DNA of 64,000 nucleotides, from assembly GCF_036127095.1 (NCBI RefSeq), contig NZ_CP108006.1, positions 434,001 to 498,000 of the forward strand. The letters run 5' to 3'. The stretch comes from Streptomyces sp. NBC_00335. GTDB lineage: Bacteria; Actinomycetota; Actinomycetes; Streptomycetales; Streptomycetaceae. Each line of letters begins with the position of its first letter. The first letter of the stretch is position 1. A program made the position numbers and the translations under genes. Below are positions 1 to 64,000 of this stretch, piece by piece. The notes beneath the pieces are model-generated. The model searched no databases. It had not been told where the DNA came from and saw only the letters and a list, made by a program, of their open reading frames with translations.

Positions 1-2960
1 GGGGTGACGCCGAGCTCGGCCAGCAGCGGGTGGAACGGTTCCATGAGGTGCCGGGAAGCCTCCATGCCGATGACCTCCAGTTCCGCCTCCAGCTCCTCGC
101 CGACGGTCATCGCGGGAAGGCCGCTGTCTCCGGCGGCGGGGGTGGTGACAGGGGTGAGGAGGAGCTGGTCGGGGATGCTGCCGGCGCGGTGCTGCCGGTG
201 GAGCTCGTCGATCTGCAGGAGCAGGTCGCGGCGGGCCGCGCCCGGGGCGAGGGTGGCGAAGGCACCGACCCGGGCGAGGCGGTCGGCGATCGGCTGGGAG
301 GGCCGGGCGCGGGCCCAGAAGTCGGCGAGGTCCGTGTACGGCCGGCCCTCCTGGATGCGTGCGGACTGGTCGTCGGTGATGCCGTGGACATCGGCCAGCG
401 ACATGCGCAGGCCGAGACGGCCGTCCGCGAGCCGCTCGGTTCGGTACTGGGCGGCGGAGTGCTGGACGTCGAGCGGCAGGATCGGCACGCCGCGGCGCCG
501 GGCGTCGGCCAGTACCAGCCGCTTCGGATACATGCCGGGGTCGTGTTCGAGGAGTCCGGCGTAGAACGGCGCCGCGTAGTGCGCCTTCAGCCAGGCGGAC
601 TGCAGGGTGGGCAGGGCGAACGCCACGCCGTGGGAGCGGGCGAACCCGTAGCTCCCCATGTTCTCCAGCATCCGCCAGACCTCGTCGATCACCTTCTGTT
701 CGTAGCCGGCCCCGGCTGCCCGCTGCCGGTACCAGGTCTGGAGTTTGGGCAGGCGTTCGGGTCTGGCCAGGGCGCGCCGGGCCTCCTCGCCCATGGCCAG
801 GTCGGTGCGGGTCATCGTCGCGAACAGACCGATGACCTGCTCGTTGAAGATGACCACGCCGTAGGTGGAGCGCAGCCAGGGCTCCAGGTCCGGGTGGGGG
901 TAGGTGACGGGCTTCTTGCCGTGCCGGCCCAGGAGGAACGGGCGGATCATGTCCGCCTGGACCGGGCCCGGGCGGAACAGCGAGATCTCGGCGACCAGAT
1001 CGGCGAAGGTCTCCGGCTGGAGCCGGCCGAGCAGGTCCTTCTGGCCGGGGGATTCCAGCTGGAAGACGCCCAGCGATTCGCCCTCGCGCAGCAGCTCGTA
1101 GGCGGCCGGGTCGGTCAGCGGTACCTGGGTGCGGTCGTCCAGGTCGATCCGCTCGCCGGTGGTGCGCTCGATCTCCCGCACCGCGTACGCCATCGAGCTC
1201 TGCATCCGCACGCCGAGGACGTCGAGCTTGAGGAGTCCGAGGCCATCGCCTTCCACGTCCTCCTTGTCGAAGACCGTGGCGGGGAAACCCTCGGTGGCGG
1301 TGGGGACGACGGGGGTGCGCTGCAGCAGGGTCGCGTCGGAGAGGATGACGCCGCACGGGTGCATGGCGCTGCCCCGGGGCAGCGCGTCCAGTCCCTCGAC
1401 CAGCTCCCACAGCCGTCCGTACCGGTCTGCGCCGGCGGCGACCTGTCGCAGCTCCGGGAGTTCGCGCAGTGCGGTGCGGGCCGAGCGGGCGGCGATGTGC
1501 GGGAAGGCCTTGGCCAGGCGTCCGACCTCGTCCGGGGGCAGGCCGAGTGCGAGGCCGGCGTCGCGGATCGCCCACCGCACCCGATAGGTCTCGGGCATCG
1601 ACAAGGTGCAGACCCGGTCCGTACCGAACCGGTCCATGATCTTGCGGTAGACCTCCAGGCGCCGGGCGGACTCCACGTCGATGTCGATGTCCGGCAGTGT
1701 GCGGCGGCGCAGGTTCAGGAACCTCTCCATGATCAGCTCGTGGTCGAGGGGGTTGGCGAAGGAGACGCCGAGCAGGTGGACGACCAGGCTGCCCGCGCCC
1801 GAGCCCCTTGCCTGCACCCGGATCCCGAGGTCTCGTACGTCGTCGACGACCTTGGAAACGGTCAGGAAGTACGTCGGCCAGCCGAGGGTCTGGATGACCC
1901 GTAGCTCCTCTTCCAGGCGGGTGCGCATCGTGGCGGAACGGTCGTAGCCGTGGCGGACCATCGCCGCCTCGCACCGCAGGCGCAGGATCCGGGCCGAGGT
2001 ACCGGGGGCCGCGCCGATGACGTGCTCCTCGGGGAAGTGCACGCGACCGATCCCCAGGTCGGACTGCGGGTCGAGGCGGCAGTCCGCGGCGGTACGGGCC
2101 GTGGTGGCCAGCAGGTGTTCGGCCCCGCCGTGCTCCTGACCGGCCGCGCGGGCCACCTCCTCGGCGAGCTCGGCCATCTCGGCGGCGCCCTTCAGCCAGC
2201 GCTCCCCGTTGCAGGTCCGGCCGGGCTGGATCGTAGTGAGCAAACGCGCGGAGTCCAGGACGTCGGCGATCGGTGCCTGTTCCCGGTTCGCGTAGCGGAC
2301 CGCGTTGGTGAGGACGGGGAGCACGTCCAGTTCGGCCGCCAGACCGACGGTACGGGCGGCCAGGCGAAGGGAGCCGGGTCCGGTGCCGGTGCGCCGGTGG
2401 TGCACGGCTTCCAGCCGCAGGTGCTGCCCGTAGACCTCGCGCCAGGGGGCCAGAAGCAGGGTGGCGCGGTCCGGGCGGCCGGCGGCGAGCGCCAGCACCG
2501 GCTCGGAGGCCGGGCCGAGCAGCGCGGTCAGTCCCTCGGCGTGCCGCTGGATCGCGTCCCAGGGGGCGATCGGCTGGCCGCCGCCGGCCTGCGCGCGGGC
2601 TGCCCACGCGGCGGTGATCAGCGCACAGAGGTTGGCCCATCCGGTGCGGTCCCGGGCCAGCAGCGTGATCCGCGGTGCGGTGTCGGCAACGAAGGCGCCG
2701 CCCCGGGCGGGGGTGCGGCCTTTCGGCGGCTCCGCCCCTGCCGGATGCATGAGCGGGACCGCGAGATCGACACCGAACACCGGCCGGACCCCGGCTTTCG
2801 CGCAGGCCCGTGCGAACCGGACCGCTCCGGCCACGGTGTCACGATCGGTGAGAGCCAGTGCCGCAAGGTTTTGCGCGGCCGCCTGCTCGACCAGCCGGCC
2901 GGGCAGCGAGGCGCCGTAGCGCACCGAGTAACCGGAGGCTACGTGCAGGTGCGGGAACAC
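1..2960 (-). CDS. dnaE2: DNA polymerase III alpha subunit (DnaE2-like), 3' end outside the window
   Basis: Replicative-type C-family DNA polymerase, probably the error-prone translesion paralogue. About 986 codons are visible; the C-terminus lies beyond base 1. The protein opens with a PHP domain (HLHVASGYS) whose second metal motif reads ALTDRDT where active PHP domains usually have TDH, so this exonuclease-like site looks degenerate. The catalytic motif LPDIDIDVES (around 1676-1700) has the expected Asp residues. Further on come LGVFQLES, SLFRPGP, FNEQVIGL and GSYGFARSHGVAFA, all characteristic of bacterial DnaE. The GTG start at 2960 is chosen because GGAGG lies 8 bases upstream and the homologous reading begins there. 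The compact N-terminus and LexA-like box favour DnaE2 over the essential DnaE1; partner imuB genes are not in view. Confidence 0.85.
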   Translation of the reverse strand, partial: MFPHLHVASGYSVRYGASLPGRLVEQAAAQNLAALALTDRDTVAGAVRFARACAKAGVRPVFGVDLAVPLMHPAGAEPPKGRTPARGGAFVADTAPRITLLARDRTGWANLCALITAAWAARAQAGGGQPIAPWDAIQRHAEGLTALLGPASEPVLALAAGRPDRATLLLAPWREVYGQHLRLEAVHHRRTGTGPGSLRLAARTVGLAAELDVLPVLTNAVRYANREQAPIADVLDSARLLTTIQPGRTCNGERWLKGAAEMAELAEEVARAAGQEHGGAEHLLATTARTAADCRLDPQSDLGIGRVHFPEEHVIGAAPGTSARILRLRCEAAMVRHGYDRSATMRTRLEEELRVIQTLGWPTYFLTVSKVVDDVRDLGIRVQARGSGAGSLVVHLLGVSFANPLDHELIMERFLNLRRRTLPDIDIDVESARRLEVYRKIMDRFGTDRVCTLSMPETYRVRWAIRDAGLALGLPPDEVGRLAKAFPHIAARSARTALRELPELRQVAAGADRYGRLWELVEGLDALPRGSAMHPCGVILSDATLLQRTPVVPTATEGFPATVFDKEDVEGDGLGLLKLDVLGVRMQSSMAYAVREIERTTGERIDLDDRTQVPLTDPAAYELLREGESLGVFQLESPGQKDLLGRLQPETFADLVAEISLFRPGPVQADMIRPFLLGRHGKKPVTYPHPDLEPWLRSTYGVVIFNEQVIGLFATMTRTDLAMGEEARRALARPERLPKLQTWYRQRAAGAGYEQKVIDEVWRMLENMGSYGFARSHGVAFALPTLQSAWLKAHYAAPFYAGLLEHDPGMYPKRLVLADARRRGVPILPLDVQHSAAQYRTERLADGRLGLRMSLADVHGITDDQSARIQEGRPYTDLADFWARARPSQPIADRLARVGAFATLAPGAARRDLLLQIDELHRQHRAGSIPDQLLLTPVTTPAAGDSGLPAMTVGEELEAELEVIGMEASRHLMEPFHPLLAELGVT

Positions 2961-3041
2961 CCGAACCACCTCCAGCTCTTGCGGTCAGCCCCCATTCGTT
3001 GACACCCGGCTCCCTCCGGTCCTTCCAGCATAGACGGTATT

Positions 3042-3055
3042 CGATAGCTTGTTCG
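3042..3055 (-). promoter_or_regulatory. Candidate LexA/SOS box upstream of dnaE2-like gene
   Basis: The sequence CGATAGCTTGTTCG resembles the actinobacterial LexA box CGAAC-N4-GTTCG: the right half is perfect and the left half matches 3 of 5. It lies about 80 bases upstream of the GTG start. A second AT-rich patch at 3203-3221 carries two direct TCGAAC copies spaced 11 bases apart. SOS control would fit a translesion polymerase; this is inferred from the motif alone. Confidence 0.4.
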
Positions 3056-3357
3056 ACTCCCATTCGACACCCCACCCCGGGAGATCCCGCTGGTCACCCA
3101 CCCGGCCGCCCGCCGCCCACCGCCGGACCGGCCACCCATCACGACGGCCGCAGCCGACGCCCACCATCCCTTTCCAGCCACTCCGGCCGGATACGACCAC
3201 CGTATCGAACATAATTCGAACAGTGCGACTCCACTGTCGGCTCCACGATCACCTCGCTCGCCGCTCGGTCCTGCCCGCCCCCGCCGACTGGAGCACGGTC
3301 GGCCGCTAGGGGGAGGCGCCGCGTCGCCTCCAATCGAGCGCGTATCTGGCCGGACGG

Positions 3358-3401
3358 GCCAACTAAAACGCCCAGTCACAAGACTTGGCGTTCTAGTTGG
3401 C
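3358..3401. repeat. Island repeat hairpin, copies 1 and 2
   Basis: GCCAACTAAAACGCC (3358-3372) and GGCGTTCTAGTTGGC (3387-3401) are inverted copies matching at 14 of 15 positions, around a 14-base loop that begins CAGTCACA. A third direct copy, GCGTTCTAGTCGGC, is at 3430-3443. The same motif with CAGTCACA recurs at 8753-8788/11863-11880 and, more loosely, at 13506-13519 and 16591-16613. Confidence 0.75.
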
Positions 3402-3527
3402 GATTTCGCGTTGCACTTGGCCTCGGTGCGCGTTCTAGTCGGCCCGGCACGGCCGTTGTCGCAGGTGGCGGCTATGTTTCAGCTCGTCGTTACGGAGGCG
3501 AGCGGGAGCGGGGAGCGGGGAGCGGCA

Positions 3528-4826
3528 ATGATGGTTGAGGTGGGGTACGCCCGGGCGTGGGACCTGGGGGCTCGCGCCCCCTGGAGGCCGATATCCGTGG
3601 AGGAGGCCCGTGAGCGGGATGCCGCCGGGCTTCCGTATGTAGTGGTGTACCGGACTGAGGGCCGGGAGGCTCCGCTGGAGGTCAGGCTCGTCTCCTGGCG
3701 GGATCACTACGTCGGTCTGTGGGTGTACGACGCTCAGGGCCGCGGTACCTGCGAGCTCGACGTGCGCCTGCTGGACGACCCGACGCGGCTGTGGCCCCGG
3801 CGCAACGTCCGCTGGCACTACACCGGCCCAGAGATGACGGAATTCGACGAGGCCTGTCCGCGCATCACCGTGGAGCTCTTCCCGGGCGGGAGGGGCCGCC
3901 AAACGGAGCAGCCCCAGGGCGAGCGCGGGCGCATACACGTCACCGCGCCCAGGAGCCGCGATGACGAGCACTGGGTGGACCGGCCGGTCTTCGGGGAGTG
4001 GCCGCTGCTCTCGTCTCAGGTGCACGGGCTTACGGAGACGCCGGTCCTCGACGTCGCCGAGCCGACCGCGGCGGCCACCGACGGCAGCGGGCTCGCGCCC
4101 ACCACGTGCTGGTGTCCACCTCACCCGGCGCAGCCCGGACCGATCGGTGAGCTGTTCCGGCCCGGGGTACGCGTGACCGACGGATACCACCCCGAGATGA
4201 CGATTGTGGAGCCACGCCGCATCGGCACCCTGCGCGTGCCCAGCGGGCTGCTCGCAGTCTCCGGCCCGGACATCGACCACGGAGACGGCCCGCACATCAC
4301 AGTCTCCGTTCCGCCTGGGGAGTACGCCTTGGAGGAGGCTCGGGCCCGACACAGCTATCACTGCATGTGGGAGGGGAGCGAGGTCACCCGTACGGACACC
4401 ATGGCTGTCCGCGTACTCGTCAGCGAGGTCCCCGCTGTGACCTGGGAGATGGCGCTGAAGCCCGACGACGACCTCCGACTGTTCGTCGATGATCAGATCT
4501 CCGGTTTCGCCACAGACGGAGCCACCGGCTGCTTCGCCGATGCCGGGGCATGGGAACCCCTCCTCGCGCTCTTCGAGAAAGGCCTGATCCAGGGAGACCC
4601 TGACCTGGACCCGGACGTCTACGAGGACATCAACGACTCCATGTACCTCCTGCGGACCCGGGACCAGGCCACCGGCGGCGAACTGGCAGCCTTCGCGACG
4701 ACGGGGGACGGCACCTATCCCGTCTGGGTCGGCCGCACCGAAGCCGGCGAAGTGGCCGGGGTCGTAGTACTGGTGGATGGGATGCCCGAGCTGCTCCCGG
4801 ACGGCGGCGCCACCGTCGGCGCCTGA
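3528..4826 (+). CDS. DUF4241 domain-containing protein
   Basis: Predicted 432-aa cytoplasmic protein of unknown function. The C-terminal half (about residues 215-432) has DUF4241 features: a LRVPSGLLAVSGPD strand near its start, VSVPPGEYALE, and the closing block around GFATDGATGCFADAGAW. The N-terminal half contains short hydrophilic blocks (VVYRTEGREAPLEVRLVSW, RNVRWHYTG) and is not recognised. The ATG at 3528 is preferred over an in-frame ATG at 3411 because the earlier one lies inside the repeat region and a purine-rich GGGGAGCGG precedes 3528. DUF4241 proteins often sit among SUKH-type immunity proteins, which fits this island, but an immunity role here is speculative. Confidence 0.8.
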   Translation: MMVEVGYARAWDLGARAPWRPISVEEARERDAAGLPYVVVYRTEGREAPLEVRLVSWRDHYVGLWVYDAQGRGTCELDVRLLDDPTRLWPRRNVRWHYTGPEMTEFDEACPRITVELFPGGRGRQTEQPQGERGRIHVTAPRSRDDEHWVDRPVFGEWPLLSSQVHGLTETPVLDVAEPTAAATDGSGLAPTTCWCPPHPAQPGPIGELFRPGVRVTDGYHPEMTIVEPRRIGTLRVPSGLLAVSGPDIDHGDGPHITVSVPPGEYALEEARARHSYHCMWEGSEVTRTDTMAVRVLVSEVPAVTWEMALKPDDDLRLFVDDQISGFATDGATGCFADAGAWEPLLALFEKGLIQGDPDLDPDVYEDINDSMYLLRTRDQATGGELAAFATTGDGTYPVWVGRTEAGEVAGVVVLVDGMPELLPDGGATVGA

Positions 4827-5150
4827 CCTGGCCACGCGGAGTCCAGGTGCCTGGCGGCCAGCAGGAGCCGCCTGACCAGCGCGCCGCGAAGGAGACCCCG
4901 CTCAGCACGCACATGGCCCTGATGAACAGGCAGGTCAGACGGGCGGCGCCCGCGGAGCGGCCGGAGCGTGGGCAGTTGGGCAGGGACGGGATGGTCGAGC
5001 CCTTCGCATGGTTGGGCCGCCCAGAGGCGCCGGGTGGGCTAGGGTCCTTCGTTTGGATCATCTGGTCGTTGAATAGGACCGCTGACTGGAGAAACGGCCG
5101 CGGCATCGATACCTGCGCCCAGGCTGCACAGGCTTCCCGGTGATGAGTGC
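4827..5150. other. Intergenic region containing an IS5-type terminal repeat
   Basis: No supported gene. Bases 5043-5060 (GGTCCTTCGTTTGGATCA) match at 14 of 18 positions the inverted end of the IS5-family element at 6969-6986, and both ends are flanked by CTAG. The rest is unremarkable GC-rich sequence. Confidence 0.6.
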
Positions 5151-6200
5151 TCACTGGATCAGTTCGATGTGCGGATGATCCGGGGACTCCGGGCACACGT
5201 GGAGCTGCAGGTCGTAGCCGCTTGCGATGACGATCATGGTGATGTTCCCCGGAGGGGTGCCGGGGAGGAGTGGTGTGGGATCGGCCCGCTCCTCCTCGGA
5301 GATCCAGCTCTCGTTGCCCGAGCTCCATTCGGTGCTCGCGATGGTGAGCAGCGGCACCGCCTCGGTGCCGCACTCGGAGCAGACCCGGGGCATGGGATCG
5401 GTGAGGCCCCAGCGAGTCCAGCCACCCGCCTTCCAGCCAGGAGCGGTGGACAGATGGTCCCCGTAGAACTCGTCCGGGGCTACCGCGTATGTGCTGTCCC
5501 ACGCTTCTCCGGCCGTCTCCCACCTGCTCAGGTCCCCCAGCTGCTCCTGCAGCTCCTTGCTCAACTCCATGGAATTGGGGTACTCGGTGACCTGCTCCGG
5601 CGCGAGCAGGCACGGCTCCGGTAGGTAGCTTTCGAACTGGACCGCGGGCGGCTCGGGTGGTGCGTCGAGCACGTCCGTCACGGTCGCTGCAGTCCGCCAG
5701 AACAGTGCGGTGGTGGGGTGCTCCGAGTGATCGAAGGGGCACCAGAGGACTTGGAGTAGATCGGCCTCGGACTGCCCCGGCGGGCACAGCAGGGGGACAT
5801 CGCGCACGTACAACTGAGCAACAGGCACCATGGCGATTGGGCCCTCGGGCCACGGGCGGCCTGCCAGGAGCCGCTTCTCCGTCTCCAGCTCCTCGGGTGT
5901 GACCCAGGGCCCCTGCGGATCGCGGCCCCGCCGGCTCTCTGCTGCCGCCCGGCTACGACGCCATTCCCGTATGTCCTGCGGCGAGAGGATCCTGTTTCCT
6001 CCCCGCACGTGCGGTCCCTCGCAGTACGGCCACGGCTCGTCGGTGGGCCAGAGCAGTGGCCCACCGACGGAGCTGTCGTGCGGCGTGGGCGAACCGGGAA
6101 GGGGGTGCAGCCGGGTCGCCGTCCGTGCCAGGGGTGCCAGTTGGGGAAAGAGCCCCGTGACGTCGAGTGGCCGCGGCGGGGTGGTACGGATGGCGTTCAT
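5151..6200 (-). CDS. DUF1963 (YwqG-like) protein, paralogue A
   Basis: Predicted 349-aa soluble protein of unknown function. Blocks that fit the YwqG/DUF1963 fold are VGGPLLWPTDEPWP near residue 50, VPVAQLYVRDVPLLCPPGQ, LLQVLWCPFDH, APGWKAGGW and a cysteine pair in VCSECGTE. It ends with HPHIELIQ. It is clearly paralogous to the divergent gene at 7027-8097, sharing these blocks in the same order. The ATG at 6200 opens the conserved NAIRTTPPRP start; upstream in the same frame lies IS sequence, so longer starts were rejected. It lies between CTAG-flanked IS ends and may be IS-borne cargo. Confidence 0.75.
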   Translation of the reverse strand: MNAIRTTPPRPLDVTGLFPQLAPLARTATRLHPLPGSPTPHDSSVGGPLLWPTDEPWPYCEGPHVRGGNRILSPQDIREWRRSRAAAESRRGRDPQGPWVTPEELETEKRLLAGRPWPEGPIAMVPVAQLYVRDVPLLCPPGQSEADLLQVLWCPFDHSEHPTTALFWRTAATVTDVLDAPPEPPAVQFESYLPEPCLLAPEQVTEYPNSMELSKELQEQLGDLSRWETAGEAWDSTYAVAPDEFYGDHLSTAPGWKAGGWTRWGLTDPMPRVCSECGTEAVPLLTIASTEWSSGNESWISEEERADPTPLLPGTPPGNITMIVIASGYDLQLHVCPESPDHPHIELIQ

Positions 6201-6295
6201 AGCGGCGATGCTGCCAGCAGCCTCCGACAATGCGTGCGCCGGCCCACGTCCATGCGCCGGCCCACGTCCAACTGACACCAGGCAGCTTTCCCGGG

Positions 6296-6976
6296 TCAGT
6301 AGGCGGACCAAAGGAAGGTGCCTGCGATATGAAGTCCGGCCAGGTAGAGGGTCGCAGTGGTCGCGAATCGCGCGGGAGGAATACGCCTTGCCGGCGAGGA
6401 CTACGTCCGGCCTGGTCCGGGGCCGTCCACGGCGACGCGGAACACGCAGGCCAGCCATGGGGTCCACAAAGGCGGGTGCGTCCCCTGCCTGGCCGCCGGT
6501 CAGAACGAACGTAAGGGGACGGCAGCGGCCGTCGGCAGCAAGATGAATCTTCGTCGTCAGTCCACCGCGCGACCGGCCGATGGCGTGATCATCCGGCTCC
6601 ACTGCCAGAACCCCTTTTCGCGGGCCCCGGCGGCGTGCTGATGAGCGCGCACGATCGTGGAGTCCACCGAGACGGCCCAGTCCAGCTCCTCGTCGGCATC
6701 TGCCTGGGCCATCAGCGCGGTGAACACTCGCTCCCACGTGCCATCGACAGCCCACATCCGCAGGCGGTTATAGACGCCTCGCCAGTTCCCGTACTTCGCC
6801 GGCAGATGGACCCACTGCCCTCCCGTCCTGAATTTGAAGGCGATCGCGTCGATCACCTCACGGTGATCCCGCCAGCGGCCACCCCGCCTCGGGGTCCGGT
6901 CCGGAAGTAGCGGCTCGATCCGCGCCCACTGCACATCAGTCAATGACACGCCCGGCCCAACGTCCCACTGATCCAA
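6296..6976 (-). pseudogene. IS5-family transposase, internally deleted
   Basis: The N-terminal part (6976-6557) reads SLTDVQWARIEPLLPD, then VDSTIVRAHQHAAGAREKG with the first catalytic Asp. A second frame continues RGGLTTKIHLAADGRCRPL and the second Asp region (RPDVVLAGKAYSS). It is then joined abruptly to the normal C-terminus (LYLAGLHIAGTFLWSAY, stop at 6296-6298). The usual stretch between AYSSRAIR and this tail, with the catalytic Glu, is missing, so the enzyme should be inactive. The two-frame organisation itself is normal for this IS group. Confidence 0.8.
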
Positions 6977-7026
6977 ACGAAACTGCCTAGCCCCTGCTGT
7001 CGGTACCTGGTGACAAGATCACCAGC

Positions 7027-8097
7027 ATGAGTTTCGTACGCACTACTCCGCCGCGGCCTGTCGAGGTGGCAACGGTCTTCCCTCAGCTGGCGCCGCTGGC
7101 ACGCCCCGCGATACGGCTGCATCCCCGGCCGGGGTCGCCGTCGGTCAGGGACAGCTCGGTCGGCGGGCCATTGCTGTGGCCAGCAGAAGAGCCCTGGCCG
7201 CACTGCAAGGACGCGCACCTGCACGTGGACACCGGCTTCCGCCAGTCACCGACCGAAGTGCGGCTCGAGAGAGCCTTGCAGTACCGGCGGCGCCCTGATC
7301 TGGAGTCCACACTCACGCCCGAGGAGGAGGCGCTCAAGGAGCGCAACGCCGCGTGGCTTGCCGAACGGCTCAAAGCCGACCTTCCCGGTCCGGCGGATTG
7401 CCCGGTCCCGATGCTTTCCGTGGCTCAGCTGTTCCTGCGCGACGTACCCCTGTTGCGGCCGCCCGGGCAGGCTGATCTGCTTCAGATCCTCTGGTGCCCG
7501 TATGAGCACGATCCGGACTACAAGCCGGCGACCGCACTGTTCTGGCGGTCCGCCGCGGAGGTCGGCGACGTCCTCGCCGCACCACCGGAACCGTACGAGG
7601 CGGACTATCCGGGTTACGTTGCGGAGCCGTGCCTGCTCGCGCCAGAAGCGATCACGGAGTACCCCAACAGCCTGGACTTGAGCCCGGAGCTGCAGGAAAT
7701 GCTGGAGGACTGCAACAGGTGGCAGGCAGGCGGCGCCAACCTGGCCAGCTCCTACGCGGCGTATCCGCGCGACTTCTACTCCATCCATCTGGGCAACGCA
7801 CCCGGCTGGAAGGTCGGCGGCTGGCCCCCGTGGGGCCGCACCGACCCGTACCCCCGATACTGCGCCGTCTGCGAGGTACAGATGGTCCCGCTGCTGACGA
7901 TCGCTTCCTGGGAGTGGGACGGTGGTGATGGGCACAGCTGGGCGCCGCAGGAAGACCAGGCCGCTGCTACCAGTCCGCACTACGCAGGCCACTACCCCTC
8001 GCAGCCGACGGGGGTAGAAGTAGGCAGCACGGACAACATGCAGATCTACGTCTGCCCGACCTCCCCCGAGCATCCGCACACCGACTTGATCCAATGA
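7027..8097 (+). CDS. DUF1963 (YwqG-like) protein, paralogue B
   Basis: Predicted 356-aa soluble protein and close paralogue of the 5151-6200 gene, in the opposite direction across the IS. It shares SFVRTTPPRP, VGGPLLWPAEEPWP, LSVAQLFLRDVPLLRPPGQ, LLQILWCPYEH, APGWKVGGW and the terminal HPHTDLIQ. The ATG at 7027 lies 40 bases beyond the IS end, so the IS boundary sits in its leader. A cysteine pair (YCAVCEV) is kept, as in paralogue A. Function is unknown. Confidence 0.8.
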   Translation: MSFVRTTPPRPVEVATVFPQLAPLARPAIRLHPRPGSPSVRDSSVGGPLLWPAEEPWPHCKDAHLHVDTGFRQSPTEVRLERALQYRRRPDLESTLTPEEEALKERNAAWLAERLKADLPGPADCPVPMLSVAQLFLRDVPLLRPPGQADLLQILWCPYEHDPDYKPATALFWRSAAEVGDVLAAPPEPYEADYPGYVAEPCLLAPEAITEYPNSLDLSPELQEMLEDCNRWQAGGANLASSYAAYPRDFYSIHLGNAPGWKVGGWPPWGRTDPYPRYCAVCEVQMVPLLTIASWEWDGGDGHSWAPQEDQAAATSPHYAGHYPSQPTGVEVGSTDNMQIYVCPTSPEHPHTDLIQ

Positions 8098-8293
8098 GCT
8101 GTCCCAGTTGGCCTCACAACCCCGCTCACCCGTGACAGAAGGGCCGCCGAGTCGGAGTCGGAACATCCTGGAAGAACACGCAGGCGAGGCGATCGATGTC
8201 GCCAACCGGGAGGAACGCATCATGTGCGCGCGTTTCCACAGGCGAGAGGAAATGGAGGTGCTGCCCCCTGGCCTGCGCAGGCAGGATCTCCCC

Positions 8294-8745
8294 ATGTCGA
8301 CAGATGTCAGCGGAATGATCGAATGCCGGCCGGGAGCCCGCCTGTGGGGCCCTGACGACGAGGAATCCGTATGGGAGCCGGCATCGATCTCCTCCTCCTG
8401 AACATGGCCAACGCCTACGACGGCCTGGCCTGTCTTTTCGGAATCCGCAACCACTTCGGTTTCCGCCCCCTCGCGGAGGATCGCGGCTTTCCGGATGACG
8501 CCTCGGAGGGGCTGCGGCGGGAGTTCGCCGACTGTGGCGGCCCCCGCTAGGTGCACGGGACGACCTGGCTGACCTGGTCCGAGTTGGAGACCACGGACTG
8601 GCAGGAGACCGAGGCCTCGGGCACGCGAACCCGTGCCTCAGCCGCGGGGATCGACACCCACTGGGGCCCCGTCTGGAAGGTCATGCGCATCCTCAGCGAA
8701 ATCCACGGTGCCGAGAACGTACGCCTCGTCGCCTGGTTCCACTGA
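8294..8745 (+). pseudogene. Decayed small hypothetical gene with frameshift and amber codon
   Basis: A frame starting at 8294 reads STDVSGMIECRPGARLWG, then breaks. A second frame from 8371 continues LLLLNMANAYDGLACLFGIRNHFGFRPLAEDRG, hits an in-frame TAG at 8548-8550, and resumes without a gap as VHGTTWLTWSELETTDWQ to a stop at 8745. Its continuity across frameshift and stop fits one actinobacterial family of small proteins of unknown function (recalled, not searched). The segment between the WSELE block and the C-terminal VRLVAWFH block also seems short. It directly abuts the hairpin hit by the ISL3 element. Confidence 0.6.
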
Positions 8746-8752
8746 CTCGCGG

Positions 8753-8788
8753 CTGAGCGTCGTAGTTGGCCAGGCTGGCCAACTACGA
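8753..8788. repeat. Perfect 19-bp hairpin arm interrupted by ISL3 (island repeat copy)
   Basis: CTGAGCGTCGTAGTTGGCC (8753-8771), loop AGGCT, then GGCCAACTACGA (8777-8788), broken by the ISL3 insertion. It resumes beyond the element as CGCTCAG (11871-11877). With the element and one duplicated 8-mer removed, the arms are perfect 19-bp complements. It is followed by CAGTCACA at 11874-11881, as at the first copy. It could act as a bidirectional terminator for the gene ending at 8745. Confidence 0.85.
8781..8788. repeat. ISL3 target-site duplication, left copy
   Basis: AACTACGA immediately left of the element is repeated exactly at 11863-11870, immediately right of it. Eight bases is the usual ISL3-family duplication. 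Confidence 0.9.
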
Positions 8789-8813
8789 GGTTCTGACCGT
8801 TCTTCCGTGATGG

Positions 8814-10368
8814 CTACGCCTGCAGGAGGATGCGGGCTCTGAGTAGGGCGAATGAGGCCCTGCTGTACATCTGCCGCTTGATCGTTTTGATCCTGTTGAC
8901 GTGGCCTTCGACGATGCCGGAGCTGTAGGGCAAGGTGAGGCCGGCGGCAACGGCGTGAAGGTCCTGGCGGATGGAGTCGGCGAAGATGCCGATGGCGGCG
9001 GGGCCGCCCAGCTCGGCCTTCTGAATCCAGTCCCGCAGCAGGTGTCGGCGGCGTTGGCGGAGCTTGTCGGTGAACTCCCGCGCGAGGTCGCAGGCCTGGG
9101 CGATCTCCGGGCAGGCACTCCGCACAGCGTCGAGCTGGGCCATGTCGGACGTGCTGAGTGAATCCTCGGGGCGCATGATCCATGAGGTCATGTCGCGAGG
9201 GCGGGGAGTCGCCGCCCGGGCAGGGACCGCGATGCCTTGCCGGATGGTCACTACGTAGCGGTGCGCGACGTGGTACCCGCCGGTGTAGCCGAGGGCGAGC
9301 ACCTCGCGGTAGAGCTGCATGGAGCTGGTGCAGCCTGCGTGGAAGCGGTGCTGCACGTGCTCGATGAATGGGTCGAGGACTCCGTGTCCGCGGTCCTGCG
9401 CCGAGGCGAGAAGCCCTGGTAGATCCTTGTTCCGGTAGCGCCTGACCGTCTTGCGATCCAGCTGTAGGTGGCGGCCGATGGCGTTCAGCGACATGCCGGT
9501 GGCGGCGAGCTCGTTGACCTCCGCGTGGCGTTGTCGGATCCGGTCCAGGAGCGGAGTTTCCCGGGTGGCCAACGGTGGGCTGGCCTCTGGTTCGGCTGGC
9601 CGTCGAAGGCAGTCACGGTGCCGGCGGCAGGTCTCCTCCACCGCCGTCGAGAGGTTCTGGAGGAGGTGCCAGCGATCTGCCACCTCCAGCACGTCGGGGG
9701 GCGGCCTGTCTGATGGCCTTTGTGAATGCCATCAGGCGGTCTCGGCAGATGATCTCGGCGCCGGGGCGCTCCTGGAGCCATGCGGCGACCGTGCTGGTCT
9801 CTCGGTCCGGCAACACATCCACCGGCCGGGAGGACTCGACGTCGACGAGGACAGTGCCGTAGGTCCGGCCCTTGCGGAACGCGAACTCGTCGATGCCGAG
9901 GATCCGTGGAGCTCGCGCTGGTACAGGCGGAGCGGTCAACTCGCCCAAGACGGATGTCCGCCGGCCGTAGAGCCGCAGCTTTGCGCAGAGGCGTGCGCCC
10001 GGGCGGCCGCCGAGCTCCACCGCGACCGACCGCATCGCCGACCGCGCCGCCGTCGAAGAACGTCGTCGAGGCTCGGTCAGGCCGGCCACCTGTTCCACGA
10101 AAGTCCGACGCGGGCATCGGGGCTGATCGCAGAAGAAGCGGTGGACGCGGAGACGGACGATCAACCGACGGCCGCTGAACGGCAGTCCGGCTATGTGACG
10201 CGAGTACCGGCTGTGGACGCGTGCGGCGGGATGTTGACACGCGGGACACGCTCCGGGCGGCCCGCAGCCAGCTGCGTCGATCATCAAGCGGTCATCCGCG
10301 ACGACGGCCTGCCGCAGGACGAGGGTCAGGCCCGGGAAGAGGGCGTCTTCGACAGTCTCCAGCTCCAT
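8814..10368 (-). pseudogene. ISL3-family transposase, frameshifted in a G6 run
   Basis: DDE transposase of about 515 aa if read through. The N-terminal zinc ribbon is CPACQHPAARVHSRY followed by FFCDQPRCPRRTF. The DDE core has ILGIDEFAFRKG (first Asp), GAEIICRDR (second Asp) and GIVEGHVNRIK (Glu). An HTH (MSLNAIGRHLQLDRKTVRRY) sits between the second Asp and the Glu. The frame breaks at six G (9696-9701 on the + strand): with five, KAIRQAAP continues as DVLEVADRWHLLQNL; with six, it runs off-frame. This could be a real inactivating +1, a sequencing error, or recoding. Confidence 0.85.
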
Positions 10369-10455
10369 GATGGCGTGATCCCCTAGTGGAACGATCCTGC
10401 AATCTCTCGACCGTTCAGCGCATCCCGCCAGGTGCGAGGTGTTGCAACTGGGCGA

Positions 10456-10734
10456 TCAGGGGGCCTGCAAGAAGGGGATGGGAATGTCGTGTGCTTTCAG
10501 AGCCGCCGTATAGCGAGCCAGCAGCCCGTCGATGCCCGAGAGGAGGTAGGACGCCTCTTCCCGGGCCTCAGCGACGTCACCCTGGTCGCAGGCCCTTACG
10601 ATCCGGGCGACGTCGTCACGGATGACCGAAAGGGAATCGCCCTGGATCAACACGCCCGGAAATCTACGCGGGGGAAGAGGGACTACCGCATCGTTACTTG
10701 CGTCCGTGAACAGTTCGACCTCTACACGTTCCAT
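10456..10734 (-). CDS. DUF6959-like small protein (ISL3 cargo)
   Basis: Predicted 92-aa acidic protein. It begins ERVEVELFTDASNDAVV, followed by RRFPGVLIQGDSLSVIRDDV and an alpha-helical C-terminal half, which fits the DUF6959 family as I remember it. The ATG at 10734 is chosen because the conserved MERVEVEL start falls there; the same frame is open further upstream without recognisable sequence. It lies inside the ISL3 inverted repeats. Family members are often near SUKH/immunity genes, but the function is unknown. Confidence 0.6.
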   Translation of the reverse strand: MERVEVELFTDASNDAVVPLPPRRFPGVLIQGDSLSVIRDDVARIVRACDQGDVAEAREEASYLLSGIDGLLARYTAALKAHDIPIPFLQAP

Positions 10735-10911
10735 CCGATCATCCAACCTCAGACCCGTCCTCATCTCCAGGCACAGCCGTCGTGGAAGCGACCAGAACCC
10801 TTCGCATGGCCAGCTGTGCACAACGCTTGGCCGCCTCCGCTGACCTGGAGTGCTTCCCTCCAGCCTGAAATCTCGTCGATCTCATGACGGGGTGATGCCT
10901 ACGCTGCCTCC

Positions 10912-11796
10912 ATGGCCAATTCGAAGACCAGCGCGACCTGCGACAGGCTGGTTCAGCTGGTGGCGCCGCCGGCTGCCCCGGTGGACGCCCACGGGGATTG
11001 GGCCCTCGTGGAGACCGCAGTCGCTACCCGGCTGCCCGACGACTACAAGCGACTCGTCGAAACCTACGGCTGGGGAGAGTTCTGCGACGTCCTCTACCTT
11101 CGGACGCCGTTCGGTGCGAGCAAACACAACGGCATCGAGTGGCAGAGCCCCCACCCCACGGAGTCGCCCGAACAGGATCGCGAGCGCTATTCGTATCCGC
11201 TGCACCCGGCTCCGGGCGCGCTGCTGATCTGGGGCACCACGATGGACGCCGACCGCCTGTGCTGGCTCACCGACGGGGATCCCGAGAAATGGCCCGTCGT
11301 GGTGTGGAGCAGTGAGGGCTGGTACGAGACGCACGCTGTGGGCGCGGCCGAGTTCATCGAGAGCTGGGCCTGCGGACACGCCGGCTCTGGACTGCTCGCA
11401 GACATGGAACCGGGGCTGGCACCATGGTTCAACGCCTTCCGTCCCCGCACCCACCGGTGCCTGCGCCTGTCCGAAGGCCCTTTCTCCCACCCCGAGCGCC
11501 TGGAGCTCCTGCGCGAGGCACTGGCTCCCACCACCGACCGGGGCTCGTGGCGCTCCACGCACGACGAAACGGGACAGGATCACTTCGCGACCGTCGATAC
11601 CGACTGGTTGCTCACCTACGACGCCTCCCGCCCCCACCAAATCCGGATCGACTTCCCACCCGAAGACAGCGGACAGGTCCAGCAACGCCTCTTCGCCGCT
11701 GTACACCGAATGGAGTGCGAGGTTCTTCGGATCACGGCTGCGTCTGGAACATCGCTCCCGGCCTGGGACACGGCCACGGACGAAGACGAGGGGTAG
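10912..11796 (+). CDS. SUKH (SMI1/KNR4) family protein (ISL3 cargo)
   Basis: Predicted 294-aa protein. The N-terminal 150 residues show the SUKH pattern: WALVETAVATRLPDDYKRLVETYGWGEF, then a FGASKHNG loop, GALLIWGTTMDADRLCWL and VVVWSSEGWYETHAVGAAEF. The C-terminal part is a second, less recognisable alpha/beta region. SUKH proteins commonly act as immunity proteins to polymorphic toxins; no toxin gene is present beside it. It lies between the ISL3 inverted repeats, so it moves with the transposase. An orphan immunity gene on an IS is the inferred role. Confidence 0.8.
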   Translation: MANSKTSATCDRLVQLVAPPAAPVDAHGDWALVETAVATRLPDDYKRLVETYGWGEFCDVLYLRTPFGASKHNGIEWQSPHPTESPEQDRERYSYPLHPAPGALLIWGTTMDADRLCWLTDGDPEKWPVVVWSSEGWYETHAVGAAEFIESWACGHAGSGLLADMEPGLAPWFNAFRPRTHRCLRLSEGPFSHPERLELLREALAPTTDRGSWRSTHDETGQDHFATVDTDWLLTYDASRPHQIRIDFPPEDSGQVQQRLFAAVHRMECEVLRITAASGTSLPAWDTATDEDEG

Positions 11797-12038
11797 GAAG
11801 AGAGCCAGCCTGGACGCGGGCCGCCTGTCTAGCGTAGCCATCACGGAAGCGCGGTCAGAACCAACTACGACGCTCAGTCACACATAGGCTGAGACTTAGA
11901 GGATGTCTCACGTGGATAGGTTCCGAGCTCCTTCAGCAGGTCTGGGCGGTGACCATAGCTGACCACGGCTCTGCCAGTCGTTGCGGAGCGCGTACGGGAT
12001 CTTGAGACCATGAGCAGCCCATGGCAGGCTCGTGCCCC

Positions 12039-12623
12039 ATGATCGATGAGTTCGCGAAAGACAACCTGCACAAGAGACTGCGGCGGGACCGTGAGGCGCT
12101 GCTCTGGAAGCTCGATGGCTTGTCCGAATACGACGCACGCCGGCCTCTGACAGCGACCGGGACCAACCTCCTCGGCCTGGTCAAACACGTGGCCACGGTC
12201 GAAGCCAGGTACTTCGGTGAAGTCTTCGACCGCCCTTCTCCGGAACCGCTGTGCCGGTGGCAGGACTCCGACGGCAGCGATCAATGGGCAGCCGAGAACG
12301 AGACACGCGATCAGATCGTCGCGTTCTACCGGCGCATGTGGGAACACTCGGACGCGACAATCAGCGAGCTTGCCCTCGATGCCCCCGGCCACGTGCCCTG
12401 GTGGTCGGAGCCTCATCCGAACACGAACCTGTTCGCCATCATGGTCCATGTCCTCGGCGAGACCATCCGGCATGCCGGGCACGCCGACATCCTGCGCGAG
12501 GGCGTCGACGGCCGGACCGGGATGCGCGCCGAAAACGAGCAGCCGATCGACGAGGAAGCCCGCGCAGCCTACTTCGCGAAGATCGAGCAGGCCGCCAGGC
12601 CGACCGCACCAACCAAGGCTTAG
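12039..12623 (+). CDS. DinB/DUF664 family protein
   Basis: Predicted 194-aa four-helix-bundle protein of the DinB/YfiT-like superfamily (DUF664), which contains thiol- or metal-dependent enzymes, mostly uncharacterised. Family blocks: LLGLVKHVATVEARYF with the first putative metal His, VPWWSEPHPNTNLFAIMVHVLGETIRHAGHADILRE with the C-terminal His residues. The ATG at 12039 (IDEFAKDNLH) is preferred over 12021 because the family typically starts there. Its stop codon overlaps the TTA preceding the inner candidate IS end. A second DinB gene (21793-22353) is only distantly similar. Confidence 0.8.
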   Translation: MIDEFAKDNLHKRLRRDREALLWKLDGLSEYDARRPLTATGTNLLGLVKHVATVEARYFGEVFDRPSPEPLCRWQDSDGSDQWAAENETRDQIVAFYRRMWEHSDATISELALDAPGHVPWWSEPHPNTNLFAIMVHVLGETIRHAGHADILREGVDGRTGMRAENEQPIDEEARAAYFAKIEQAARPTAPTKA

Positions 12624-12660
12624 AAGGCTGTCCCGCGACGTGACGTGATGTTCGAGCGGC

Positions 12661-13493
12661 ATGATGCCGGTCGTGAGTGCTGCTGATCTGTCGAAACGCC
12701 TGGTTCCTGATGCACTCTGGGAGCTGGTTGCCCCGTTATTGCCGTCGTTCGCGGCTCGACCGCAAGGTGGTGGGACCGCTCCGTGTGACGAACGGGCAGT
12801 GTTCACGGCAGTGGTGTACGTCCTGACCACCGGCTGTGCCTGGCGGCATCTGCCGCCGACGTTCGGCACGTCCCCCGCCACCGCGCATCGCCGCTTCACG
12901 ATATGGACCGAGGCCGGCCTATGGCGTCGGCTCCACCGGGCGGTGCTGGACGAACTCGGGGCCCGGGGCAAGGTGGACTGGACCTCGGCAATCGTCGCCG
13001 CGGCCTCTGTTCGCGCCAAAAGGGGGGATCACTGACCGGTCCGAACCCGGTCGATCGCGGCAAGAAGGGCAGCAAGTTGCACGTGCTGTCCGATGCCCAG
13101 GGCGTCCCACTCACCGTCGCCGTGTCCGGCGCGAACATGCACGACAGTCTCGCCCTCAAGCCGCTCATCCTCGGCATCCCCGCCATCCGGTCCCGCCGGG
13201 GGCCACGGCGACGCCGCCCCGTCAAACTCCGCGCGGACAAGGCGTATTTTTCCGCCGAGCACCTGGCCTGGCTGCGCGAGCGTGGGCTGGTCGCGCGCAT
13301 CGCGCGGCCAGGCGTCGACTCCGGAAAACGCCTCGGGCGGCACCGCTGGAAGATCGAGCGGTCGATCGCTTGGCTCTTCGGCTACCGCCGCTTGACCGTC
13401 CGGTACGAACGAAAGGGCTCACACTTCCTCGCCTTCCTCGGCCTGGCTGCTGCCCTGACCTGCTACAAGAAGCTCGCGAAACTTGCCACGTGA
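12661..13493 (+). CDS. IS5-family transposase, two frames joined by -1 frameshift
   Basis: The first frame (12661-13035) reads LVPDALWELVAPLLPSF and WRHLPPTFGTSPATAHRRF. The second frame carries SLTGPNPVDRGKKGSKLHVL, the second catalytic Asp in LRADKAYFS, and the Glu region WKIERSIAWLFGYRR. The frames overlap at a CCAAAAGGGGGG slippery stretch near 13015-13026, as expected for programmed -1 frameshifting in this group. The first catalytic Asp, normally in a VDA.SVRAK motif, reads IVAAASVRAK here (GCC for GAC), so the enzyme is probably inactive. Confidence 0.8.
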
Positions 13494-13505
13494 GACACCC
13501 TCTTA

Positions 13506-13519
13506 GCGTTCTAGTTAGT
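13506..13519 (+). repeat. Island repeat copy adjoining IS5 element
   Basis: GCGTTCTAGTTAGT follows the right TTA duplication directly. Joining the sequence across the IS would give ACTTAGCGTTCTAGTT, very like ACTTGGCGTTCTAGTT at 3383-3398. Confidence 0.7.
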
Positions 13520-13520
13520 C

Positions 13521-13622
13521 TTTCGGCGCCACGTGCTGACCTTGCCGGACGGCTGGATCGAGCACTTCACCATGGCCACCAGGCGCACGGCATTCGCCCT
13601 GCCCGGGCTGCGAGCCGGCTGA
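13521..13622 (+). pseudogene. Truncated C-terminal fragment of an unknown gene
   Basis: A short frame opens immediately after the repeat's TAG and reads HVLTLPDGWIEHFTMATRR to a TGA at 13622. It has good coding-like codon choice but no start or N-terminus, which suggests the 3' remnant of a gene cut at the repeat. The family is not recognised. Confidence 0.35.
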
Positions 13623-13710
13623 CCAAGCCTTTAGACCGGGGCCCCGGCGGGCGGGGGAACGAGGAGCAAAGCCAGCCCGGCCCCGCGTTCGGGCCGTGAT
13701 ACTGGCCGCC

Positions 13711-14253
13711 ATGACCAACACTCCCGAGAAGCAGACGGTCCCGTTCTCCCGGATCAAGATCCGTACCGGGGCCGTTATCTTCTGCGGTGACGACGTCGCC
13801 CTCATCCGCCGTGACCGCGCCGACTCCACCCACTACACCTCGCCGGGTGGCAACGTCGAGGACGGCGAAGACCTTCGTGAAGCCCTCCGCCGTGAGCTCG
13901 CGGAAGAACTCGACCTGGACATCGACCAGGCCGAGGGCGGCGAACTCCTGTGGGTCATCGACCAGCGCGTCACCCGCCCCGGCCCCACCCCGCCACCGCG
14001 CAAGCTCCACATGATCTACCGCCTACACATCACCACCGAACTCCGCGACACCCTCGCCGAGCAGGAACTCGACGAACAGCCCGACGGCAGCCACGAAGTC
14101 GGGGTCGTCGAGTGGATCGACTACCGCAAGATCGCCGAGCTGCCGATCTTCCCGCCCATCGGCCCCGCCCTCGCAGCCCTGGCCACACCCCGCGCAGGCG
14201 TCATCGACGCCGCGCTCGAGCCGGTCACCGACGAGACGTACACCTGGGTCTGA
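13711..14253 (+). CDS. NUDIX hydrolase
   Basis: Predicted 180-aa NUDIX-fold hydrolase, presumably cleaving a nucleoside diphosphate linked to another moiety; the substrate cannot be told from sequence. The Nudix box GGNVEDGEDLREALRRELAEE (two segments) has all the metal-binding glutamates, with Asp replacing the box's last Gly. The ATG at 13711 is preferred over 13696, which gives five extra residues without support. It stands alone between an IS remnant and a convergent unknown gene. Confidence 0.85.
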   Translation: MTNTPEKQTVPFSRIKIRTGAVIFCGDDVALIRRDRADSTHYTSPGGNVEDGEDLREALRRELAEELDLDIDQAEGGELLWVIDQRVTRPGPTPPPRKLHMIYRLHITTELRDTLAEQELDEQPDGSHEVGVVEWIDYRKIAELPIFPPIGPALAALATPRAGVIDAALEPVTDETYTWV

Positions 14254-14316
14254 CCGAAGAGCTGGCCGACTGTGACTGATTCCCAATCATCGTTGTCAAG
14301 CCTGCGGACCAGTCGG

Positions 14317-15018
14317 TCAGTCTTGTTGGCTCTCCATGGGAGAAGACGCGTGCGTGCAGCGTCCCAGGAGCAAGCGATACCGTTCGGGGTCTGCCAGGAT
14401 GATGCGCCTCGCCTTCTCGTGGCTGTCCTGGAGAGCGGCGGGGTAGATCGTCGCGTCGAGGCTGAGGTCGAGGGAGAGGTCCTGGCGTGTCTCCGGGTCT
14501 TCGCAGGTCAGGAAAACGGAGAGGCAGGCTGCGCGGTAGTCGTCGCGAAGGTCGGCCAGTGCCTCCAATTCCGCCTTGCTCTCCTCTGTGGGGACTCCTC
14601 GGCGGAGATCCTCCATGGAGGCGTACTGAAGTCCGGGCCGGGCGAAGTACCAGGCCATGGAGGCGCCGACCTTCTCAGCGTCGGAGCCGGTCCTCATGTA
14701 GTCGACGATCGCCGACTGGACCTGTCGGTGGCCGATCGCCTTCACCAGGGGCTCGATCAGTTGCCGAATACCGCTCCGGCATTGATCGTGCACGGCCGCG
14801 CGCATAAGGAGGTCTGCGTGTTGCCGTGTGGCTTCAAGATCTTGCGCTGCGGCCTCGCCGACCTCAAAACGCTTCACCTCATTGCAGTGATATCGCTCTT
14901 CGCCTTCCATGATCGGCGGCAACTCCCAGTCAGGAGAGAAGGCCGTGAGGAGCTCATCCAGCATGGGTTCAAAGGCGACTTCCCGGCCGGCTCGATCGGG
15001 GATTATCTCCAGCGCCAT
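14317..15018 (-). CDS. Hypothetical 233-aa helical protein
   Basis: Not recognised. It is acidic and mostly alpha-helical in composition, with YHCNEVKRFEVGEAAAQDLEAT, AIVDYMRTGSDAEKVGASMAWYF and a C-terminal LADLRDDYRAACLSVFLTCED block suggesting helical repeats. The ATG at 15018 has GGAGG seven bases upstream, so the much longer open frame (to 15420) over the IS110 region was rejected. It is convergent with the NUDIX gene. Similar repeats are often found near SUKH/DUF1963 genes, but no role can be assigned. Confidence 0.7.
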   Translation of the reverse strand: MALEIIPDRAGREVAFEPMLDELLTAFSPDWELPPIMEGEERYHCNEVKRFEVGEAAAQDLEATRQHADLLMRAAVHDQCRSGIRQLIEPLVKAIGHRQVQSAIVDYMRTGSDAEKVGASMAWYFARPGLQYASMEDLRRGVPTEESKAELEALADLRDDYRAACLSVFLTCEDPETRQDLSLDLSLDATIYPAALQDSHEKARRIILADPERYRLLLGRCTHASSPMESQQD

Positions 15019-15151
15019 TCCGTTGCCTCCCTGGGGTTGGATGGCCCGATGAGGGCCTTGCCTCAGGCTAGGCGTCAGACTGGCCCCAAGGTCAGCGAAG
15101 TGACCGTCACCCGCAGGCCGTCCCGGCAGACTTGTGGCTGAGCCGGAATGT

Positions 15152-16357
15152 TCATGCTGCCACTGCTTCTGGTTGGGGTGGTTGGGCCGTCCAATGGCGT
15201 TGGTCGCGGAGGAGAGCCCACAGGACGTCGAGGCGACGGCGGGCGAGGGCGAGGATCGCCTGTTTGTGGTTCTTGCCCTCGGCTCGTTTGCGGTCGTAGA
15301 AGGCTTTCGAGGTGGGGCAGAAGCGGGCGGCAATCTGGGCGGAGAGGTAGAAGACCCGCAGGAGTCGGCGATGGTAGCGGTGTGGCCGGCGCATGTTGCC
15401 GCTGATGCGACCGGAGTCACGTGGGACCGGAGCGAGACCGGCGACGCCGGCGAGCTGGCCCGAGCTGCCGAAGGCGTCCATGTCGCCGCCGGTGCAGGCG
15501 ATGAACTCCGCCCCCAGCAACGGGCCCATGCCGGGCATGCTGAGGACCACCTCAGCGTGGCGGTGCTCTCGGAAACGGACCGCGATCTGCGCGTCGATGC
15601 CAGCGATCTCTTCGTCCAGAGCGAGCACGGCCCTGGCCAGGGCGTTGACCACGGCCGCGGCAGTGCTCTCCCCGGTCACGGCCGTGTGCTGGGCCTGGGC
15701 CGCGGCGACGGCCGCATCGGCCATGGCTTGGGCGCCACGGACTTTCCGGTTCTTCAGCCAGGTCGCGAGCCTGCTCGGGCCGACCCGGCGCAGACCAGCC
15801 GGTGTTTGGTAGCCGGTCAGCAGGACAAGTGCCGCCTTGGAGGCGGCATAGTCGAAGGCCCGCTCGAGAGCAGGGAAGTACTCCAGGAGCTGGGCCCGCA
15901 TCCGGTTGATGGCGCGCGTGCGGTCTGCGGCGAGGTCGTAGCGGCGGGCGGTGAGGATCTTCAGGTCCACCGCGATCTCGTCCCACTCCTGCAGAGGCTG
16001 CAGGTCCCGACGCATCCGTGCCTGATCGGCGATGACGTAGGCGTCCTTCGCGTCGGTCTTGCTGTCGCCTCGGTAGCCACGGGAGGCGTGGTGGACGGTG
16101 CGGCCAGGAATGTAGAGGAGCCGCTGACCATGGCTGGCGAGTAGGGCGATCAGCAGAGCCCCACCGCCCGCGTTCAGGTCGACGGCCCAGGTCACCGGGC
16201 CGTCCTCCGCAAGCGCCAGAACGTCGCCTATCAGCTCCAAGAGGTCGGGTTCATTGTTGGGCACCCGGCGCGAGAGCACCTTCGCCCCGTCCGTGTCGAT
16301 CACCGTGCAGTGATGCGCGGCCTTGCCGGCATCCGTCCCCGCCCAGAGCTCGGGCAC
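15152..16357 (-). CDS. IS110-family transposase (DEDD recombinase)
   Basis: A 401-aa protein with full-length IS110 architecture. The N-terminal RuvC-like DEDD domain shows WAGTDAGKAAHHCTV, VTWAVDLNAGGGALL and GDSKTDAKDAYVIADQAR. The central coiled-coil region follows, and the C-terminal Tnp domain has LSMPGMGPLLGAEFIA, the serine region APVPRDSGRISG and YDRKRAEGKNHKQAILALARRRLD. No inactivating change is seen. Short element ends without inverted repeats are normal for the family, so the exact boundaries were not set. Confidence 0.92.
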   Translation of the reverse strand: MPELWAGTDAGKAAHHCTVIDTDGAKVLSRRVPNNEPDLLELIGDVLALAEDGPVTWAVDLNAGGGALLIALLASHGQRLLYIPGRTVHHASRGYRGDSKTDAKDAYVIADQARMRRDLQPLQEWDEIAVDLKILTARRYDLAADRTRAINRMRAQLLEYFPALERAFDYAASKAALVLLTGYQTPAGLRRVGPSRLATWLKNRKVRGAQAMADAAVAAAQAQHTAVTGESTAAAVVNALARAVLALDEEIAGIDAQIAVRFREHRHAEVVLSMPGMGPLLGAEFIACTGGDMDAFGSSGQLAGVAGLAPVPRDSGRISGNMRRPHRYHRRLLRVFYLSAQIAARFCPTSKAFYDRKRAEGKNHKQAILALARRRLDVLWALLRDQRHWTAQPPQPEAVAA

Positions 16358-16359
16358 CC

Positions 16360-16545
16360 GAGCCTCCCTCGTCGTCCGGTTGACTGGTCCCTGCAGACGA
16401 CCAAGCCGGCGTGTCCTTACGAAGCGATCTCTGTTCGCTTATCCCAATGAGTGGCCGTGTCGTCGCGGGGCACTGGGCGGCCAATCAGTCAAAGCCACAA
16501 CCACGGCATGAGCGCGCTAAAGCCACACCCAGGCCCCTGGGTCTC
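16360..16545 (-). ncRNA. Candidate IS110 bridge RNA region
   Basis: The roughly 190 bases just upstream of the transposase have no gene but several short inverted repeats, for example AAGCGA/TCGCTT around 16422-16440 and CCCAGG/CCTGGG around 16528-16541. In IS110-group elements the bridge RNA that pairs with target and donor is transcribed from this position. The loops were not matched to target sequence, so the call rests on position and structure only. Confidence 0.4.
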
Positions 16546-16590
16546 CCGATCGTACGAAGGACCGGAATCAACCCGCCAACAAGGTAAGGA

Positions 16591-16613
16591 GCGCTTTAGT
16601 TCGCTCAGTCACA
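16591..16613 (+). repeat. Divergent island repeat copy
   Basis: GAGCGCTTTAGTTCGCTCAG then TCACA: the GCGTT-TAGTT core is degenerate but is followed by the same CGCTCAGTCACA seen at 11871-11881. It marks the right end of the repeat-bearing island. Confidence 0.5.
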
Positions 16614-16622
16614 CCTGCGTGA

Positions 16623-16870
16623 CGTACCCCTGTCACTACGCGGGCCAGGACCCTCGCAGCCGACGGCGGACACGTCCTCTGGTGCGCCGACCGCCCGATC
16701 GTCGACGTTTCCGAGCGCGTCCGCGTGCTCGAACGGTTCCCCGAGCTCCTACCGAGCGGCGAGGGGATCTCCGGCACGGCCGGCACGTACGCCTTCTTCG
16801 CTGCTCTTGTCCTGCACCACGCCTTGCTGGCCAACGCCTCCGGGAAAGCGGATGCGGTAAGCGGAGCGGG
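16623..16870 (+). pseudogene. Gene remnant next to the last island repeat
   Basis: The frame open from 16623 reads TLAADGGHVLWCADRPIVDV, SERVRVLERFPELLPSGEG and AFFAALVLHHALLANASGK, coding-like and unlike random frames, but without a start codon or a plausible end. It begins directly after the repeat, as the fragment at 13521 does. The family is not recognised with confidence; an upstream truncation is inferred. Confidence 0.4.
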
Positions 16871-16888
16871 GCTGGTATCACCTGGAGG

Positions 16889-18904
16889 ATGGATCCTCTC
16901 CAGACCCGACGCCTCATCCTCGTCCCGCTGGACGCCGACCGGGCCCGGCGGCTCGTTGCCGGAACACCGGGTCCGGAGGACCGCTGGGCCGAGGGGTATC
17001 CGGACGCCGGGGACCGGGTCGGGGCCGAACGGTACCTGCGGGTGCTGGCCGACACGGGCGACCCCGCACCGTACGGGGCGTTCGAGATCCAGCGGCGCTC
17101 CGACGGGCTGTTGATCGGCGGTGCGGGGTTCCACGGCCCTGCCGACGAGGAGGGCGGGGTGATCGCAGGTTACGGGCTGGTGCCCGCCGTGCGGGGTCGG
17201 GGCTACGCCGCCGAGGCCCTGCGGGCCCTGCTGGAGCACGCCCGCGCTCACGGGGCGGCCTCGGTATCGGGCGACACCGACCGGGAGAACACGGCCTCGC
17301 AGCACGTCATGACGGCTGCCGGCATGCTCCCGGCCGGCGAGGACGCGCGGCGCCTCTCCTACTCCGTGAGCTGGAAGCGGGCAGTCGATTCGGCACGGGA
17401 GAGCGGCCAGAGCCAGGAACTGACGCGCCACGACCACGTACTCACCGTCCTGCGCGGGCATCCCGATCTGGCGCGGACGGCCGCGGAATCCTTCGATTTC
17501 GATCTCGACCGGGCCGAGCACGTGGAAGAGGTCCGCCTGGCGAGCGGGGCGCCGCTGAGGGCCGTGGCGGGCGACGACACCGGCGGAACCTTCTTCCTGT
17601 GCGCCGACGGGGCCGTGCTGTACGCGAGCTCCGAGGGCGGAGCGGGCCTCATCGGGAGGAGCTTGGACGAGGCTCTGGAGATCCTCTTCGGCCTGCCGGG
17701 CTGGCACGACCACACGGACCTCGACCTCTCGGCGGACGACGAGGTGCTGGAGGAGGTCTTCGCCCGGACCGAAGACGAGATCCGGAGCTCCTACGCCCCC
17801 GCGCTGGACGCCGATCGCAGCACGCTGCTCAGCGGGCTGGGTCTGCGCCGGCTCCCCCGGCGGGAACTGCTGCGCAGGCTCCAGGAAAGCCTTCTGCGGA
17901 CCGAGCCCGAGTTCCTCCTGGTGAACGCGGACGAAGGCTGCGCGTACGAGCCGCTGGACCGGCTTCGGCGTCCGCCGCTCTGGGAAGCGGTCCTCGCTCC
18001 GGGCCGGGCCGACCTGGTCCGGATGCGGGCGGACCCCGACTGCTGGGACGAGATCGCGAACGATCCCGTACGGCGGGCCACCGCCCTGCGCACGGCCCAG
18101 TACGACCGGCAGCCGGGGGACCTGCAGCTCTTGCGCACGCTCCTGCGCCAGGAGGCTGCCGACCGCGGCAACACCGCGGAACTCCGCCTCGCCGCGGTCC
18201 TGGTGGGACTGCACGGCATGACGGAGGACCACGCGCTGCTGCGGTCCCTGCGGGAGGCCGACCCCGATGTCCACTTCCTGCTCGGCGAGTTCCCCGACTC
18301 CGCGGGAGTGCTCGCCCAGTGGGCGGCCGACGTCGACTGGTCGGACTACGGCCAGGATCCCCACGACGAGTACGACCTCACCTGGACGGCGCTGGCCCGC
18401 CGCCAGGGGCGAACCGAACTGGCCCGCGCCGCGCTCATACACCTCCTCGACGGTACGGGCCCGCGCGATGCGGCCCTGCTCAGCGGCCTCGCCCGCGAGT
18501 TCGAAGCCCTCGGGGACCTCGGGCAGGCGATCCGGGCACTGCGCCTGTACGTCTCGCTGCAGGACGACGCCGGCAGGCACGGCTCGGCCCTTGCCCGCCT
18601 CGCCTCCTTGCAACGCCGTCACGGCGAGGTGGCGGCCGCCTGGCGGTCCCTTCAGGAGGCGGTCTCGGTACTCGACGGCCCGCTGGAGGGACTGCCGCCC
18701 CTGCCGCCCACCGATCAGCCGGAGCTCGATCTCGGTCTCGGACTGCCAAAACCTCCCTGCCGGAAGCCCACTTGGCGGGAGCTCGGCCTGGGGGTGAGTG
18801 TCGCCGAGGAACACTTCCTCATCGCACGGGCCGCCGTGCCGCTCGGACTTCACGAGGTGGCCCGGGAAGCGCTCCGGGCGGGCACGGCCATGCGCGACGC
18901 ATGA
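16889..18904 (+). CDS. GNAT acetyltransferase fused to a large helical-repeat domain
   Basis: Predicted 671-aa protein. Residues 1-165 form a GNAT domain: LQTRRLILVPL start, acetyl-CoA-binding block VPAVRGRGYAAEALRALLEHA and a NTASQHVMTAAGM block. After a short link (SARESGQSQELTRHD) follows about 500 residues of unrecognised alpha-rich sequence with TPR-like C-terminal segments (LAREFEALGDLGQAIRALRLY, LASLQRRHGEVAAAWRSL). The ATG at 16889 opens the GNAT domain but its GGAGG lies directly against the start, so a leaderless transcript is possible. It could be two ancestral genes fused by loss of a stop; the join shows no frameshift. Confidence 0.7.
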   Translation: MDPLQTRRLILVPLDADRARRLVAGTPGPEDRWAEGYPDAGDRVGAERYLRVLADTGDPAPYGAFEIQRRSDGLLIGGAGFHGPADEEGGVIAGYGLVPAVRGRGYAAEALRALLEHARAHGAASVSGDTDRENTASQHVMTAAGMLPAGEDARRLSYSVSWKRAVDSARESGQSQELTRHDHVLTVLRGHPDLARTAAESFDFDLDRAEHVEEVRLASGAPLRAVAGDDTGGTFFLCADGAVLYASSEGGAGLIGRSLDEALEILFGLPGWHDHTDLDLSADDEVLEEVFARTEDEIRSSYAPALDADRSTLLSGLGLRRLPRRELLRRLQESLLRTEPEFLLVNADEGCAYEPLDRLRRPPLWEAVLAPGRADLVRMRADPDCWDEIANDPVRRATALRTAQYDRQPGDLQLLRTLLRQEAADRGNTAELRLAAVLVGLHGMTEDHALLRSLREADPDVHFLLGEFPDSAGVLAQWAADVDWSDYGQDPHDEYDLTWTALARRQGRTELARAALIHLLDGTGPRDAALLSGLAREFEALGDLGQAIRALRLYVSLQDDAGRHGSALARLASLQRRHGEVAAAWRSLQEAVSVLDGPLEGLPPLPPTDQPELDLGLGLPKPPCRKPTWRELGLGVSVAEEHFLIARAAVPLGLHEVAREALRAGTAMRDA

Positions 18905-18910
18905 CCGGTC

Positions 18911-19369
18911 TCAGCCGCTGATGTCGAGTGCCGTGCCGTACAGCCGAGATACCTTCAGGCGGATGACCACACGGCGCTCGGCGACCAGCTGTTCCAGGAA
19001 GGCGTCCTCGTCCTGCGGTTTCGCGGCCTCCGGCACCATCGCGAGCAGCTCGCGCCCGGTCGCGTCCCCCGGCGTGGTCGTGACCTCCGAGACCTCGGCC
19101 TCGCCTTCGGCCACGGCGAACGACCACACGTCGCCGCCCGGAACGTGTACGGCCGCTCGTGGATCACGCCGGAGCTGCCGGACCTTGATGCGGTCGGCCG
19201 TGGTGGAGAACCGCACGATGCGCGCTTCGGCGTCCCAGTGGTAGAGCATCGTGGTGAGGTGGGGATGGCCACTGCTCTTGTTGGTGGCGAGAGTGCCGAA
19301 CTGCTGTGAGCCCAGCAGTTCGGAGAGAGCTTCGTCGGACAGGGCGCGGGGACCGGCATTTTGAGTCAT
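18911..19369 (-). CDS. PPOX-class F420-dependent oxidoreductase-like protein
   Basis: Predicted 152-aa split-barrel flavin/F420-binding protein. It begins LSDEALSELLGSQQFGTLATNK, continues GHPHLTTMLYHWDAEARIVRFST and TADRIKVRQLRRDPRAAVHV, the usual pattern of the F420-binding PPOX subfamily. The ATG at 19369 matches the family start; the open frame further upstream overlaps the divergent membrane gene. It is convergent with the GNAT fusion gene, only six bases apart. Confidence 0.82.
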   Translation of the reverse strand: MTQNAGPRALSDEALSELLGSQQFGTLATNKSSGHPHLTTMLYHWDAEARIVRFSTTADRIKVRQLRRDPRAAVHVPGGDVWSFAVAEGEAEVSEVTTTPGDATGRELLAMVPEAAKPQDEDAFLEQLVAERRVVIRLKVSRLYGTALDISG

Positions 19370-19454
19370 GACGCGATCAACTTCCTTGCGTGGAAGGGTA
19401 TTCCACGCTGCCGGAGGTGACCCGAACCGCTGCACCTTGTGGGAAAGTCGGCGT

Positions 19455-19811
19455 GTGATACGTCTGGCGGACCCGCTCCGCTTCCTCAGCATGCTGGCCG
19501 CCTGGGTTGCCACTCCCTGGGCGCTCGCACCGTACTCCGTGCCGCTCGCCGTGGCGGCGGTCCTCCTCCTCCTCGCCACGTTGGCCCTCTTCGGCACCCC
19601 GGGTGACAACGGGATGACGAGGGAGCAGATCCTCGTGCCCGTCCCCGGCGTGGTGACCATCAGCCTGGCTCTGCTCCAACTGGTCGCGGCCGTCGTCTCC
19701 TCCTGGGCGGCCTGGCCGACGTGGGCAGCCGTCGCCGTGACGGTGCTGGCCTCGGCCAGTCTGATCGCCGAGCAACCGCGCTGGCGGCTGCTGCTCGCCG
19801 TACGGAGTTAG
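19455..19811 (+). CDS. Small integral membrane protein
   Basis: Predicted 118-aa protein with about four hydrophobic segments (FLSMLAAWVATPWALA, VPLAVAAVLLLLATLALFG, VTISLALLQLVAAVVSSWAA, WAAVAVTVLASASLIA). The GTG at 19455 gives a short basic N-terminus before the first helix. It is divergent from the F420-type gene. No specific family is recognised. Confidence 0.65.
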   Translation: MIRLADPLRFLSMLAAWVATPWALAPYSVPLAVAAVLLLLATLALFGTPGDNGMTREQILVPVPGVVTISLALLQLVAAVVSSWAAWPTWAAVAVTVLASASLIAEQPRWRLLLAVRS

Positions 19812-19915
19812 TGCTCCAGCCACAGTTCCCCGTCCACCGCGTGCGCGCCCCTCTCCACGTCGCCCCCAGTGGCGGCGGGGTGCTGCCGCCCGAGGGGAAG
19901 ACTCACAGCCCGGAC

Positions 19916-20131
19916 TCACAGCCCGGAGCCTCCGGTCGCATCGATCACCTTGCCGGTGACCCAGCGCGCGTCGTCCGAGGCGAGGAAGGCCACGATGTCG
20001 GCCACGTCTGCCGGCCGGCCGACCCGGCCCAGCGCGGCCAGGGACGCCGCGTGGGCTTCGGCCTGCGGGTTGCCGCGCAGCCAGCCCGCGTTGACGTCCG
20101 TATCGATGATCCCCGGGGCAACCGATCCGCA
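19916..20131 (-). pseudogene. C-terminal fragment of a short-chain dehydrogenase
   Basis: Reads VAPGIIDTDVNAGWLRGNP, then LAALGRVGRPADVADIVAFL, ASDDARWVTGKVIDATGGSG and stop, the typical end of a classical SDR. Everything upstream (Rossmann glycine motif, YxxxK site) is missing; the fragment is cut just before the stop of the rifampin monooxygenase gene. A deletion joined the two. Confidence 0.8.
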
Positions 20132-20134
20132 TGC

Positions 20135-22353
<2,219 letters not shown>

Positions 22354-22413
22354 CCGGCGGCGGCCGGGCCGGGCGCCCACGCGCTTGGCGCCCGCCGCAC
22401 TGACGCGCGCATG

Positions 22414-22455
22414 CCCGTAGGCGCATAGGCGCGTAGGCGCGTAGGCGCGTACGGG
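22414..22455. repeat. 8-bp tandem repeat (GGCGCGTA)
   Basis: GGCGCATA once and GGCGCGTA three times in tandem (22420-22451), enclosed by CCCGTA and TACGGG, so the whole block is nearly palindromic. It lies in the short gap after the DinB gene and before the lipoprotein gene. Confidence 0.8.
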
Positions 22456-22515
22456 AGCCGGCGCAGCCCGTGTGACCATGGCTTCCTTCGTCCATCAGCA
22501 CCTCATGGGGGGACC

Positions 22516-23241
22516 ATGCGCACCCGTACCACCACCGCCTCGGCCGGCCTCGTCGCCGTGCTCGCGGCGGCCCTCGTCCTGTCCGGCTGCTCGGCGTCCG
22601 GTGGGGGCACGGCCGGGAAGGGGACGGCCGGCGCTTCCGCGTCGGCGGCGGCCTCGCCCGCGCCGGTGCCGGGTGGCGCCGGGTACGAGGGGCCCCGGCC
22701 GCAGGACCAGAACCTGCTGGCCTGGACCGGGGATCCGAACGACGCGGGGCACGTCACCGCCCAGTCCGCGGCCGGGGTCGGCGGGCGGGTCACCCTGGTC
22801 CGGATGGTGCTGCGCGAGCAGCTCACCTGGTCCAACATCTGGCTGGGGCTGGCCGGGATCGACCCGAACGCCCAACTGTCCAACTGCTACCTCGGCGTGT
22901 ACGACGCCAAGGGCACCCTGGTCGCGTCCACCGCGGACATCTCCCCGCAGCTGATGACCGACGCGATAGCCAAGCCGTTCCCCCTCACCAAGCCGTTCGC
23001 CGCCGCCCCGGGCACCTACTTCGTCGCCCTCCTCCTCAACGGCAGCTGGGCGACGAACGCCCTCACCCTCAAGGCCACGGGCGCCGGGATCTCGGTGAAC
23101 GCGGGCCTGAACCCGCCGAGTCTGCGCTACAGCACCGTCCTGACCGGTCAGACCTCGCTCCCGGCCGGCGTGAACCTCGCCGAGCAGTCCACCAGCACGA
23201 TCAACACCGGCTGGGGCAGCCAGTGGTACGCGATCTCCTGA
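22516..23241 (+). CDS. Secreted lipoprotein of unknown function
   Basis: Predicted 241-aa protein. The N-terminus is a type II signal peptide (RTRTTTASAGLVAVLAAALVLSGC) with lipobox LSGC and a low-complexity Ala/Gly linker. The mature part has phage- or appendage-like beta segments (LTWSNIWLGLAGIDPNAQL, GTYFVALLLNGSWATNALTL) but no recognised domain. GGGGGGACC before the ATG serves as ribosome-binding site. No coupled neighbour. Confidence 0.75.
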   Translation: MRTRTTTASAGLVAVLAAALVLSGCSASGGGTAGKGTAGASASAAASPAPVPGGAGYEGPRPQDQNLLAWTGDPNDAGHVTAQSAAGVGGRVTLVRMVLREQLTWSNIWLGLAGIDPNAQLSNCYLGVYDAKGTLVASTADISPQLMTDAIAKPFPLTKPFAAAPGTYFVALLLNGSWATNALTLKATGAGISVNAGLNPPSLRYSTVLTGQTSLPAGVNLAEQSTSTINTGWGSQWYAIS

Positions 23242-23321
23242 CCGCTCCTGCCGAAGGCCGAGCTCCCGCCGAGGGCCGAGTCTCCCGCCGAAGGGCGATT
23301 CTCCTGCCGCGAATGACTGGT

Positions 23322-23334
23322 AGGAAAGTTTCCT
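23322..23334. promoter_or_regulatory. AGGAAAGTTTCCT palindrome
   Basis: A perfect 6+1+6 palindrome about 180 bases upstream of the phosphoesterase gene. Similar AGGAAA-TTTCCT operators precede many Streptomyces genes for secreted proteins; which regulator binds is not known from the sequence. Confidence 0.45.
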
Positions 23335-23514
23335 GTTTGCTAGCATCCCGCTTCGGCGGCTCGGCGCGGTGCCCGCATCCGTGGGTATGACGCGCTCAGC
23401 GAGAGCTCTGACCCGGCCGCTGTGACCACGCCCACCCCTGTCCGCACCCGGACAGGGGCGCGGGGTCTCGTACCGGTGCCAGCTCTCGCCACCCACCAGG
23501 CCAGGGAGTCAGGA

Positions 23515-24864
23515 ATGCACCTGAGCACCCCAAGCACGCCTCATGTTCACACATCACGCCGCACGATAGGTGTGGTCATCACCGCCGTACTCCTCCTCGT
23601 AGGCGGCCTGTTGCTCGCCTATCCCGAACGGGCCGGCGCCGCCGTCGACCCCCTCATCTCGCGCGGCAAGACCGCCACGGCCTCCTCCGTGGAGAGTTCG
23701 AGCTTCGGTCCGCAGAACGCCTTCGACGGCAGCTCCACCACCCGGTGGGCCAGCATCGAGGGCAAGGACCCGCAGTGGATCCGCGTCGACCTCGGCGCGA
23801 ACGCCAAGGTCACGCGGGTGGCGCTGCGTTGGGAGGCCGCGTACGCCAAGACGTACCGGGTCGAAATCTCCGCCGACGGCACCACCTGGACCCGGCTCGC
23901 CAACGAGACGGCCGGGAACGGCGGCACCGACGACTGGACCGGCCTCTCCGGCAACGGCCGCTACCTGCGCGTGTACGGAACCGCCCGCGGCACCTCCTAC
24001 GGGTACTCCCTGTACGAGGTCGAGGTGTACGGCACCCTCGACGGCGGGACTCCCCCGCCGACCGGTGCCTTCACCGTGGTCGCCGCCGGTGACATCGCCG
24101 CCCAGTGCACCGCCTCCGACAGCTCCTGCGCCCACCCCAAGACCGCAGCGCAGGCCCAGAAGATCAACCCGAAGTTCTACCTGACGATGGGCGACAACCA
24201 GTACGACGACGCCCGGATCTCCGACTACCGGAACTACTACGACACTTCCTGGGGCGCGTTCAAGGACAAGACCCGCCCGGTGCCGGGCAACCACGAAACC
24301 TACGACCCCGCCGGACCGCTCGCCGGGTACAAGGCCTACTTCGGGGCCGTCGCCTACCCCCAGGGCAAGAGCTACTACAGCTTCAACGAGGGCAACTGGC
24401 ACTTCATCGCCCTCGACTCCAACTCCTTCGACCAGAAGGCCCAGATCGACTGGCTCAAGGCCGACCTCGCCGCGAACACCAAGGGCTGCATCGCCGCCTA
24501 CTGGCACCACCCGCTGTACTCCTCCGGCGGTCACGGCAACGACCCGGTGAGCAAGCCGGTCTGGAACATCCTGTACGGCGCCAAGGCCGACCTCGTGCTG
24601 GGCGGGCACGACCACCACTACGAGCGGTTCGCCCCGCAGGACCCGAACGGCAACGCCACCGCCGACGGGATCACCGAGATCGTCGGCGGCATGGGCGGCG
24701 CCGACCCGTACGCCATCGAGGACGTCCAGCCCAACAGCCAGAAGCGGATCAGCGGAACCTACGGGGTCCTGAAGCTGGACTTCACCGACTCGGCCTACAG
24801 CTGGACCTACGTCGCCACCGACGGGACGATCAAGGACACCAGCCCGAAGTACACCTGCCACTGA
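23515..24864 (+). CDS. Secreted metallophosphoesterase with F5/8-type C domain
   Basis: Predicted 449-aa exported protein. A basic N-terminus and hydrophobic helix (VITAVLLLVGGLLLAYPERAGAA) form the signal. Residues about 45-175 are an F5/8-type C (discoidin) carbohydrate-binding domain (PQNAFDGSSTTRWASI, WIRVDLGANAKVTRVALRW). The C-terminal calcineurin-like domain has all metal motifs: AAGDIAA, MGDNQYDD, PGNHE, WHHPLYSSG, GGHDHHYERF. Start chosen by GGGAG upstream of the ATG at 23515. It is coupled to an MFS gene by a one-base stop/start overlap, so the operon may release and import an extracellular phosphate-bearing compound (inference). Confidence 0.9.
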   Translation: MHLSTPSTPHVHTSRRTIGVVITAVLLLVGGLLLAYPERAGAAVDPLISRGKTATASSVESSSFGPQNAFDGSSTTRWASIEGKDPQWIRVDLGANAKVTRVALRWEAAYAKTYRVEISADGTTWTRLANETAGNGGTDDWTGLSGNGRYLRVYGTARGTSYGYSLYEVEVYGTLDGGTPPPTGAFTVVAAGDIAAQCTASDSSCAHPKTAAQAQKINPKFYLTMGDNQYDDARISDYRNYYDTSWGAFKDKTRPVPGNHETYDPAGPLAGYKAYFGAVAYPQGKSYYSFNEGNWHFIALDSNSFDQKAQIDWLKADLAANTKGCIAAYWHHPLYSSGGHGNDPVSKPVWNILYGAKADLVLGGHDHHYERFAPQDPNGNATADGITEIVGGMGGADPYAIEDVQPNSQKRISGTYGVLKLDFTDSAYSWTYVATDGTIKDTSPKYTCH

Positions 24865-26222
24865 TGTACCTGGCCACCACAGGCCGCCGGGCCGCTCCGG
24901 CCCCGCCCCCCACCACGGGGGCGGGCCGGCGCGTCCCCGCCGCCGTTCTGGCGCTCGGTGCGGTCAGTCTCGTCACCGATGTCTCGTCCGAGATGGTCAG
25001 CGCGGTGCTGCCGCTCTACCTCGTCCTCGGACTCGGCCTCTCCCCCCTCCAATTCGGCTTCCTGGACGGGCTGATGGGAGGAGCCGGCGCGGTCGTACGG
25101 CTGCTCGGCGGGCACCTCGCGGACCGCGGCCACCGGTACAAGCACGTCGCGGGGATCGGCTACGCCGTCTCGGCCTGCTCCCGGCTCGGCCTGCTGCTCG
25201 CGGGCGGCGCCACCGGCGGGATCGCGGCGGCCCTGGCCGCCGACCGGGTCGGCAAGGGCATCCGTACGGCCCCCCGTGACGCCCTGATCACCCTCAACAG
25301 CCCTCCCGAGGAGCTCGGCCGGTCCTTCGGCGTGCACCGGGCCATGGACACCACCGGCGCCCTGCTCGGCCCGCTCGCCGCCTTCGCCCTGCTCTGGGCG
25401 ACCGCGGGCGCGTACGACGCGGTGTTCGTCGCCAGCTTCTGCTGCGGCCTGCTCGGCGTGCTGCTCCTGGTCCTCTACGTTCCCGGCCACCACCACCCGG
25501 CGGCAGCCCCCGCCCCAACTCCACGCCGGAGCAAGGCCTTCGGGGCGCTGCGCGACCCCGCCTTCCGGCGGATCCTCTGGGCCGCCGCCCTGCTCGGCGC
25601 AGCCACCATCGGGGACGCCTTCGTCTACCTCCTGCTCCAGCGCCGGCTGGGCCTGGACCCCGGCTGGTTCCCGCTGCTGCCGCTCGGCGCGGCCGCGGGC
25701 TACCTGCTCCTGGCCGTCCCGGTGGGCCGGATCGCCGACCGGGTGGGGCGCCGGCTGCCGTTCCTCTACGGACACCTCGCCCTGCTCGGCGCCTACCTCG
25801 TCCTGCTCGCCCCGGCCGGCGGACCGGCCCCGCTCCTCCTCGCGGCCGTCCTCGCCCTGCTCGGGGTGTTCTACGCGGCCACCGACGGGGTGCTGATGGC
25901 CCTCGCCGGGCCGGTACTGCCCGCCGGGGGCCGGGCGGGCGGGCTGGCCGTGCTCCAGACCGGCCAGGCCCTGGCCCGGATGCTCGCGGCGGCGGGCTTC
26001 GGCGCCGCGTGGACGGTGTGGGGGCCGCGGCCCGCGCTCTGGGGGGCGACGGCGGTGCTGCTCGCCGCGCTGGCGGGGGGCTGGGCGCTGCTGCCGCGCG
26101 ATCCGGGCGCGCCCCGCGATGCGGGCGATCCGCACGACGCGGTCGATCCCGCAGCCCCGCAGTCCCCGGCCGCTGCCGTGGGGCCGGGGCGATCCCCCAC
26201 CAGTGAGAGGAGCGCCCCATGA
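24864..26222 (+). CDS. MFS transporter
   Basis: Predicted 452-aa major facilitator with about 12 hydrophobic segments. Conserved region GHLADRGHRYKHV (loop 2-3) and a matching RIADRVGRRLPFLYG in loop 8-9; SLVTDVSSEMVSAVLPLYLV is typical of a subgroup of bacterial MFS proteins. The ATG overlaps the upstream TGA (TGATG). The C-terminal tail is a low-complexity Asp/Pro stretch and overlaps the next gene by four bases. Substrate unknown. Confidence 0.85.
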   Translation: MYLATTGRRAAPAPPPTTGAGRRVPAAVLALGAVSLVTDVSSEMVSAVLPLYLVLGLGLSPLQFGFLDGLMGGAGAVVRLLGGHLADRGHRYKHVAGIGYAVSACSRLGLLLAGGATGGIAAALAADRVGKGIRTAPRDALITLNSPPEELGRSFGVHRAMDTTGALLGPLAAFALLWATAGAYDAVFVASFCCGLLGVLLLVLYVPGHHHPAAAPAPTPRRSKAFGALRDPAFRRILWAAALLGAATIGDAFVYLLLQRRLGLDPGWFPLLPLGAAAGYLLLAVPVGRIADRVGRRLPFLYGHLALLGAYLVLLAPAGGPAPLLLAAVLALLGVFYAATDGVLMALAGPVLPAGGRAGGLAVLQTGQALARMLAAAGFGAAWTVWGPRPALWGATAVLLAALAGGWALLPRDPGAPRDAGDPHDAVDPAAPQSPAAAVGPGRSPTSERSAP

Positions 26223-27250
26223 CCACGCAGCTCACCGGGCCGGCGCCCGCACGCCGGCTCGGCGCCCGGGCCCGTACCGCCGTCACGGCCGCCGCGGTCG
26301 TCCTGCTCGCGGGCTCCGCCGCCGGCTACGCCCTGCACGCGGCGAACCGGCCGGCCGGTCAACGGGGCGGCGCGGAAGCCTCCTTCGCCCTGGAAGGTCC
26401 CGCCCTGTACTTCCGGGACACCGCCACGGGACGGGTGGCGCACCAGCCCCTGACCGCGACGGAGGGCGGAGCCGGGCGCACCGCGGGCGGCCCCGTCTGC
26501 GACCGGTTCCACGCCGCCGGGGGCACCGCCCTCTGCCTGCGCGCCGAGCCGGGGGTGCTGCCGAAGACGTACGCCGTCGTCCTCGACCGGGACCTGCGCG
26601 AGGTGAGGCGGACGACCGTGCCGGGGGTTCCGACCCGGGCCCGGGTGTCCGCGTCCGGGCAGATGCTCGCCTGGACGGTGTTCGCCACCGGGGACTCGTA
26701 CTCCACCACCGGCTTCTCCACGCGGACGGCCGTCCTCGACCTGCGCACGGGGTACCTGGTGAAGTCCCTGGAGGAGATACCCCTCACCATCGACGGTGTC
26801 CGCTACCACTCCCCCGACGTCAACTACTGGGGCGTGAGCTTCGCCCGCGACGACAGCCGCTTCTACGCGACCGTCTCCACCAAGGGGCGTACGTACCTCG
26901 TCGAGGGGAACATGGGCGACTGGTCGGCGAGGACGCTGCGGGAGAACGTCGAATGCCCCTCCCTGTCGCCCGACAACACGCGGGTCGCCTTCAAGAAGAA
27001 GGTGTCCGACGACCCGGCCGCACCCTGGCGGCTGTACGTCCTCGACCTGCGGACGATGGCCGAGACCCCGCTCGCCGAGACGCGCGGCGTGGACGACCAG
27101 GCGTCCTGGACGGACGACGGGACGGTCGCCTACGCCCTGCCGGGCGCGGACGGGCGCGCGGGCGACGTCTGGACCGTCCCCGCCGACGGCACCGGAGCCC
27201 CCCGCTTGGCCGTCGCGGGGGGCTCGTCGCCGGTGGCGGTGGCGGGCTGA
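26219..27250 (+). CDS. Membrane-anchored TolB-like propeller protein
   Basis: Predicted 343-aa protein with one N-terminal hydrophobic segment (TAVTAAAVVLLAGSAAGYAL) and a predicted extracytoplasmic beta-propeller: repeats such as VECPSLSPDNTRVAFKKK, LYVLDLRTMAETPLAE and VDDQASWTDDGTVAYAL follow the TolB/WD-like pattern. It starts in an ATGA overlap with the MFS gene, completing a coupled three-gene operon. Function unknown, probably linked to the transporter or the phosphoesterase. Confidence 0.8.
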   Translation: MTTQLTGPAPARRLGARARTAVTAAAVVLLAGSAAGYALHAANRPAGQRGGAEASFALEGPALYFRDTATGRVAHQPLTATEGGAGRTAGGPVCDRFHAAGGTALCLRAEPGVLPKTYAVVLDRDLREVRRTTVPGVPTRARVSASGQMLAWTVFATGDSYSTTGFSTRTAVLDLRTGYLVKSLEEIPLTIDGVRYHSPDVNYWGVSFARDDSRFYATVSTKGRTYLVEGNMGDWSARTLRENVECPSLSPDNTRVAFKKKVSDDPAAPWRLYVLDLRTMAETPLAETRGVDDQASWTDDGTVAYALPGADGRAGDVWTVPADGTGAPRLAVAGGSSPVAVAG

Positions 27251-27252
27251 CC

Positions 27253-27280
27253 GGCGCCGGCGGCGGTGGCGGCCGGCGCC
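27253..27280. terminator. Hairpin between convergent genes
   Basis: GGCGCCGG (27253-27260) and CCGGCGCC (27273-27280) are a perfect 8-bp stem with a 12-base loop, placed just after the stop of the propeller gene and just before that of the convergent fucosidase gene. Confidence 0.55.
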
Positions 27281-27286
27281 CGCGGA

Positions 27287-28540
27287 TCAGCCGAGCTCGG
27301 GCGGCGGTCCGGCTGCCGTCACCGCGGCCAGCCGGGCCCCGGTTCCGGTCAGCCGGATCCGCAGTTCCCGCACGGTGAGGGGCTCCACACGGTGGACGCG
27401 GCGGACCCCCACCGTGTGGCCCGAGGCGATCGGCCGGCCGTCCGCCCAGACCTCGTGGCCGTCCACCCGCTGGCCCCGGGTGAGGTCCTCGCGCAGTTCC
27501 ACGTGGTCGATGCGGACGGGCCTGCCGAAGTCCGCGAGGATGCCGTCCCCCTCGGCCGTGAGGACGGCCGAGTGCGGAGCGCCGAGGCGCCGCTCCAACT
27601 CTCCGGTGAACTCCAGGAGTCGCGCCCGGTCGGCGTCGTCGATCAGTCCGCGCCGGTCGGGCGGGACGCCCAGGAGCAGGCCGGCGCCGAGTCCCACCGA
27701 GGAGTACCAGATCTCCAGCAGGTCCTCGCGGCTCTTGAGGGTGTCGTGGTTCCCGGGTTGCCAGAACCAGTCGGCGCGGAGCGGGACATCGCATTCGGGC
27801 GGCAGGTAGGCGGCCGATTCGAGCTCGGCCTGCCGCTCGTCGTACAGGCTGATGCCCGTGGAGTGCGTGACGTAGCGGCAGGGATCCGCGGCGAGCCCCT
27901 CCTCGTTCCCGACCCAGCGGATCGTGGGGCGGCCCATGTTGAAGACCATGGCGTCCGGCTGGTGCCGGTCGATCACCGCCATGACCGCGTCCCAGTCGTA
28001 CGTGCGCCCCTCGGAGCCCGCGCCGTCGAACCACAGCTCGCACAACGGGCCGTAGCGGGTGCAGAGTTCGGTGAGCTGGCGGAGGTAGAAGGAGTCGTAC
28101 GCGGCGGGCTCCTCGTAGCAGTCCGCGTTGCGGTCCCAGGGGGAGAGGTACAGCCCGAGGCCGAGGCCCGCCTCCCCGCAGGCCTCGGCCAGTTCGGCGA
28201 CCACGTCGCCCGCTCCGTTCTTCCAGGGTGAGGAGGCCACGGAGTAGGCGGTGGTTTCGGTCGGCCAGAGGCAGAAGCCGTCGTGGTGCTTGGCGGTCAG
28301 CACGACGTACTTCGCTCCGGCCTCGGCGGCGGTGCGCACCCACTGGCGCGCGTCGAGCCGCGCGGGGCGGAAAGAGGCCGGGTCCAGGGTGCCGTCGCTC
28401 CACTCGACGCCGTTGAAGGTGTTGATGCCGAAGTGCAGGAAGATCCCGAATCCGGCTTCCTGCCAGGCGAGTTGCCCTGGAGTGGGCAGGAGGGGGCTCT
28501 CGGCCGGACCGGCGGGTTGTGAGGGGGGACCGAGCGTCAT
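27287..28540 (-). CDS. Alpha-L-fucosidase (GH29)
   Basis: Predicted 417-aa glycoside hydrolase family 29 enzyme, cleaving alpha-L-fucosyl residues. It has WQEAGFGIFLHFGINTF, YVVLTAKHHDGFCLWPT and the nucleophile region CELWFDGAGS. The C-terminal beta-sandwich is short. No signal peptide is seen, so it acts inside the cell on imported fucosides. The ATG at 28540 has GGAAG at good spacing; a GTG at 28570 lacks one. It is the last gene of the ABC-transporter operon and lies directly after the dehydrogenase stop. Confidence 0.88.
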   Translation of the reverse strand: MTLGPPSQPAGPAESPLLPTPGQLAWQEAGFGIFLHFGINTFNGVEWSDGTLDPASFRPARLDARQWVRTAAEAGAKYVVLTAKHHDGFCLWPTETTAYSVASSPWKNGAGDVVAELAEACGEAGLGLGLYLSPWDRNADCYEEPAAYDSFYLRQLTELCTRYGPLCELWFDGAGSEGRTYDWDAVMAVIDRHQPDAMVFNMGRPTIRWVGNEEGLAADPCRYVTHSTGISLYDERQAELESAAYLPPECDVPLRADWFWQPGNHDTLKSREDLLEIWYSSVGLGAGLLLGVPPDRRGLIDDADRARLLEFTGELERRLGAPHSAVLTAEGDGILADFGRPVRIDHVELREDLTRGQRVDGHEVWADGRPIASGHTVGVRRVHRVEPLTVRELRIRLTGTGARLAAVTAAGPPPELG

Positions 28541-28570
28541 GGGGGGGCTTCCGGGGTCGTCGGCGGGCAC

Positions 28571-29620
28571 TCAGGCCGAGTGGGCCAGGCTCGCCGGGTG
28601 GACTGCGTGGGCGAAGGGGAGTCCTCGGGCGTACCGCTCCAACTCCTCGGCCGCACAGGCCGCGAGACGTCCGAGTTCGTTGCCGAGGGATCCGGCGATG
28701 TGCGGGGTGAGCAGCACGTTCGGCAGGTCGTAGAGGGGCGATCCGGCCGGCAGTACGTCGGGGTGGGTGACGTCGAGGACGGCGTGCAGCCGGCCCGAGA
28801 CCAGTTCCGCGGTGAGCGCCTCGGTGTCGACGAGCGTTCCTCGTGCGGTGTTGACGAGGGTCGCGCCGTCGCGCATGAGGGCGAGGCGGCGGGCGTCGAC
28901 CAGGTGGCGGGTCTCGGGCGTCTGCGGCGCGTGCACGCTCACCACGTCGCTGCGGCCCATCAGTTCGTCCAGGTCGACGGGCTCGACCCCCAGGGCCCTC
29001 GCTTCGTCCCCGCCGAGGTACGGGTCGTGGACCAGCACGCGGGCGTCGTAGGAGCGCAGCAGTTCGATGACCCGGCGGCCGATGCGAGAGGCGCCGATGA
29101 TGCCGACGGTCCTGCCGTAGTTGCCGATTCCGGGGTACAGCGTGAGCGGGTTGAGCTGGGTGCGGGACTCCCGGTAGGCCCGGGCGGTGGTCAGGACGCG
29201 CTTGTTGGCGAAGACGATCGCGGCGACCGTGAACTCGGCGACGGGCTGGGCGTTGGCCTCGGCCGCGCTGGTGACGGACAGCCCGCGCCGCCAGGCCGCT
29301 TCCGTCATCAGGCCCTTGACGGTTCCGGCGGTGTGCACCACCGCGCGCAGGGACGGGAGGAGGTCGAGGGCCTGCTCGGTGAGGGGCGGGCAGCCCCAGC
29401 CGGTGAGCAGGACCTCGGTTTCGCGCAGCCGCGCGGGGTCGGCCGCGGCGAAGTCGGTGACCAGGAGGTCGGGATCCAGCAGCGCGGTGGCGCCGAGCCG
29501 GGCCAGGGCCTGCTGGTCGAGCAGGGCCGTCTTCGTCTCCGGGCTCATGGCGAGGAGGGTGCGGGGCTTGCGGGGCCCGGTGGGCTCGCGGGTCGGGTCG
29601 CAGAGGTCGGGGTTCGTCAC
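28571..29620 (-). CDS. D-isomer-specific 2-hydroxyacid dehydrogenase
   Basis: Predicted 349-aa NAD(P)-dependent dehydrogenase. The Rossmann motif is RTVGIIGASRIGRRVIELLRS (glycine motif GASRIG), the catalytic region has VNTARGTLVDTEAL, and HIAGS holds the His. N-terminal catalytic domain residues LLTGWGCPPLTEQALDLLPS fit the family. ATGA overlap with the permease upstream. It may oxidise or reduce an acid derived from the sugar; substrate not deducible. Confidence 0.85.
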   Translation of the reverse strand: MTNPDLCDPTREPTGPRKPRTLLAMSPETKTALLDQQALARLGATALLDPDLLVTDFAAADPARLRETEVLLTGWGCPPLTEQALDLLPSLRAVVHTAGTVKGLMTEAAWRRGLSVTSAAEANAQPVAEFTVAAIVFANKRVLTTARAYRESRTQLNPLTLYPGIGNYGRTVGIIGASRIGRRVIELLRSYDARVLVHDPYLGGDEARALGVEPVDLDELMGRSDVVSVHAPQTPETRHLVDARRLALMRDGATLVNTARGTLVDTEALTAELVSGRLHAVLDVTHPDVLPAGSPLYDLPNVLLTPHIAGSLGNELGRLAACAAEELERYARGLPFAHAVHPASLAHSA

Positions 29621-30576
29621 TTGACCGCTCCCGCCGAGAGGCCGGAGCGCCAGAACCGCTGCAGGCCGACGAAGGCGAGGGCGAGCGGGACGACGGCCAC
29701 CAGGGATCCGGTGATCACCAGGGAGTAGAACTCCGGGTACTGGAGCACCATTTGGTTCCAGCTGTAGATGCCGAGCACCGCCGGGTACAGGTGCTGGTCG
29801 TTGAGCATGACCAGCGGGCCGAAGAAGTTGTTCCAGCTCGCGGTGAAGGAGAAGAGGAAGAGGGTCATGAAGCCGGGCAGGAGCATCGGCAGCGAGATCG
29901 ACCGGAAGACGCGCAACTCGCTCGCTCCGTCGATGCGGGCGGCCTCCAGGACCTCACCGGGTACGTAGCCCTCGGAGAAGACCCGGGCCAGGTACACGCC
30001 GAAGGGGTTCACGAGCGCCGGGATGAGGACCGACCAGTAGGTGTTGACGATCCCGACCTCGGAGGCGAGCAGGTACTGAGGGAGCGTGATGACGATCGTC
30101 GGAACCAGGGTGCCGGTCAGGACGAGGCCGAAGAGCGCGCCCTTGCCGCGGAACTCGTACTTGTCGAAGCAGTATCCGGCGGCGAGGCTGATCAGCGAGG
30201 AGGCCAGTGATCCGACGACGGAGTAGAGGAGGCTGTTGAGCAGCCAGCGGCCGAAGATGCCGTCGCCGTAGCCGAAGACGGCCCGGAGGTTGTCGAAGAA
30301 GCGGAACTCGCCGAAGGCGAAGCCGGCCGTCCCGAACAGGTCGGCGTGGCTCTTGGTGGCGGCGATCAGCAGCCAGGTCAGCGGCATCAGGGTGTAGAGG
30401 ACCGCCACCAGGAGCACGGCGTTGACCACGGCCTTGGAGGCCATCGCGCCGCTCCGGCGCCTCTTGCCGGCCGGCTTCCGTTCGGCCTGCCGGGCGGTCG
30501 GTGCCCCGGCCGCGGGCGCCGGGGCGCCGGCGGGAGCGTCCTCGGGCGGGGCCGAGGGGGCGGTCTGGGTGCTCAT
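29617..30576 (-). CDS. Carbohydrate ABC transporter permease (MalG type)
   Basis: Predicted 319-aa inner-membrane permease with six transmembrane segments and the EAA loop EAARIDGASELRVFRSISLP. A Pro/Ala-rich N-terminal tail of about 45 residues precedes the first helix. ATGA overlaps on both sides show tight coupling. No ATP-binding subunit is in the operon, so it presumably uses the shared MsiK-type ATPase (known for Streptomyces sugar importers; inference here). Confidence 0.9.
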   Translation of the reverse strand: MSTQTAPSAPPEDAPAGAPAPAAGAPTARQAERKPAGKRRRSGAMASKAVVNAVLLVAVLYTLMPLTWLLIAATKSHADLFGTAGFAFGEFRFFDNLRAVFGYGDGIFGRWLLNSLLYSVVGSLASSLISLAAGYCFDKYEFRGKGALFGLVLTGTLVPTIVITLPQYLLASEVGIVNTYWSVLIPALVNPFGVYLARVFSEGYVPGEVLEAARIDGASELRVFRSISLPMLLPGFMTLFLFSFTASWNNFFGPLVMLNDQHLYPAVLGIYSWNQMVLQYPEFYSLVITGSLVAVVPLALAFVGLQRFWRSGLSAGAVK

Positions 30577-31502
30577 GCCGAGTCACCTCGCTTTCCGATC
30601 CGGGTGACGACGTAGGAGAGGGTGCCGGCGACGAGGGCCACGATGAGCGTGGCGGAGGACGCGAGGCCGTAGTCGTGCCGCTCGAAGGCCGCCTTGTGGA
30701 TGAACATCATCGGGGACCAGTCCGAGCCCATCGAGCCGGCCCGCTTCGAGAGGAGCATCGGCTCGCCGAAGATCTGGACCACTCCGACACAGGTGAACAG
30801 GAGGGTGAGGAAGACGGCGGAGCGGATCATCGGCAGTTTGATCTGCAGGGCGATGCGAAGCTGCCCGGCGCCGTCCATGACGCCCGCCTCGATGACCTCG
30901 CGGGGCACGGCCTGCAGGGCGGCGAAGAAGATGATCATGTTGTAGCCGATCCACTGCCAGGCCGCGACGTTCACCAGCGAGGGCAGGACGCTGCCGGGGG
31001 CGAAGAAGTCCCAGTGGCCGCCCGCCGCTTCGATCCAGTCCAGGACCGGGCTCAGGCCGGGGGTGTAGAGGTAGGTCCAGATGATCGCGGCGATCAGTCC
31101 GGGGACCGCGTGCGGCATGAAGACGGCGAACTGGACGAGGCGCTTGGCCTTGGCCGCGGCCGAGTCGACGAGCAGGGCCAGGGCGAGTGCCGCGCCGATC
31201 ATCACGGGGATGTAGACGGCGCAGTACGCGGCCACGTGCAGGAACGAGGAGGTGAAGCCCTGGTCGCCGAGTGCCTTGGTGTAGTTCCCGAGCCCGCTGA
31301 AGACCCGTTCGGTGCCGCCGAATCCGAGACCGGAGGAGCGTTCGGTGAAGAAGCTCATCCAGAGCGCGTAGGCGACGGGCAGGATCAGGACCGCGGTGAA
31401 GAGCAGGAAGAACGGGCCGAGGAAGACGAGCACCGCCCTGCCCTGGCCCGGCCGGCCCACGGGCGCGGTGCCGCGCGCTGTACGAGTGAGTGGTGCTGCC
31501 AC
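30573..31502 (-). CDS. Carbohydrate ABC transporter permease (MalF type)
   Basis: Predicted 309-aa permease with six transmembrane segments and an EAA-like loop (IEAGVMDGAGQLRIALQIKLP). It overlaps the MalG-type gene by ATGA. The C-terminus ends VVTRIGKRGDSA, normal length for the family. Confidence 0.9.
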   Translation of the reverse strand: MAAPLTRTARGTAPVGRPGQGRAVLVFLGPFFLLFTAVLILPVAYALWMSFFTERSSGLGFGGTERVFSGLGNYTKALGDQGFTSSFLHVAAYCAVYIPVMIGAALALALLVDSAAAKAKRLVQFAVFMPHAVPGLIAAIIWTYLYTPGLSPVLDWIEAAGGHWDFFAPGSVLPSLVNVAAWQWIGYNMIIFFAALQAVPREVIEAGVMDGAGQLRIALQIKLPMIRSAVFLTLLFTCVGVVQIFGEPMLLSKRAGSMGSDWSPMMFIHKAAFERHDYGLASSATLIVALVAGTLSYVVTRIGKRGDSA

Positions 31503-31566
31503 CGGATCTCCTTGGTGGGTGCGCTACGGAGGTACGGACGAGGGGACTTCGCAAGGGGCGGGGCGG

Positions 31567-31600
31567 CGGGGCCCGGATGCCGGGAGGGCTTCGGGCCCCG
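31567..31600 (-). promoter_or_regulatory. Intergenic hairpin between binding protein and permease genes
   Basis: CGGGGCCCG (31567-31575) pairs with CGGGCCCCG (31592-31600), a perfect 9-bp stem in the 106-bp gap. Such hairpins often let the binding protein mRNA outnumber the permease mRNA; this role is inferred. Confidence 0.45.
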
Positions 31601-31608
31601 CGCGGCGC

Positions 31609-32916
31609 CTACTTCGCGAGGTTGAGCCCTCGGCCCTTGATGGCCTCCTCGGCGGCCTTCTGGCCGGCCGCGAGTCCGTCGGCCAGGGTGCCCTTGTTTC
31701 CGGCGTCCTGGATGGCGGTGTTGGTGGCCGTCTGCACCGGGCCCCAGACCCAGCCCGGGACGATGGTGTCGACCTGCGCGCCGGAGATCTCGTAGACCTT
31801 GTCTCCGCCGAAGAAGCCCTTGTCGTCGAAGGCCGCGGCGGCGATCGCACGGAGCTCGGGGCTGGCGGGCAGGCTGCTGCTCGGCGCCTTCAGGCTGCTG
31901 AGGCGGGCCTTGACGCCTTCGGGGCTGGTCGCCGCCCAAGTGGCGAACTCGGCCGCCTCCTTGACGTGCTTGCTGCCCTTGGTGACGGCGTAGCTGGTGC
32001 CGCCGAACATGCCGGTGGCCGGGGTGCCCCAGTGCGGCAGCGGGGCGACGCCCCACTTGCCCGAGTCCTTGGCCAGGGTCGTCATCGTGCCGCCCGCGCT
32101 CCACGAGGCGCCGATGAAGCTGGCCATGACCCCGTCGGCCTTGGCCTTCGCGAACTCCGGGCCGTTGATCTTCAGGTTCATCACCAGGTCGTCCTTGACC
32201 AGGCCCTGCCAGTACGAGGCCACCTTCTGCGAGGAGGCGTCGTTGATGTTGACCTTCCAGCCGTCGCCCTCGGTGCCGTACCACTTGGCACCGGCCTGCC
32301 AGGAGAGCGCGGCCAGCAGCGGAGCGTCGTCGTTGCCCCAGCCGCCTATGCGCACGTTCTTGTCGGCGGCCTTGATCTTCTCGGCGGCGGTCTTGTACTC
32401 GTCCCAGGTCTTGGGGACTTCGACGCCCGCGGCCTTGAAGAGGTCCTTGCGGTAGTAGAGGAGGTTGGGCGTGGCGTCGTACGGCACCGCCCAGGTCTTG
32501 CCGCCGAGGGTCACCCGGTCCTGGACGCCCTGCGGGAACTTCGCCTTCACGGTGGCGCCGGCCGGGCCGGTGATGTCGGCCAGGTATCCCTGGCTGACGA
32601 ACTCCGGGAGGGTCGGGTACTCGATGCCCGCGACGTCGGGAGCGTTCCCGGCCTTGATCGCGTTGCTGATCTTGGCGTACCCGTCCGGTCCGCCGGTGAT
32701 GGCCGAGAAGGTGACCTTGATGTTCGGGTGGGACGCGTTGAAGGCGTCCACCACCTGCTGGGCACCGCCGGCCCAGCCCCAATAGGTCAGGTTGACCGGC
32801 TCTTTGGGGGCGTCGGCCTTCGGTGCGGCGCCCTCGCTCCCACCGCAGGCGGTGGCGAACAGGGCCAGCGAGAGCGTGGCGAGGGCGGCGCGGGAGGTAC
32901 GGGAAGTGAGCTTCAC
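31609..32916 (-). CDS. Extracellular sugar-binding lipoprotein of ABC transporter
   Basis: Predicted 435-aa family 1 solute-binding protein. The signal peptide ends at lipobox ATAC with Cys at residue 24. The fold shows NLTYWGWAGGAQQVVDAFNA, NAPDVAGIEYPTLPEFV and LLYYRKDLFKAAGVEVPKTW, all characteristic. The GTG at 32916 has AGGAG seven bases upstream. First gene of the operon with two permeases, a dehydrogenase and a fucosidase, so the ligand is probably a fucose-containing oligosaccharide (inferred from GH29). Confidence 0.9.
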   Translation of the reverse strand: MKLTSRTSRAALATLSLALFATACGGSEGAAPKADAPKEPVNLTYWGWAGGAQQVVDAFNASHPNIKVTFSAITGGPDGYAKISNAIKAGNAPDVAGIEYPTLPEFVSQGYLADITGPAGATVKAKFPQGVQDRVTLGGKTWAVPYDATPNLLYYRKDLFKAAGVEVPKTWDEYKTAAEKIKAADKNVRIGGWGNDDAPLLAALSWQAGAKWYGTEGDGWKVNINDASSQKVASYWQGLVKDDLVMNLKINGPEFAKAKADGVMASFIGASWSAGGTMTTLAKDSGKWGVAPLPHWGTPATGMFGGTSYAVTKGSKHVKEAAEFATWAATSPEGVKARLSSLKAPSSSLPASPELRAIAAAAFDDKGFFGGDKVYEISGAQVDTIVPGWVWGPVQTATNTAIQDAGNKGTLADGLAAGQKAAEEAIKGRGLNLAK

Positions 32917-32994
32917 TGCTCTGCTCCTCAGATGCGAGCCGGCGATGCGGCGAGGTGATGCACATCATTCGGCCAGAGGAGAAGGGAGTCAATA

Positions 32995-33020
32995 GAAAAA
33001 GAAAGCTTGAGAAAGAAAAG
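32995..33020. promoter_or_regulatory. AG-rich operator-like site before the binding-protein operon
   Basis: The string GAAAGCTTGAGAAAG lies within a striking A/G-rich stretch (32992-33020) about 85 bases upstream of the binding-protein gene. It shares the half-site GAAAGCTT with the palindrome before the regulator gene at 34236-34249, which suggests one regulator binds both. Confidence 0.4.
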
Positions 33021-33031
33021 CCAAGTAACGG

Positions 33032-34165
33032 TTAGGCCTCGCTGGAGGCACGCACCCTCAGCTCGGGGAGGATGGCGATCCGCCGTCTGGGCCGGCCCGG
33101 CTCGCGCAGCCGTCGTACGAGCAACTCGACTCCCGTGACCCCGACTTCGTGCTTCGAGGGCGCCACCGCGCTCAGCGGCAGGTCCGCCAGGGAGGCCACC
33201 TCGTCGTCGTACGAGACCAGCGCGACATCGCCCGGCACGGCCAGCGAGGCACCGCGCAGCCGCTGCATCAGCACCATGGCCTCGTGGTCGGGATGGACCA
33301 GGGCGGCGTCTACGCGACCCTCGCGCACCCCCTCCACGAAGGCGGCCATCACCTCTTCGTAGACGGCGTCACCCGCCCCGAACTCCGCGAGGTCGAGGAA
33401 GAGCGCGTGCTCGGCGACCTCGGGACCGGCCTCTTCCATGGCCGCGTAGTAGCCCTTCTTGATCCAGGGTGCGGTGGGGGTCCCGCCGCGCATCACCAGG
33501 GCGATCCTGCGGCGCCCCGTGTCCAGGAGGTGGCACACCGCCAGCCTGGCTCCGTACCCGTGGTCCGTGCCGACGTGCTCGGCGGCGGAGGCCTGCTGTT
33601 CGGGGCGGCGCTCGATGAGCACGACCGGCACGCCCAGCTCCTCGTACCACTGGCCGCCCGGCTTGCCGTCGCCGGCGGAGGGCGCAAGCAGCAGCCCGTC
33701 GACGCCGTCCGCGACCATGCGCGCGGCCTGCGCCTTCTCGGTCTCCACGTCGTACGTGGACACGGCGAGGGTCAGCCGGACCCCCAGGGCGTCCGCCGCC
33801 TCCCGGGCCCCCTTGATCACCTCGGGGTAGTAATAGGCGGAGGACGGCACGATCAGCCCGAGGACCAGCGGCCGGCCGGAAGCGCTGCCCGCTCCGGGCC
33901 CGGCCCCGGCTCCGGGAGCGGCCGAGGCCGAGGTCGCGCGGGCCGCCGGCGGGGCGGCGGTCACGGGGGCGGTCTCCGCCCAGTCCTCGGGCAGCATCGC
34001 GCCGCCGTGCACCCGGGCCAGCAGACCGCGCTCCGCGAGGACTTCGACGTCCTTGCGGACCGTCACCACGGACACGCCGAGCTCGGCCGCGAAGTCCGTG
34101 ACGCGCATGGATCCCGCTTCGCGGACCCGTCGCAGGATCGCCTGCTGTCGTTCCTCTGCGTGCAC
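33032..34165 (-). CDS. DeoR-type HTH / LacI-type sensor hybrid regulator
   Basis: Predicted 377-aa transcription factor. The N-terminal winged HTH is DeoR-like (RQQAILRRVREAGSMRVTDF, AAELGVSVVTVRKDVEVLAERG). After an Ala/Pro/Gly linker, residues about 105-377 form a periplasmic-binding-protein-like sugar sensor (LVLGLIVPSSAYYYPEVIKG, ADGVDGLLLAP, DTGRRRIALVM, PGDVALVSYDDE). The GTG at 34165 has GGGGAG seven bases upstream. It lies upstream of the fucoside operon in the same direction and is the obvious local regulator. Confidence 0.85.
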   Translation of the reverse strand: MHAEERQQAILRRVREAGSMRVTDFAAELGVSVVTVRKDVEVLAERGLLARVHGGAMLPEDWAETAPVTAAPPAARATSASAAPGAGAGPGAGSASGRPLVLGLIVPSSAYYYPEVIKGAREAADALGVRLTLAVSTYDVETEKAQAARMVADGVDGLLLAPSAGDGKPGGQWYEELGVPVVLIERRPEQQASAAEHVGTDHGYGARLAVCHLLDTGRRRIALVMRGGTPTAPWIKKGYYAAMEEAGPEVAEHALFLDLAEFGAGDAVYEEVMAAFVEGVREGRVDAALVHPDHEAMVLMQRLRGASLAVPGDVALVSYDDEVASLADLPLSAVAPSKHEVGVTGVELLVRRLREPGRPRRRIAILPELRVRASSEA

Positions 34166-34235
34166 GGTGGAGCTCCCCTCGACTGCGTCCCTGGTCGAGG
34201 TCAGCGTAGCGCGCGAAAGCCGAAACTTACGTTTC

Positions 34236-34249
34236 CTTTCGAACGAAAG
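34236..34249. promoter_or_regulatory. CTTTCGAACGAAAG palindrome, probable autoregulatory operator
   Basis: A perfect 14-bp palindrome about 70 bases upstream of the regulator's GTG start. The right half continues as GAAAGCTT, also present before the binding-protein gene. Similar CTTTCG-containing palindromes bind sugar regulators of this type. Confidence 0.55.
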
Positions 34250-34287
34250 CTTTGCATGGAGAGCGTGGCTGAAAGCCGTCCGTCGAG

Positions 34288-35013
34288 CTACTCGGCGTCG
34301 GTTCCACCGCAGTCGGGGTGGCCCCAGCGCGAACCGAGCTTGCTGATCTTCTCCCCCGCCGCGTACTGCTTCCCGCAGGGGCAGGTGCCGGGGAACTTGG
34401 CCTTGATGGTCACCCCGGCCCGGCCGGCGGTCGCGCTCTTGGCGGCCGTCGCGCTCTTCGCCGACCCGGCTCCGGCCGGACGGCGAGCGGAGGTGCTGCG
34501 GGCCGGAGTGCTGCGGGCCGGCGCCGGGACGGGCATGGAGGCATGGCCCAGCGCGGTGCCGGCCGGCTCCTGGCTGACGGCCGCGTCGCTGGCAGCCTGG
34601 TCGGCGATCGCGTTGAGGTGGTCGCCGTCCTCGCGGTGCGCGGGGACGTAGCGGAACTCCACGTCCCGGTCGGTCAGCAGGGCGTCGATGCTTTCGACGA
34701 GCTCGCGGTTGGCCACCGGCTTGCCCGCGGCCGTCTTCCAGCCGTTGCGCTTCCAGGCCGGGAGCCACTGGGTCACGGCCTTCATGGCGTACTGGGAGTC
34801 CATCCGCACCTGCACGGCCGTGCCGGGGGCCACGGCCTCCAGCAGCCTCTGCAGAGCGGTCAGTTCACCGACGTTGTTGGTGGCCCGGCCCAGCGGACCG
34901 GCTTCCCAGCGCTCGGGGTGCCCGTGGACGTCGGCGATGACCCAGGCCCATGCGGCCGGCCCGGGATTTCCCTTGGCCGCCCCGTCGCAGGCGGCGATGA
35001 TGCGATCAGACAT
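34288..35013 (-). CDS. rnhA: Ribonuclease HI with C-terminal zinc-finger-like tail
   Basis: Predicted 241-aa enzyme that cuts RNA in RNA-DNA hybrids. The RNase H fold has the catalytic residues: IIAACDGAAKGNPGP (Asp), ATNNVGELTAL (Glu), VRMDSQYAMKAV (Asp) and a C-terminal Asp in DHLNAIADQAA. Residues about 155-200 are an Ala/Ser/Pro linker. The tail KFPGTCPCGKQYAAGEKISK then HPDCGG looks like a small Cys/His metal site. The ATG at 35013 opens the fold directly; longer frames were rejected. Confidence 0.88.
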   Translation of the reverse strand: MSDRIIAACDGAAKGNPGPAAWAWVIADVHGHPERWEAGPLGRATNNVGELTALQRLLEAVAPGTAVQVRMDSQYAMKAVTQWLPAWKRNGWKTAAGKPVANRELVESIDALLTDRDVEFRYVPAHREDGDHLNAIADQAASDAAVSQEPAGTALGHASMPVPAPARSTPARSTSARRPAGAGSAKSATAAKSATAGRAGVTIKAKFPGTCPCGKQYAAGEKISKLGSRWGHPDCGGTDAE

Positions 35014-35020
35014 CCCCCGA

Positions 35021-37297
35021 TCATGCCTCACCCCGACCGCTGCCCGTGCCCACGGTGGATGCCGGGGCCGCGGCCGATGCCGGGGCAGCGGCCGCACGCC
35101 GAGCACCGGCCGCGCCCGGCTCCGGCGACGGCTCCGGCCGCTCCCCGGTGTGCGGCCGCGGCAGGAGCCGGTCCAGGAAGGGCGGCAGCCACCAGTTGGC
35201 CCGGCCCATCAGGAACATCGCCGCCGGGACCAGCACCAGTCGCACCACCGTCGCGTCCAGGACCACGCTCACCGCCAGGCCCACCGCGAGCATCTTGACC
35301 ACGACGGTCGGCGAGGCCGCGAAGGACAGGAAGACGGCGGTCATGATGAGCGCCGCACTGGAGATGACCCGGCCGGTGGCCGCCAGGCCCGTGCCGACGG
35401 CGAGGGCGTTGTCGCCGGTGCGGTGCCAGGCGCCGGCGATGGCGGAGAGCAGGAAGATCTCGTAGTCCATCGACAGGCCGAAGACGATCGCGAACATCAT
35501 CATCGGGACGAACGACTCGATGGGTACGGGCTCCGACACCCCGATCAGCCCGCTCCCCCAGCCCCACTGGAACACCGCGACGAGGACCCCGTAGGACGCG
35601 GCGGTGGTGAACAGGTTCAGCGCGACCGCCTTGAGGGGGACCACCACGCTGCGGAACACGAAGGTCAGCAGTACGAGCGCGGCGGCCAGCACGATGGCGA
35701 TGATGAGCGGCAGCCGGTCCTTGACGGTGTCGCGGAAGTCCAGTTGGCCGGCGGTGGATCCGGTGAGGTAGCCCTCCGCGCCGGTGCCGTTCAGTGCGTC
35801 GGGCAGGGTGGCGGTGGTCAGCGTCGTGAACAGGCTGCCCGTTCCGGCGCTCTGCGGCCCGGTGGCCGGGGTGACGGTCGAGATGAGCAGGCGGCCGTCG
35901 GGGCTCGGAGCGAGCGGGGTGAACCCGGCCATCCCGGTGGTGTCCCGCAGGGCCGCGGTGAGTCCGGCGGCGATCCGGTCGGCCGGGACGGTGGCTTCGT
36001 GGAGGTCGGCCACCAGGACGAAGGGGCCGTTGGCCCCGGGGCCGAAGCCGGGTCCCCGGCCCTCGGAGATCCAGTCGTAGGCCGTGCGCGTGGTGCTGCC
36101 CGCCCGGTCGGCGCCGTCGTCGACGTGGCCGAGCCGCAGCGAGAACAGCGGTACGGCGCACAGCGCGAGCAGCAGGGTGCCCGCGGTCAGGAACCTCCAC
36201 GGGTGCCGGGCGACCAAGGCGGCGTAGCGGTGCCAGCCGTCGTGGTCGCCCGAGGTCTCGGCGACCGGGCGGCGCAGGGCGAACCGGTCGATCCGGCGCC
36301 CCACCAGGCCCAGGGCGGCCGGCACGAGGGTCAGGGCTGCCGCCCCGGTGACGACCACGACGATGGTGGCGGCCAGCCCCATCCGGCCGATGAAGGTCAG
36401 TCCGCAGGTGTACAGGCTCAGCATGGCCACCGCGACGGTGACGGCGGCCACCGCGACGGCCCGCCCGCTGGTGGCGGCGGTACGGCCGGCCGCGTCGACG
36501 GGGTCGCGGCCGTCGAGGAGGTCTTGGCGGAAGCGGGTGGTGAGGAAGAGGGCGTAGTCGATGCCGACGCCGAGGCCGATCATGGTGGCCAGGGTGGGCG
36601 CGGCGGTCGCGAAGCTGATGACGCCCGCCACGATGCCGACGACGCCGAGGCCCACCCCGACGCTGACGACCGCCGTGAGCAGGGGCAGCAGGGCGGCGGC
36701 GACGCTGCCGAAGGCGAGCAGCAGGATCAGCAGCGCCACGAGGACCCCGGCCGCCTCGCGGGCCCTGTCGTCGGCCGGCGGCCGGACGACCTGATTCAGG
36801 TCCCCGCCGTACGCGACCTCCACGCCCGAGGCGCGGGCCGCGGCGGTGGCCGTGTCGAGGGTGCCGGTGTAGGCGTGCCCCAGGGTTTTGACCTGCCGGT
36901 CGAAGGACACCGTGGTGTAGGCGGTACGGCCGTCCGCGCTGGTGACGACCGGGGACGCGGCGGTGACGTGGGGCATCCGCGCGAGGCGGGCCGCGCTCTC
37001 GTCGAGGGCCTGGCGGTGTCCGGCCAGGGAGCCGGAGTCCACGTGGAAGACCACGCGGCCGTTGGGGTCCCCCACGCCGGGGGCGGACGCGGCCAGCAGA
37101 TCGGCGCCGGTACGGGACTGCGTGCTGGGGAGGCTGATCTGGTCGCTGTAGACCGGGGCGGCGAGCCGGCTGCCGGACATCGCGCCGACCAGCAGCAAGA
37201 GCCAGGCCGCGATCACCCAGACGGGGTGGCGGGCGCAGAAGGCGCCTAGTCGGCCTAGTCGGCCCGGGCGGCCCGTTCGTCTGAAGGGGGAATGCAC
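35021..37297 (-). CDS. MMPL-family RND transporter
   Basis: Predicted 758-aa membrane protein with two repeats of one plus five transmembrane segments and a large loop after the first helix of each. First cluster: LVALLILLLAFGSVAAALLP and MIGLGVGIDYALFLTTRFRQ (proton-relay Asp-Tyr). Second: VFGLSMDYEIFLLSAIAGAW. The GTG at 37297 with GGAGG four bases upstream starts HSPFRRTGRPGRLG. MmpL-type pumps export lipids or antibiotics. It is divergent from a TetR gene over repeated TGTCA sites, so it is probably repressed by it. Confidence 0.9.
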   Translation of the reverse strand: MHSPFRRTGRPGRLGRLGAFCARHPVWVIAAWLLLLVGAMSGSRLAAPVYSDQISLPSTQSRTGADLLAASAPGVGDPNGRVVFHVDSGSLAGHRQALDESAARLARMPHVTAASPVVTSADGRTAYTTVSFDRQVKTLGHAYTGTLDTATAAARASGVEVAYGGDLNQVVRPPADDRAREAAGVLVALLILLLAFGSVAAALLPLLTAVVSVGVGLGVVGIVAGVISFATAAPTLATMIGLGVGIDYALFLTTRFRQDLLDGRDPVDAAGRTAATSGRAVAVAAVTVAVAMLSLYTCGLTFIGRMGLAATIVVVVTGAAALTLVPAALGLVGRRIDRFALRRPVAETSGDHDGWHRYAALVARHPWRFLTAGTLLLALCAVPLFSLRLGHVDDGADRAGSTTRTAYDWISEGRGPGFGPGANGPFVLVADLHEATVPADRIAAGLTAALRDTTGMAGFTPLAPSPDGRLLISTVTPATGPQSAGTGSLFTTLTTATLPDALNGTGAEGYLTGSTAGQLDFRDTVKDRLPLIIAIVLAAALVLLTFVFRSVVVPLKAVALNLFTTAASYGVLVAVFQWGWGSGLIGVSEPVPIESFVPMMMFAIVFGLSMDYEIFLLSAIAGAWHRTGDNALAVGTGLAATGRVISSAALIMTAVFLSFAASPTVVVKMLAVGLAVSVVLDATVVRLVLVPAAMFLMGRANWWLPPFLDRLLPRPHTGERPEPSPEPGAAGARRAAAAPASAAAPASTVGTGSGRGEA

Positions 37298-37312
37298 GAC
37301 GCCTCCGAAAAG

Positions 37313-37384
37313 TGTCAGGACTGACACGAAGCACCCTGTCAGAAAATGGCAGGCCTGACAATTGTCACTCCTGACAATTGACAG
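37313..37384. promoter_or_regulatory. Cluster of TGTCA/TGACA operators between mmpL and tetR
   Basis: TGTCAGGACTGACA (37313-37326), TGTCAGAAAATGGCA (37337-37351), TGACAATTGTCA (37356-37367, a perfect palindrome) and CTGACAATTGACAG (37371-37384). The repeated TGACA/TGTCA halves fit TetR-family operators covering both divergent promoters. Confidence 0.7.
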
Positions 37385-37411
37385 AGGTGACGTCATTGCT
37401 AGGCTTCGACC

Positions 37412-38104
37412 GTGAACCAAGATCCGGACACGCCCCTCTCCGTACCCGCGTCCACGCCCGACACCGAGCCGGAGCCGGAGCTCGAGCCGGAGCACGGTCT
37501 GCGCGAGCGGAAGAAGGAGCGGACCCGCAAGCTGCTGCGCGAGGGCGCCGCCGCGCTGTTCGCCGAACACGGCTTCGCGGGCACCACGGTCGCGGACATC
37601 GCCGCCTGCGCGAACGTGTCCGAACGGACCTTCTTCCGCTACTTCGAGAGCAAGGAAGCCCTGCTCCTGCCCGACAGCGTCGACCTGTTCACGTACATCG
37701 AGGCCGAACTGGCCCGGCGCCCACCGCAAGAGGACCCGCTCGACGCGGTCTGCAACGCCCTGATCGCCGCGGCGGCCCCGTTCGCCGCGTCCAGCCTCAC
37801 CGCCCTGACCCACTCCGTGGCCATCGCGGGCGACGAGCGCGTCGTGGCCGCCCAACTCGTCCAGCTCTTCGCCGATTTCGAGAACCGGCTCACGCTCATG
37901 GTGCTGGACCGGCTCCCCGCCGAAACCCCCGACGCCGACCTGCGTGCCGGGGTGATCGCGGGCGCCGCCCTGTCCGCCGTCCGCGCCGTCCTGCGCACCC
38001 AGCGCCGGCGCCGCGCGAACGGCACCCTCACCGTCACCCCGCCCTCCGCGCTCCTGCTGGAGGCCTTCGGAATGCTGAAGCAGATCGGATCCGCCGCACC
38101 ATGA
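37412..38104 (+). CDS. TetR-family repressor
   Basis: Predicted 230-aa regulator. After a Glu/Pro-rich tail, the HTH reads LLREGAAALFAEHGFAGTTV, ADIAACANVSERTFFRYFES. The C-terminal ligand domain is helical and unrecognised. The GTG at 37412 lies 28 bases beyond the last operator half-site. It overlaps the LmeA gene by ATGA. By position it represses itself and the divergent MMPL pump. Confidence 0.9.
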   Translation: MNQDPDTPLSVPASTPDTEPEPELEPEHGLRERKKERTRKLLREGAAALFAEHGFAGTTVADIAACANVSERTFFRYFESKEALLLPDSVDLFTYIEAELARRPPQEDPLDAVCNALIAAAAPFAASSLTALTHSVAIAGDERVVAAQLVQLFADFENRLTLMVLDRLPAETPDADLRAGVIAGAALSAVRAVLRTQRRRRANGTLTVTPPSALLLEAFGMLKQIGSAAP

Positions 38105-38841
38105 AGCTCCGACGCACCCCCGTCCTCGTCGCCGCCGGAATGGCCGCCGCCCTCGGCGGCGTCTTCGTGGCCGACGCCGTGGTCGAGAACGCCGCCCAGG
38201 ACCGCATCGCACGGGCGGCGGGCTGCCGCCTTCAGGCCCGCGGACCCGTCAGCGCCGAGCTCTCCGGCGCCTTCGCCGGACTCCGCGCGCTGACCGGCCG
38301 GCTGGGCTCCGTACACCTGGCGGCCGAGGGCGTGCGCCGCGCCGACACCGACATGGACATCAAGGCCGACCTGTACGACGTCACGCGCGACGGCGGCATC
38401 AGCGGCGGCCGGGCGACGGCCACCATCCCCTACGAGGCCCTGCAGAAGCGCCTCGCCGACTCGGAGGAAGCCGCAGCGGGCGCCGAGGGGCTGACGGTGG
38501 GCGGCGACGCGAAGGGACTCACCCTCACCGGGACCGTGGGCGGCCTCGGCCTCCCCATCACCGTGCGCGCCAGCACCAGCGCCACGGCGACCGGCCTCAC
38601 GATCACCCCGACGACGGTCACCGTGCTGGGCCGCGAAGTACCGATAGCCACCGTCAGCGGACTGCCGGGCGCGGCCGGCCTGGCCGAGCGGCTCGCGCCC
38701 CGGACCGTGGACGTCGGGGACCTGCCCGAGGGAGTCAGCCTCACCGGTGCCCGGACCACCGGCGCGGGCCTCACCCTGGACGCCTCGCTCTCGAAGTCCG
38801 CCACGTCGGACGCCGACGGGAAGGACTGCAAGGTGGCGTAG
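38101..38841 (+). CDS. LmeA-family phospholipid-binding protein (DUF2993)
   Basis: Predicted 246-aa exported protein. The N-terminus has a signal-like helix (TPVLVAAGMAAALGGVFVAD) and a VVENAAQDRIARAAGCRLQA start typical of DUF2993. A mid block, YEALQKRL, and a late block, LPEGVSLTGARTTGAGLTLD, are also typical. LmeA proteins take part in cell-envelope lipid assembly in mycobacteria. It is coupled to the TetR gene, which links it functionally to the MMPL pump. Confidence 0.82.
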   Translation: MKLRRTPVLVAAGMAAALGGVFVADAVVENAAQDRIARAAGCRLQARGPVSAELSGAFAGLRALTGRLGSVHLAAEGVRRADTDMDIKADLYDVTRDGGISGGRATATIPYEALQKRLADSEEAAAGAEGLTVGGDAKGLTLTGTVGGLGLPITVRASTSATATGLTITPTTVTVLGREVPIATVSGLPGAAGLAERLAPRTVDVGDLPEGVSLTGARTTGAGLTLDASLSKSATSDADGKDCKVA

Positions 38842-38956
38842 CTCACCTCGCCACTTTCCCGTTAGCAAAGGCTTAAATCAACCCAGATCCCCCACTCCAA
38901 GGTGGCACAGCAACCCGGAATTGACTTTACGGATTCTTTAAATTTACCCTCCGGCC

Positions 38957-39379
38957 ATGCGCAAATCTTCCCCCACCACACGCTCCGCCCTCGCCCTGGC
39001 CGGCCTGGCGCTCGCCGTCGCCGGCTGCTCCGCCGGTACGGCCGACAAGGCCGTGGAGCAGGTCGACAAGGCCGTGAACGAGACCTACGAGGTCACCTAC
39101 GAGGTCACCGGCAAGACCGTCGACTCGATCTCCTTCCACGACGGAGGCGGCACGGCGACGGCGCCGAACCTGGCGACCGCCGAGCAGCCGGGCGCCACGT
39201 GGACCAAGACGGTCACCCTGCGCGGCATCATGCCCGCGGCCGTGTCCCCCAGCTCGGCCGACAACACCGCCGACCTCACCTGCAAGGTCATCTACAAGGG
39301 CAAGGTCATCAAGGAGGCCACGGGCGAAGCGGCGACGGCCGGCGGCTGCGTCGCGGTGTCCCCGATCACCGCCCGGTAA
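38957..39379 (+). CDS. MmpS-like small lipoprotein
   Basis: Predicted 140-aa lipoprotein; lipobox VAGC at about residue 24. The mature part (YEVTYEVTGKTVDSISFHDG, TWTKTVTLRG, LTCKVIYKGKVIKEATG) has the single beta-sandwich pattern of MmpS transport accessory proteins. MmpS works with MmpL pumps in mycobacteria, and an MMPL gene lies about 1.7 kb away in the opposite direction, so a partnership is possible. Upstream is unusually AT-rich (38865-38950). Confidence 0.6.
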   Translation: MRKSSPTTRSALALAGLALAVAGCSAGTADKAVEQVDKAVNETYEVTYEVTGKTVDSISFHDGGGTATAPNLATAEQPGATWTKTVTLRGIMPAAVSPSSADNTADLTCKVIYKGKVIKEATGEAATAGGCVAVSPITAR

Positions 39380-39496
39380 GCCCCGGGCGGACGGGTGCCG
39401 GACGGGCCCCGCGGCGGACGAGCCCAAATCGGCTCGCGCGCGGCATCCGCGGACGGAGAGGATGGCGCGACCAGCCCGCCGTCCGAAGGACCGCCG

Positions 39497-40429
39497 ATGA
39501 GCAGCCCGCCGTACTCCCGATCCGCCTCCGCCGCCCTGGACGGGCTGGTGACGGGCGACGCCTTCGGCGACAGCTGGTTCACGCTCTCCGGCGAGAACGT
39601 CGAGGAGCAGTGGGCGGCGCGCGGGCTCAGGCCCGCCCCGTGGCAGTGGACGGACGACTCCGCCATGGCGTTCGTGCTCTTCGCCCACCTGGCGGCCCAC
39701 GGAGAGGTCCGGCCGGACCTCCTGGCGCGGGAGTTCGCGGCCGAGTACGCGCGGGATTCGGGACGCAAGTACGGGGCGTCCATGCACGAGGTGCTGGGGC
39801 GGATCGGCGCGGGCGAGGACTGGCGGGGCGTCACCGCCGAGCAGTTCGGCGGGCAGGGTTCCTACGGCAACGGCGCCGCGATGCGGGTCGCACCGCTCGG
39901 CGCCTGGTTCCGGGGCGACCCGAAGGAAGCCGCCGCGCAGGCCCGGCTGTCGGCTTCGGCCACGCACGCCCACCCGGAGGCCGCCGCGGGCGCCGTCGCC
40001 GTGGCGGTGGCCGCCGCGCTGGCGGCGGCGAGCACGGGCCGGGACGCCCCGCTCCGCGCCGAGTTCCTCCGGGAGGTCGCCGGTCACGTACCGGGGAGCG
40101 AGGTCGGGTCCGGGCTGCGGGTGGCCGCGGACCTCCCCTCGGGTACGCCGGTGCACCGTGCCGCGTCCGTACTGGGCTCCGGGTGGCGGATCTCGGCGCC
40201 GGACACCGTGCCGTTCGCCCTGTGGTCCGCCGCGGGCCACTTGGACGACCTGCCGGAGGCCTTGTGGCAGACCGTCGGCGGCTGGGGCGACCGCGACACC
40301 ACGTGCGCGATCGCGGGCGGGGTCGTCGCGGCCCGCACCGGCACCGGCGGCGTTCCCGCCGACTGGCTGGCGGCCCGCGAGGCCGTTCCGGCGTGGAGCG
40401 GGTGGACGCCCGAGCCGCCGGCTCCCTGA
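39497..40429 (+). CDS. ADP-ribosylglycohydrolase family protein
   Basis: Predicted 310-aa enzyme of the ARH/DraG family, which removes ADP-ribose from targets. Magnesium-site motifs are present: GDAFGDSW, WTDDSAMAFVLF, SASATHAHPEAAAGA and the C-terminal GDRDTTCAIAGGVV. The ATG at 39497 has AAGGA upstream at good spacing. No ADP-ribosyltransferase is beside it. Confidence 0.88.
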   Translation: MSSPPYSRSASAALDGLVTGDAFGDSWFTLSGENVEEQWAARGLRPAPWQWTDDSAMAFVLFAHLAAHGEVRPDLLAREFAAEYARDSGRKYGASMHEVLGRIGAGEDWRGVTAEQFGGQGSYGNGAAMRVAPLGAWFRGDPKEAAAQARLSASATHAHPEAAAGAVAVAVAAALAAASTGRDAPLRAEFLREVAGHVPGSEVGSGLRVAADLPSGTPVHRAASVLGSGWRISAPDTVPFALWSAAGHLDDLPEALWQTVGGWGDRDTTCAIAGGVVAARTGTGGVPADWLAAREAVPAWSGWTPEPPAP

Positions 40430-40468
40430 GCATTGTCCGGATGATCATGTGACTACTAGGCTGCGCCG

Positions 40469-41218
40469 ATGGAACCTGAACGCGTAGCCGTAGCCGACGT
40501 GCCCGGGAGCAACCATTACGACAGCTTCGCCGAGGCCTACTCGGCGGAGAACGAGAACAGCCTCATCAACGCCTACTACGAGCGCCCCGCGATGCTGGCC
40601 CTCGCCGGAGAGGTGGCCGGCCGTCGGATCCTGGACGCGGGTTGCGGCTCGGGCCCCCTCAGCGCTGCCCTGCGCGACCGCGGCGCCGTCGTCACCGGCG
40701 TCGACGCCAGCGCCGGGATGCTGGCGCTGGCGAGGCGGCGGCTGGGTGAGGACGCCTCCCTGCACGTGGCCGACCTCCGTGACCGCCTGCCGTTCCCCGA
40801 CGGTGCGTTCGACGATGTGGTCGCCTCGCTGGTGCTCCATTACCTGGAGGACTGGGGACCGGCACTGGCCGAATTGCGGCGTGTGCTCAGGCCCGGCGGC
40901 CGGCTGATCGCCTCGGTGGACCACCCGTTCGTCGCCTACACGATCCAGGACCCCCGGCCCGACTACTTCGCGAGCAACAGCTACAGCTTCGACTGGACGT
41001 TCGGCGGACGGTCCGTCCCGATGAAGTTCTGGCGCAAGCCCCTGCACGCGATGACCGATGCCTTCACCACCGCCGGATTCCGGCTTTCCGTCCTCAGCGA
41101 ACCCCAGCCCGACCCGGCCGCCCGGGAGCTGTTCCCCGACGGCTTCCGTGACCTTTCGAGCAAAACCTGCTTCCTGTTCTTCGTCGTCGAGGTACCGCTG
41201 CCGGATGCGGTGCGTTGA
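40469..41218 (+). CDS. Class I SAM-dependent methyltransferase
   Basis: Predicted 249-aa Rossmann methyltransferase. SAM-binding motif RILDAGCGSGPLSAALRDRG, acidic loop VTGVDASAGMLALARRRLG, and motif VVASLVLHYLEDWGPALAEL. C-terminal substrate part unrecognised. Substrate unknown; no biosynthetic cluster around it. Confidence 0.88.
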   Translation: MEPERVAVADVPGSNHYDSFAEAYSAENENSLINAYYERPAMLALAGEVAGRRILDAGCGSGPLSAALRDRGAVVTGVDASAGMLALARRRLGEDASLHVADLRDRLPFPDGAFDDVVASLVLHYLEDWGPALAELRRVLRPGGRLIASVDHPFVAYTIQDPRPDYFASNSYSFDWTFGGRSVPMKFWRKPLHAMTDAFTTAGFRLSVLSEPQPDPAARELFPDGFRDLSSKTCFLFFVVEVPLPDAVR

Positions 41219-41241
41219 CGCCGGGGATCGCGTGCATCGCA

Positions 41242-41277
41242 CGTATGGCGCGTATGGCGCGTACGGCGCGTATGGCG
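41242..41277. repeat. 9-bp tandem repeat (CGTATGGCG)
   Basis: CGTATGGCG, CGTATGGCG, CGTACGGCG, CGTATGGCG in tandem in the gap between the methyltransferase and VanZ genes, followed by a related GGCGTATCG. Function unknown. Confidence 0.85.
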
Positions 41278-41332
41278 GGCGTATCGAAAACCGCATACGC
41301 CACCGCAACGGCCCACCGTCTCCCCTAGGGAT

Positions 41333-42043
41333 ATGGACCACAACGCATCCCCGTCGCCGCCGCCCCGCCGCCCCACGCGCAGGGTCGTACTCCTCGGCCT
41401 GGCGGCCCTCGTCATGGCGAGCGCCCTGTACGCCGTGCGGATGCCGCTCATGATGTCCGCCCCGAGATGCATGGCCTGGCAGTGGCACGGCTGCTTCGAC
41501 ACGTTCAACGGCGTGGTGCTCATGACCCTCGTCGCCCTGCCCCTGGCCGTGCTGGTGGCGTGGGCCCTGACCCGCCGTCGGCGGGCCGCCGGCGTCGACG
41601 CCGGATCGGCGTGGCGGATGTCGCTGGCCGAGGTCGCCATGGTGCACGGGACGGTGCCGTTCGTGTGGATGACCATGATGCCGGGCTCCGGAGCCGGGAT
41701 CGTCCCCGGCCGGTTCAGCCTGGTGCCGGTACGGGACCTGCTCACGATGGGGCCGCTCGGGATCGGCGGCAATCTGCTGGTCTTCGCCTCGCTGGGGTTC
41801 TTCGCCCCGATGCGGTGGGCGGCGCTGGCCTCCGTGCCGCGGGTCCTGGCCCTGGGTGCGGGCTGCTCGGTCCTGGTCGAAACCGCGCAGTACGTCTTCC
41901 GGCTGGACCGGGTCTCCTCCGTGGACGACGTCCTGGTCAACGCGGCCGGCGCCGCCCTGGCCGCAGTCGCCTCGCGCCGCTGGTGGCGCACCGAGGCGGC
42001 GTCGTCGGACCGGCCCAGCCCCGCACTGGCACCGGCGGGCTGA
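41333..42043 (+). CDS. VanZ-family membrane protein
   Basis: Predicted 236-aa membrane protein with about five hydrophobic segments. Family-type blocks: LLTMGPLGIGGNLLVFASLG, GCSVLVETAQYVF and VSSVDDVLVNAAGAALA, typical of VanZ. VanZ proteins confer low-level glycopeptide tolerance in some bacteria. The two-component system follows directly downstream. Confidence 0.82.
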   Translation: MDHNASPSPPPRRPTRRVVLLGLAALVMASALYAVRMPLMMSAPRCMAWQWHGCFDTFNGVVLMTLVALPLAVLVAWALTRRRRAAGVDAGSAWRMSLAEVAMVHGTVPFVWMTMMPGSGAGIVPGRFSLVPVRDLLTMGPLGIGGNLLVFASLGFFAPMRWAALASVPRVLALGAGCSVLVETAQYVFRLDRVSSVDDVLVNAAGAALAAVASRRWWRTEAASSDRPSPALAPAG

Positions 42044-42106
42044 CGCGCGTACCCCCTGCGCGTCTTGCATACGACGGCGATATGTCCTGGTGCTTAGGCT
42101 TCGGAC

Positions 42107-42830
<724 letters not shown>

Positions 42831-42838
<8 letters not shown>

Positions 42839-43928
42839 GGCGCCCGGCTTGAGCGTTCGCACCAAACTCACCCTCAGCTACGCCGGATTCCTCATGGTCG
42901 CCGGCGTCCTGCTGCTCGCTGCGGTGTGGCTGTTCCTCCTGCGGTACGTCCCCGACCGGGCGCTCGTCGTCTCCGCCGACATGCCCACACCCGGTGTCTT
43001 TCCCATCCGGTCCAACCTCCTGCGCGTCTTCGCTCCGAGGGCGGCCGCGGTACTGGCGTTCCTGCTGGTGCTCGGCCTCGTCGGAGGGTGGATCCTCGCC
43101 GGCCGGATGCTCGCACCGCTCACCCGGATCACGGACGCGGCGCGGACGGCCGGGAACCGCTCCCTGTCCCACCGGATCCGCCTGCGGGGCCGCCGGGACG
43201 AGTTCCGCGAACTCTCCGACGCGTTCGACTCGATGCTCGACCAGCTGGAGTCCCACGTGGCCGAGCAGCAGAGGTTCGCCGCGAACGCCTCCCACGAGCT
43301 GCGCACCCCGCTGGCCATCTCGAGGGCGCTCCTCGACGTCGCCCGCAAGGACCCGACGCGGGACCGGGGCGAGCTCATCGAACGCCTGCACTCCGTCAAT
43401 ACGCGGGCGATCGACCTCACCGAGGCCCTCCTGCTGCTCAGCCACGGCGACCGCGCGGACTTCGCCCGCGAGGGCGTCGACCTCTCGCTCCTCGCCGAGG
43501 AAGCCGCCGAAACCCTGCTTCCCCTCGCCGAGCAGCGCCACATCACCCTCGACGTCACCGGCGGGCCGGCCCGGACCGACGGCTCCGCGGAGCTGCTGCT
43601 GCGGATGGTGACGAACCTCGTCCAGAACGCCGTCGTCCACAACCTCCCCACCGGCGGGACCGTGACGGTCCACACCGAGGAGCTCGGTGACAGGAGCGTG
43701 CTGCGGGTCGAGAACACGGGCCCTCTGCTCCCACCGGAACTGGTCCCGACGCTCACCGAACCCTTCCGGCGCGCGACGGACCGCGTACGCACCGACGAAC
43801 ACGCCGGTGTCGGCCTCGGCCTGGCGATCGTGGACAGCATCGTCCGCGCCCACGCCGGAACCCTCGACCTGACCCCCGGCCCCACCGGCGGCCTCCTCGT
43901 CACGGTGCGACTCCCCGGCACGCGGTAG
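42831..43928 (+). CDS. Sensor histidine kinase
   Basis: Predicted 365-aa membrane kinase. Two transmembrane helices (YAGFLMVAGVLLLAAVWLFL and VLAFLLVLGLVGGWILAG) with a short extracellular loop of about 45 residues, HAMP domain, H-box FAANASHELRTPLAI with the phosphorylated His, N-box LVQNAVVHN and G-box GVGLGLAIVDSIVRAHAG. The GTG at 42831 lies within the response-regulator stop region. It probably monitors the cell envelope, given the VanZ and carboxypeptidase neighbours (inference). Confidence 0.92.
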
Positions 43929-43961
43929 GCATCGCCCGTACGTGGGACGTCCGACGGCCGC

Positions 43962-46109
43962 TCAGCGCAGGCGTACGAGCTTCGCGCCGAGGGACGGTGC
44001 GGACAGGTCCGTCTGGAGTGCCACGGGGACCGTCGGGGCGCCCGGACCGGTGCCGATGGTCAGGACCCCGATCTCGGTGCCGGCCCGCGCCTCCTCGGGG
44101 AGTCCCTTCTCTCCTACGGCCAGGGTCAGTTCGAGCTGCTGGCCCGGCACGGCGACGGCGGCCGTGTCGCGGGTGGCCACCACCGGGGTCCGGGTGCCGA
44201 GCCCGTCGTCCACGTAGCCGACGACCTGGCCCTTCTTGACCGCGCCGGCCGAGGTCAGGGACGCGCGGACGGCCTCGATGACCTTCTTGCTGTTCTGCTT
44301 GACCAGTTTCAGGCTGTTGGCACCGTCGGGGTCGGCGCCGGTGACGTGCTGGTCGAGCATCGTGCCGAGGATCAGCGGGGTCTTGTCGCCCACCGTCTTG
44401 TACGCCGCCCACATCAGCGCGCCGCCGGCCGCCGAACTGGAGCCGGTCTTGATGCCCTTGATGCTGAGTCCGGCGATGAGCAGGTCGTCGTTGTTGTTGA
44501 TGAGCTTCTCCTGCAGCCCCGGGATGTCGGCGTTGGGGAGTTGGACGATCGCCCGGAACGCGTCGAACTTCATGACCTCCTCGGCCAGTTTCAGCTGGTC
44601 GACGGCGGTGCTCACGGTCTTGGCGTCGAGCCCGCTCGGGTCGGTGTACGTGGTGGAGGTCATCCCGAGCGCCTTGGCCTCGGCGTTCATCTTCTCCACG
44701 AACGCGGCCTCGGAGTCGCTTCCGGTGTCCCAACGGGCCAGCAGGCGGGCGATGTTGTTGCCCGAGGGGATCATCAGCATCTTCAGCATGTTCTGCTGGG
44801 AGAAGCGGGTGCCGGCCGTCAGACCCGTCACGCGCGATTCGCTCGAAGAAGTGCCGTCCGCGACGGCCTTGGCGTCGATCGCGATCTGCGGGCCGTCCTC
44901 GTCCTTCTTCAGCGGATGGTTCTTGAGGATCACGTAGGCCGTCATGACCTTGGCGACGCTGGCCGTCGGCACGGGCTTCTGCTCCCCGAACGTGCCGACG
45001 TCGCCCGCGCCGCCGATCCGTACGGCGGCCTGGCCCTTCTCCGGCCAGGGCACGTCGAAACGCCCGTCGAGGGTGACGGAGGACGCGGCGCCCCCACTGG
45101 TGAGGACGGCGTCGGGCAGCGGCCGCAGCGCCTGTACGACGGCCAGTACGGCGACCAGCAGGAGCAGCGGCGGCACCCAGATCCGAAGCCGCCGGGCCAC
45201 GGTCCGACCGGGGGTCGCGGGCGGCGGCGGGGTGTTGGTGAGCTGCGCGAGCAGATCGAGCGCGGGCAACGGCTGCTCGGTGGTCCCCTCGGGGGTGGGG
45301 GCGGGCGCCGTTCCCGGGGCCGGGGCGGTGTGCGGAGCGGTCGGGACGGCTCCCGAAGCCGGGAGGGGCACAGGTCCCCGAGCCGGCGCGGTTCCCTGAT
45401 CCGGGACGGGGCCCGTAGCCGGCACGGTTCCGGAAGGCGGGGCAGGTCGTACGGGTACCTGCGCCCGGCCGGGCGCCGACGCCGACGCCGACGCCCATGA
45501 CGGCACCGGCGGAGAGGGAGCCTCGTCCAGCGGCTTGAGCGCGATGAACGTGCTCGTCTTCTCGGAGTCCGACTCAGGACGGGTACCGGAATCGGCACCC
45601 GTGCCGGTACCGGCTGCCGGCGTCGTGTCCGGCTCCGGGTCAGCACCCGGCGCGGGGGCCGGCTCCGGCTCGGGCTCCGCGTCCGGCTCGGGCTCCGGCT
45701 CCGCGTCCGGAGCGGACGCGGCCACCTCAGGCCCGGCGGGAACGCCGGGCGCGGGTACGGCCGCGCGCTCGGACGAAGGCCCGGACGCCGCCCCGGCCCC
45801 GGACCTGGCCGCGGGCACGACCGCGGTCTCGGACCCGGACCCGGACCCGGGCTCGGGCTCGGACCCGGACTCGGACCCGGACTCAGGCTCCAGCCCGGAA
45901 GCCGTAGCGGCATCGGGCGCAGCCGTCGCCCCGGGATCCGTCCTAGGAGCGGGCACCGTGCGCGGCTCCTGACCCGGCCGGGATCCGGCGTCGGGGGCGG
46001 GCCGCTCGGCGGGACCCGGCGTGTGCGCGTCGCGCGCGCCGGGCGTCCCCGCCGGGTGCTCGTCCTTCGTAGCGCCGGGCGTCTCGCCCTCCACCGGTAC
46101 CGCCGTCAT
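43962..46109 (-). CDS. D-alanyl-D-alanine carboxypeptidase (S11) with long cytoplasmic tail
   Basis: Predicted 715-aa low-molecular-weight penicillin-binding protein, type-II membrane topology. Residues 1-300 are Pro/Ala/Glu/Ser-rich low-complexity sequence; a transmembrane helix (VPPLLLLVAVLAVVQAL) follows. The extracellular catalytic domain has SxxK (TASVAKVM), SxN (IPSGNNIAR) and KTG (IKGIKTGSSS). The last 90 residues are the usual S11 beta domain. The ATG at 46109 is chosen over 46166 for its better Shine-Dalgarno; the start remains uncertain. It trims peptidoglycan pentapeptides. Convergent with the two-component system. Confidence 0.85.
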   Translation of the reverse strand: MTAVPVEGETPGATKDEHPAGTPGARDAHTPGPAERPAPDAGSRPGQEPRTVPAPRTDPGATAAPDAATASGLEPESGSESGSEPEPGSGSGSETAVVPAARSGAGAASGPSSERAAVPAPGVPAGPEVAASAPDAEPEPEPDAEPEPEPAPAPGADPEPDTTPAAGTGTGADSGTRPESDSEKTSTFIALKPLDEAPSPPVPSWASASASAPGRAQVPVRPAPPSGTVPATGPVPDQGTAPARGPVPLPASGAVPTAPHTAPAPGTAPAPTPEGTTEQPLPALDLLAQLTNTPPPPATPGRTVARRLRIWVPPLLLLVAVLAVVQALRPLPDAVLTSGGAASSVTLDGRFDVPWPEKGQAAVRIGGAGDVGTFGEQKPVPTASVAKVMTAYVILKNHPLKKDEDGPQIAIDAKAVADGTSSSESRVTGLTAGTRFSQQNMLKMLMIPSGNNIARLLARWDTGSDSEAAFVEKMNAEAKALGMTSTTYTDPSGLDAKTVSTAVDQLKLAEEVMKFDAFRAIVQLPNADIPGLQEKLINNNDDLLIAGLSIKGIKTGSSSAAGGALMWAAYKTVGDKTPLILGTMLDQHVTGADPDGANSLKLVKQNSKKVIEAVRASLTSAGAVKKGQVVGYVDDGLGTRTPVVATRDTAAVAVPGQQLELTLAVGEKGLPEEARAGTEIGVLTIGTGPGAPTVPVALQTDLSAPSLGAKLVRLR

Positions 46110-46335
46110 GCCGTACACCGCCTTGCTCGTGCCGTTCTGGATCAGCAGCCAGTCTCCTTGCCGCATATGCGCAGGTGATGCGCACTGGATGACCAGTTGG
46201 TCACAATCCGTCCGGCCGGGCCCGGGGCGGCACCCGTCGTCAAACGGTCATCAAACGATCACGGCCCCATCATGAGCGCCCCGAAGAATCACCCACTCCC
46301 CCACGCATGGCACCACCAAGAACCGGACACCCCTC

Positions 46336-47034
46336 ATGAGCCCCAATCCCCCCGGCCCCCCGGCTCCGTCGCGGCGACGTCTGCTCGCCGGCGGCGGCGC
46401 CCTGTTCCTCACCACGACCACCGGCTCCCTGCTGGTCGCCCGGTCCGGCGGCTCCGGACGGGCCGACGACGACCGCGGCCGGGACGGGCGAGCGGCAACG
46501 CCCGAGGCCTCGCCCACCGCCTCCGCCGCGTCCGGATGGATGCCGGGGGCGTCGAGGATCCCCCTGGAGCGCAACTTCGTCCTCGGCGACCGCGACGCGC
46601 AGCGCGGGCTCGTGCTCCATGTCCAGGAGGGCGAAGGCTCTCTGTACGAGCGGTTCAACACCCCCGGGGGCAAGACCTCCTCGCACTTCTGGGTCTCCCG
46701 GGACGGGGAGACGGAGCAGTACGTGTCCGTACTGGACCGGGCCTGGGCGCAGGTGGAGGGCAACGGTTCGTGGGCCTCGGTCGAGACCTCCGGTTTCGCC
46801 ACCCGCCCGCTCACCGAGGCGCAGGTCGACGCCGTCGCCCGCATCTACGCCTGGGGCGCCGGCGCGCACGGCTGGCCGGCAGCCGTCAGCGAGCACCCGG
46901 ACCAACCGGGGTTGGGGATCCACGCCATGGGTGGCGCCGCGTGGGGCGGGCACGCGTGCCCCGGCACCCTCCGGTCCGGCCAGCGCGCCGAGATCATGCG
47001 CCGGGTGCGCGAGCGCCTGCCCGGCGGAGAGTGA
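46336..47034 (+). CDS. N-acetylmuramoyl-L-alanine amidase-like protein, Tat-type signal
   Basis: Predicted 232-aa exported protein. The N-terminus carries a twin-arginine-like signal (SRRRLLAGGGALFL). The mature domain fits amidase_2/PGRP: LVLHVQEGEGSLYERFN, SSHFWVSRDGETEQYV, and HAMGGAAWGGHACPG with the C-terminal His and Cys ligands. The usual first His may be the one in LHVQ. It would cut the amide bond linking stem peptide to glycan. It is divergent from the carboxypeptidase gene, so both act on the wall. Confidence 0.75.
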   Translation: MSPNPPGPPAPSRRRLLAGGGALFLTTTTGSLLVARSGGSGRADDDRGRDGRAATPEASPTASAASGWMPGASRIPLERNFVLGDRDAQRGLVLHVQEGEGSLYERFNTPGGKTSSHFWVSRDGETEQYVSVLDRAWAQVEGNGSWASVETSGFATRPLTEAQVDAVARIYAWGAGAHGWPAAVSEHPDQPGLGIHAMGGAAWGGHACPGTLRSGQRAEIMRRVRERLPGGE

Positions 47035-47097
47035 GCCGGGTCAGGCGGTCCGTGAGGAGGCCTGTCCGCCCGGTGGTTTCGTGCATGTTCCCGTCAG

Positions 47098-47122
47098 TCC
47101 ACTGACAGGAGGTGTCAGTGGA
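47098..47122. promoter_or_regulatory. TCCACTGACA inverted repeat upstream of NIPSNAP gene
   Basis: TCCACTGACA (47098-47107), GGAGG spacer, TGTCAGTGGA (47113-47122): a perfect 10-bp inverted repeat placed 20 bases upstream of the start, over the likely promoter or RBS. It looks like an operator; its regulator is unknown. The half TGTCA resembles the mmpL/tetR sites. Confidence 0.55.
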
Positions 47123-47142
47123 TGGGCTCTAGTGTCCGGGCC

Positions 47143-47787
47143 ATGAACGGCATAGTCGAGCTCCGGCAGTACACCCTCCACCCCGGCGCCCGGGACACCC
47201 TGGTCGACCTCTTCGAGCGGGAATTCGTCACTGGGCAGGAGGCGGCGGGCATCACCGTAGGCGGCCGGTTCCGGGACCTCGACGACCCGGACCGCTTCGT
47301 CTGGCTGCGCAGCTTCCCGGACATGGAGGCACGGGACCGGGCGCTGCGCGCCTTCTACGGCGGCCCCGTCTGGCAGGCCCATCGCGAGGCGGCCAACGCG
47401 ACCATGATCGACTCGGACGATGTGCTCCTGCTGCGCGGACCGGGGTTCACCGCCCCGGCCACCACGGGGCCCACCGTGGCAACCATCTGTCACCCCCTGG
47501 ACCTCACGGCCTTCACCGATCACTTCGAGCGGCACCTGCGCCCCGCCCTGGCCGCCGCCGGGACCCCCGCGCAGGCGGTACACCGCTCCGAGCAAGCGGA
47601 GAACACCTTCCCCGCACTGCCGGTCCGGACCGGTGAGGACGTCCTGCTCTGGTTCACGGCGGGGCAGGCACCGCGCCTGCCGGACCTCTCGCTCCGGCTG
47701 AAGTCGGCTCCGCGGCACCTCCGGCTGGAGCCCGTCCGGGGGCGCATCCCCATGGGTGGATCAAGGTCGGGTGATGCGTCGCCGTGA
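47143..47787 (+). CDS. NIPSNAP-family protein
   Basis: Predicted 214-aa protein with ferredoxin-like NIPSNAP repeats: VELRQYTLHPGARDTLVDLF, EAAGITVGGRF, RFVWLRSFPDMEARDRAL and AFYGGPVWQAHREAAN. The second half is a weaker repeat. The ATG at 47143 opens the conserved ELRQY strand. NIPSNAP proteins have no firm function in bacteria. Confidence 0.8.
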   Translation: MNGIVELRQYTLHPGARDTLVDLFEREFVTGQEAAGITVGGRFRDLDDPDRFVWLRSFPDMEARDRALRAFYGGPVWQAHREAANATMIDSDDVLLLRGPGFTAPATTGPTVATICHPLDLTAFTDHFERHLRPALAAAGTPAQAVHRSEQAENTFPALPVRTGEDVLLWFTAGQAPRLPDLSLRLKSAPRHLRLEPVRGRIPMGGSRSGDASP

Positions 47788-47851
47788 ACCGGCCGATGCC
47801 GAGAAAGACTTCGTGCGGCCGTTGCCGCCGCGCCCCGGGCCCGTCACCACA

Positions 47852-49576
47852 TCAGGACGTCGGGTGCAGGGCCCGTAGGGCCGAGCGGTGGGAGACCCAT
47901 CCCAGAAGGCGGAGCCGTTCCTCGTCGAGGACCGGGAGTCCGTCGCCCTCGCTCGCGGCGAGGAGCGGCAGCGCTTCCTGAAGGGACTGGCCGGCGAGCA
48001 GGGTCGGCGGGTGGTCCCGTACCGCCTCGACGGGCGTGTTCCCAGGGAGGCCTTCGTGCAGGGCCCGGGAGAGGGCGAGCGCGCCGACCGAGCCCGTGTA
48101 GGTGCCGTGCCGGTCGATGACGGGGAGGCGGCCCGCGTCGGCCTCGATCATCGCCGTGACCGCCTCGCGCAGTCCGGTGCCGGGAGCGAGCGCGGGCGGC
48201 GGCGGTCCCATGGCGGTGCGGACCTCGATCGCGGCGGGGCCGGTCAGGTCCAAATCGACCCCGCGGCGGCGGAGTTTGGCCGTGTAGACGGTGTCCCGGC
48301 TGAGCGCGTGGCTGACTCCGGTGGCGAGGGCGACAGCGACCATCAGCGGCAGGATGATCCCGTACTCGCCGGTCAGCTCGTAGATGATCACGACGGCGGT
48401 GATCGGTGCGCGGGCCGAACCGGCGAAGACCGCGCCCATCCCGATGACGGCGTAGGTCGTGGCCGAGCCGGTCACTCCGGGGGCGAGGTGGTCCATCGTC
48501 TGCCCGAAGGCGCTGCCGAGCATGGCGCCGACGAAGAGGCTGGGCGCGAAGACGCCTCCCGAGCCGCCGATCCCGATGGTGACGCTGCACGCGATGATCT
48601 TGCCGACGAGCAGTACGAGCAGGAATCCGATCGCGTACCCGCCCACCGCGGCCTTGCCGAGGACCGGGTAGCCGACCCCGTACATCTCGGGCAGTGCGAG
48701 CAGGATCGCGCCCAGCACGATGCCGCCGGCTGCCGGGCGGAGCCATTCCGGGCCGTGCCACACGGAGTCGCAGAGGTCCTCCACCCCGTACAGCACCTTG
48801 GTGAAGAGCACCCCGACGACCCCGGCCAGCGCGCCGAGCAGTACGTACAGGACGTACGCGGCCAGGTGGCCGGCGCTCACCGGCGCCAGCTCCAGGAACC
48901 GTTCGTCGCCGAGGGCCGCGCGTCCGATCACGCTGGCGGTGACCGCGGAGACGGCCACCAGGCCGAAGGCGCGGGCCGTGAAGTCGCGCAGGATCAGTTC
49001 CATCGAGAAGAAGACGCCGGCCAGGGGCGCGTTGAAGGTGGCGGCGATGCCGCCGGCCGCGCCACAGGCCACCAGCAGCCGCATCCGTTCCTCGCGCAGG
49101 CGCAGGAGGGCTCCGGCGGTGGAGCCGAGCGCGGCCCCGATCTGGACGATGGGCCCCTCGCGGCCCACGGAACCGCCGCCGCCGATGCACAGCGCGGAGG
49201 CCAGGGATTTCACCACCGCGACCCGGGGCGGGATCCGGCCACCCTGGCGGGCGACCGCGTACATCACCTCGGGGACGCCGTGGCCGCGCGCCTCCTTGGC
49301 GTAGCGGTAGACGAGCGGTCCGTACAGCGCGCCCGCGACCACGGGTGCGAGCAGCACGAAGTACGGTCCGAGCCACGGCACGTACGGGTTGTCGGCGTGG
49401 CCTGCGGAGGAGTAGTCGTCGTGGCCGGACAGCGCCCGGGTGAAGACCTCGATCAGCCAGCGGAAGCCCACCGCGCCGAGTCCCGACCCGGCGCCCACGA
49501 GTACGGCGGGCAGCAGCATCGCGGCCTGGGTGCGGTTCAGCGCGTCCCGTGCCGCGTCCGCCGAGAACGGACCCAT
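47852..49576 (-). CDS. ClC-family chloride transporter with C-terminal CBS pair
   Basis: Predicted 574-aa membrane protein. Ion-pathway motifs: GGGGSVGREGPIVQIG (with the gating Glu), GGSGGVFAPSLFVGAM, and AVIGMGAVFAGSARAPITAV. The gating Glu is compatible with a Cl-/H+ exchanger. The last 130 residues carry two CBS domains (LREAVTAMIEADAGRLPVID, ALPLLAASEGDGLPVLDEE). The ATG at 49576 has GAGGA six bases upstream; an in-frame GTG at 49582 would abut it. Confidence 0.92.
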   Translation of the reverse strand: MGPFSADAARDALNRTQAAMLLPAVLVGAGSGLGAVGFRWLIEVFTRALSGHDDYSSAGHADNPYVPWLGPYFVLLAPVVAGALYGPLVYRYAKEARGHGVPEVMYAVARQGGRIPPRVAVVKSLASALCIGGGGSVGREGPIVQIGAALGSTAGALLRLREERMRLLVACGAAGGIAATFNAPLAGVFFSMELILRDFTARAFGLVAVSAVTASVIGRAALGDERFLELAPVSAGHLAAYVLYVLLGALAGVVGVLFTKVLYGVEDLCDSVWHGPEWLRPAAGGIVLGAILLALPEMYGVGYPVLGKAAVGGYAIGFLLVLLVGKIIACSVTIGIGGSGGVFAPSLFVGAMLGSAFGQTMDHLAPGVTGSATTYAVIGMGAVFAGSARAPITAVVIIYELTGEYGIILPLMVAVALATGVSHALSRDTVYTAKLRRRGVDLDLTGPAAIEVRTAMGPPPPALAPGTGLREAVTAMIEADAGRLPVIDRHGTYTGSVGALALSRALHEGLPGNTPVEAVRDHPPTLLAGQSLQEALPLLAASEGDGLPVLDEERLRLLGWVSHRSALRALHPTS

Positions 49577-49887
49577 GTGCACTCCTCAGGAACCGATCCA
49601 CCGCCGATCGCGCGCCCCGGCCCCTGACCACGATCCCCCGGACCCCCCATCCAACGGGCCTCCTCCCGCCGCGGCCCGGAGGCGGGCCGGAGGTACACCC
49701 GCCCGGCGTAGGCCTGTCGTGGGCCGCTCGCCGATACGGAAGCCGGTCCGTCGCCGGTCCGTCCGGGAGGGTGTGCCGCCTGGCCGAAGGCCGACCCCCG
49801 ACCGTTCCCTGTCCCGTACAGTCCGTGCTGCCGCCGGCCCGGCGCGGGCGGCACCCAGCCGACCAACGGACGCACAGGGGAGCACCG
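49577..49887. other. Divergent promoter region between ClC and P450 genes
   Basis: About 310 bases without a supported gene. It contains an inverted repeat TGCCGCC/GGCGGCA near 49829-49855 and must hold both promoters. No other sites recognised. Confidence 0.5.
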
Positions 49888-51249
49888 ATGGCCATCGAAG
49901 CCGGTCCCGTGGGCCGCGTCAGTCCTCCGGTCCCCGAGCTGGAGCCCTCCGTCGTGGAGCGGTGGAGCGCGGGGGGAGGCCAGCTCGTCGAGCTCCTCGC
50001 CGAAGTGTGCGGACGGCTCGGCGGGGTCGGCGCGTTCCGGCTCGGCGACGGCGGCCCCGGCGGCCCCGGCGGCGGGCCAACGGGCCGGCCGACCGTGCTG
50101 GTCACCGATCCGGGGGCGATCCAGCACGTGCTGGCCCTGCATCCGCAGCGCTACGTCAAACGCTCGCACCGCGCCCGGCTGCTGGTCGGCGAGGGCGTGC
50201 TCTCCGCGACCGGCGAGGCGTGGAAGCGACAACGGCGGCTCCTGCAGTCCCAGTTCACGGGCACCGGGATGCGCCGCTACGAGCAGCGGATCGCCGAGGC
50301 CGCGCGGGTCGCGGCCGGGCGCTGGGCCGCGTACGCCCGTACCGGGGAGGTCTTCGACCTCGGAGAGGAGATGCGGCGCTTCGCCCTCGACACCATCTGG
50401 CGCTCCCTGACCGGCCACCCGCTGGACGCGGACACCGAGCGCGAACTGGGATCCGTCGCGGCCGTGGTGGCGGCGCTGCCGACGCTGCCCGCCGACGCCG
50501 CCGACGCCGGGGAGGCGGTGGCCGCCGACCTGGCCAGGATCGACGCCGTGGCCCACCACGCCATCGCCGCCGCCCGCCGGGGCTCCGCGGGCCCCGACGG
50601 GCCGGGGCTGCTCCACCTGCTGGTGGAGGCGTCCGCCGAGCGGCCCGAGTACACCGACCGGCTGATCCGCGACGAGCTGGTCACGCTGCTGGTCGCCGGG
50701 CACGAGACCACGGCCACCACGCTCACCTGGCTGTACCTGCTGCTCGACCGCCGTCCCGAGGCCCGCGAGTGGGCCCTCGCGGCGGGCGGCGAGGGCTCGG
50801 CGGAGCGCCGGGAGGCGATCCAGGCCCTGGTCAGCGAGACCTTGCGGCTGTACCCGTCCGCCTGGATCCTGCCCCGGCACGCCGTCGAGGACGACGTCCT
50901 GGCGGGCTACGCCGTCGAGGCGGGCACCGACGTGGTCGTCTGCCCCTACCTCGCGCACCGAGACCCGGCGCTGTGGCCCGACCCCGAGCGCTTCGACCCG
51001 CTGCGCTTCACCGCACCGGGCGGTCGGCCGTCCGTCCCGGGCGGGTACGTGCCCTTCGGCATCGGCCCCCGCGCCTGTCTCGGGCTGCAGTTCGCGCTGC
51101 GCGAGTCGACGGTGCTGCTGGAACAGCTGCTGCCGGCCCATGTGCCGACCTTCCGGTCCGTTCCGGACAAGGCCGCTTACAGCATCACGGTGCGTCCGGA
51201 CGGTCCGACGCCGGCCACGCTCGCAGCCCGCGCGGACCGCGGGCGATAG
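49888..51249 (+). CDS. Cytochrome P450
   Basis: Predicted 453-aa haem monooxygenase. I-helix motif LLVAGHETTATTLTW, K-helix SETLRLYPS with ExxR, and the haem-binding loop PFGIGPRACLGLQF with the Cys ligand. The ATG at 49888 follows GGGGAGCACC. No redox-partner gene is adjacent, and the substrate is unknown. A GGGPGGP-type glycine stretch in the N-terminal part is unusual but does not affect the fold motifs. Confidence 0.92.
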   Translation: MAIEAGPVGRVSPPVPELEPSVVERWSAGGGQLVELLAEVCGRLGGVGAFRLGDGGPGGPGGGPTGRPTVLVTDPGAIQHVLALHPQRYVKRSHRARLLVGEGVLSATGEAWKRQRRLLQSQFTGTGMRRYEQRIAEAARVAAGRWAAYARTGEVFDLGEEMRRFALDTIWRSLTGHPLDADTERELGSVAAVVAALPTLPADAADAGEAVAADLARIDAVAHHAIAAARRGSAGPDGPGLLHLLVEASAERPEYTDRLIRDELVTLLVAGHETTATTLTWLYLLLDRRPEAREWALAAGGEGSAERREAIQALVSETLRLYPSAWILPRHAVEDDVLAGYAVEAGTDVVVCPYLAHRDPALWPDPERFDPLRFTAPGGRPSVPGGYVPFGIGPRACLGLQFALRESTVLLEQLLPAHVPTFRSVPDKAAYSITVRPDGPTPATLAARADRGR

Positions 51250-51311
51250 TCCTGCACGGGGCGGCGCCCGGCCACGAGTGCCGCAACCGCCGGATCCCGT
51301 AGGCTCTGCGG

Positions 51312-51932
51312 ATGGCAAAGTACTTCGACGTACACCCCGAAAACCCCCAGCCCCGCGCCATCAGCAGCATCGCCGACGGCATCCGCGCCGGAGGGCTCGT
51401 CGCCTATCCGACGGACTCCTGCTACGCGCTGGGCGCCCAGCTGGGCAACCGTGACGGTGTGGACCGGATCCGGTCCATCCGGCAGCTCGACGACCGCCAC
51501 CACTTCACCCTGGTGTGCGAGAACTTCGCGCAGCTCGGCCAGTTCGTCATCATCGACAACGACGTCTTCCGCGCGATCAAGGCGTCCACCCCCGGCAGCT
51601 ACACCTTCATCCTCCCGGCGACGAAGGAGGTGCCGCGCCAGCTCCAGCACCCGAAGAAGAAGACGGTCGGCGTGCGCATCCCCGACCACGTCGTGGTCCA
51701 GGCGCTGCTGGCGGAGCTCGGCGAGCCGATGCTGTCGAGCACGCTGCTCCTGCCCGACGAGGCGGAGCCGATGACGCAGGGCTGGGAGATCAAGGACCGG
51801 CTCGACCACGTCGTCGACATGGTGGTCGACTCGGGCGAGTGCGGGACGCTGCCGACGACGGTCATCGACTTCTCCAGCGGCGAGGCCGAGATCGTCCGGC
51901 GGGGCGCCGGGGACACCGCCCGCTTCGAGTAA
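51312..51932 (+). CDS. YciO/Sua5-type L-threonylcarbamoyladenylate synthase-like protein
   Basis: Predicted 206-aa YrdC-fold protein. Blocks: RAGGLVAYPTDSCYALGAQL, GVDRIRSIRQLDDRHHFTLV, KASTPGSYTFILPATKEVPR and KKKTVGVRIPDHVVVQALLA, all typical. Length and VHPENPQPR start match YciO rather than Sua5/TsaC. YciO-type proteins bind nucleotide and double-stranded RNA; a role in tRNA t6A formation is possible but less sure than for TsaC. Confidence 0.85.
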   Translation: MAKYFDVHPENPQPRAISSIADGIRAGGLVAYPTDSCYALGAQLGNRDGVDRIRSIRQLDDRHHFTLVCENFAQLGQFVIIDNDVFRAIKASTPGSYTFILPATKEVPRQLQHPKKKTVGVRIPDHVVVQALLAELGEPMLSSTLLLPDEAEPMTQGWEIKDRLDHVVDMVVDSGECGTLPTTVIDFSSGEAEIVRRGAGDTARFE

Positions 51933-52016
51933 CGGCGGCCGACGGGCGGGCGGCGGCGCAGGACGGGCCTGCTCTCCGCCCGCCGACTGCGCGGCCGCGG
52001 GACGTACGGCCGGCTG

Positions 52017-52062
52017 GCCGTACCCCCCGGCCGCAGAACGTACGGCCGCCGGGGGGTACGGC
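52017..52062. terminator. Bidirectional terminator hairpin
   Basis: GCCGTACCCCCCGGC (52017-52031) and GCCGGGGGGTACGGC (52048-52062) form a perfect 15-bp stem with a 16-base loop, between the convergent YciO-like gene and the small gene ending at 52066. Confidence 0.8.
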
Positions 52063-52065
52063 GTG

Positions 52066-52317
52066 TCAGGTGGGCGGATACAGGACGGGCTTGAGGCCGT
52101 AGTCGAGCTCGGAGCCGTCCACGAGGAGTGCTTCCACCGTTCGGGTGCGGGGATCGATGTCGGCCACCATCCCGTCACCCGAGTAGCGGGGGTAGCCGGA
52201 GGCGCCGTTCTGACCGGTCGGTGCGACGACGGCCGACCGGACGGCGTCGTCGGGCGACCCCTCCACCACGTGCTCGGGCACCAGCAGGATCTCGAAGGTC
52301 TGCGGTTCGGTACTCAT
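52066..52317 (-). CDS. Small hypothetical protein
   Basis: Predicted 83-aa acidic protein (begins STEPQTFEILLVPEHVVEG). It has a mid block, GQNGASGYPRYSGDGMVADI, and ends in LDYGLKPVLYPPT. The family is not recognised. Codon use fits coding sequence and the ATG at 52317 is the only sensible start. Confidence 0.6.
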   Translation of the reverse strand: MSTEPQTFEILLVPEHVVEGSPDDAVRSAVVAPTGQNGASGYPRYSGDGMVADIDPRTRTVEALLVDGSELDYGLKPVLYPPT

Positions 52318-52369
52318 GCCCCGACGCTAACCGGATCCCGCGGATCACGCCGTCCGGCACGGCGGTGCG

Positions 52370-53275
52370 CTACGGGCGCCGCGTGCCCTCCCCCGGCCCG
52401 GCCGCCTCGCCCACGGGCGCCGAGGGGTGGCGCAGCAGGCCGCGCGCCCAGCGTTCGTTCAGGCCCGCGAGGAAGCCGATGGCTCCCCAGAAGAACCAGG
52501 TCTTGACCAGGGCCCCGTGCGCTTCGGCGGAGAGCGGGCCGGGACCGCACAGTTCGGCGGGGGTGGCCGGCGGGGTGAGGACCGTGAGGATCCCGCCGGC
52601 GACGAGGAGGTAGAGCGCGGTGGCCAGGAACCACCCCACCACCACCCGGTACCAGCCCTCTTGGCGCAGCGACCGGCACAGCTGGACCGGATCCGCGTCC
52701 GGACCGGCCCCGCCCGTGCCGTCGCGGACGACCACACTGTCGCGGATGAGCTGCCGGGGATCGCGCAGCCGGACGATCACGCTGAAGACCGCGCCCATCG
52801 CGCCGCCCGCGAAGCACACCAGGGCTCCCGCCAGGGCCAGTCGCGGCTGGCAGCCGAGTTCCACTCCGAAGATCCGGGGCACCCACGCCCCCAGCGCGAA
52901 GACCACGACCAGGATCACCGGGCTGACCACGATCCCGCACGTCAGGCCGGTGTTCAGGCCGCGCGCCCCGGCGGTGGCCGTATCGGCCTCCAGCCGCGTT
53001 CCGGCCAGCGCGACCGCCGTCTCCAGCCGGGCCACGTCGGCCCCCTGGGCAACGGCGCGCAGGGCCCGGAGCAGGTCCTCGGTGACCGCCGCCCGCGTGC
53101 GCCGTTCGAAGGCCCGCTGCGCGGCCGTGTGCAGGCGGTCGAGGCGGAGCATCAGCTCCGGCTCGGCACACCACAGTTCCCGCAGCCGTTCCGGATCGAT
53201 GCCGGGCACCTCTTCGAGTGCCCGTATCTCCCCGTCGGCCGCGCCGTCGAACCACTCGCGCGCATCGCGCAGCAT
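52370..53275 (-). CDS. Hypothetical membrane protein
   Basis: Predicted 301-aa protein. The N-terminal 110 residues are helical and soluble (REWFDGAADGEIRALEEVPG, LLRALRAVAQGADVARLETA), followed by about four transmembrane segments (IVVSPVILVVVFALGAWVP, LALAGALVCFAGGAMGAVFS, VVVGWFLATALYLLVAGGIL, TWFFWGAIGFLAG). GGGGGAG upstream of the ATG is a good ribosome-binding site. The family is not recognised. Confidence 0.7.
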   Translation of the reverse strand: MLRDAREWFDGAADGEIRALEEVPGIDPERLRELWCAEPELMLRLDRLHTAAQRAFERRTRAAVTEDLLRALRAVAQGADVARLETAVALAGTRLEADTATAGARGLNTGLTCGIVVSPVILVVVFALGAWVPRIFGVELGCQPRLALAGALVCFAGGAMGAVFSVIVRLRDPRQLIRDSVVVRDGTGGAGPDADPVQLCRSLRQEGWYRVVVGWFLATALYLLVAGGILTVLTPPATPAELCGPGPLSAEAHGALVKTWFFWGAIGFLAGLNERWARGLLRHPSAPVGEAAGPGEGTRRP

Positions 53276-53353
53276 CTGCTCCCCCTCTTCGCACAGCAGT
53301 TGTACCCGCCTTCGCCGCGCGAGGATAGCCGCCGGCCCGGCGGATCGGCGCCG

Positions 53354-54727
53354 TCAGTCCGCGGGGCCGGTCTTCCGCGCGGACCCCGTGCCCGGCGCCT
53401 CGCCGCTGGCGACCGCGCGGAAGAGCGCGTGGAGCAGGACCGCGGCGAGCGTGCCCGCCACCACCCCGCTGCCGAGGACCGTCCGGGCCCAGGTGGGGAA
53501 CCCCTGGTAGAGGTCGGGAGCCACCACCGGCAGCAGTCCGGCGGTGAGGGCCAGCGCGATCACGGTGGAACCGCCGCCGGCGCCGGGCGATGTCCGCCCG
53601 AGCATGTCGACGCCCATCACCGCGATGATGCCGTAGATCACCAGGGCGGATCCGCCGACCACGGGTGCGGGGATCGCGGCGAGCAGCCGGGAGACGGGTG
53701 CCAGCAGGCCGACGGCGATGAGCAGCACTCCCGCCCCGGCGGTCACGAAGCGGCTGCGGACCCCGGTGAGCCGGCCGATGCCGATGTTCTCCGCGCTCGT
53801 GACCATCAGCGAGGTGCCGAACAGGCCGCCGAACACCGAGATCAGTGCGTCGGCCCTGGCCACCCGGGGCACATCGCGTCCGGGATCGCTCTCGCGCCCC
53901 ACGGTCTCGCTGTTGAGCACGGTCTGCCCGGTGATCTCGGCGAGGGTGGTGAGGCTGAAGACGAGGAGGGGCAGCGCGGCGAGCACGTCGAACTGCGGTG
54001 CACCGTACGGGAGGAGGTGCGGGAGGGTCAGGCCCCCGCCGGCTCCGCCCACGGGAGCGAGGTGGCCGAGGCCGGTGGTGAGCGCGATGAGGGTGCCCGC
54101 GCCCATCCCGAGGAGCACGGCGGTCTGCCGCCAGATCCCGCGCAGCACCATGAGGAAGAGCACGGTGCAGCCGATGGTGGCGCCGGCCAGCACCACCGCC
54201 GAGGGTGCGGCGTACCCGGGGCTCCCGGGGCGGCCGGTGACCAGCTGGGCGGCGACGCGGATCATGGCGATCCCGATGAGCAGCACGGTGACGCCCATGA
54301 CCACGGGCGGGAAGAGCCGTACGACCTTGGCGTAGAAGGGCAGGACGGCGAAGAGCAGCGCCGCGGCGAGGAGCACCGAGCCGGTCGCGGTCGCGGGGCC
54401 GTGGTCCTTGGCTATCTGGAGGAAGAGCGCGGTGGCCGCCCCGCCGGGGAGCATGACGAACGGCAGCCGGGCCCCGAACCGCCAGATCCCGAGGGACTGG
54501 AGCAGTGTGCCGGCGCCGCAGAGCACCAGGGTGGCGCTGAGCAGGGAGGCGGTACCGGCGGCGGTGAGGCCGAGGGCCTGGCCGGTCAGGAACGTGGTGG
54601 AGACGGGCGCGGCCACCATGGCCAGCACGTGCTGTGCGGACAGCGGGGCCAGCCGGCGCAGCGGCAGCCGCTCGTCCACCGGGCTGACCGGGCCCGCCGC
54701 TGCGCGCAACGCGCGGGCGGTGCTCAT
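53354..54727 (-). CDS. NCS2-family nucleobase permease (xanthine/uracil type)
   Basis: Predicted 457-aa permease with about 12-14 hydrophobic segments. Family regions: LSAQHVLAMVAAPVSTTFLT, the LPFVMLPGGAATAL block, NSETVGRESDPGRDVPRV and IPAPVVGGSALVIYGIIAVM. It starts in an ATGA overlap with the arylsulfotransferase-like gene, so the two are translated together. This would import a purine or pyrimidine, or a related aromatic acid. Confidence 0.88.
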   Translation of the reverse strand: MSTARALRAAAGPVSPVDERLPLRRLAPLSAQHVLAMVAAPVSTTFLTGQALGLTAAGTASLLSATLVLCGAGTLLQSLGIWRFGARLPFVMLPGGAATALFLQIAKDHGPATATGSVLLAAALLFAVLPFYAKVVRLFPPVVMGVTVLLIGIAMIRVAAQLVTGRPGSPGYAAPSAVVLAGATIGCTVLFLMVLRGIWRQTAVLLGMGAGTLIALTTGLGHLAPVGGAGGGLTLPHLLPYGAPQFDVLAALPLLVFSLTTLAEITGQTVLNSETVGRESDPGRDVPRVARADALISVFGGLFGTSLMVTSAENIGIGRLTGVRSRFVTAGAGVLLIAVGLLAPVSRLLAAIPAPVVGGSALVIYGIIAVMGVDMLGRTSPGAGGGSTVIALALTAGLLPVVAPDLYQGFPTWARTVLGSGVVAGTLAAVLLHALFRAVASGEAPGTGSARKTGPAD

Positions 54728-55854
54728 CGGGCGGCCTCTCCGTCCAGCCAGGGCAGCTCTTCGGCGGTGTACCGGTAGGAGCGGAAGACGGCGTTGGGTT
54801 CGGACGGGAACAGGCCGCGGACCTCGGACTCCTGGTAGGCGCCGAAGTGGGGGACGACGTACTCCCAGCAGAGGTAGCCCTCCGGGGTCACCTCGAAGAG
54901 GCGGCCGGACGGGGAGTCGGTGACGAGGGTGTTGCCGCCGGCGAGGCGCTGGGCGCTGCCCATGAACGGGGCGAAGAAGGCCTCGCGGGCCGGGTCGTGG
55001 TACTCCCAGACGACCTTGCCGGAGGAGCACTCGATCTCGATGACGCGGGAGTAGGGGACGTCCGATCCGGGGCGGAAGACGCCGTTGTCGAACACCAGCA
55101 CCCGGCCGTCGGCGAGTTCGGTGGGGGCGTGCTGCTGCGAGACGGTTCCGGGCTCGGTGCGCCAGAGGATCTCGCCGGTCTCCCGGCTGATGACGACCAC
55201 GGCGGAGACGCTGCGCAGGCTGGCGAGGACGTTCCCGTCGGCGAGCGGTACGACGCTGTTGATGAGGGGCCAGTGCTCGCGCGCGTAGTCGGGGTGCAGG
55301 GCGTATTCGGCCCGGTCGAGGTGTTCGGCCGCGCTCCACGACCAGCGTACGGAGCCGTCGGCGTCGACCTCGGTGATGGTGTCGGCCCACACCGTGCCGC
55401 CGGCCGCCTCCGAGCCGGGCACTCCGCCGAGCACGCCCGCCGCGTCCGCGCCCCGCAGCGGTTCGAGCGCGGTGTAGAGGACGCGGCCGCCGCCGAGGTG
55501 GTGGGCGTCGTGGTGCTGGAGGGGATCGCGGTGTTCGCGCAGGACGGTGCCGTCCGGGGCGGCTTCGAGCATCACGCCGCCGCGGTACTTGTGCCACATC
55601 GGGAAGAGGGCCTCCTCGCCGGGGAGCACGCCGCTGTAGGCCAGGTTCCCGTTGTCGAGGATCCGGGCGTGCCGGCCGGGGCGGTAGGGCAGGTGCCACT
55701 CGTGGACCACTTCGCCGTGGATGTCGATCAGGTAGACCTCGCCGGTGCCGGTGAGCGGGGCGAAGAGGGTGTACCCGCCTTCCGAGGCGGCGGGGTCGAG
55801 GGCGATGAGACCGGTGCCGCGGCGGCGGCGGAAGTTCTGGTCGACCGGGGGCAT
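54724..55854 (-). CDS. Aryl-sulfate sulfotransferase-like propeller protein
   Basis: Predicted 376-aa protein with ASST-type beta-propeller: GEVVHEWHLPYRPGRHARIL, LDNGNLAYSGVLPGEEALFP, HHDAHHLGGGRVLYTALEPL, INSVVPLADGNVLASLRSVS and QQHAPTELADGRVLVFDNG. No signal peptide is seen, although many ASSTs are exported. GGAGG five bases before the ATG at 55854 fixes the start. It is coupled to an NCS2 permease and divergent from an XRE-cupin regulator, so the three probably form one unit. Confidence 0.82.
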   Translation of the reverse strand: MPPVDQNFRRRRGTGLIALDPAASEGGYTLFAPLTGTGEVYLIDIHGEVVHEWHLPYRPGRHARILDNGNLAYSGVLPGEEALFPMWHKYRGGVMLEAAPDGTVLREHRDPLQHHDAHHLGGGRVLYTALEPLRGADAAGVLGGVPGSEAAGGTVWADTITEVDADGSVRWSWSAAEHLDRAEYALHPDYAREHWPLINSVVPLADGNVLASLRSVSAVVVISRETGEILWRTEPGTVSQQHAPTELADGRVLVFDNGVFRPGSDVPYSRVIEIECSSGKVVWEYHDPAREAFFAPFMGSAQRLAGGNTLVTDSPSGRLFEVTPEGYLCWEYVVPHFGAYQESEVRGLFPSEPNAVFRSYRYTAEELPWLDGEAAR

Positions 55855-56022
55855 GCTGTCCTCCTGCGGAGCGTGAAACTTTATTTGATGCGAGCAATCT
55901 CCTTTGAAGTTAGCTGCGCATTGTTGCGGCGCTGTGAAGGGCGTGCGAAGCCCGCGGCCGGGTGCGGGAAGATGATCGTCAGAGGCGGAGAACGACGAGC
56001 GGGGTGCGGGGTGGGCGGCCAA

Positions 56023-56637
56023 GTGGAAGACGAGACGTCCGAGCGGAGGATCGGTGCGGGCATCCGCAGACGGCGCAGGGCGCTGGACCTCACCCTCGCC
56101 GAGGTGGCCGCGCGCAGCGGGCTGTCCTCGCCCTTCCTGAGCCAGATCGAGAACGACCGGGCCCGCCCCAGCATGCGTTCGCTCCAGCGGGTGGCCGACG
56201 CCCTGGACACCACGGCCGTGCAGTTGCTGGCCGCCGGGGAGACCCCGCGCCGGGTGGACATCGTGCGGGCCGACGCCGATCCGGGGCTGGACGCGGGACT
56301 CGATTCCGGGTTCGGCGCCGGGGCGGGTTCCGGGCCGGATCCGACGGCCCGGGTCCGTCCGCTCGTACGCGGCCAGCACCAGATGCACGCGCTGGAGTTC
56401 ACCGGGGACCACGACGCCGAGCGCGCGTTCCGGCACCGCAACGACGAGTTGATGTACGTCGCCGACGGCTCGGCCGAGGTGGAGGCGGACGGGCGGACCC
56501 ACCGCCTGGGCCGCGGCGACACCCTGTACCTCACCGGCGGCGTGGAGCACCGCTGGCGGGCGCTGGAGGCGGGCACGCGGGTACTGCTCGTCGCCGTCGC
56601 CGACCACGTCGAGGCCGTCGTGGACCCCCGGGGCTGA
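56023..56637 (+). CDS. XRE-family regulator with cupin sensor domain
   Basis: Predicted 204-aa regulator. HTH: LDLTLAEVAARSGLSSPFLS, QIENDRARPSMRSLQRVADA. The C-terminal cupin barrel (RHRNDELMYVADGSAEVEAD, GRGDTLYLTGGVEHRWRAL) would bind a small ligand. The GTG at 56023 gives a short N-terminus like its relatives; GTG 56011 and ATG 55972 are alternatives. It is divergent from the ASST/NCS2 operon and probably controls it. Confidence 0.82.
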   Translation: MEDETSERRIGAGIRRRRRALDLTLAEVAARSGLSSPFLSQIENDRARPSMRSLQRVADALDTTAVQLLAAGETPRRVDIVRADADPGLDAGLDSGFGAGAGSGPDPTARVRPLVRGQHQMHALEFTGDHDAERAFRHRNDELMYVADGSAEVEADGRTHRLGRGDTLYLTGGVEHRWRALEAGTRVLLVAVADHVEAVVDPRG

Positions 56638-56659
56638 CCGGAGGCCGCCCGTACGCGCA

Positions 56660-56737
56660 CGGGACCGCGGACGGTGAGCGCGTACGGGGACCGCGGACGG
56701 TCAGTTCCTACGGGGACCGCGGACGGTCAGCGCGTAC
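56660..56737. repeat. 26-bp tandem repeat, three copies
   Basis: Copies at 56660-56685, 56686-56711 and 56712-56737 share GGGACCGCGGACGGT; copy 2 differs by CAGTTCCTAC. The last copy contains the stop codon of the AI-2E-type permease gene (56727-56729), so the 3' end of that gene is duplicated downstream. Confidence 0.8.
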
Positions 56738-57890
56738 GGGTGGCGCGCAAGGACTGGTGGACGGTCCAGGCCACCGAGACCAGCGGAACCGCCACCACGG
56801 CCCCCACGATCCCGGCGGCGATGGCTCCCGCGACCACGGACAGGGCCACCACCATGGGGTGCAGCTGTACCGCCCGGCTCATGACGAGCGGGTGCAGCAA
56901 GTGGCCCTCGATCTGGCCGATGACCACGATGAGCGCGACCACGAGGCCCGCCACGAGCGGCCCTTTGGCGGCGAGGGCGACGACGGCGGCAATGCCGAGG
57001 GCCACCGGGGAGCCGATGAGCGGGACGAACGCGGCGACGAACTCCAGCAGGGCGAGCGGCACGGCCAGCGGGACGCCGAGGAGGTAGAGCGCGATGCCCA
57101 CGAGGACGGCGTTCGTCGCGGCCACGATCACGATGCCGTGGGAGTAGCCCGTGAAGGTCCGCCACGCGGCCCGCCCGGCCGCGGCCACCCGGTCCCGTGC
57201 GCCTTCCGGCAGTTGCCCGCAGAACCAGTTCCACTGCCGGTCGCCCGAGTGGATGAAGAAGACCGAGCAGAACAGTGCCAGGGCCACCACGGTGAACACC
57301 GCCACGACCCTCCCGGCCCCGCTCAGGGCCGTGCTCAGCAAGGTGGAGCGGTGGGTGGAGAAGTAGGTGCCGATCTTCGACTGGACATCGTTCAGGGCGT
57401 GCGGGTCGAGCCGGAAGGGCGGGCCCTCCAGCCAGTTCTGGATCCGGGCCAGCCCGGCCCTGAACTCGCGCACCAGCGTGGGCCACTCCCCCGCGACGGC
57501 CTCTCCGACCAGCGCGAGGGCGCCGAGCACCACGATCAGGCTGCCGATCAGCGCGCAGGCCACGGCGAGGCCGCGGGGCATCACCCGGGCCAGCAGACCG
57601 GCCGGCGGGCGCAGCATGGCCGCGGCGACCAGGCCGAGGAAGAGGGCCAGCGCGATCTCGTGGAACCGGCCCAGGACGGCGAAGACCGCGTACGCCGCCG
57701 CTCCGACGACCAGCAGCCGCCAGGCGTATCCGGCCGCGGTCCGCAGCACCGGGGCCACCGGGGCCGCCACCCGTGCGGCCACGGCCGCCTCGTGCGCCGG
57801 GGTACCGTCCCGCCCGGTCGGGTCTTCGCCGCGGGGGCGGCCGCCGGGCCCGAGCCGCCGGGCGGGCCGCGTCACGAGTCGCCTGGTCAT
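56727..57890 (-). CDS. AI-2E family transporter-like permease
   Basis: Predicted 387-aa membrane protein with about eight hydrophobic segments. Family blocks: HEIALALFLGLVAAAMLRPP, FFIHSGDRQWNWFCGQLPEG, VAVPLALLEFVAAFVPLIGS and VIGQIEGHLLHPLVMSRAVQ. The ATG at 57890 has GGAGG 11 bases upstream. Despite the family name, substrates vary widely. Confidence 0.85.
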   Translation of the reverse strand: MTRRLVTRPARRLGPGGRPRGEDPTGRDGTPAHEAAVAARVAAPVAPVLRTAAGYAWRLLVVGAAAYAVFAVLGRFHEIALALFLGLVAAAMLRPPAGLLARVMPRGLAVACALIGSLIVVLGALALVGEAVAGEWPTLVREFRAGLARIQNWLEGPPFRLDPHALNDVQSKIGTYFSTHRSTLLSTALSGAGRVVAVFTVVALALFCSVFFIHSGDRQWNWFCGQLPEGARDRVAAAGRAAWRTFTGYSHGIVIVAATNAVLVGIALYLLGVPLAVPLALLEFVAAFVPLIGSPVALGIAAVVALAAKGPLVAGLVVALIVVIGQIEGHLLHPLVMSRAVQLHPMVVALSVVAGAIAAGIVGAVVAVPLVSVAWTVHQSLRATRTR

Positions 57891-58161
57891 GTGCGGCCGC
57901 ACCTCCGGGGTGTGTTGGTCCCCTCGGGCTATCACCCCGGCGGCGGCCTCCCCGTGCGCCGCGCAGCGCGTTCGCCCGAAGGCCTCATCCGCGCTGGGCC
58001 GAAGGAGCAGGCGCGGGCGTTGCCCCTCCTTCGGGGAGTTCGCTGGTCACAGGGGGTTTCCCGGTCCCGGCCGCCGACGGGCGACGGGAAACCCGTCGAC
58101 CCCGGTGCCCGCCGGGGACAGGCTCGAGGTGTCAGCACGGAGCAAGACCCGAGGGGACACC

Positions 58162-58533
58162 ATGCGCAAGATGATCCGCGGCGCCGCCGCGTTCGCCACC
58201 GCCGCGGCCGCCGTCGTCGCACTGAGCGGAGCCGCCGGCGCGTCCGGCGCCCAGCCGGCCGACACGTGGGCCGGATGCCCGGACGGGGCGGTCTGCATCT
58301 ACCCGCAGAACCAGAACCCCGCCGTCAGCCCGAGCCACGTCTTCTACAGCTACGGGGCCCACAACCTCACCAACCAGTACGGCAACCACTGGGTCCTGAA
58401 CAACCAGTACGGGGGCGCCACCGCACGCCTGTGCGCCGGCTCCAACGGGGTCAACTGCGGCAACCCCATCGCCCAGGGCACCGGGGTCTACGCCGACCTC
58501 GGACCGATCAACTCGATCACCCTCAACCGCTAG
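58162..58533 (+). CDS. Small secreted protein, peptidase inhibitor I36-like
   Basis: Predicted 123-aa exported protein. Signal peptide KMIRGAAAFATAAAAVVALS ends in GASGA. The mature part (CPDGAVCIYPQNQNPAVSPS, VFYSYGAHNLTNQYGNHWVL, LNNQYGGATARLCAGSNGVN) has the Cys/aromatic pattern of the I36 (SMI-type, beta-gamma-crystallin-like) family. GAGGGGACACC precedes the ATG. Single gene followed by a strong terminator. Confidence 0.72.
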   Translation: MRKMIRGAAAFATAAAAVVALSGAAGASGAQPADTWAGCPDGAVCIYPQNQNPAVSPSHVFYSYGAHNLTNQYGNHWVLNNQYGGATARLCAGSNGVNCGNPIAQGTGVYADLGPINSITLNR

Positions 58534-58576
58534 CGGCTGACGGGCGGCCGACACGCCCGTTCACCACTCGCAAGGA

Positions 58577-58613
58577 CGTTCCGGAGTCCGGCCCGCGGCC
58601 GGGCTCCGGAACG
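58577..58613. terminator. Strong terminator hairpin
   Basis: CGTTCCGGAG-CCGGCC and its complement CGGCCGGGCTCCGGAACG form an 18-bp stem with a single mismatch, 44 bases after the stop of the I36-like gene and before the XRE-nSTAND gene. Confidence 0.75.
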
Positions 58614-58710
58614 TAGCTGTTCCACGCCACACCGCACGAATGGCCGGTCGGCCCTCCGACCCCCGCGCTAGCCTGGGCACCTGCCTCTCACAGCCTGGGC
58701 GCACATTGCC

Positions 58711-61700
58711 ATGGGGGACGTCTTGGGGGATCCGGAGCGCGCGAGCGGGACCGCGGCGGCCTTTCCCGCCCAGTTGCGAAGGCTGCGCGTGCAGCGCGGC
58801 CTGTCGCTGGGCGACCTGGCCCGTCAGACGCACTACAGCAAGGGCTATCTCAGCAAGATCGAGACCGGTGCGAAGCCGGTCACCCTGGATGTGGCCCGCA
58901 GCTGCGACCGGGCCCTCGGGGCCGAGGGCGAACTGCTGCGGCTGGTACCGGAGAGCGAGGATTGCGGCACCCCGGCCGGCCCCCGCACCGGGCCGGCCGG
59001 CCGATCCGGCCCTCCTGGCCCTCTCGGCACTCCCTCTACTCCCGGCACTCCCGGCACTCCCGGCCCTCCGGCCGCTCCCGGTCCGCCCCGGCAGCGTGCT
59101 CCGCAGTCGGACGGCGCCTGCCCCTACCGCGGTCTGTCGGCGTTCACCCCGCAGGACGCCCAGTGGTTCTTCGGCCGGGAGCGCGCCACCGCCGCCCTCG
59201 TCGAGCGGGTCCACGACCGGCTCGGGCACGGCCCGTTGCTCCTCGTCGCCCGATCGGGCGCGGGCAAGTCCTCCCTGCTCAGCGCGGGTCTGGTACCGGC
59301 CCTGCGGCGCGGCGGCTTCCCGGTGGCGGGGGCCGACGGCTGGCCGGCCGTCCGGTTCACCCCCACCGCGCACCCGCTGCGGGAACTGCTCGAAGCCACC
59401 GTCAAGGCGGTGGGGGGCGATCTCGGCGTCACCCCGGCGCAGTTGAGCTCCCACCCGGAACTGCTGCTCGAATCCGTCCACCGGCTGACGCACGGCGCCG
59501 GCCTCCTCCCGGGAGCGCAGCGGCGGCAGCTCCCGACCGTGCGGCCGGTGTTGCTGGTCGACCAGTTCGAGGAGCTGTTCACCCTCTGCTCCGACGAGGA
59601 GGAGCGCCGCGCCTTCGTACGGGTGCTCCTCGCCCTGGCCACCGCGCCGCCCGGCCGCGGATATGACCCCGCCGTCGTCGTGCTCGGTGTGCGGGCCGAC
59701 TTCTCCGGGGAGTGCCTGGACCTGCCGGAGCTGGCAGCCGTGTTCAGCGACGGGCTGTTCGTGCTGCCCCCGATGTCCGTGGCGGAGCTGCGGGAGTCGA
59801 TCACGCGTCCGGCGGAGCTCGCCGGGCTCGTACTGGAACCGGGGCTGGTCCCGCTGCTGCTGCGGGACGCGGGCGTACGGGACCCGGCTGCGGGAGACCC
59901 TGGTGCGGGAGACCCCGTGGCGCGCCCCGGCGGCGGTCCCCCTCCCGAGGCATGGCCGGGGGAGGCGCCCTCCAGCGCCCTGCCCCTGATGTCGCACGCG
60001 CTGATGGCCACCTGGCAGCGGCGCGAGGGATCGACGCTCACCGTCGCGGGATACGAGTACGCCGGCGGCATCCAGGGCGCCGTCGCGCGCAGCGCCGAGC
60101 AGGTGTTCGCCCGCCTGTACCCGGCCGAGCAGCGGATGGTGCGCCGGCTCCTCGTCCGGCTGGTACACCTCGCCGACGGTACGGGGCCGACCCGGCGCCG
60201 GATGAGCCGGACCGCCCTGCTGGAGGGGCAGGCGGACACCGCGCGGGCCGCCGCCGCCCTCGACGCCTTCGTCCGGGCCCGGCTGATCAGCGCGGACAGC
60301 GAGACCGTGGAGATCACCCACGAGGCCCTGCTGCACGCCTGGCCCCGGCTGCGCGGCTGGATCCACGCCGACCGGGCCGGACTGCTGGTGCACCAGCAAC
60401 TGGCCCAGGCCGCCGACGAATGGGTGCGCGAGGCCCGCGACCCGTCGGTGCTCTACCGCGGCAGCCGCCTCGCCACCGCCCGCGCCTGGGCCGACGAGCT
60501 GGACGGCCGCAGTCGACTGGGCCCCCGGGAGGCGGCCTTCCTCGACGCGAGCCGGGCCGCCGAGGAGGCCCGCCGGCGTCAGGACCGGCTCCGGGTCCGG
60601 CTGCACCAGCGGATGCTGGCCACGCTCGTCGTCCTGCTCCTGCTCGCGCTGACCGCAGGCGCGGTGGCCTACCAGCAGCGCGCGGGGGCCCTCGGCCAGG
60701 AGCGGACCGCCCGGTCCCAGGCGCTGGCCGCCCGGTCGCTGTCACTGGCGGCCGGACAGCCCGAGGCCTCCATGCTGCTCGCCGAGGAGGCCTACCGGGC
60801 CAAAGCGACGCCCGAGGCGCGCGGCGCCCTGCTCAGCACCCAGTCGCAGCCCTTCCTGGCGCGGCTCGGCGGGCACGGCGGGCCGGTCAACGCGGTGGCC
60901 TTCGCACCGGACGGCCGGCTGCTGGCGACGGCCGGCTCCGACGGGAAGGTGCTGCTGCGGCGGGTGGCCGACCGGAGCACGGTCGCCGCCTTCACCGCGC
61001 CCGGCCGGGTGCGCACGGTCGCTTTCAGCCCCGACGGGCGGACCCTGGCGGCCGGTTCCACCGACGGCCCGGTCCGGCTCTGGCCGGTCGGAGCGGGTGG
61101 CGGCGCCGTGTCCGTGCTGCCTGCGAGTACGGCGGGCGCCCGGGCGGTGGCCTTCGCCCCCGACGGGGACACCCTCGCCATCGCAGCCGCCGACGGGACC
61201 ATCCAGTTGCGGGACCCGGACGGGGAACACGGCGAGCACGCCGTCCTGACCGGGCACACCGCACGGGTCAACGCCCTGGCCTACGCCCCGGACGGCCGGA
61301 GCCTCGTATCGGCCGGCGCCGACGGGACCGTACGCCTGTGGGACACCCGGCGGGCCGAGCCGGCCGGCGTGCTGGAGGGGCACACCGGGGAAGTGCTGGG
61401 CGCGGCCTTCGCCCCGGACGGCCGTACGGTCGCCACCGGCGGGGTCGACCGTACGGTGCGGCTGTGGGACGTGGGCGGGCGGCGCGCGGCCGCGACGCTG
61501 GCCGGGCACAGCGACGACGTCAACTCCGTGGCCTACACGCCGGACGGCACCACCGTCATCAGCGGGGGCGGCGACGGCACCACCCGGCTGTGGGACGTCC
61601 GGAGCGGCCGGCTCACGGCGACGCTCGCCGGGCACACCGACTACGTGCTCGCGGTCTCCGTGGATCCGGCGGGATCGGTGCTCGCCACGGCCGCGTTCGA

Positions 61701-62736
61701 CCAGTCCGTGGTGCTCTGGGACCTGCGGGGGCCGGTGCTGACGGCGCGCCCGTTCACCGAGGTGTGGCACGCCACGTACAGCCCCGACGGGAAACTCCTC
61801 GCCACGGCCGACGCCGATCACACGGTGCTGGTCTGGGACGTGGCCGGACGGCGGGTTCTGGCCACTTTCTCGGGGCACGCCGAGACGGTGTTCTCGGTGG
61901 CCTTCGCCCCCGACGGCCGCACCCTCGCCTCGGCCGGAGCCGACGGCACCGTACGGCTCTGGGACACCGCGCACCTCCGGGACACCGCCACGCGCGCTCC
62001 GCTCGCCACCCTCACGGGACACACCGGGACCGTGTTCTCGGTGGCCTTCGCCCCCGACGGCCGCACCCTCGCCTCGGCCGGAGCCGACGGCACCGTACGG
62101 CTGTGGGACACCGCCACGCGCAGTCCGCTCGCCACCCTCATCGGGCACACCGACTTCGCCAACGACGTCGTCTTCAGCCCCGACGGGCGGACCCTGGCCA
62201 GCGCCGGGGACGATCTGACCGTACGGCTGTGGGACGTGGCCGGGCGCCGCCCGCTCGCCGCGCTCAGCGGGCACGCGGGTGCGGTCCGGGCCGTCGCCTT
62301 CGGCCCGGACGGGCGGACCCTGGCGAGCAGCGGCAACGACGGCACCGTACGGCTGTGGGACGCGGAGCAGCGGCGCGTCACCGCGGTGCTGACCGGGCAC
62401 ACCGGCTCGGCGCGGGGCATCGCCTTCTCCCCCGACGGGCGGACCCTGGCGAGCAGCGGCAACGACCGTACGGTGCGGCTGTGGGACGTCCCCGGACACC
62501 GGCTCCGGGCCATGCTGTCGGGCCACACCAACGCCGTGTGGGGGGTCGTCTTCTCCCCCGACGGCCGCACCCTGGCGAGCAGCAGCAACGACGGCACCGT
62601 ACGGCTGTGGAACCCGGATCCCGGCGCCCGGCTGGCGGACATCTGCCGGACGGTGGGCCGGCTCGGACCGCGCGAGCGGCAGGCCTTGGTTCCCGGTCTG
62701 CCGGTGCGCGGCTGCCGACCCCGCGGGGAGCGATGA
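58711..62736 (+). CDS. XRE - nSTAND NTPase - WD40 repeat protein
   Basis: Predicted 1341-aa signalling protein. An XRE-type HTH (LSLGDLARQTHYSKGYLSKI) covers residues about 25-75; a Pro/Gly-rich linker follows. The nSTAND1 module begins CPYRGLSAFTPQDAQWFFGR (about 137), with Walker A ARSGAGKSS (about 177) and Walker B VLLVDQFEELF. One transmembrane helix (MLATLVVLLLLALTAGAVAY) lies around residue 635. The C-terminal half has about 14 WD40 blades (GHT..V.SVAFSPDGRTLAS, TVRLWD). ATG at 58711. Probably membrane-anchored; its ligand and output are unknown. Such STAND proteins often act in signalling or conflict systems. Confidence 0.85.
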   Translation: MGDVLGDPERASGTAAAFPAQLRRLRVQRGLSLGDLARQTHYSKGYLSKIETGAKPVTLDVARSCDRALGAEGELLRLVPESEDCGTPAGPRTGPAGRSGPPGPLGTPSTPGTPGTPGPPAAPGPPRQRAPQSDGACPYRGLSAFTPQDAQWFFGRERATAALVERVHDRLGHGPLLLVARSGAGKSSLLSAGLVPALRRGGFPVAGADGWPAVRFTPTAHPLRELLEATVKAVGGDLGVTPAQLSSHPELLLESVHRLTHGAGLLPGAQRRQLPTVRPVLLVDQFEELFTLCSDEEERRAFVRVLLALATAPPGRGYDPAVVVLGVRADFSGECLDLPELAAVFSDGLFVLPPMSVAELRESITRPAELAGLVLEPGLVPLLLRDAGVRDPAAGDPGAGDPVARPGGGPPPEAWPGEAPSSALPLMSHALMATWQRREGSTLTVAGYEYAGGIQGAVARSAEQVFARLYPAEQRMVRRLLVRLVHLADGTGPTRRRMSRTALLEGQADTARAAAALDAFVRARLISADSETVEITHEALLHAWPRLRGWIHADRAGLLVHQQLAQAADEWVREARDPSVLYRGSRLATARAWADELDGRSRLGPREAAFLDASRAAEEARRRQDRLRVRLHQRMLATLVVLLLLALTAGAVAYQQRAGALGQERTARSQALAARSLSLAAGQPEASMLLAEEAYRAKATPEARGALLSTQSQPFLARLGGHGGPVNAVAFAPDGRLLATAGSDGKVLLRRVADRSTVAAFTAPGRVRTVAFSPDGRTLAAGSTDGPVRLWPVGAGGGAVSVLPASTAGARAVAFAPDGDTLAIAAADGTIQLRDPDGEHGEHAVLTGHTARVNALAYAPDGRSLVSAGADGTVRLWDTRRAEPAGVLEGHTGEVLGAAFAPDGRTVATGGVDRTVRLWDVGGRRAAATLAGHSDDVNSVAYTPDGTTVISGGGDGTTRLWDVRSGRLTATLAGHTDYVLAVSVDPAGSVLATAAFDQSVVLWDLRGPVLTARPFTEVWHATYSPDGKLLATADADHTVLVWDVAGRRVLATFSGHAETVFSVAFAPDGRTLASAGADGTVRLWDTAHLRDTATRAPLATLTGHTGTVFSVAFAPDGRTLASAGADGTVRLWDTATRSPLATLIGHTDFANDVVFSPDGRTLASAGDDLTVRLWDVAGRRPLAALSGHAGAVRAVAFGPDGRTLASSGNDGTVRLWDAEQRRVTAVLTGHTGSARGIAFSPDGRTLASSGNDRTVRLWDVPGHRLRAMLSGHTNAVWGVVFSPDGRTLASSSNDGTVRLWNPDPGARLADICRTVGRLGPRERQALVPGLPVRGCRPRGER

Positions 62737-62804
62737 GGGGTGGTGACGGGGTGCGGCCGCCTGCCCCCGCATCTGTCGAGGGGGCGTCTGACAGGGTGTG
62801 CCAC

Positions 62805-62984
62805 ATGGAGTCGTCGAGGGCAGTGGAAGCGCTGTGGGAGCGGGTCCAGGCCCAAAGGGTGTTCCGTGCCGCGTCGTTCTGGACCGTCCGTGACGGACTG
62901 ATCGTCCGTGGGCGCGAGTACTGGACGAGTCTTGGCGCCGACCCTCGACCGGAGTGGCGGGTTCCCTTCGTCGAGCCCATGTAG
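62805..62984 (+). pseudogene. Truncated NTF2/SnoaL-like remnant
   Basis: A 59-codon frame reads ESSRAVEALWERVQAQRVF, a normal SnoaL-like N-terminus, joined directly to FWTVRDGLIVRGREYWTSLG, its normal C-terminal strand. The middle of the roughly 110-aa cone fold is missing without a frame break. Either an internal deletion or a short reinvented peptide; a pseudogene is more likely. Confidence 0.5.
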
Positions 62985-63272
62985 GCGGGCCTACACCACA
63001 GCCAAAGGTGCGGACTTGAGCATGGGGCGGCTGACCGGATCACCCTGCGCGCACGGAGGACCCCGGGGCCTCGATCGCTCCCAAGGGCGCAGGCCGCCAT
63101 GAGGGTTTCCCTCGGGGTTTCCCGTTGCCCGTTCGGGTGGTGCCACGTCCGGCCCTCGACGGGGCACGGCGGCGGCCGACAGGCTGGTCACGGGTGCGGA
63201 ACCGACGGCCAAGTGCCGGGCGGACTGCCGTGCTTCACCACCACCGTGCCGTGTGAAACGAGGTCTCCCATC
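62985..63272. other. Intergenic region before the NlpC/P60 gene
   Basis: No supported gene. A short hairpin (GTAGG-CGGG-CCTAC, 62981-62994) follows the NTF2-like remnant's stop. Otherwise nothing recognised. Confidence 0.5.
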
Positions 63273-64000
63273 GTGCTGCGCCGAACAGGTCTCATCGGAA
63301 CGCTCCTCGCGCTCCTGGCCGTGCTCCTCTCCACCCCCGCCGCCCCGGCGGCCGCCGACAGCGGTTGCCGGGTCCTGGCCCCCGGGGCCTCGGCGGCGGC
63401 CGAGCGTGCCGTCGCCGCCGCCTGCGAGGAGGTGGGAAAGGGGGTCTGGTACACCTGGGGCGGTGGTCACGGCCCGACGCCCGGTGCCACGTACGGGCAG
63501 GTGGACCCCACCGATCCGGCGAGCGAGCACGATCCCGAACGGCTCGGCTTCGACTGTTCGGGACTCGTCCGCCACGCCTATGCGCGGGCCACCGGCTCGG
63601 ACCCGCTCGACGGGGTGGCCAGTGCGCAGTACTACACGCACCGCGCGGCCGCGCGCTTCACCGCCGCCCAGGGGCTCGCGCCGCTGCTCCCCGGTGACCT
63701 GCTGGTGTGGGGGACCTCCCGGGACCTGCACCACATCGCCCTCTACCTCGGGGCGGGCAAGATGGCGGAGGCCCGGCAGTCGGGTACCAAGCTGATGGTC
63801 AGCGAGGTCACCGACGCCCGGCTGTCGAACGGCTATTACGGGGCCGTCCGCGTGGACACCGGCCCGGTCACCGGACACGTGTTCCAGACCTGGGGCGCCG
63901 GCGTCTGGACCAAGGAGCGCCCGGCCACGGCTGCCGCGCGCGTCTACGCCTTCCCCGGGCCGACGACGATCCGAGTGGAATGCCAGAAGCACGCGGAGTC
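63273..64000 (+). CDS. Secreted NlpC/P60-type peptidase, 3' end outside the window
   Basis: About 242 codons visible. The signal peptide RRTGLIGTLLALLAVLLSTP ends near AAPAAA. The NlpC/P60 domain has the catalytic Cys in LGFDCSGLVRHAY, and the His region DLHHIALYLGAGKM. The GTG at 63273 has GAGG nine bases upstream. Such enzymes cut peptidoglycan stem peptides. The domain order (catalytic domain first, then about 60 further residues before the edge) leaves room for another C-terminal domain. Confidence 0.88.
   Translation, partial: MLRRTGLIGTLLALLAVLLSTPAAPAAADSGCRVLAPGASAAAERAVAAACEEVGKGVWYTWGGGHGPTPGATYGQVDPTDPASEHDPERLGFDCSGLVRHAYARATGSDPLDGVASAQYYTHRAAARFTAAQGLAPLLPGDLLVWGTSRDLHHIALYLGAGKMAEARQSGTKLMVSEVTDARLSNGYYGAVRVDTGPVTGHVFQTWGAGVWTKERPATAAARVYAFPGPTTIRVECQKHAE

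Follow-up and report, generated by a model that had tools for sequence, protein, structure and literature searches.

ISL3-family insertion sequences (IS) are bounded by terminal inverted repeats (TIRs) and an 8-bp target-site duplication (TSD). Passenger genes have been described in such elements: ISPpu12 carries tnpR, a signal-peptidase-like gene and a heavy-metal antiporter, and ISPst2 a permease and ArsR (PMC4133298; PMC6305408), the second account also giving one ISL3 example with an 8-bp direct repeat (PMC6305408). The unit considered here lies in a 64,000-nucleotide stretch of Streptomyces sp. NBC_00335 (contig NZ_CP108006.1, positions 434,001 to 498,000; hereafter the window), and is like ISPpu12 and ISPst2 in belonging to the ISL3 family and in carrying extra genes not required for transposition; it is unlike them in that its cargo consists of DUF6959 and SUKH genes, in that cargo varies from copy to copy, and in the frequency of transposase-less units with the same ends. 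Such units recall the mobile insertion cassettes and MITEs, which have IS ends and no transposase (PMC4133298); the window unit itself, however, retains a transposase gene, though a broken one, and so falls outside the definition of a mobile insertion cassette.

Two further systems bear on the comparison. IS4321 and IS5075 (IS1111 family) insert into the TIRs of Tn21-type transposons (PMC8269217) and are like the window element in homing to the end of another transposon, but differ from it in recombinase family, in the 8-bp duplication found here, and in that the ends here are Tn7-like and not of the Tn3 family. An IS1182-type element has been described as acquiring a passenger by way of a degenerate inverted repeat (Furi et al., as told in PMC12056078); here too a passenger would have been gained through an alternative end, but the IS family is another one, and it is the outer end that is near-perfect and the inner end that is decayed. 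Tn7-like transposons enter as the target and not as the ISL3 element; the target family shows TGTG termini, repeated boxes, a 5-bp TSD and, in one member, a TnsA-like/rve protein with TniB, the remaining members scanned having yielded none of these genes. IS passengers and the homing of IS to transposon ends are already known; the literature covered, mostly papers outside subscription, contained no account of ISL3 elements that target Tn7-like ends or carry DUF6959 or SUKH cargo. Our overall reading, which we consider likely, is of an old DUF6959 passenger, a SUKH gene added by an end switch, and a preference for Tn7-like end boxes.

The inserted unit and the end it occupies

The features of the locus, in window coordinates, are the following.

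8249..8745, + strand: cargo stretch of the interrupted Tn7-like element, with open reading frames at 8371-8550 and 8551-8745 (one frame split by a stop)
8753..8771, + strand: inverted inner box of the Tn7-like end (CTGAGCGTCGTAGTTGGCC, matching the box without a mismatch), which forms the left arm of the target hairpin
8781..8788: left 8-bp TSD AACTACGA, an exact repeat of the right copy
8789..8819, + strand: left TIR (arm pairing; 52.7 bits in the weight matrix)
8814..9692, - strand: ISL3 transposase, C-terminal part, second frame (PF01610, 47.9 bits)
9613..10368, - strand: ISL3 transposase, N-terminal part, first frame (PF14690, 40.2 bits; PF01610, 40.7 bits)
10456..10734, - strand: DUF6959 gene, 92 aa (PF22281, 131.2 bits, above cut-off), its likely start at 10734 taken from comparison of IS copies
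10771..10799, - strand: putative inner right TIR, now decayed, of the unit made up of IS and DUF6959 (scores 26 in local alignment to the TIR)
10912..11796, + strand: open frame for a SUKH_6 protein of 294 aa (PF14568, 38.1 bits; cut-off 27)
11832..11862, - strand: outer right TIR (arm pairing; 53.6 bits; its inward 30 nt resemble ends that lack the window transposase, at up to 23/30)
11863..11870: right 8-bp TSD AACTACGA, an exact repeat of the left copy
11863..11882, - strand: terminus and outermost box (TGTGACTGAGCGTCGTAGTT) of the interrupted Tn7-like element; homology to the empty sites of genomes G090 and G054 ends exactly at the terminus

The two 31-nt TIRs are complementary at 29 of 31 positions (94%), and the unit between the exact TSD copies measures 3,074 bp; both the TIRs and the 8-bp duplication of the ISL3 family are present. 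The weight matrix by which the ends were scored was built on 27 TIR sequences, both window ends among them, and gave 0 matches of at least 4 bits in 662,652 positions of a reversed control sequence.

Empty sites were sought by joining the flanks at one TSD copy and comparing this 638-nt query with 295 genomes of the genus. Among the matches listed, those in G054 and G090 span query positions 1-461 uninterrupted over the insertion point (449/450), at 84-85% identity, and both stop at the same base, the terminus of the Tn7-like element. Since these flanks are continuous without the unit, the 3.1-kb unit is an insertion; the earlier note had proposed, from the TIR match, the exact duplication and the non-transposase cargo, that an ISL3 element of this size moved in one event, and each part of that proposal holds, Pfam placing the cargo in SUKH_6 and DUF6959. 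Leaving out the insert, 8249-11882 forms a homologous block in G090 and G054 (85%); in G019 and G169 homology runs from 8249 to about the insertion point only (83-84%), one joined-flank match in G169 extending 3 nt past that point. Shorter matches over the insertion point in G056 (409-461) and G278 (413-461) comprise the end itself only. The ISL3-family unit of 3,074 bp, flanked by an 8-bp duplication of its own, occupies the outermost box at the end of a Tn7-like element. The remainder of that box is found at 8777-8788, a segment that repeats the TSD. Empty sites with the hairpin intact had also been named as a check: the sites exist, and the target box is unbroken in them (intact in G090, degenerate with several changes in G054), but the hairpin stem is less perfect in both than in the window.

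The open reading frames of the Tn7-like cargo stretch (8249..8745) matched no Pfam family, and no left partner of the window's Tn7-like end was found within 6 mismatches near 8249. By eye, a box-like relic can be seen near 8096-8114.

Target boxes of the Tn7-like family

The target box, GGCC-AACTnnnn-CGCTCAG, is the end box of a transposon family with the TIR TGTGACTGAGCGnnnnAGTTGGCC and a 5-bp TSD. We named this family Tn7-like for its member in stretch L256 (44-8389, 8.3 kb), which encodes a 903-aa protein with a TnsA-like match (NF033179, 123.2 bits; cut-off 110) and a weak rve match below cut-off (23.9 bits), together with a TniB-type ATPase above cut-off (32.8 bits). TnsA-like, rve and TniB matches were all lacking among the proteins from L163, L166, L168, L169, L170, L255 and L259. 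The boxes form inward-facing pairs around one or few genes, with exact 5-bp duplications in 14/25 box pairs from stretches picked for showing such pairs; one pair with a 5-bp duplication (GTTGA, L163) lies in the window's own genome.

Target preference was scored at 55 TIR ends from 44 sources by the presence in the outside flank, in TSD register, of GGCCAACT at 6/8 or better or of CTGAGCG..AGTT at 8/11 or better. The first was present at 15 ends and the second at 12, giving an in-register box half at 27/55 TIR ends; paired ends are not independent, and the 27 come from 21 stretches. Random positions satisfy the two patterns at rates of 0.57% and 0.14% per orientation. From this we infer that the ISL3 transposase would prefer Tn7-like end boxes as its target, a preference read from resident copies and not from transposition events. 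That a DDE-type IS may choose the end boxes of another transposon can be tested directly.

The same pattern could arise if both kinds of element simply pile up in the same regions, or if the box is a common repeat resembling a terminator. In favour of this, the window site comes immediately after a coding frame and the joined site forms a strong fold (-44.8 kcal/mol, z -8.6), and several sites of the same genome are close to the ends of the chromosome. Against such an origin, the match falls in TSD register at 27 ends, and the box is rare, its pattern having 48 matches in 41 genomes (17 of them without any) versus 5 for the control, and it forms TSD-flanked transposon ends; we regard pile-up or a common repeat as unlikely and retain target preference as the better account. 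A scan of the window, with the insert in place, found no T-tailed terminator at the hairpin.

The main box was not matched at 28/55 TIR ends. By eye, several of these share another flank, GATGRGG..TTGAAAAC, which may represent a second end type.

DUF6959, SUKH and the right end

PF22281 was found in 46/392 genomes. Among the 30 DUF6959 loci listed, five have a strong TIR directly upstream, and G382, fetched apart, adds a sixth genome; loci beyond those 30 were scanned for the TIR pattern only. A second scan, of the best 80 of 99 loci, again gave five with an upstream TIR of at least 46 bits (G083, G226, G256, S. chryseus and NRRL S-87), and two more loci have weak TIRs (L188, 23.2 bits; L178, 14.3 bits). 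The gene thus lies just inside a clear TIR in at least eight genomes besides the window: G226 (NBC_01214), G038 (NBC_01276), G083 (S. humi), G382, G150, G256 (AP-93), S. chryseus and NRRL S-87. Its start codon is 36 nt from the TIR in seven of these eight, and 43 nt in G083; in ISL3 copies the gene is upstream of the transposase and points in the same direction. Transposase or pieces of it stand beside the TIR-linked gene in seven of the eight genomes, near full-length in G256 and S. chryseus, partial in NRRL S-87 and G150, and as relics in G038, G382 (where the DUF6959 frame is itself broken) and G083; in G226 none was seen in the stretch read. The G038 copy is a 786-bp unit of DUF6959 and transposase relics with an exact TSD, GTTTTCAA, and without SUKH. 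Copies ending before DUF6959, which the earlier note had named as evidence against its outer boundaries, did not appear; other copies end just outside this gene, without SUKH.

A tree of 72 DUF6959 proteins placed all ten rows labelled IS-borne in one 12-row group (support 93/89), although the alignment has few columns and the group was not starred by the tool; the TIRs of two labelled rows (L178, L188) are weak, and another two rows in the group show none. The labels require three changes, and 0/500 shuffles were as clustered. The tree took in 69/80 named loci, 11 being excluded because their matches were partial, contained stops or had short ends, and G382 was left out. Position and phylogeny show DUF6959 to be an old, recurrent ISL3 passenger at a fixed place, with the window copy belonging to that lineage.

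No role can be assigned to DUF6959. As an immunity or defence gene it found no backing: PADLOC matched neither cargo protein, Foldseek with a model of moderate quality (mean pLDDT 75.3) returned nothing at E ≤0.001, and there was no common neighbour, the largest neighbour cluster covering 7/54 loci among 300 roughly called open reading frames, some surely spurious. As a needed transposition helper it fails too, the elements in G039, G071 and G291 having no DUF6959 match. We found no paper on the family.

The family assignment of the open frame as first read, to 10821, stands; its start does not, and is probably at 10734, the longer frame passing through the decayed inner TIR. This relic is a gapped TIR upstream of DUF6959. 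In local alignment over 71 DUF6959 loci, clear IS copies (n=5) score 48-62, L188 30, L178 29, the window 26 and the other 64 loci at most 22. A score of 26 is also attained by 81 of 20,000 random 100-nt stretches, draws that include real TIRs (the maximum is a perfect TIR), so the call leans on place and on the matching spacer: four IS copies match the window at 26-31 of 36 nt and a fifth at 21, loci without a TIR reaching 22. Alignment of the region with free gaps did not separate IS copies from TIR-less loci. The relic would serve as a marker for the order of events in cargo gain. Just outside it, CTTCGCATGGCC looks by eye like a target box and fits a former insertion site.

SUKH is placed outside this inner end and inside the outer TIR. 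The 30 nt inward of the outer TIR are best matched at L114 and L108 (23/30), L131 (22) and L136 (21), of which L108 and L131 are paired units and L114 and L136 single ends; transposase of the window type was absent from these four stretches save for a 32-residue piece 3.7 kb off in L114. With SUKH outside the inner relic and an outer end like those found without this transposase, a switch of right ends is the probable way in which the gene was gained. An IS+DUF6959 copy would have ended up beside a SUKH gene bordered by a right end that belonged to a different member of this TIR family; the inner right end would have decayed or been skipped, and the transposase would have paired the left end with the outer one on the right, turning SUKH into cargo. 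No copy was found in which SUKH sits between an inner end that is still intact and an outer one.

The earlier note had listed both genes as cargo of the unit, and uptake of both by a plain ISL3 element as a single block would account for their present arrangement. In L093 (G139), where no TIR is present, a SUKH gene (29% identity) and DUF6959 point away from each other just as they do in the window, and SUKH matches occur near DUF6959 in L193 and L180 also. The inner TIR relic nevertheless sits between the window's two cargo genes, and in the eight genomes with DUF6959 inside a clear right TIR the window-type SUKH is absent from the stretches read; joint uptake is accordingly improbable, and separate acquisition, with DUF6959 at its fixed place and SUKH outside the decayed inner end, is the probable course.

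Relatives of the SUKH protein are encoded in G028 (74% identity over 274 aa) and G033 (59% over 272 aa), and weaker DNA matches to the gene occur in other genomes as well. Neither of the two relatives has a TIR of at least 15 bits nearby in the stretches read, so the window-type SUKH could not be recognised as cargo of a TIR-bounded unit elsewhere, and no second TIR-bounded copy of it was seen among those stretches. SUKH relatives occurred in 3/42 stretches around TIR sites or related genes: one of 29% identity lies beside a TIR (L140), and L142 and L143, which were chosen because they contain a SUKH gene, have no TIR. A distantly related SUKH gene in G384 (29% identity) stops 30 nt before a right TIR, for which no left TIR was found. 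The window gene is most likely a stand-alone gene of immunity type, as predicted from its family; the suggestion that such elements may spread orphan immunity draws on the SUKH family name.

Transposase, outer end and other copies

The ISL3 DDE domain (PF01610) and zinc ribbon (PF14690) are both above the Pfam cut-off. The frame is broken after about residue 224, the two halves scoring 126.7 and 166.2 bits against NF033550, each below the whole-protein cut-off of 180, and the window element thus has no intact transposase gene of its own. Of five relatives, four have a single open frame without stops (L104, L124, L125, L144) and one has stops (L105). In the alignment, the frame shift of the window copy falls at the very column where that of S. 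chryseus (L177) does, the base there differing, and seven other copies are unshifted. As the S. chryseus copy, which carries DUF6959, shares the column of the break, the break is probably older than the window insertion and not a product of later decay, unless both copies read across it. The jump may have drawn on transposase from another copy, or on a frameshifted product. A broken transposase common to another species bears on how the window copy jumped and is a point against our overall reading.

Programmed frameshifting, joining the two frames into a transposase, would leave the unit active alone. The shared column in two copies that both carry DUF6959 speaks for it; the single open frame in four relatives, L144 with DUF6959 among them, and the differing base at the shift speak against it, and we think it quite unlikely, preferring a break that predates the insertion. 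Least probable is that the outer right TIR belongs, as its near end, to a separate element overlapping this one, with the outer duplication a chance match, since for all the likeness of this end to ends that lack the window transposase, and the presence of a 158-bp two-ended mini-element in the same genome, the duplication is exact (8/8) and the empty sites show the whole stretch as extra.

Both families consist mostly of short, cargo-bearing units, which leads us to propose that they build nested, swappable gene cassettes. In this wider picture, for which we see about even chances, a Streptomyces ISL3 family would home to the putative transposase-binding boxes of Tn7-like cargo transposons and gain genes by switching to the ends of family members, and SUKH-like immunity-type genes would travel in this way. 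By enclosing different genes and inserting at the termini of Tn7-like cargo units, ISL3 ends would offer a concrete, testable route for shuffling single immunity-type or uncharacterised genes in Streptomyces.

The TIR pattern has 52 sites in 29/392 genomes, its reversed control having 0 in any genome, and the stretches around 49 of the 52 sites were examined. Seven of 13 chosen end pairs have a duplication of 7-8/8 (the window, G291, G376, G040, G038, G039 and G365) and the others of at most 5/8; a further pair, in G256, has none. The pairs at L116 and L131 (TSD 7/8 and 8/8) enclose cargo and have no match to the window transposase. Whether other copies carry the same cargo had been posed as a check, and the cargo differs: by Pfam it is a TetR and a hydrolase in G291, the same hydrolase at a different site in G376, YCII in G040, DUF6193 in G226 (duplication 5/8) and a kinase in G054 (2/8), and in G039 it is an unassigned 240-aa protein. 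A second pair in G054 (1/8) encloses TetR and an unassigned protein, and the same gene pair recurs in G365 with a duplication of 8/8.

Tn7-like units as gene wrappers

The end box into which the ISL3-family element is inserted belongs to a Tn7-like transposon family, and the end pattern of that family was matched in 82 of 150 genomes. Short Tn7-like units with the terminal inverted repeat TGTGACTGAGCGnnnnAGTTGGCC form a widespread family, each member enclosing one or a few genes (esterase, M20 peptidase, metallo-hydrolase, DUF2716, or PLP decarboxylase with an Lrp-type regulator); the 5-bp duplications flanking these units are often exact. Examples of the units, from various stretches, and further features of the window are as follows.

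L256 44-8389 (genome G046, C181): a Tn7-like unit; more pairs of ends in stretches L163, L166-L170 and L255-L268
Window 3357-3380, - strand: another Tn7-like terminus, TGTGACTGGGCGTTTTAGTTGGCC, with more degenerate boxes adjoining
Window 12661-13493: IS4/IS5-type transposase (DUF4096), right of the ISL3-family element

Other sites of ISL3-type ends

A two-ended mini-element of the window's own genome also lies inside a Tn7-like end box, and its flanking 8-mers agree at 5 of 8 positions.

L009 2052-2209 (C1:8682551-8682708): 158-bp mini-element, terminal inverted repeats as in the ISL3-family element

Copies with GGCTGTGACC ends in stretches L119, L144 and L145 have in common a second target flank, GATGRGG..TTGAAAAC-GGCC; this flank may be the terminus of a different transposon family.

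Transposase break and SUKH genes elsewhere

The DUF6959-bearing transposase genes of the window (at about 9694) and of the S. chryseus copy (L177) are shifted in frame at the identical alignment column, where their bases differ; this may reflect a shared old break, a repeated event or frameshifted translation.

In genome G384 a SUKH gene (L140 3155-3740), near a chromosome end, stops 30 nt before a right-end terminal inverted repeat, and a search for the corresponding left repeat found none. Genome G139 (L093) has a SUKH gene divergent from DUF6959, arranged as in the window, without any such repeat.
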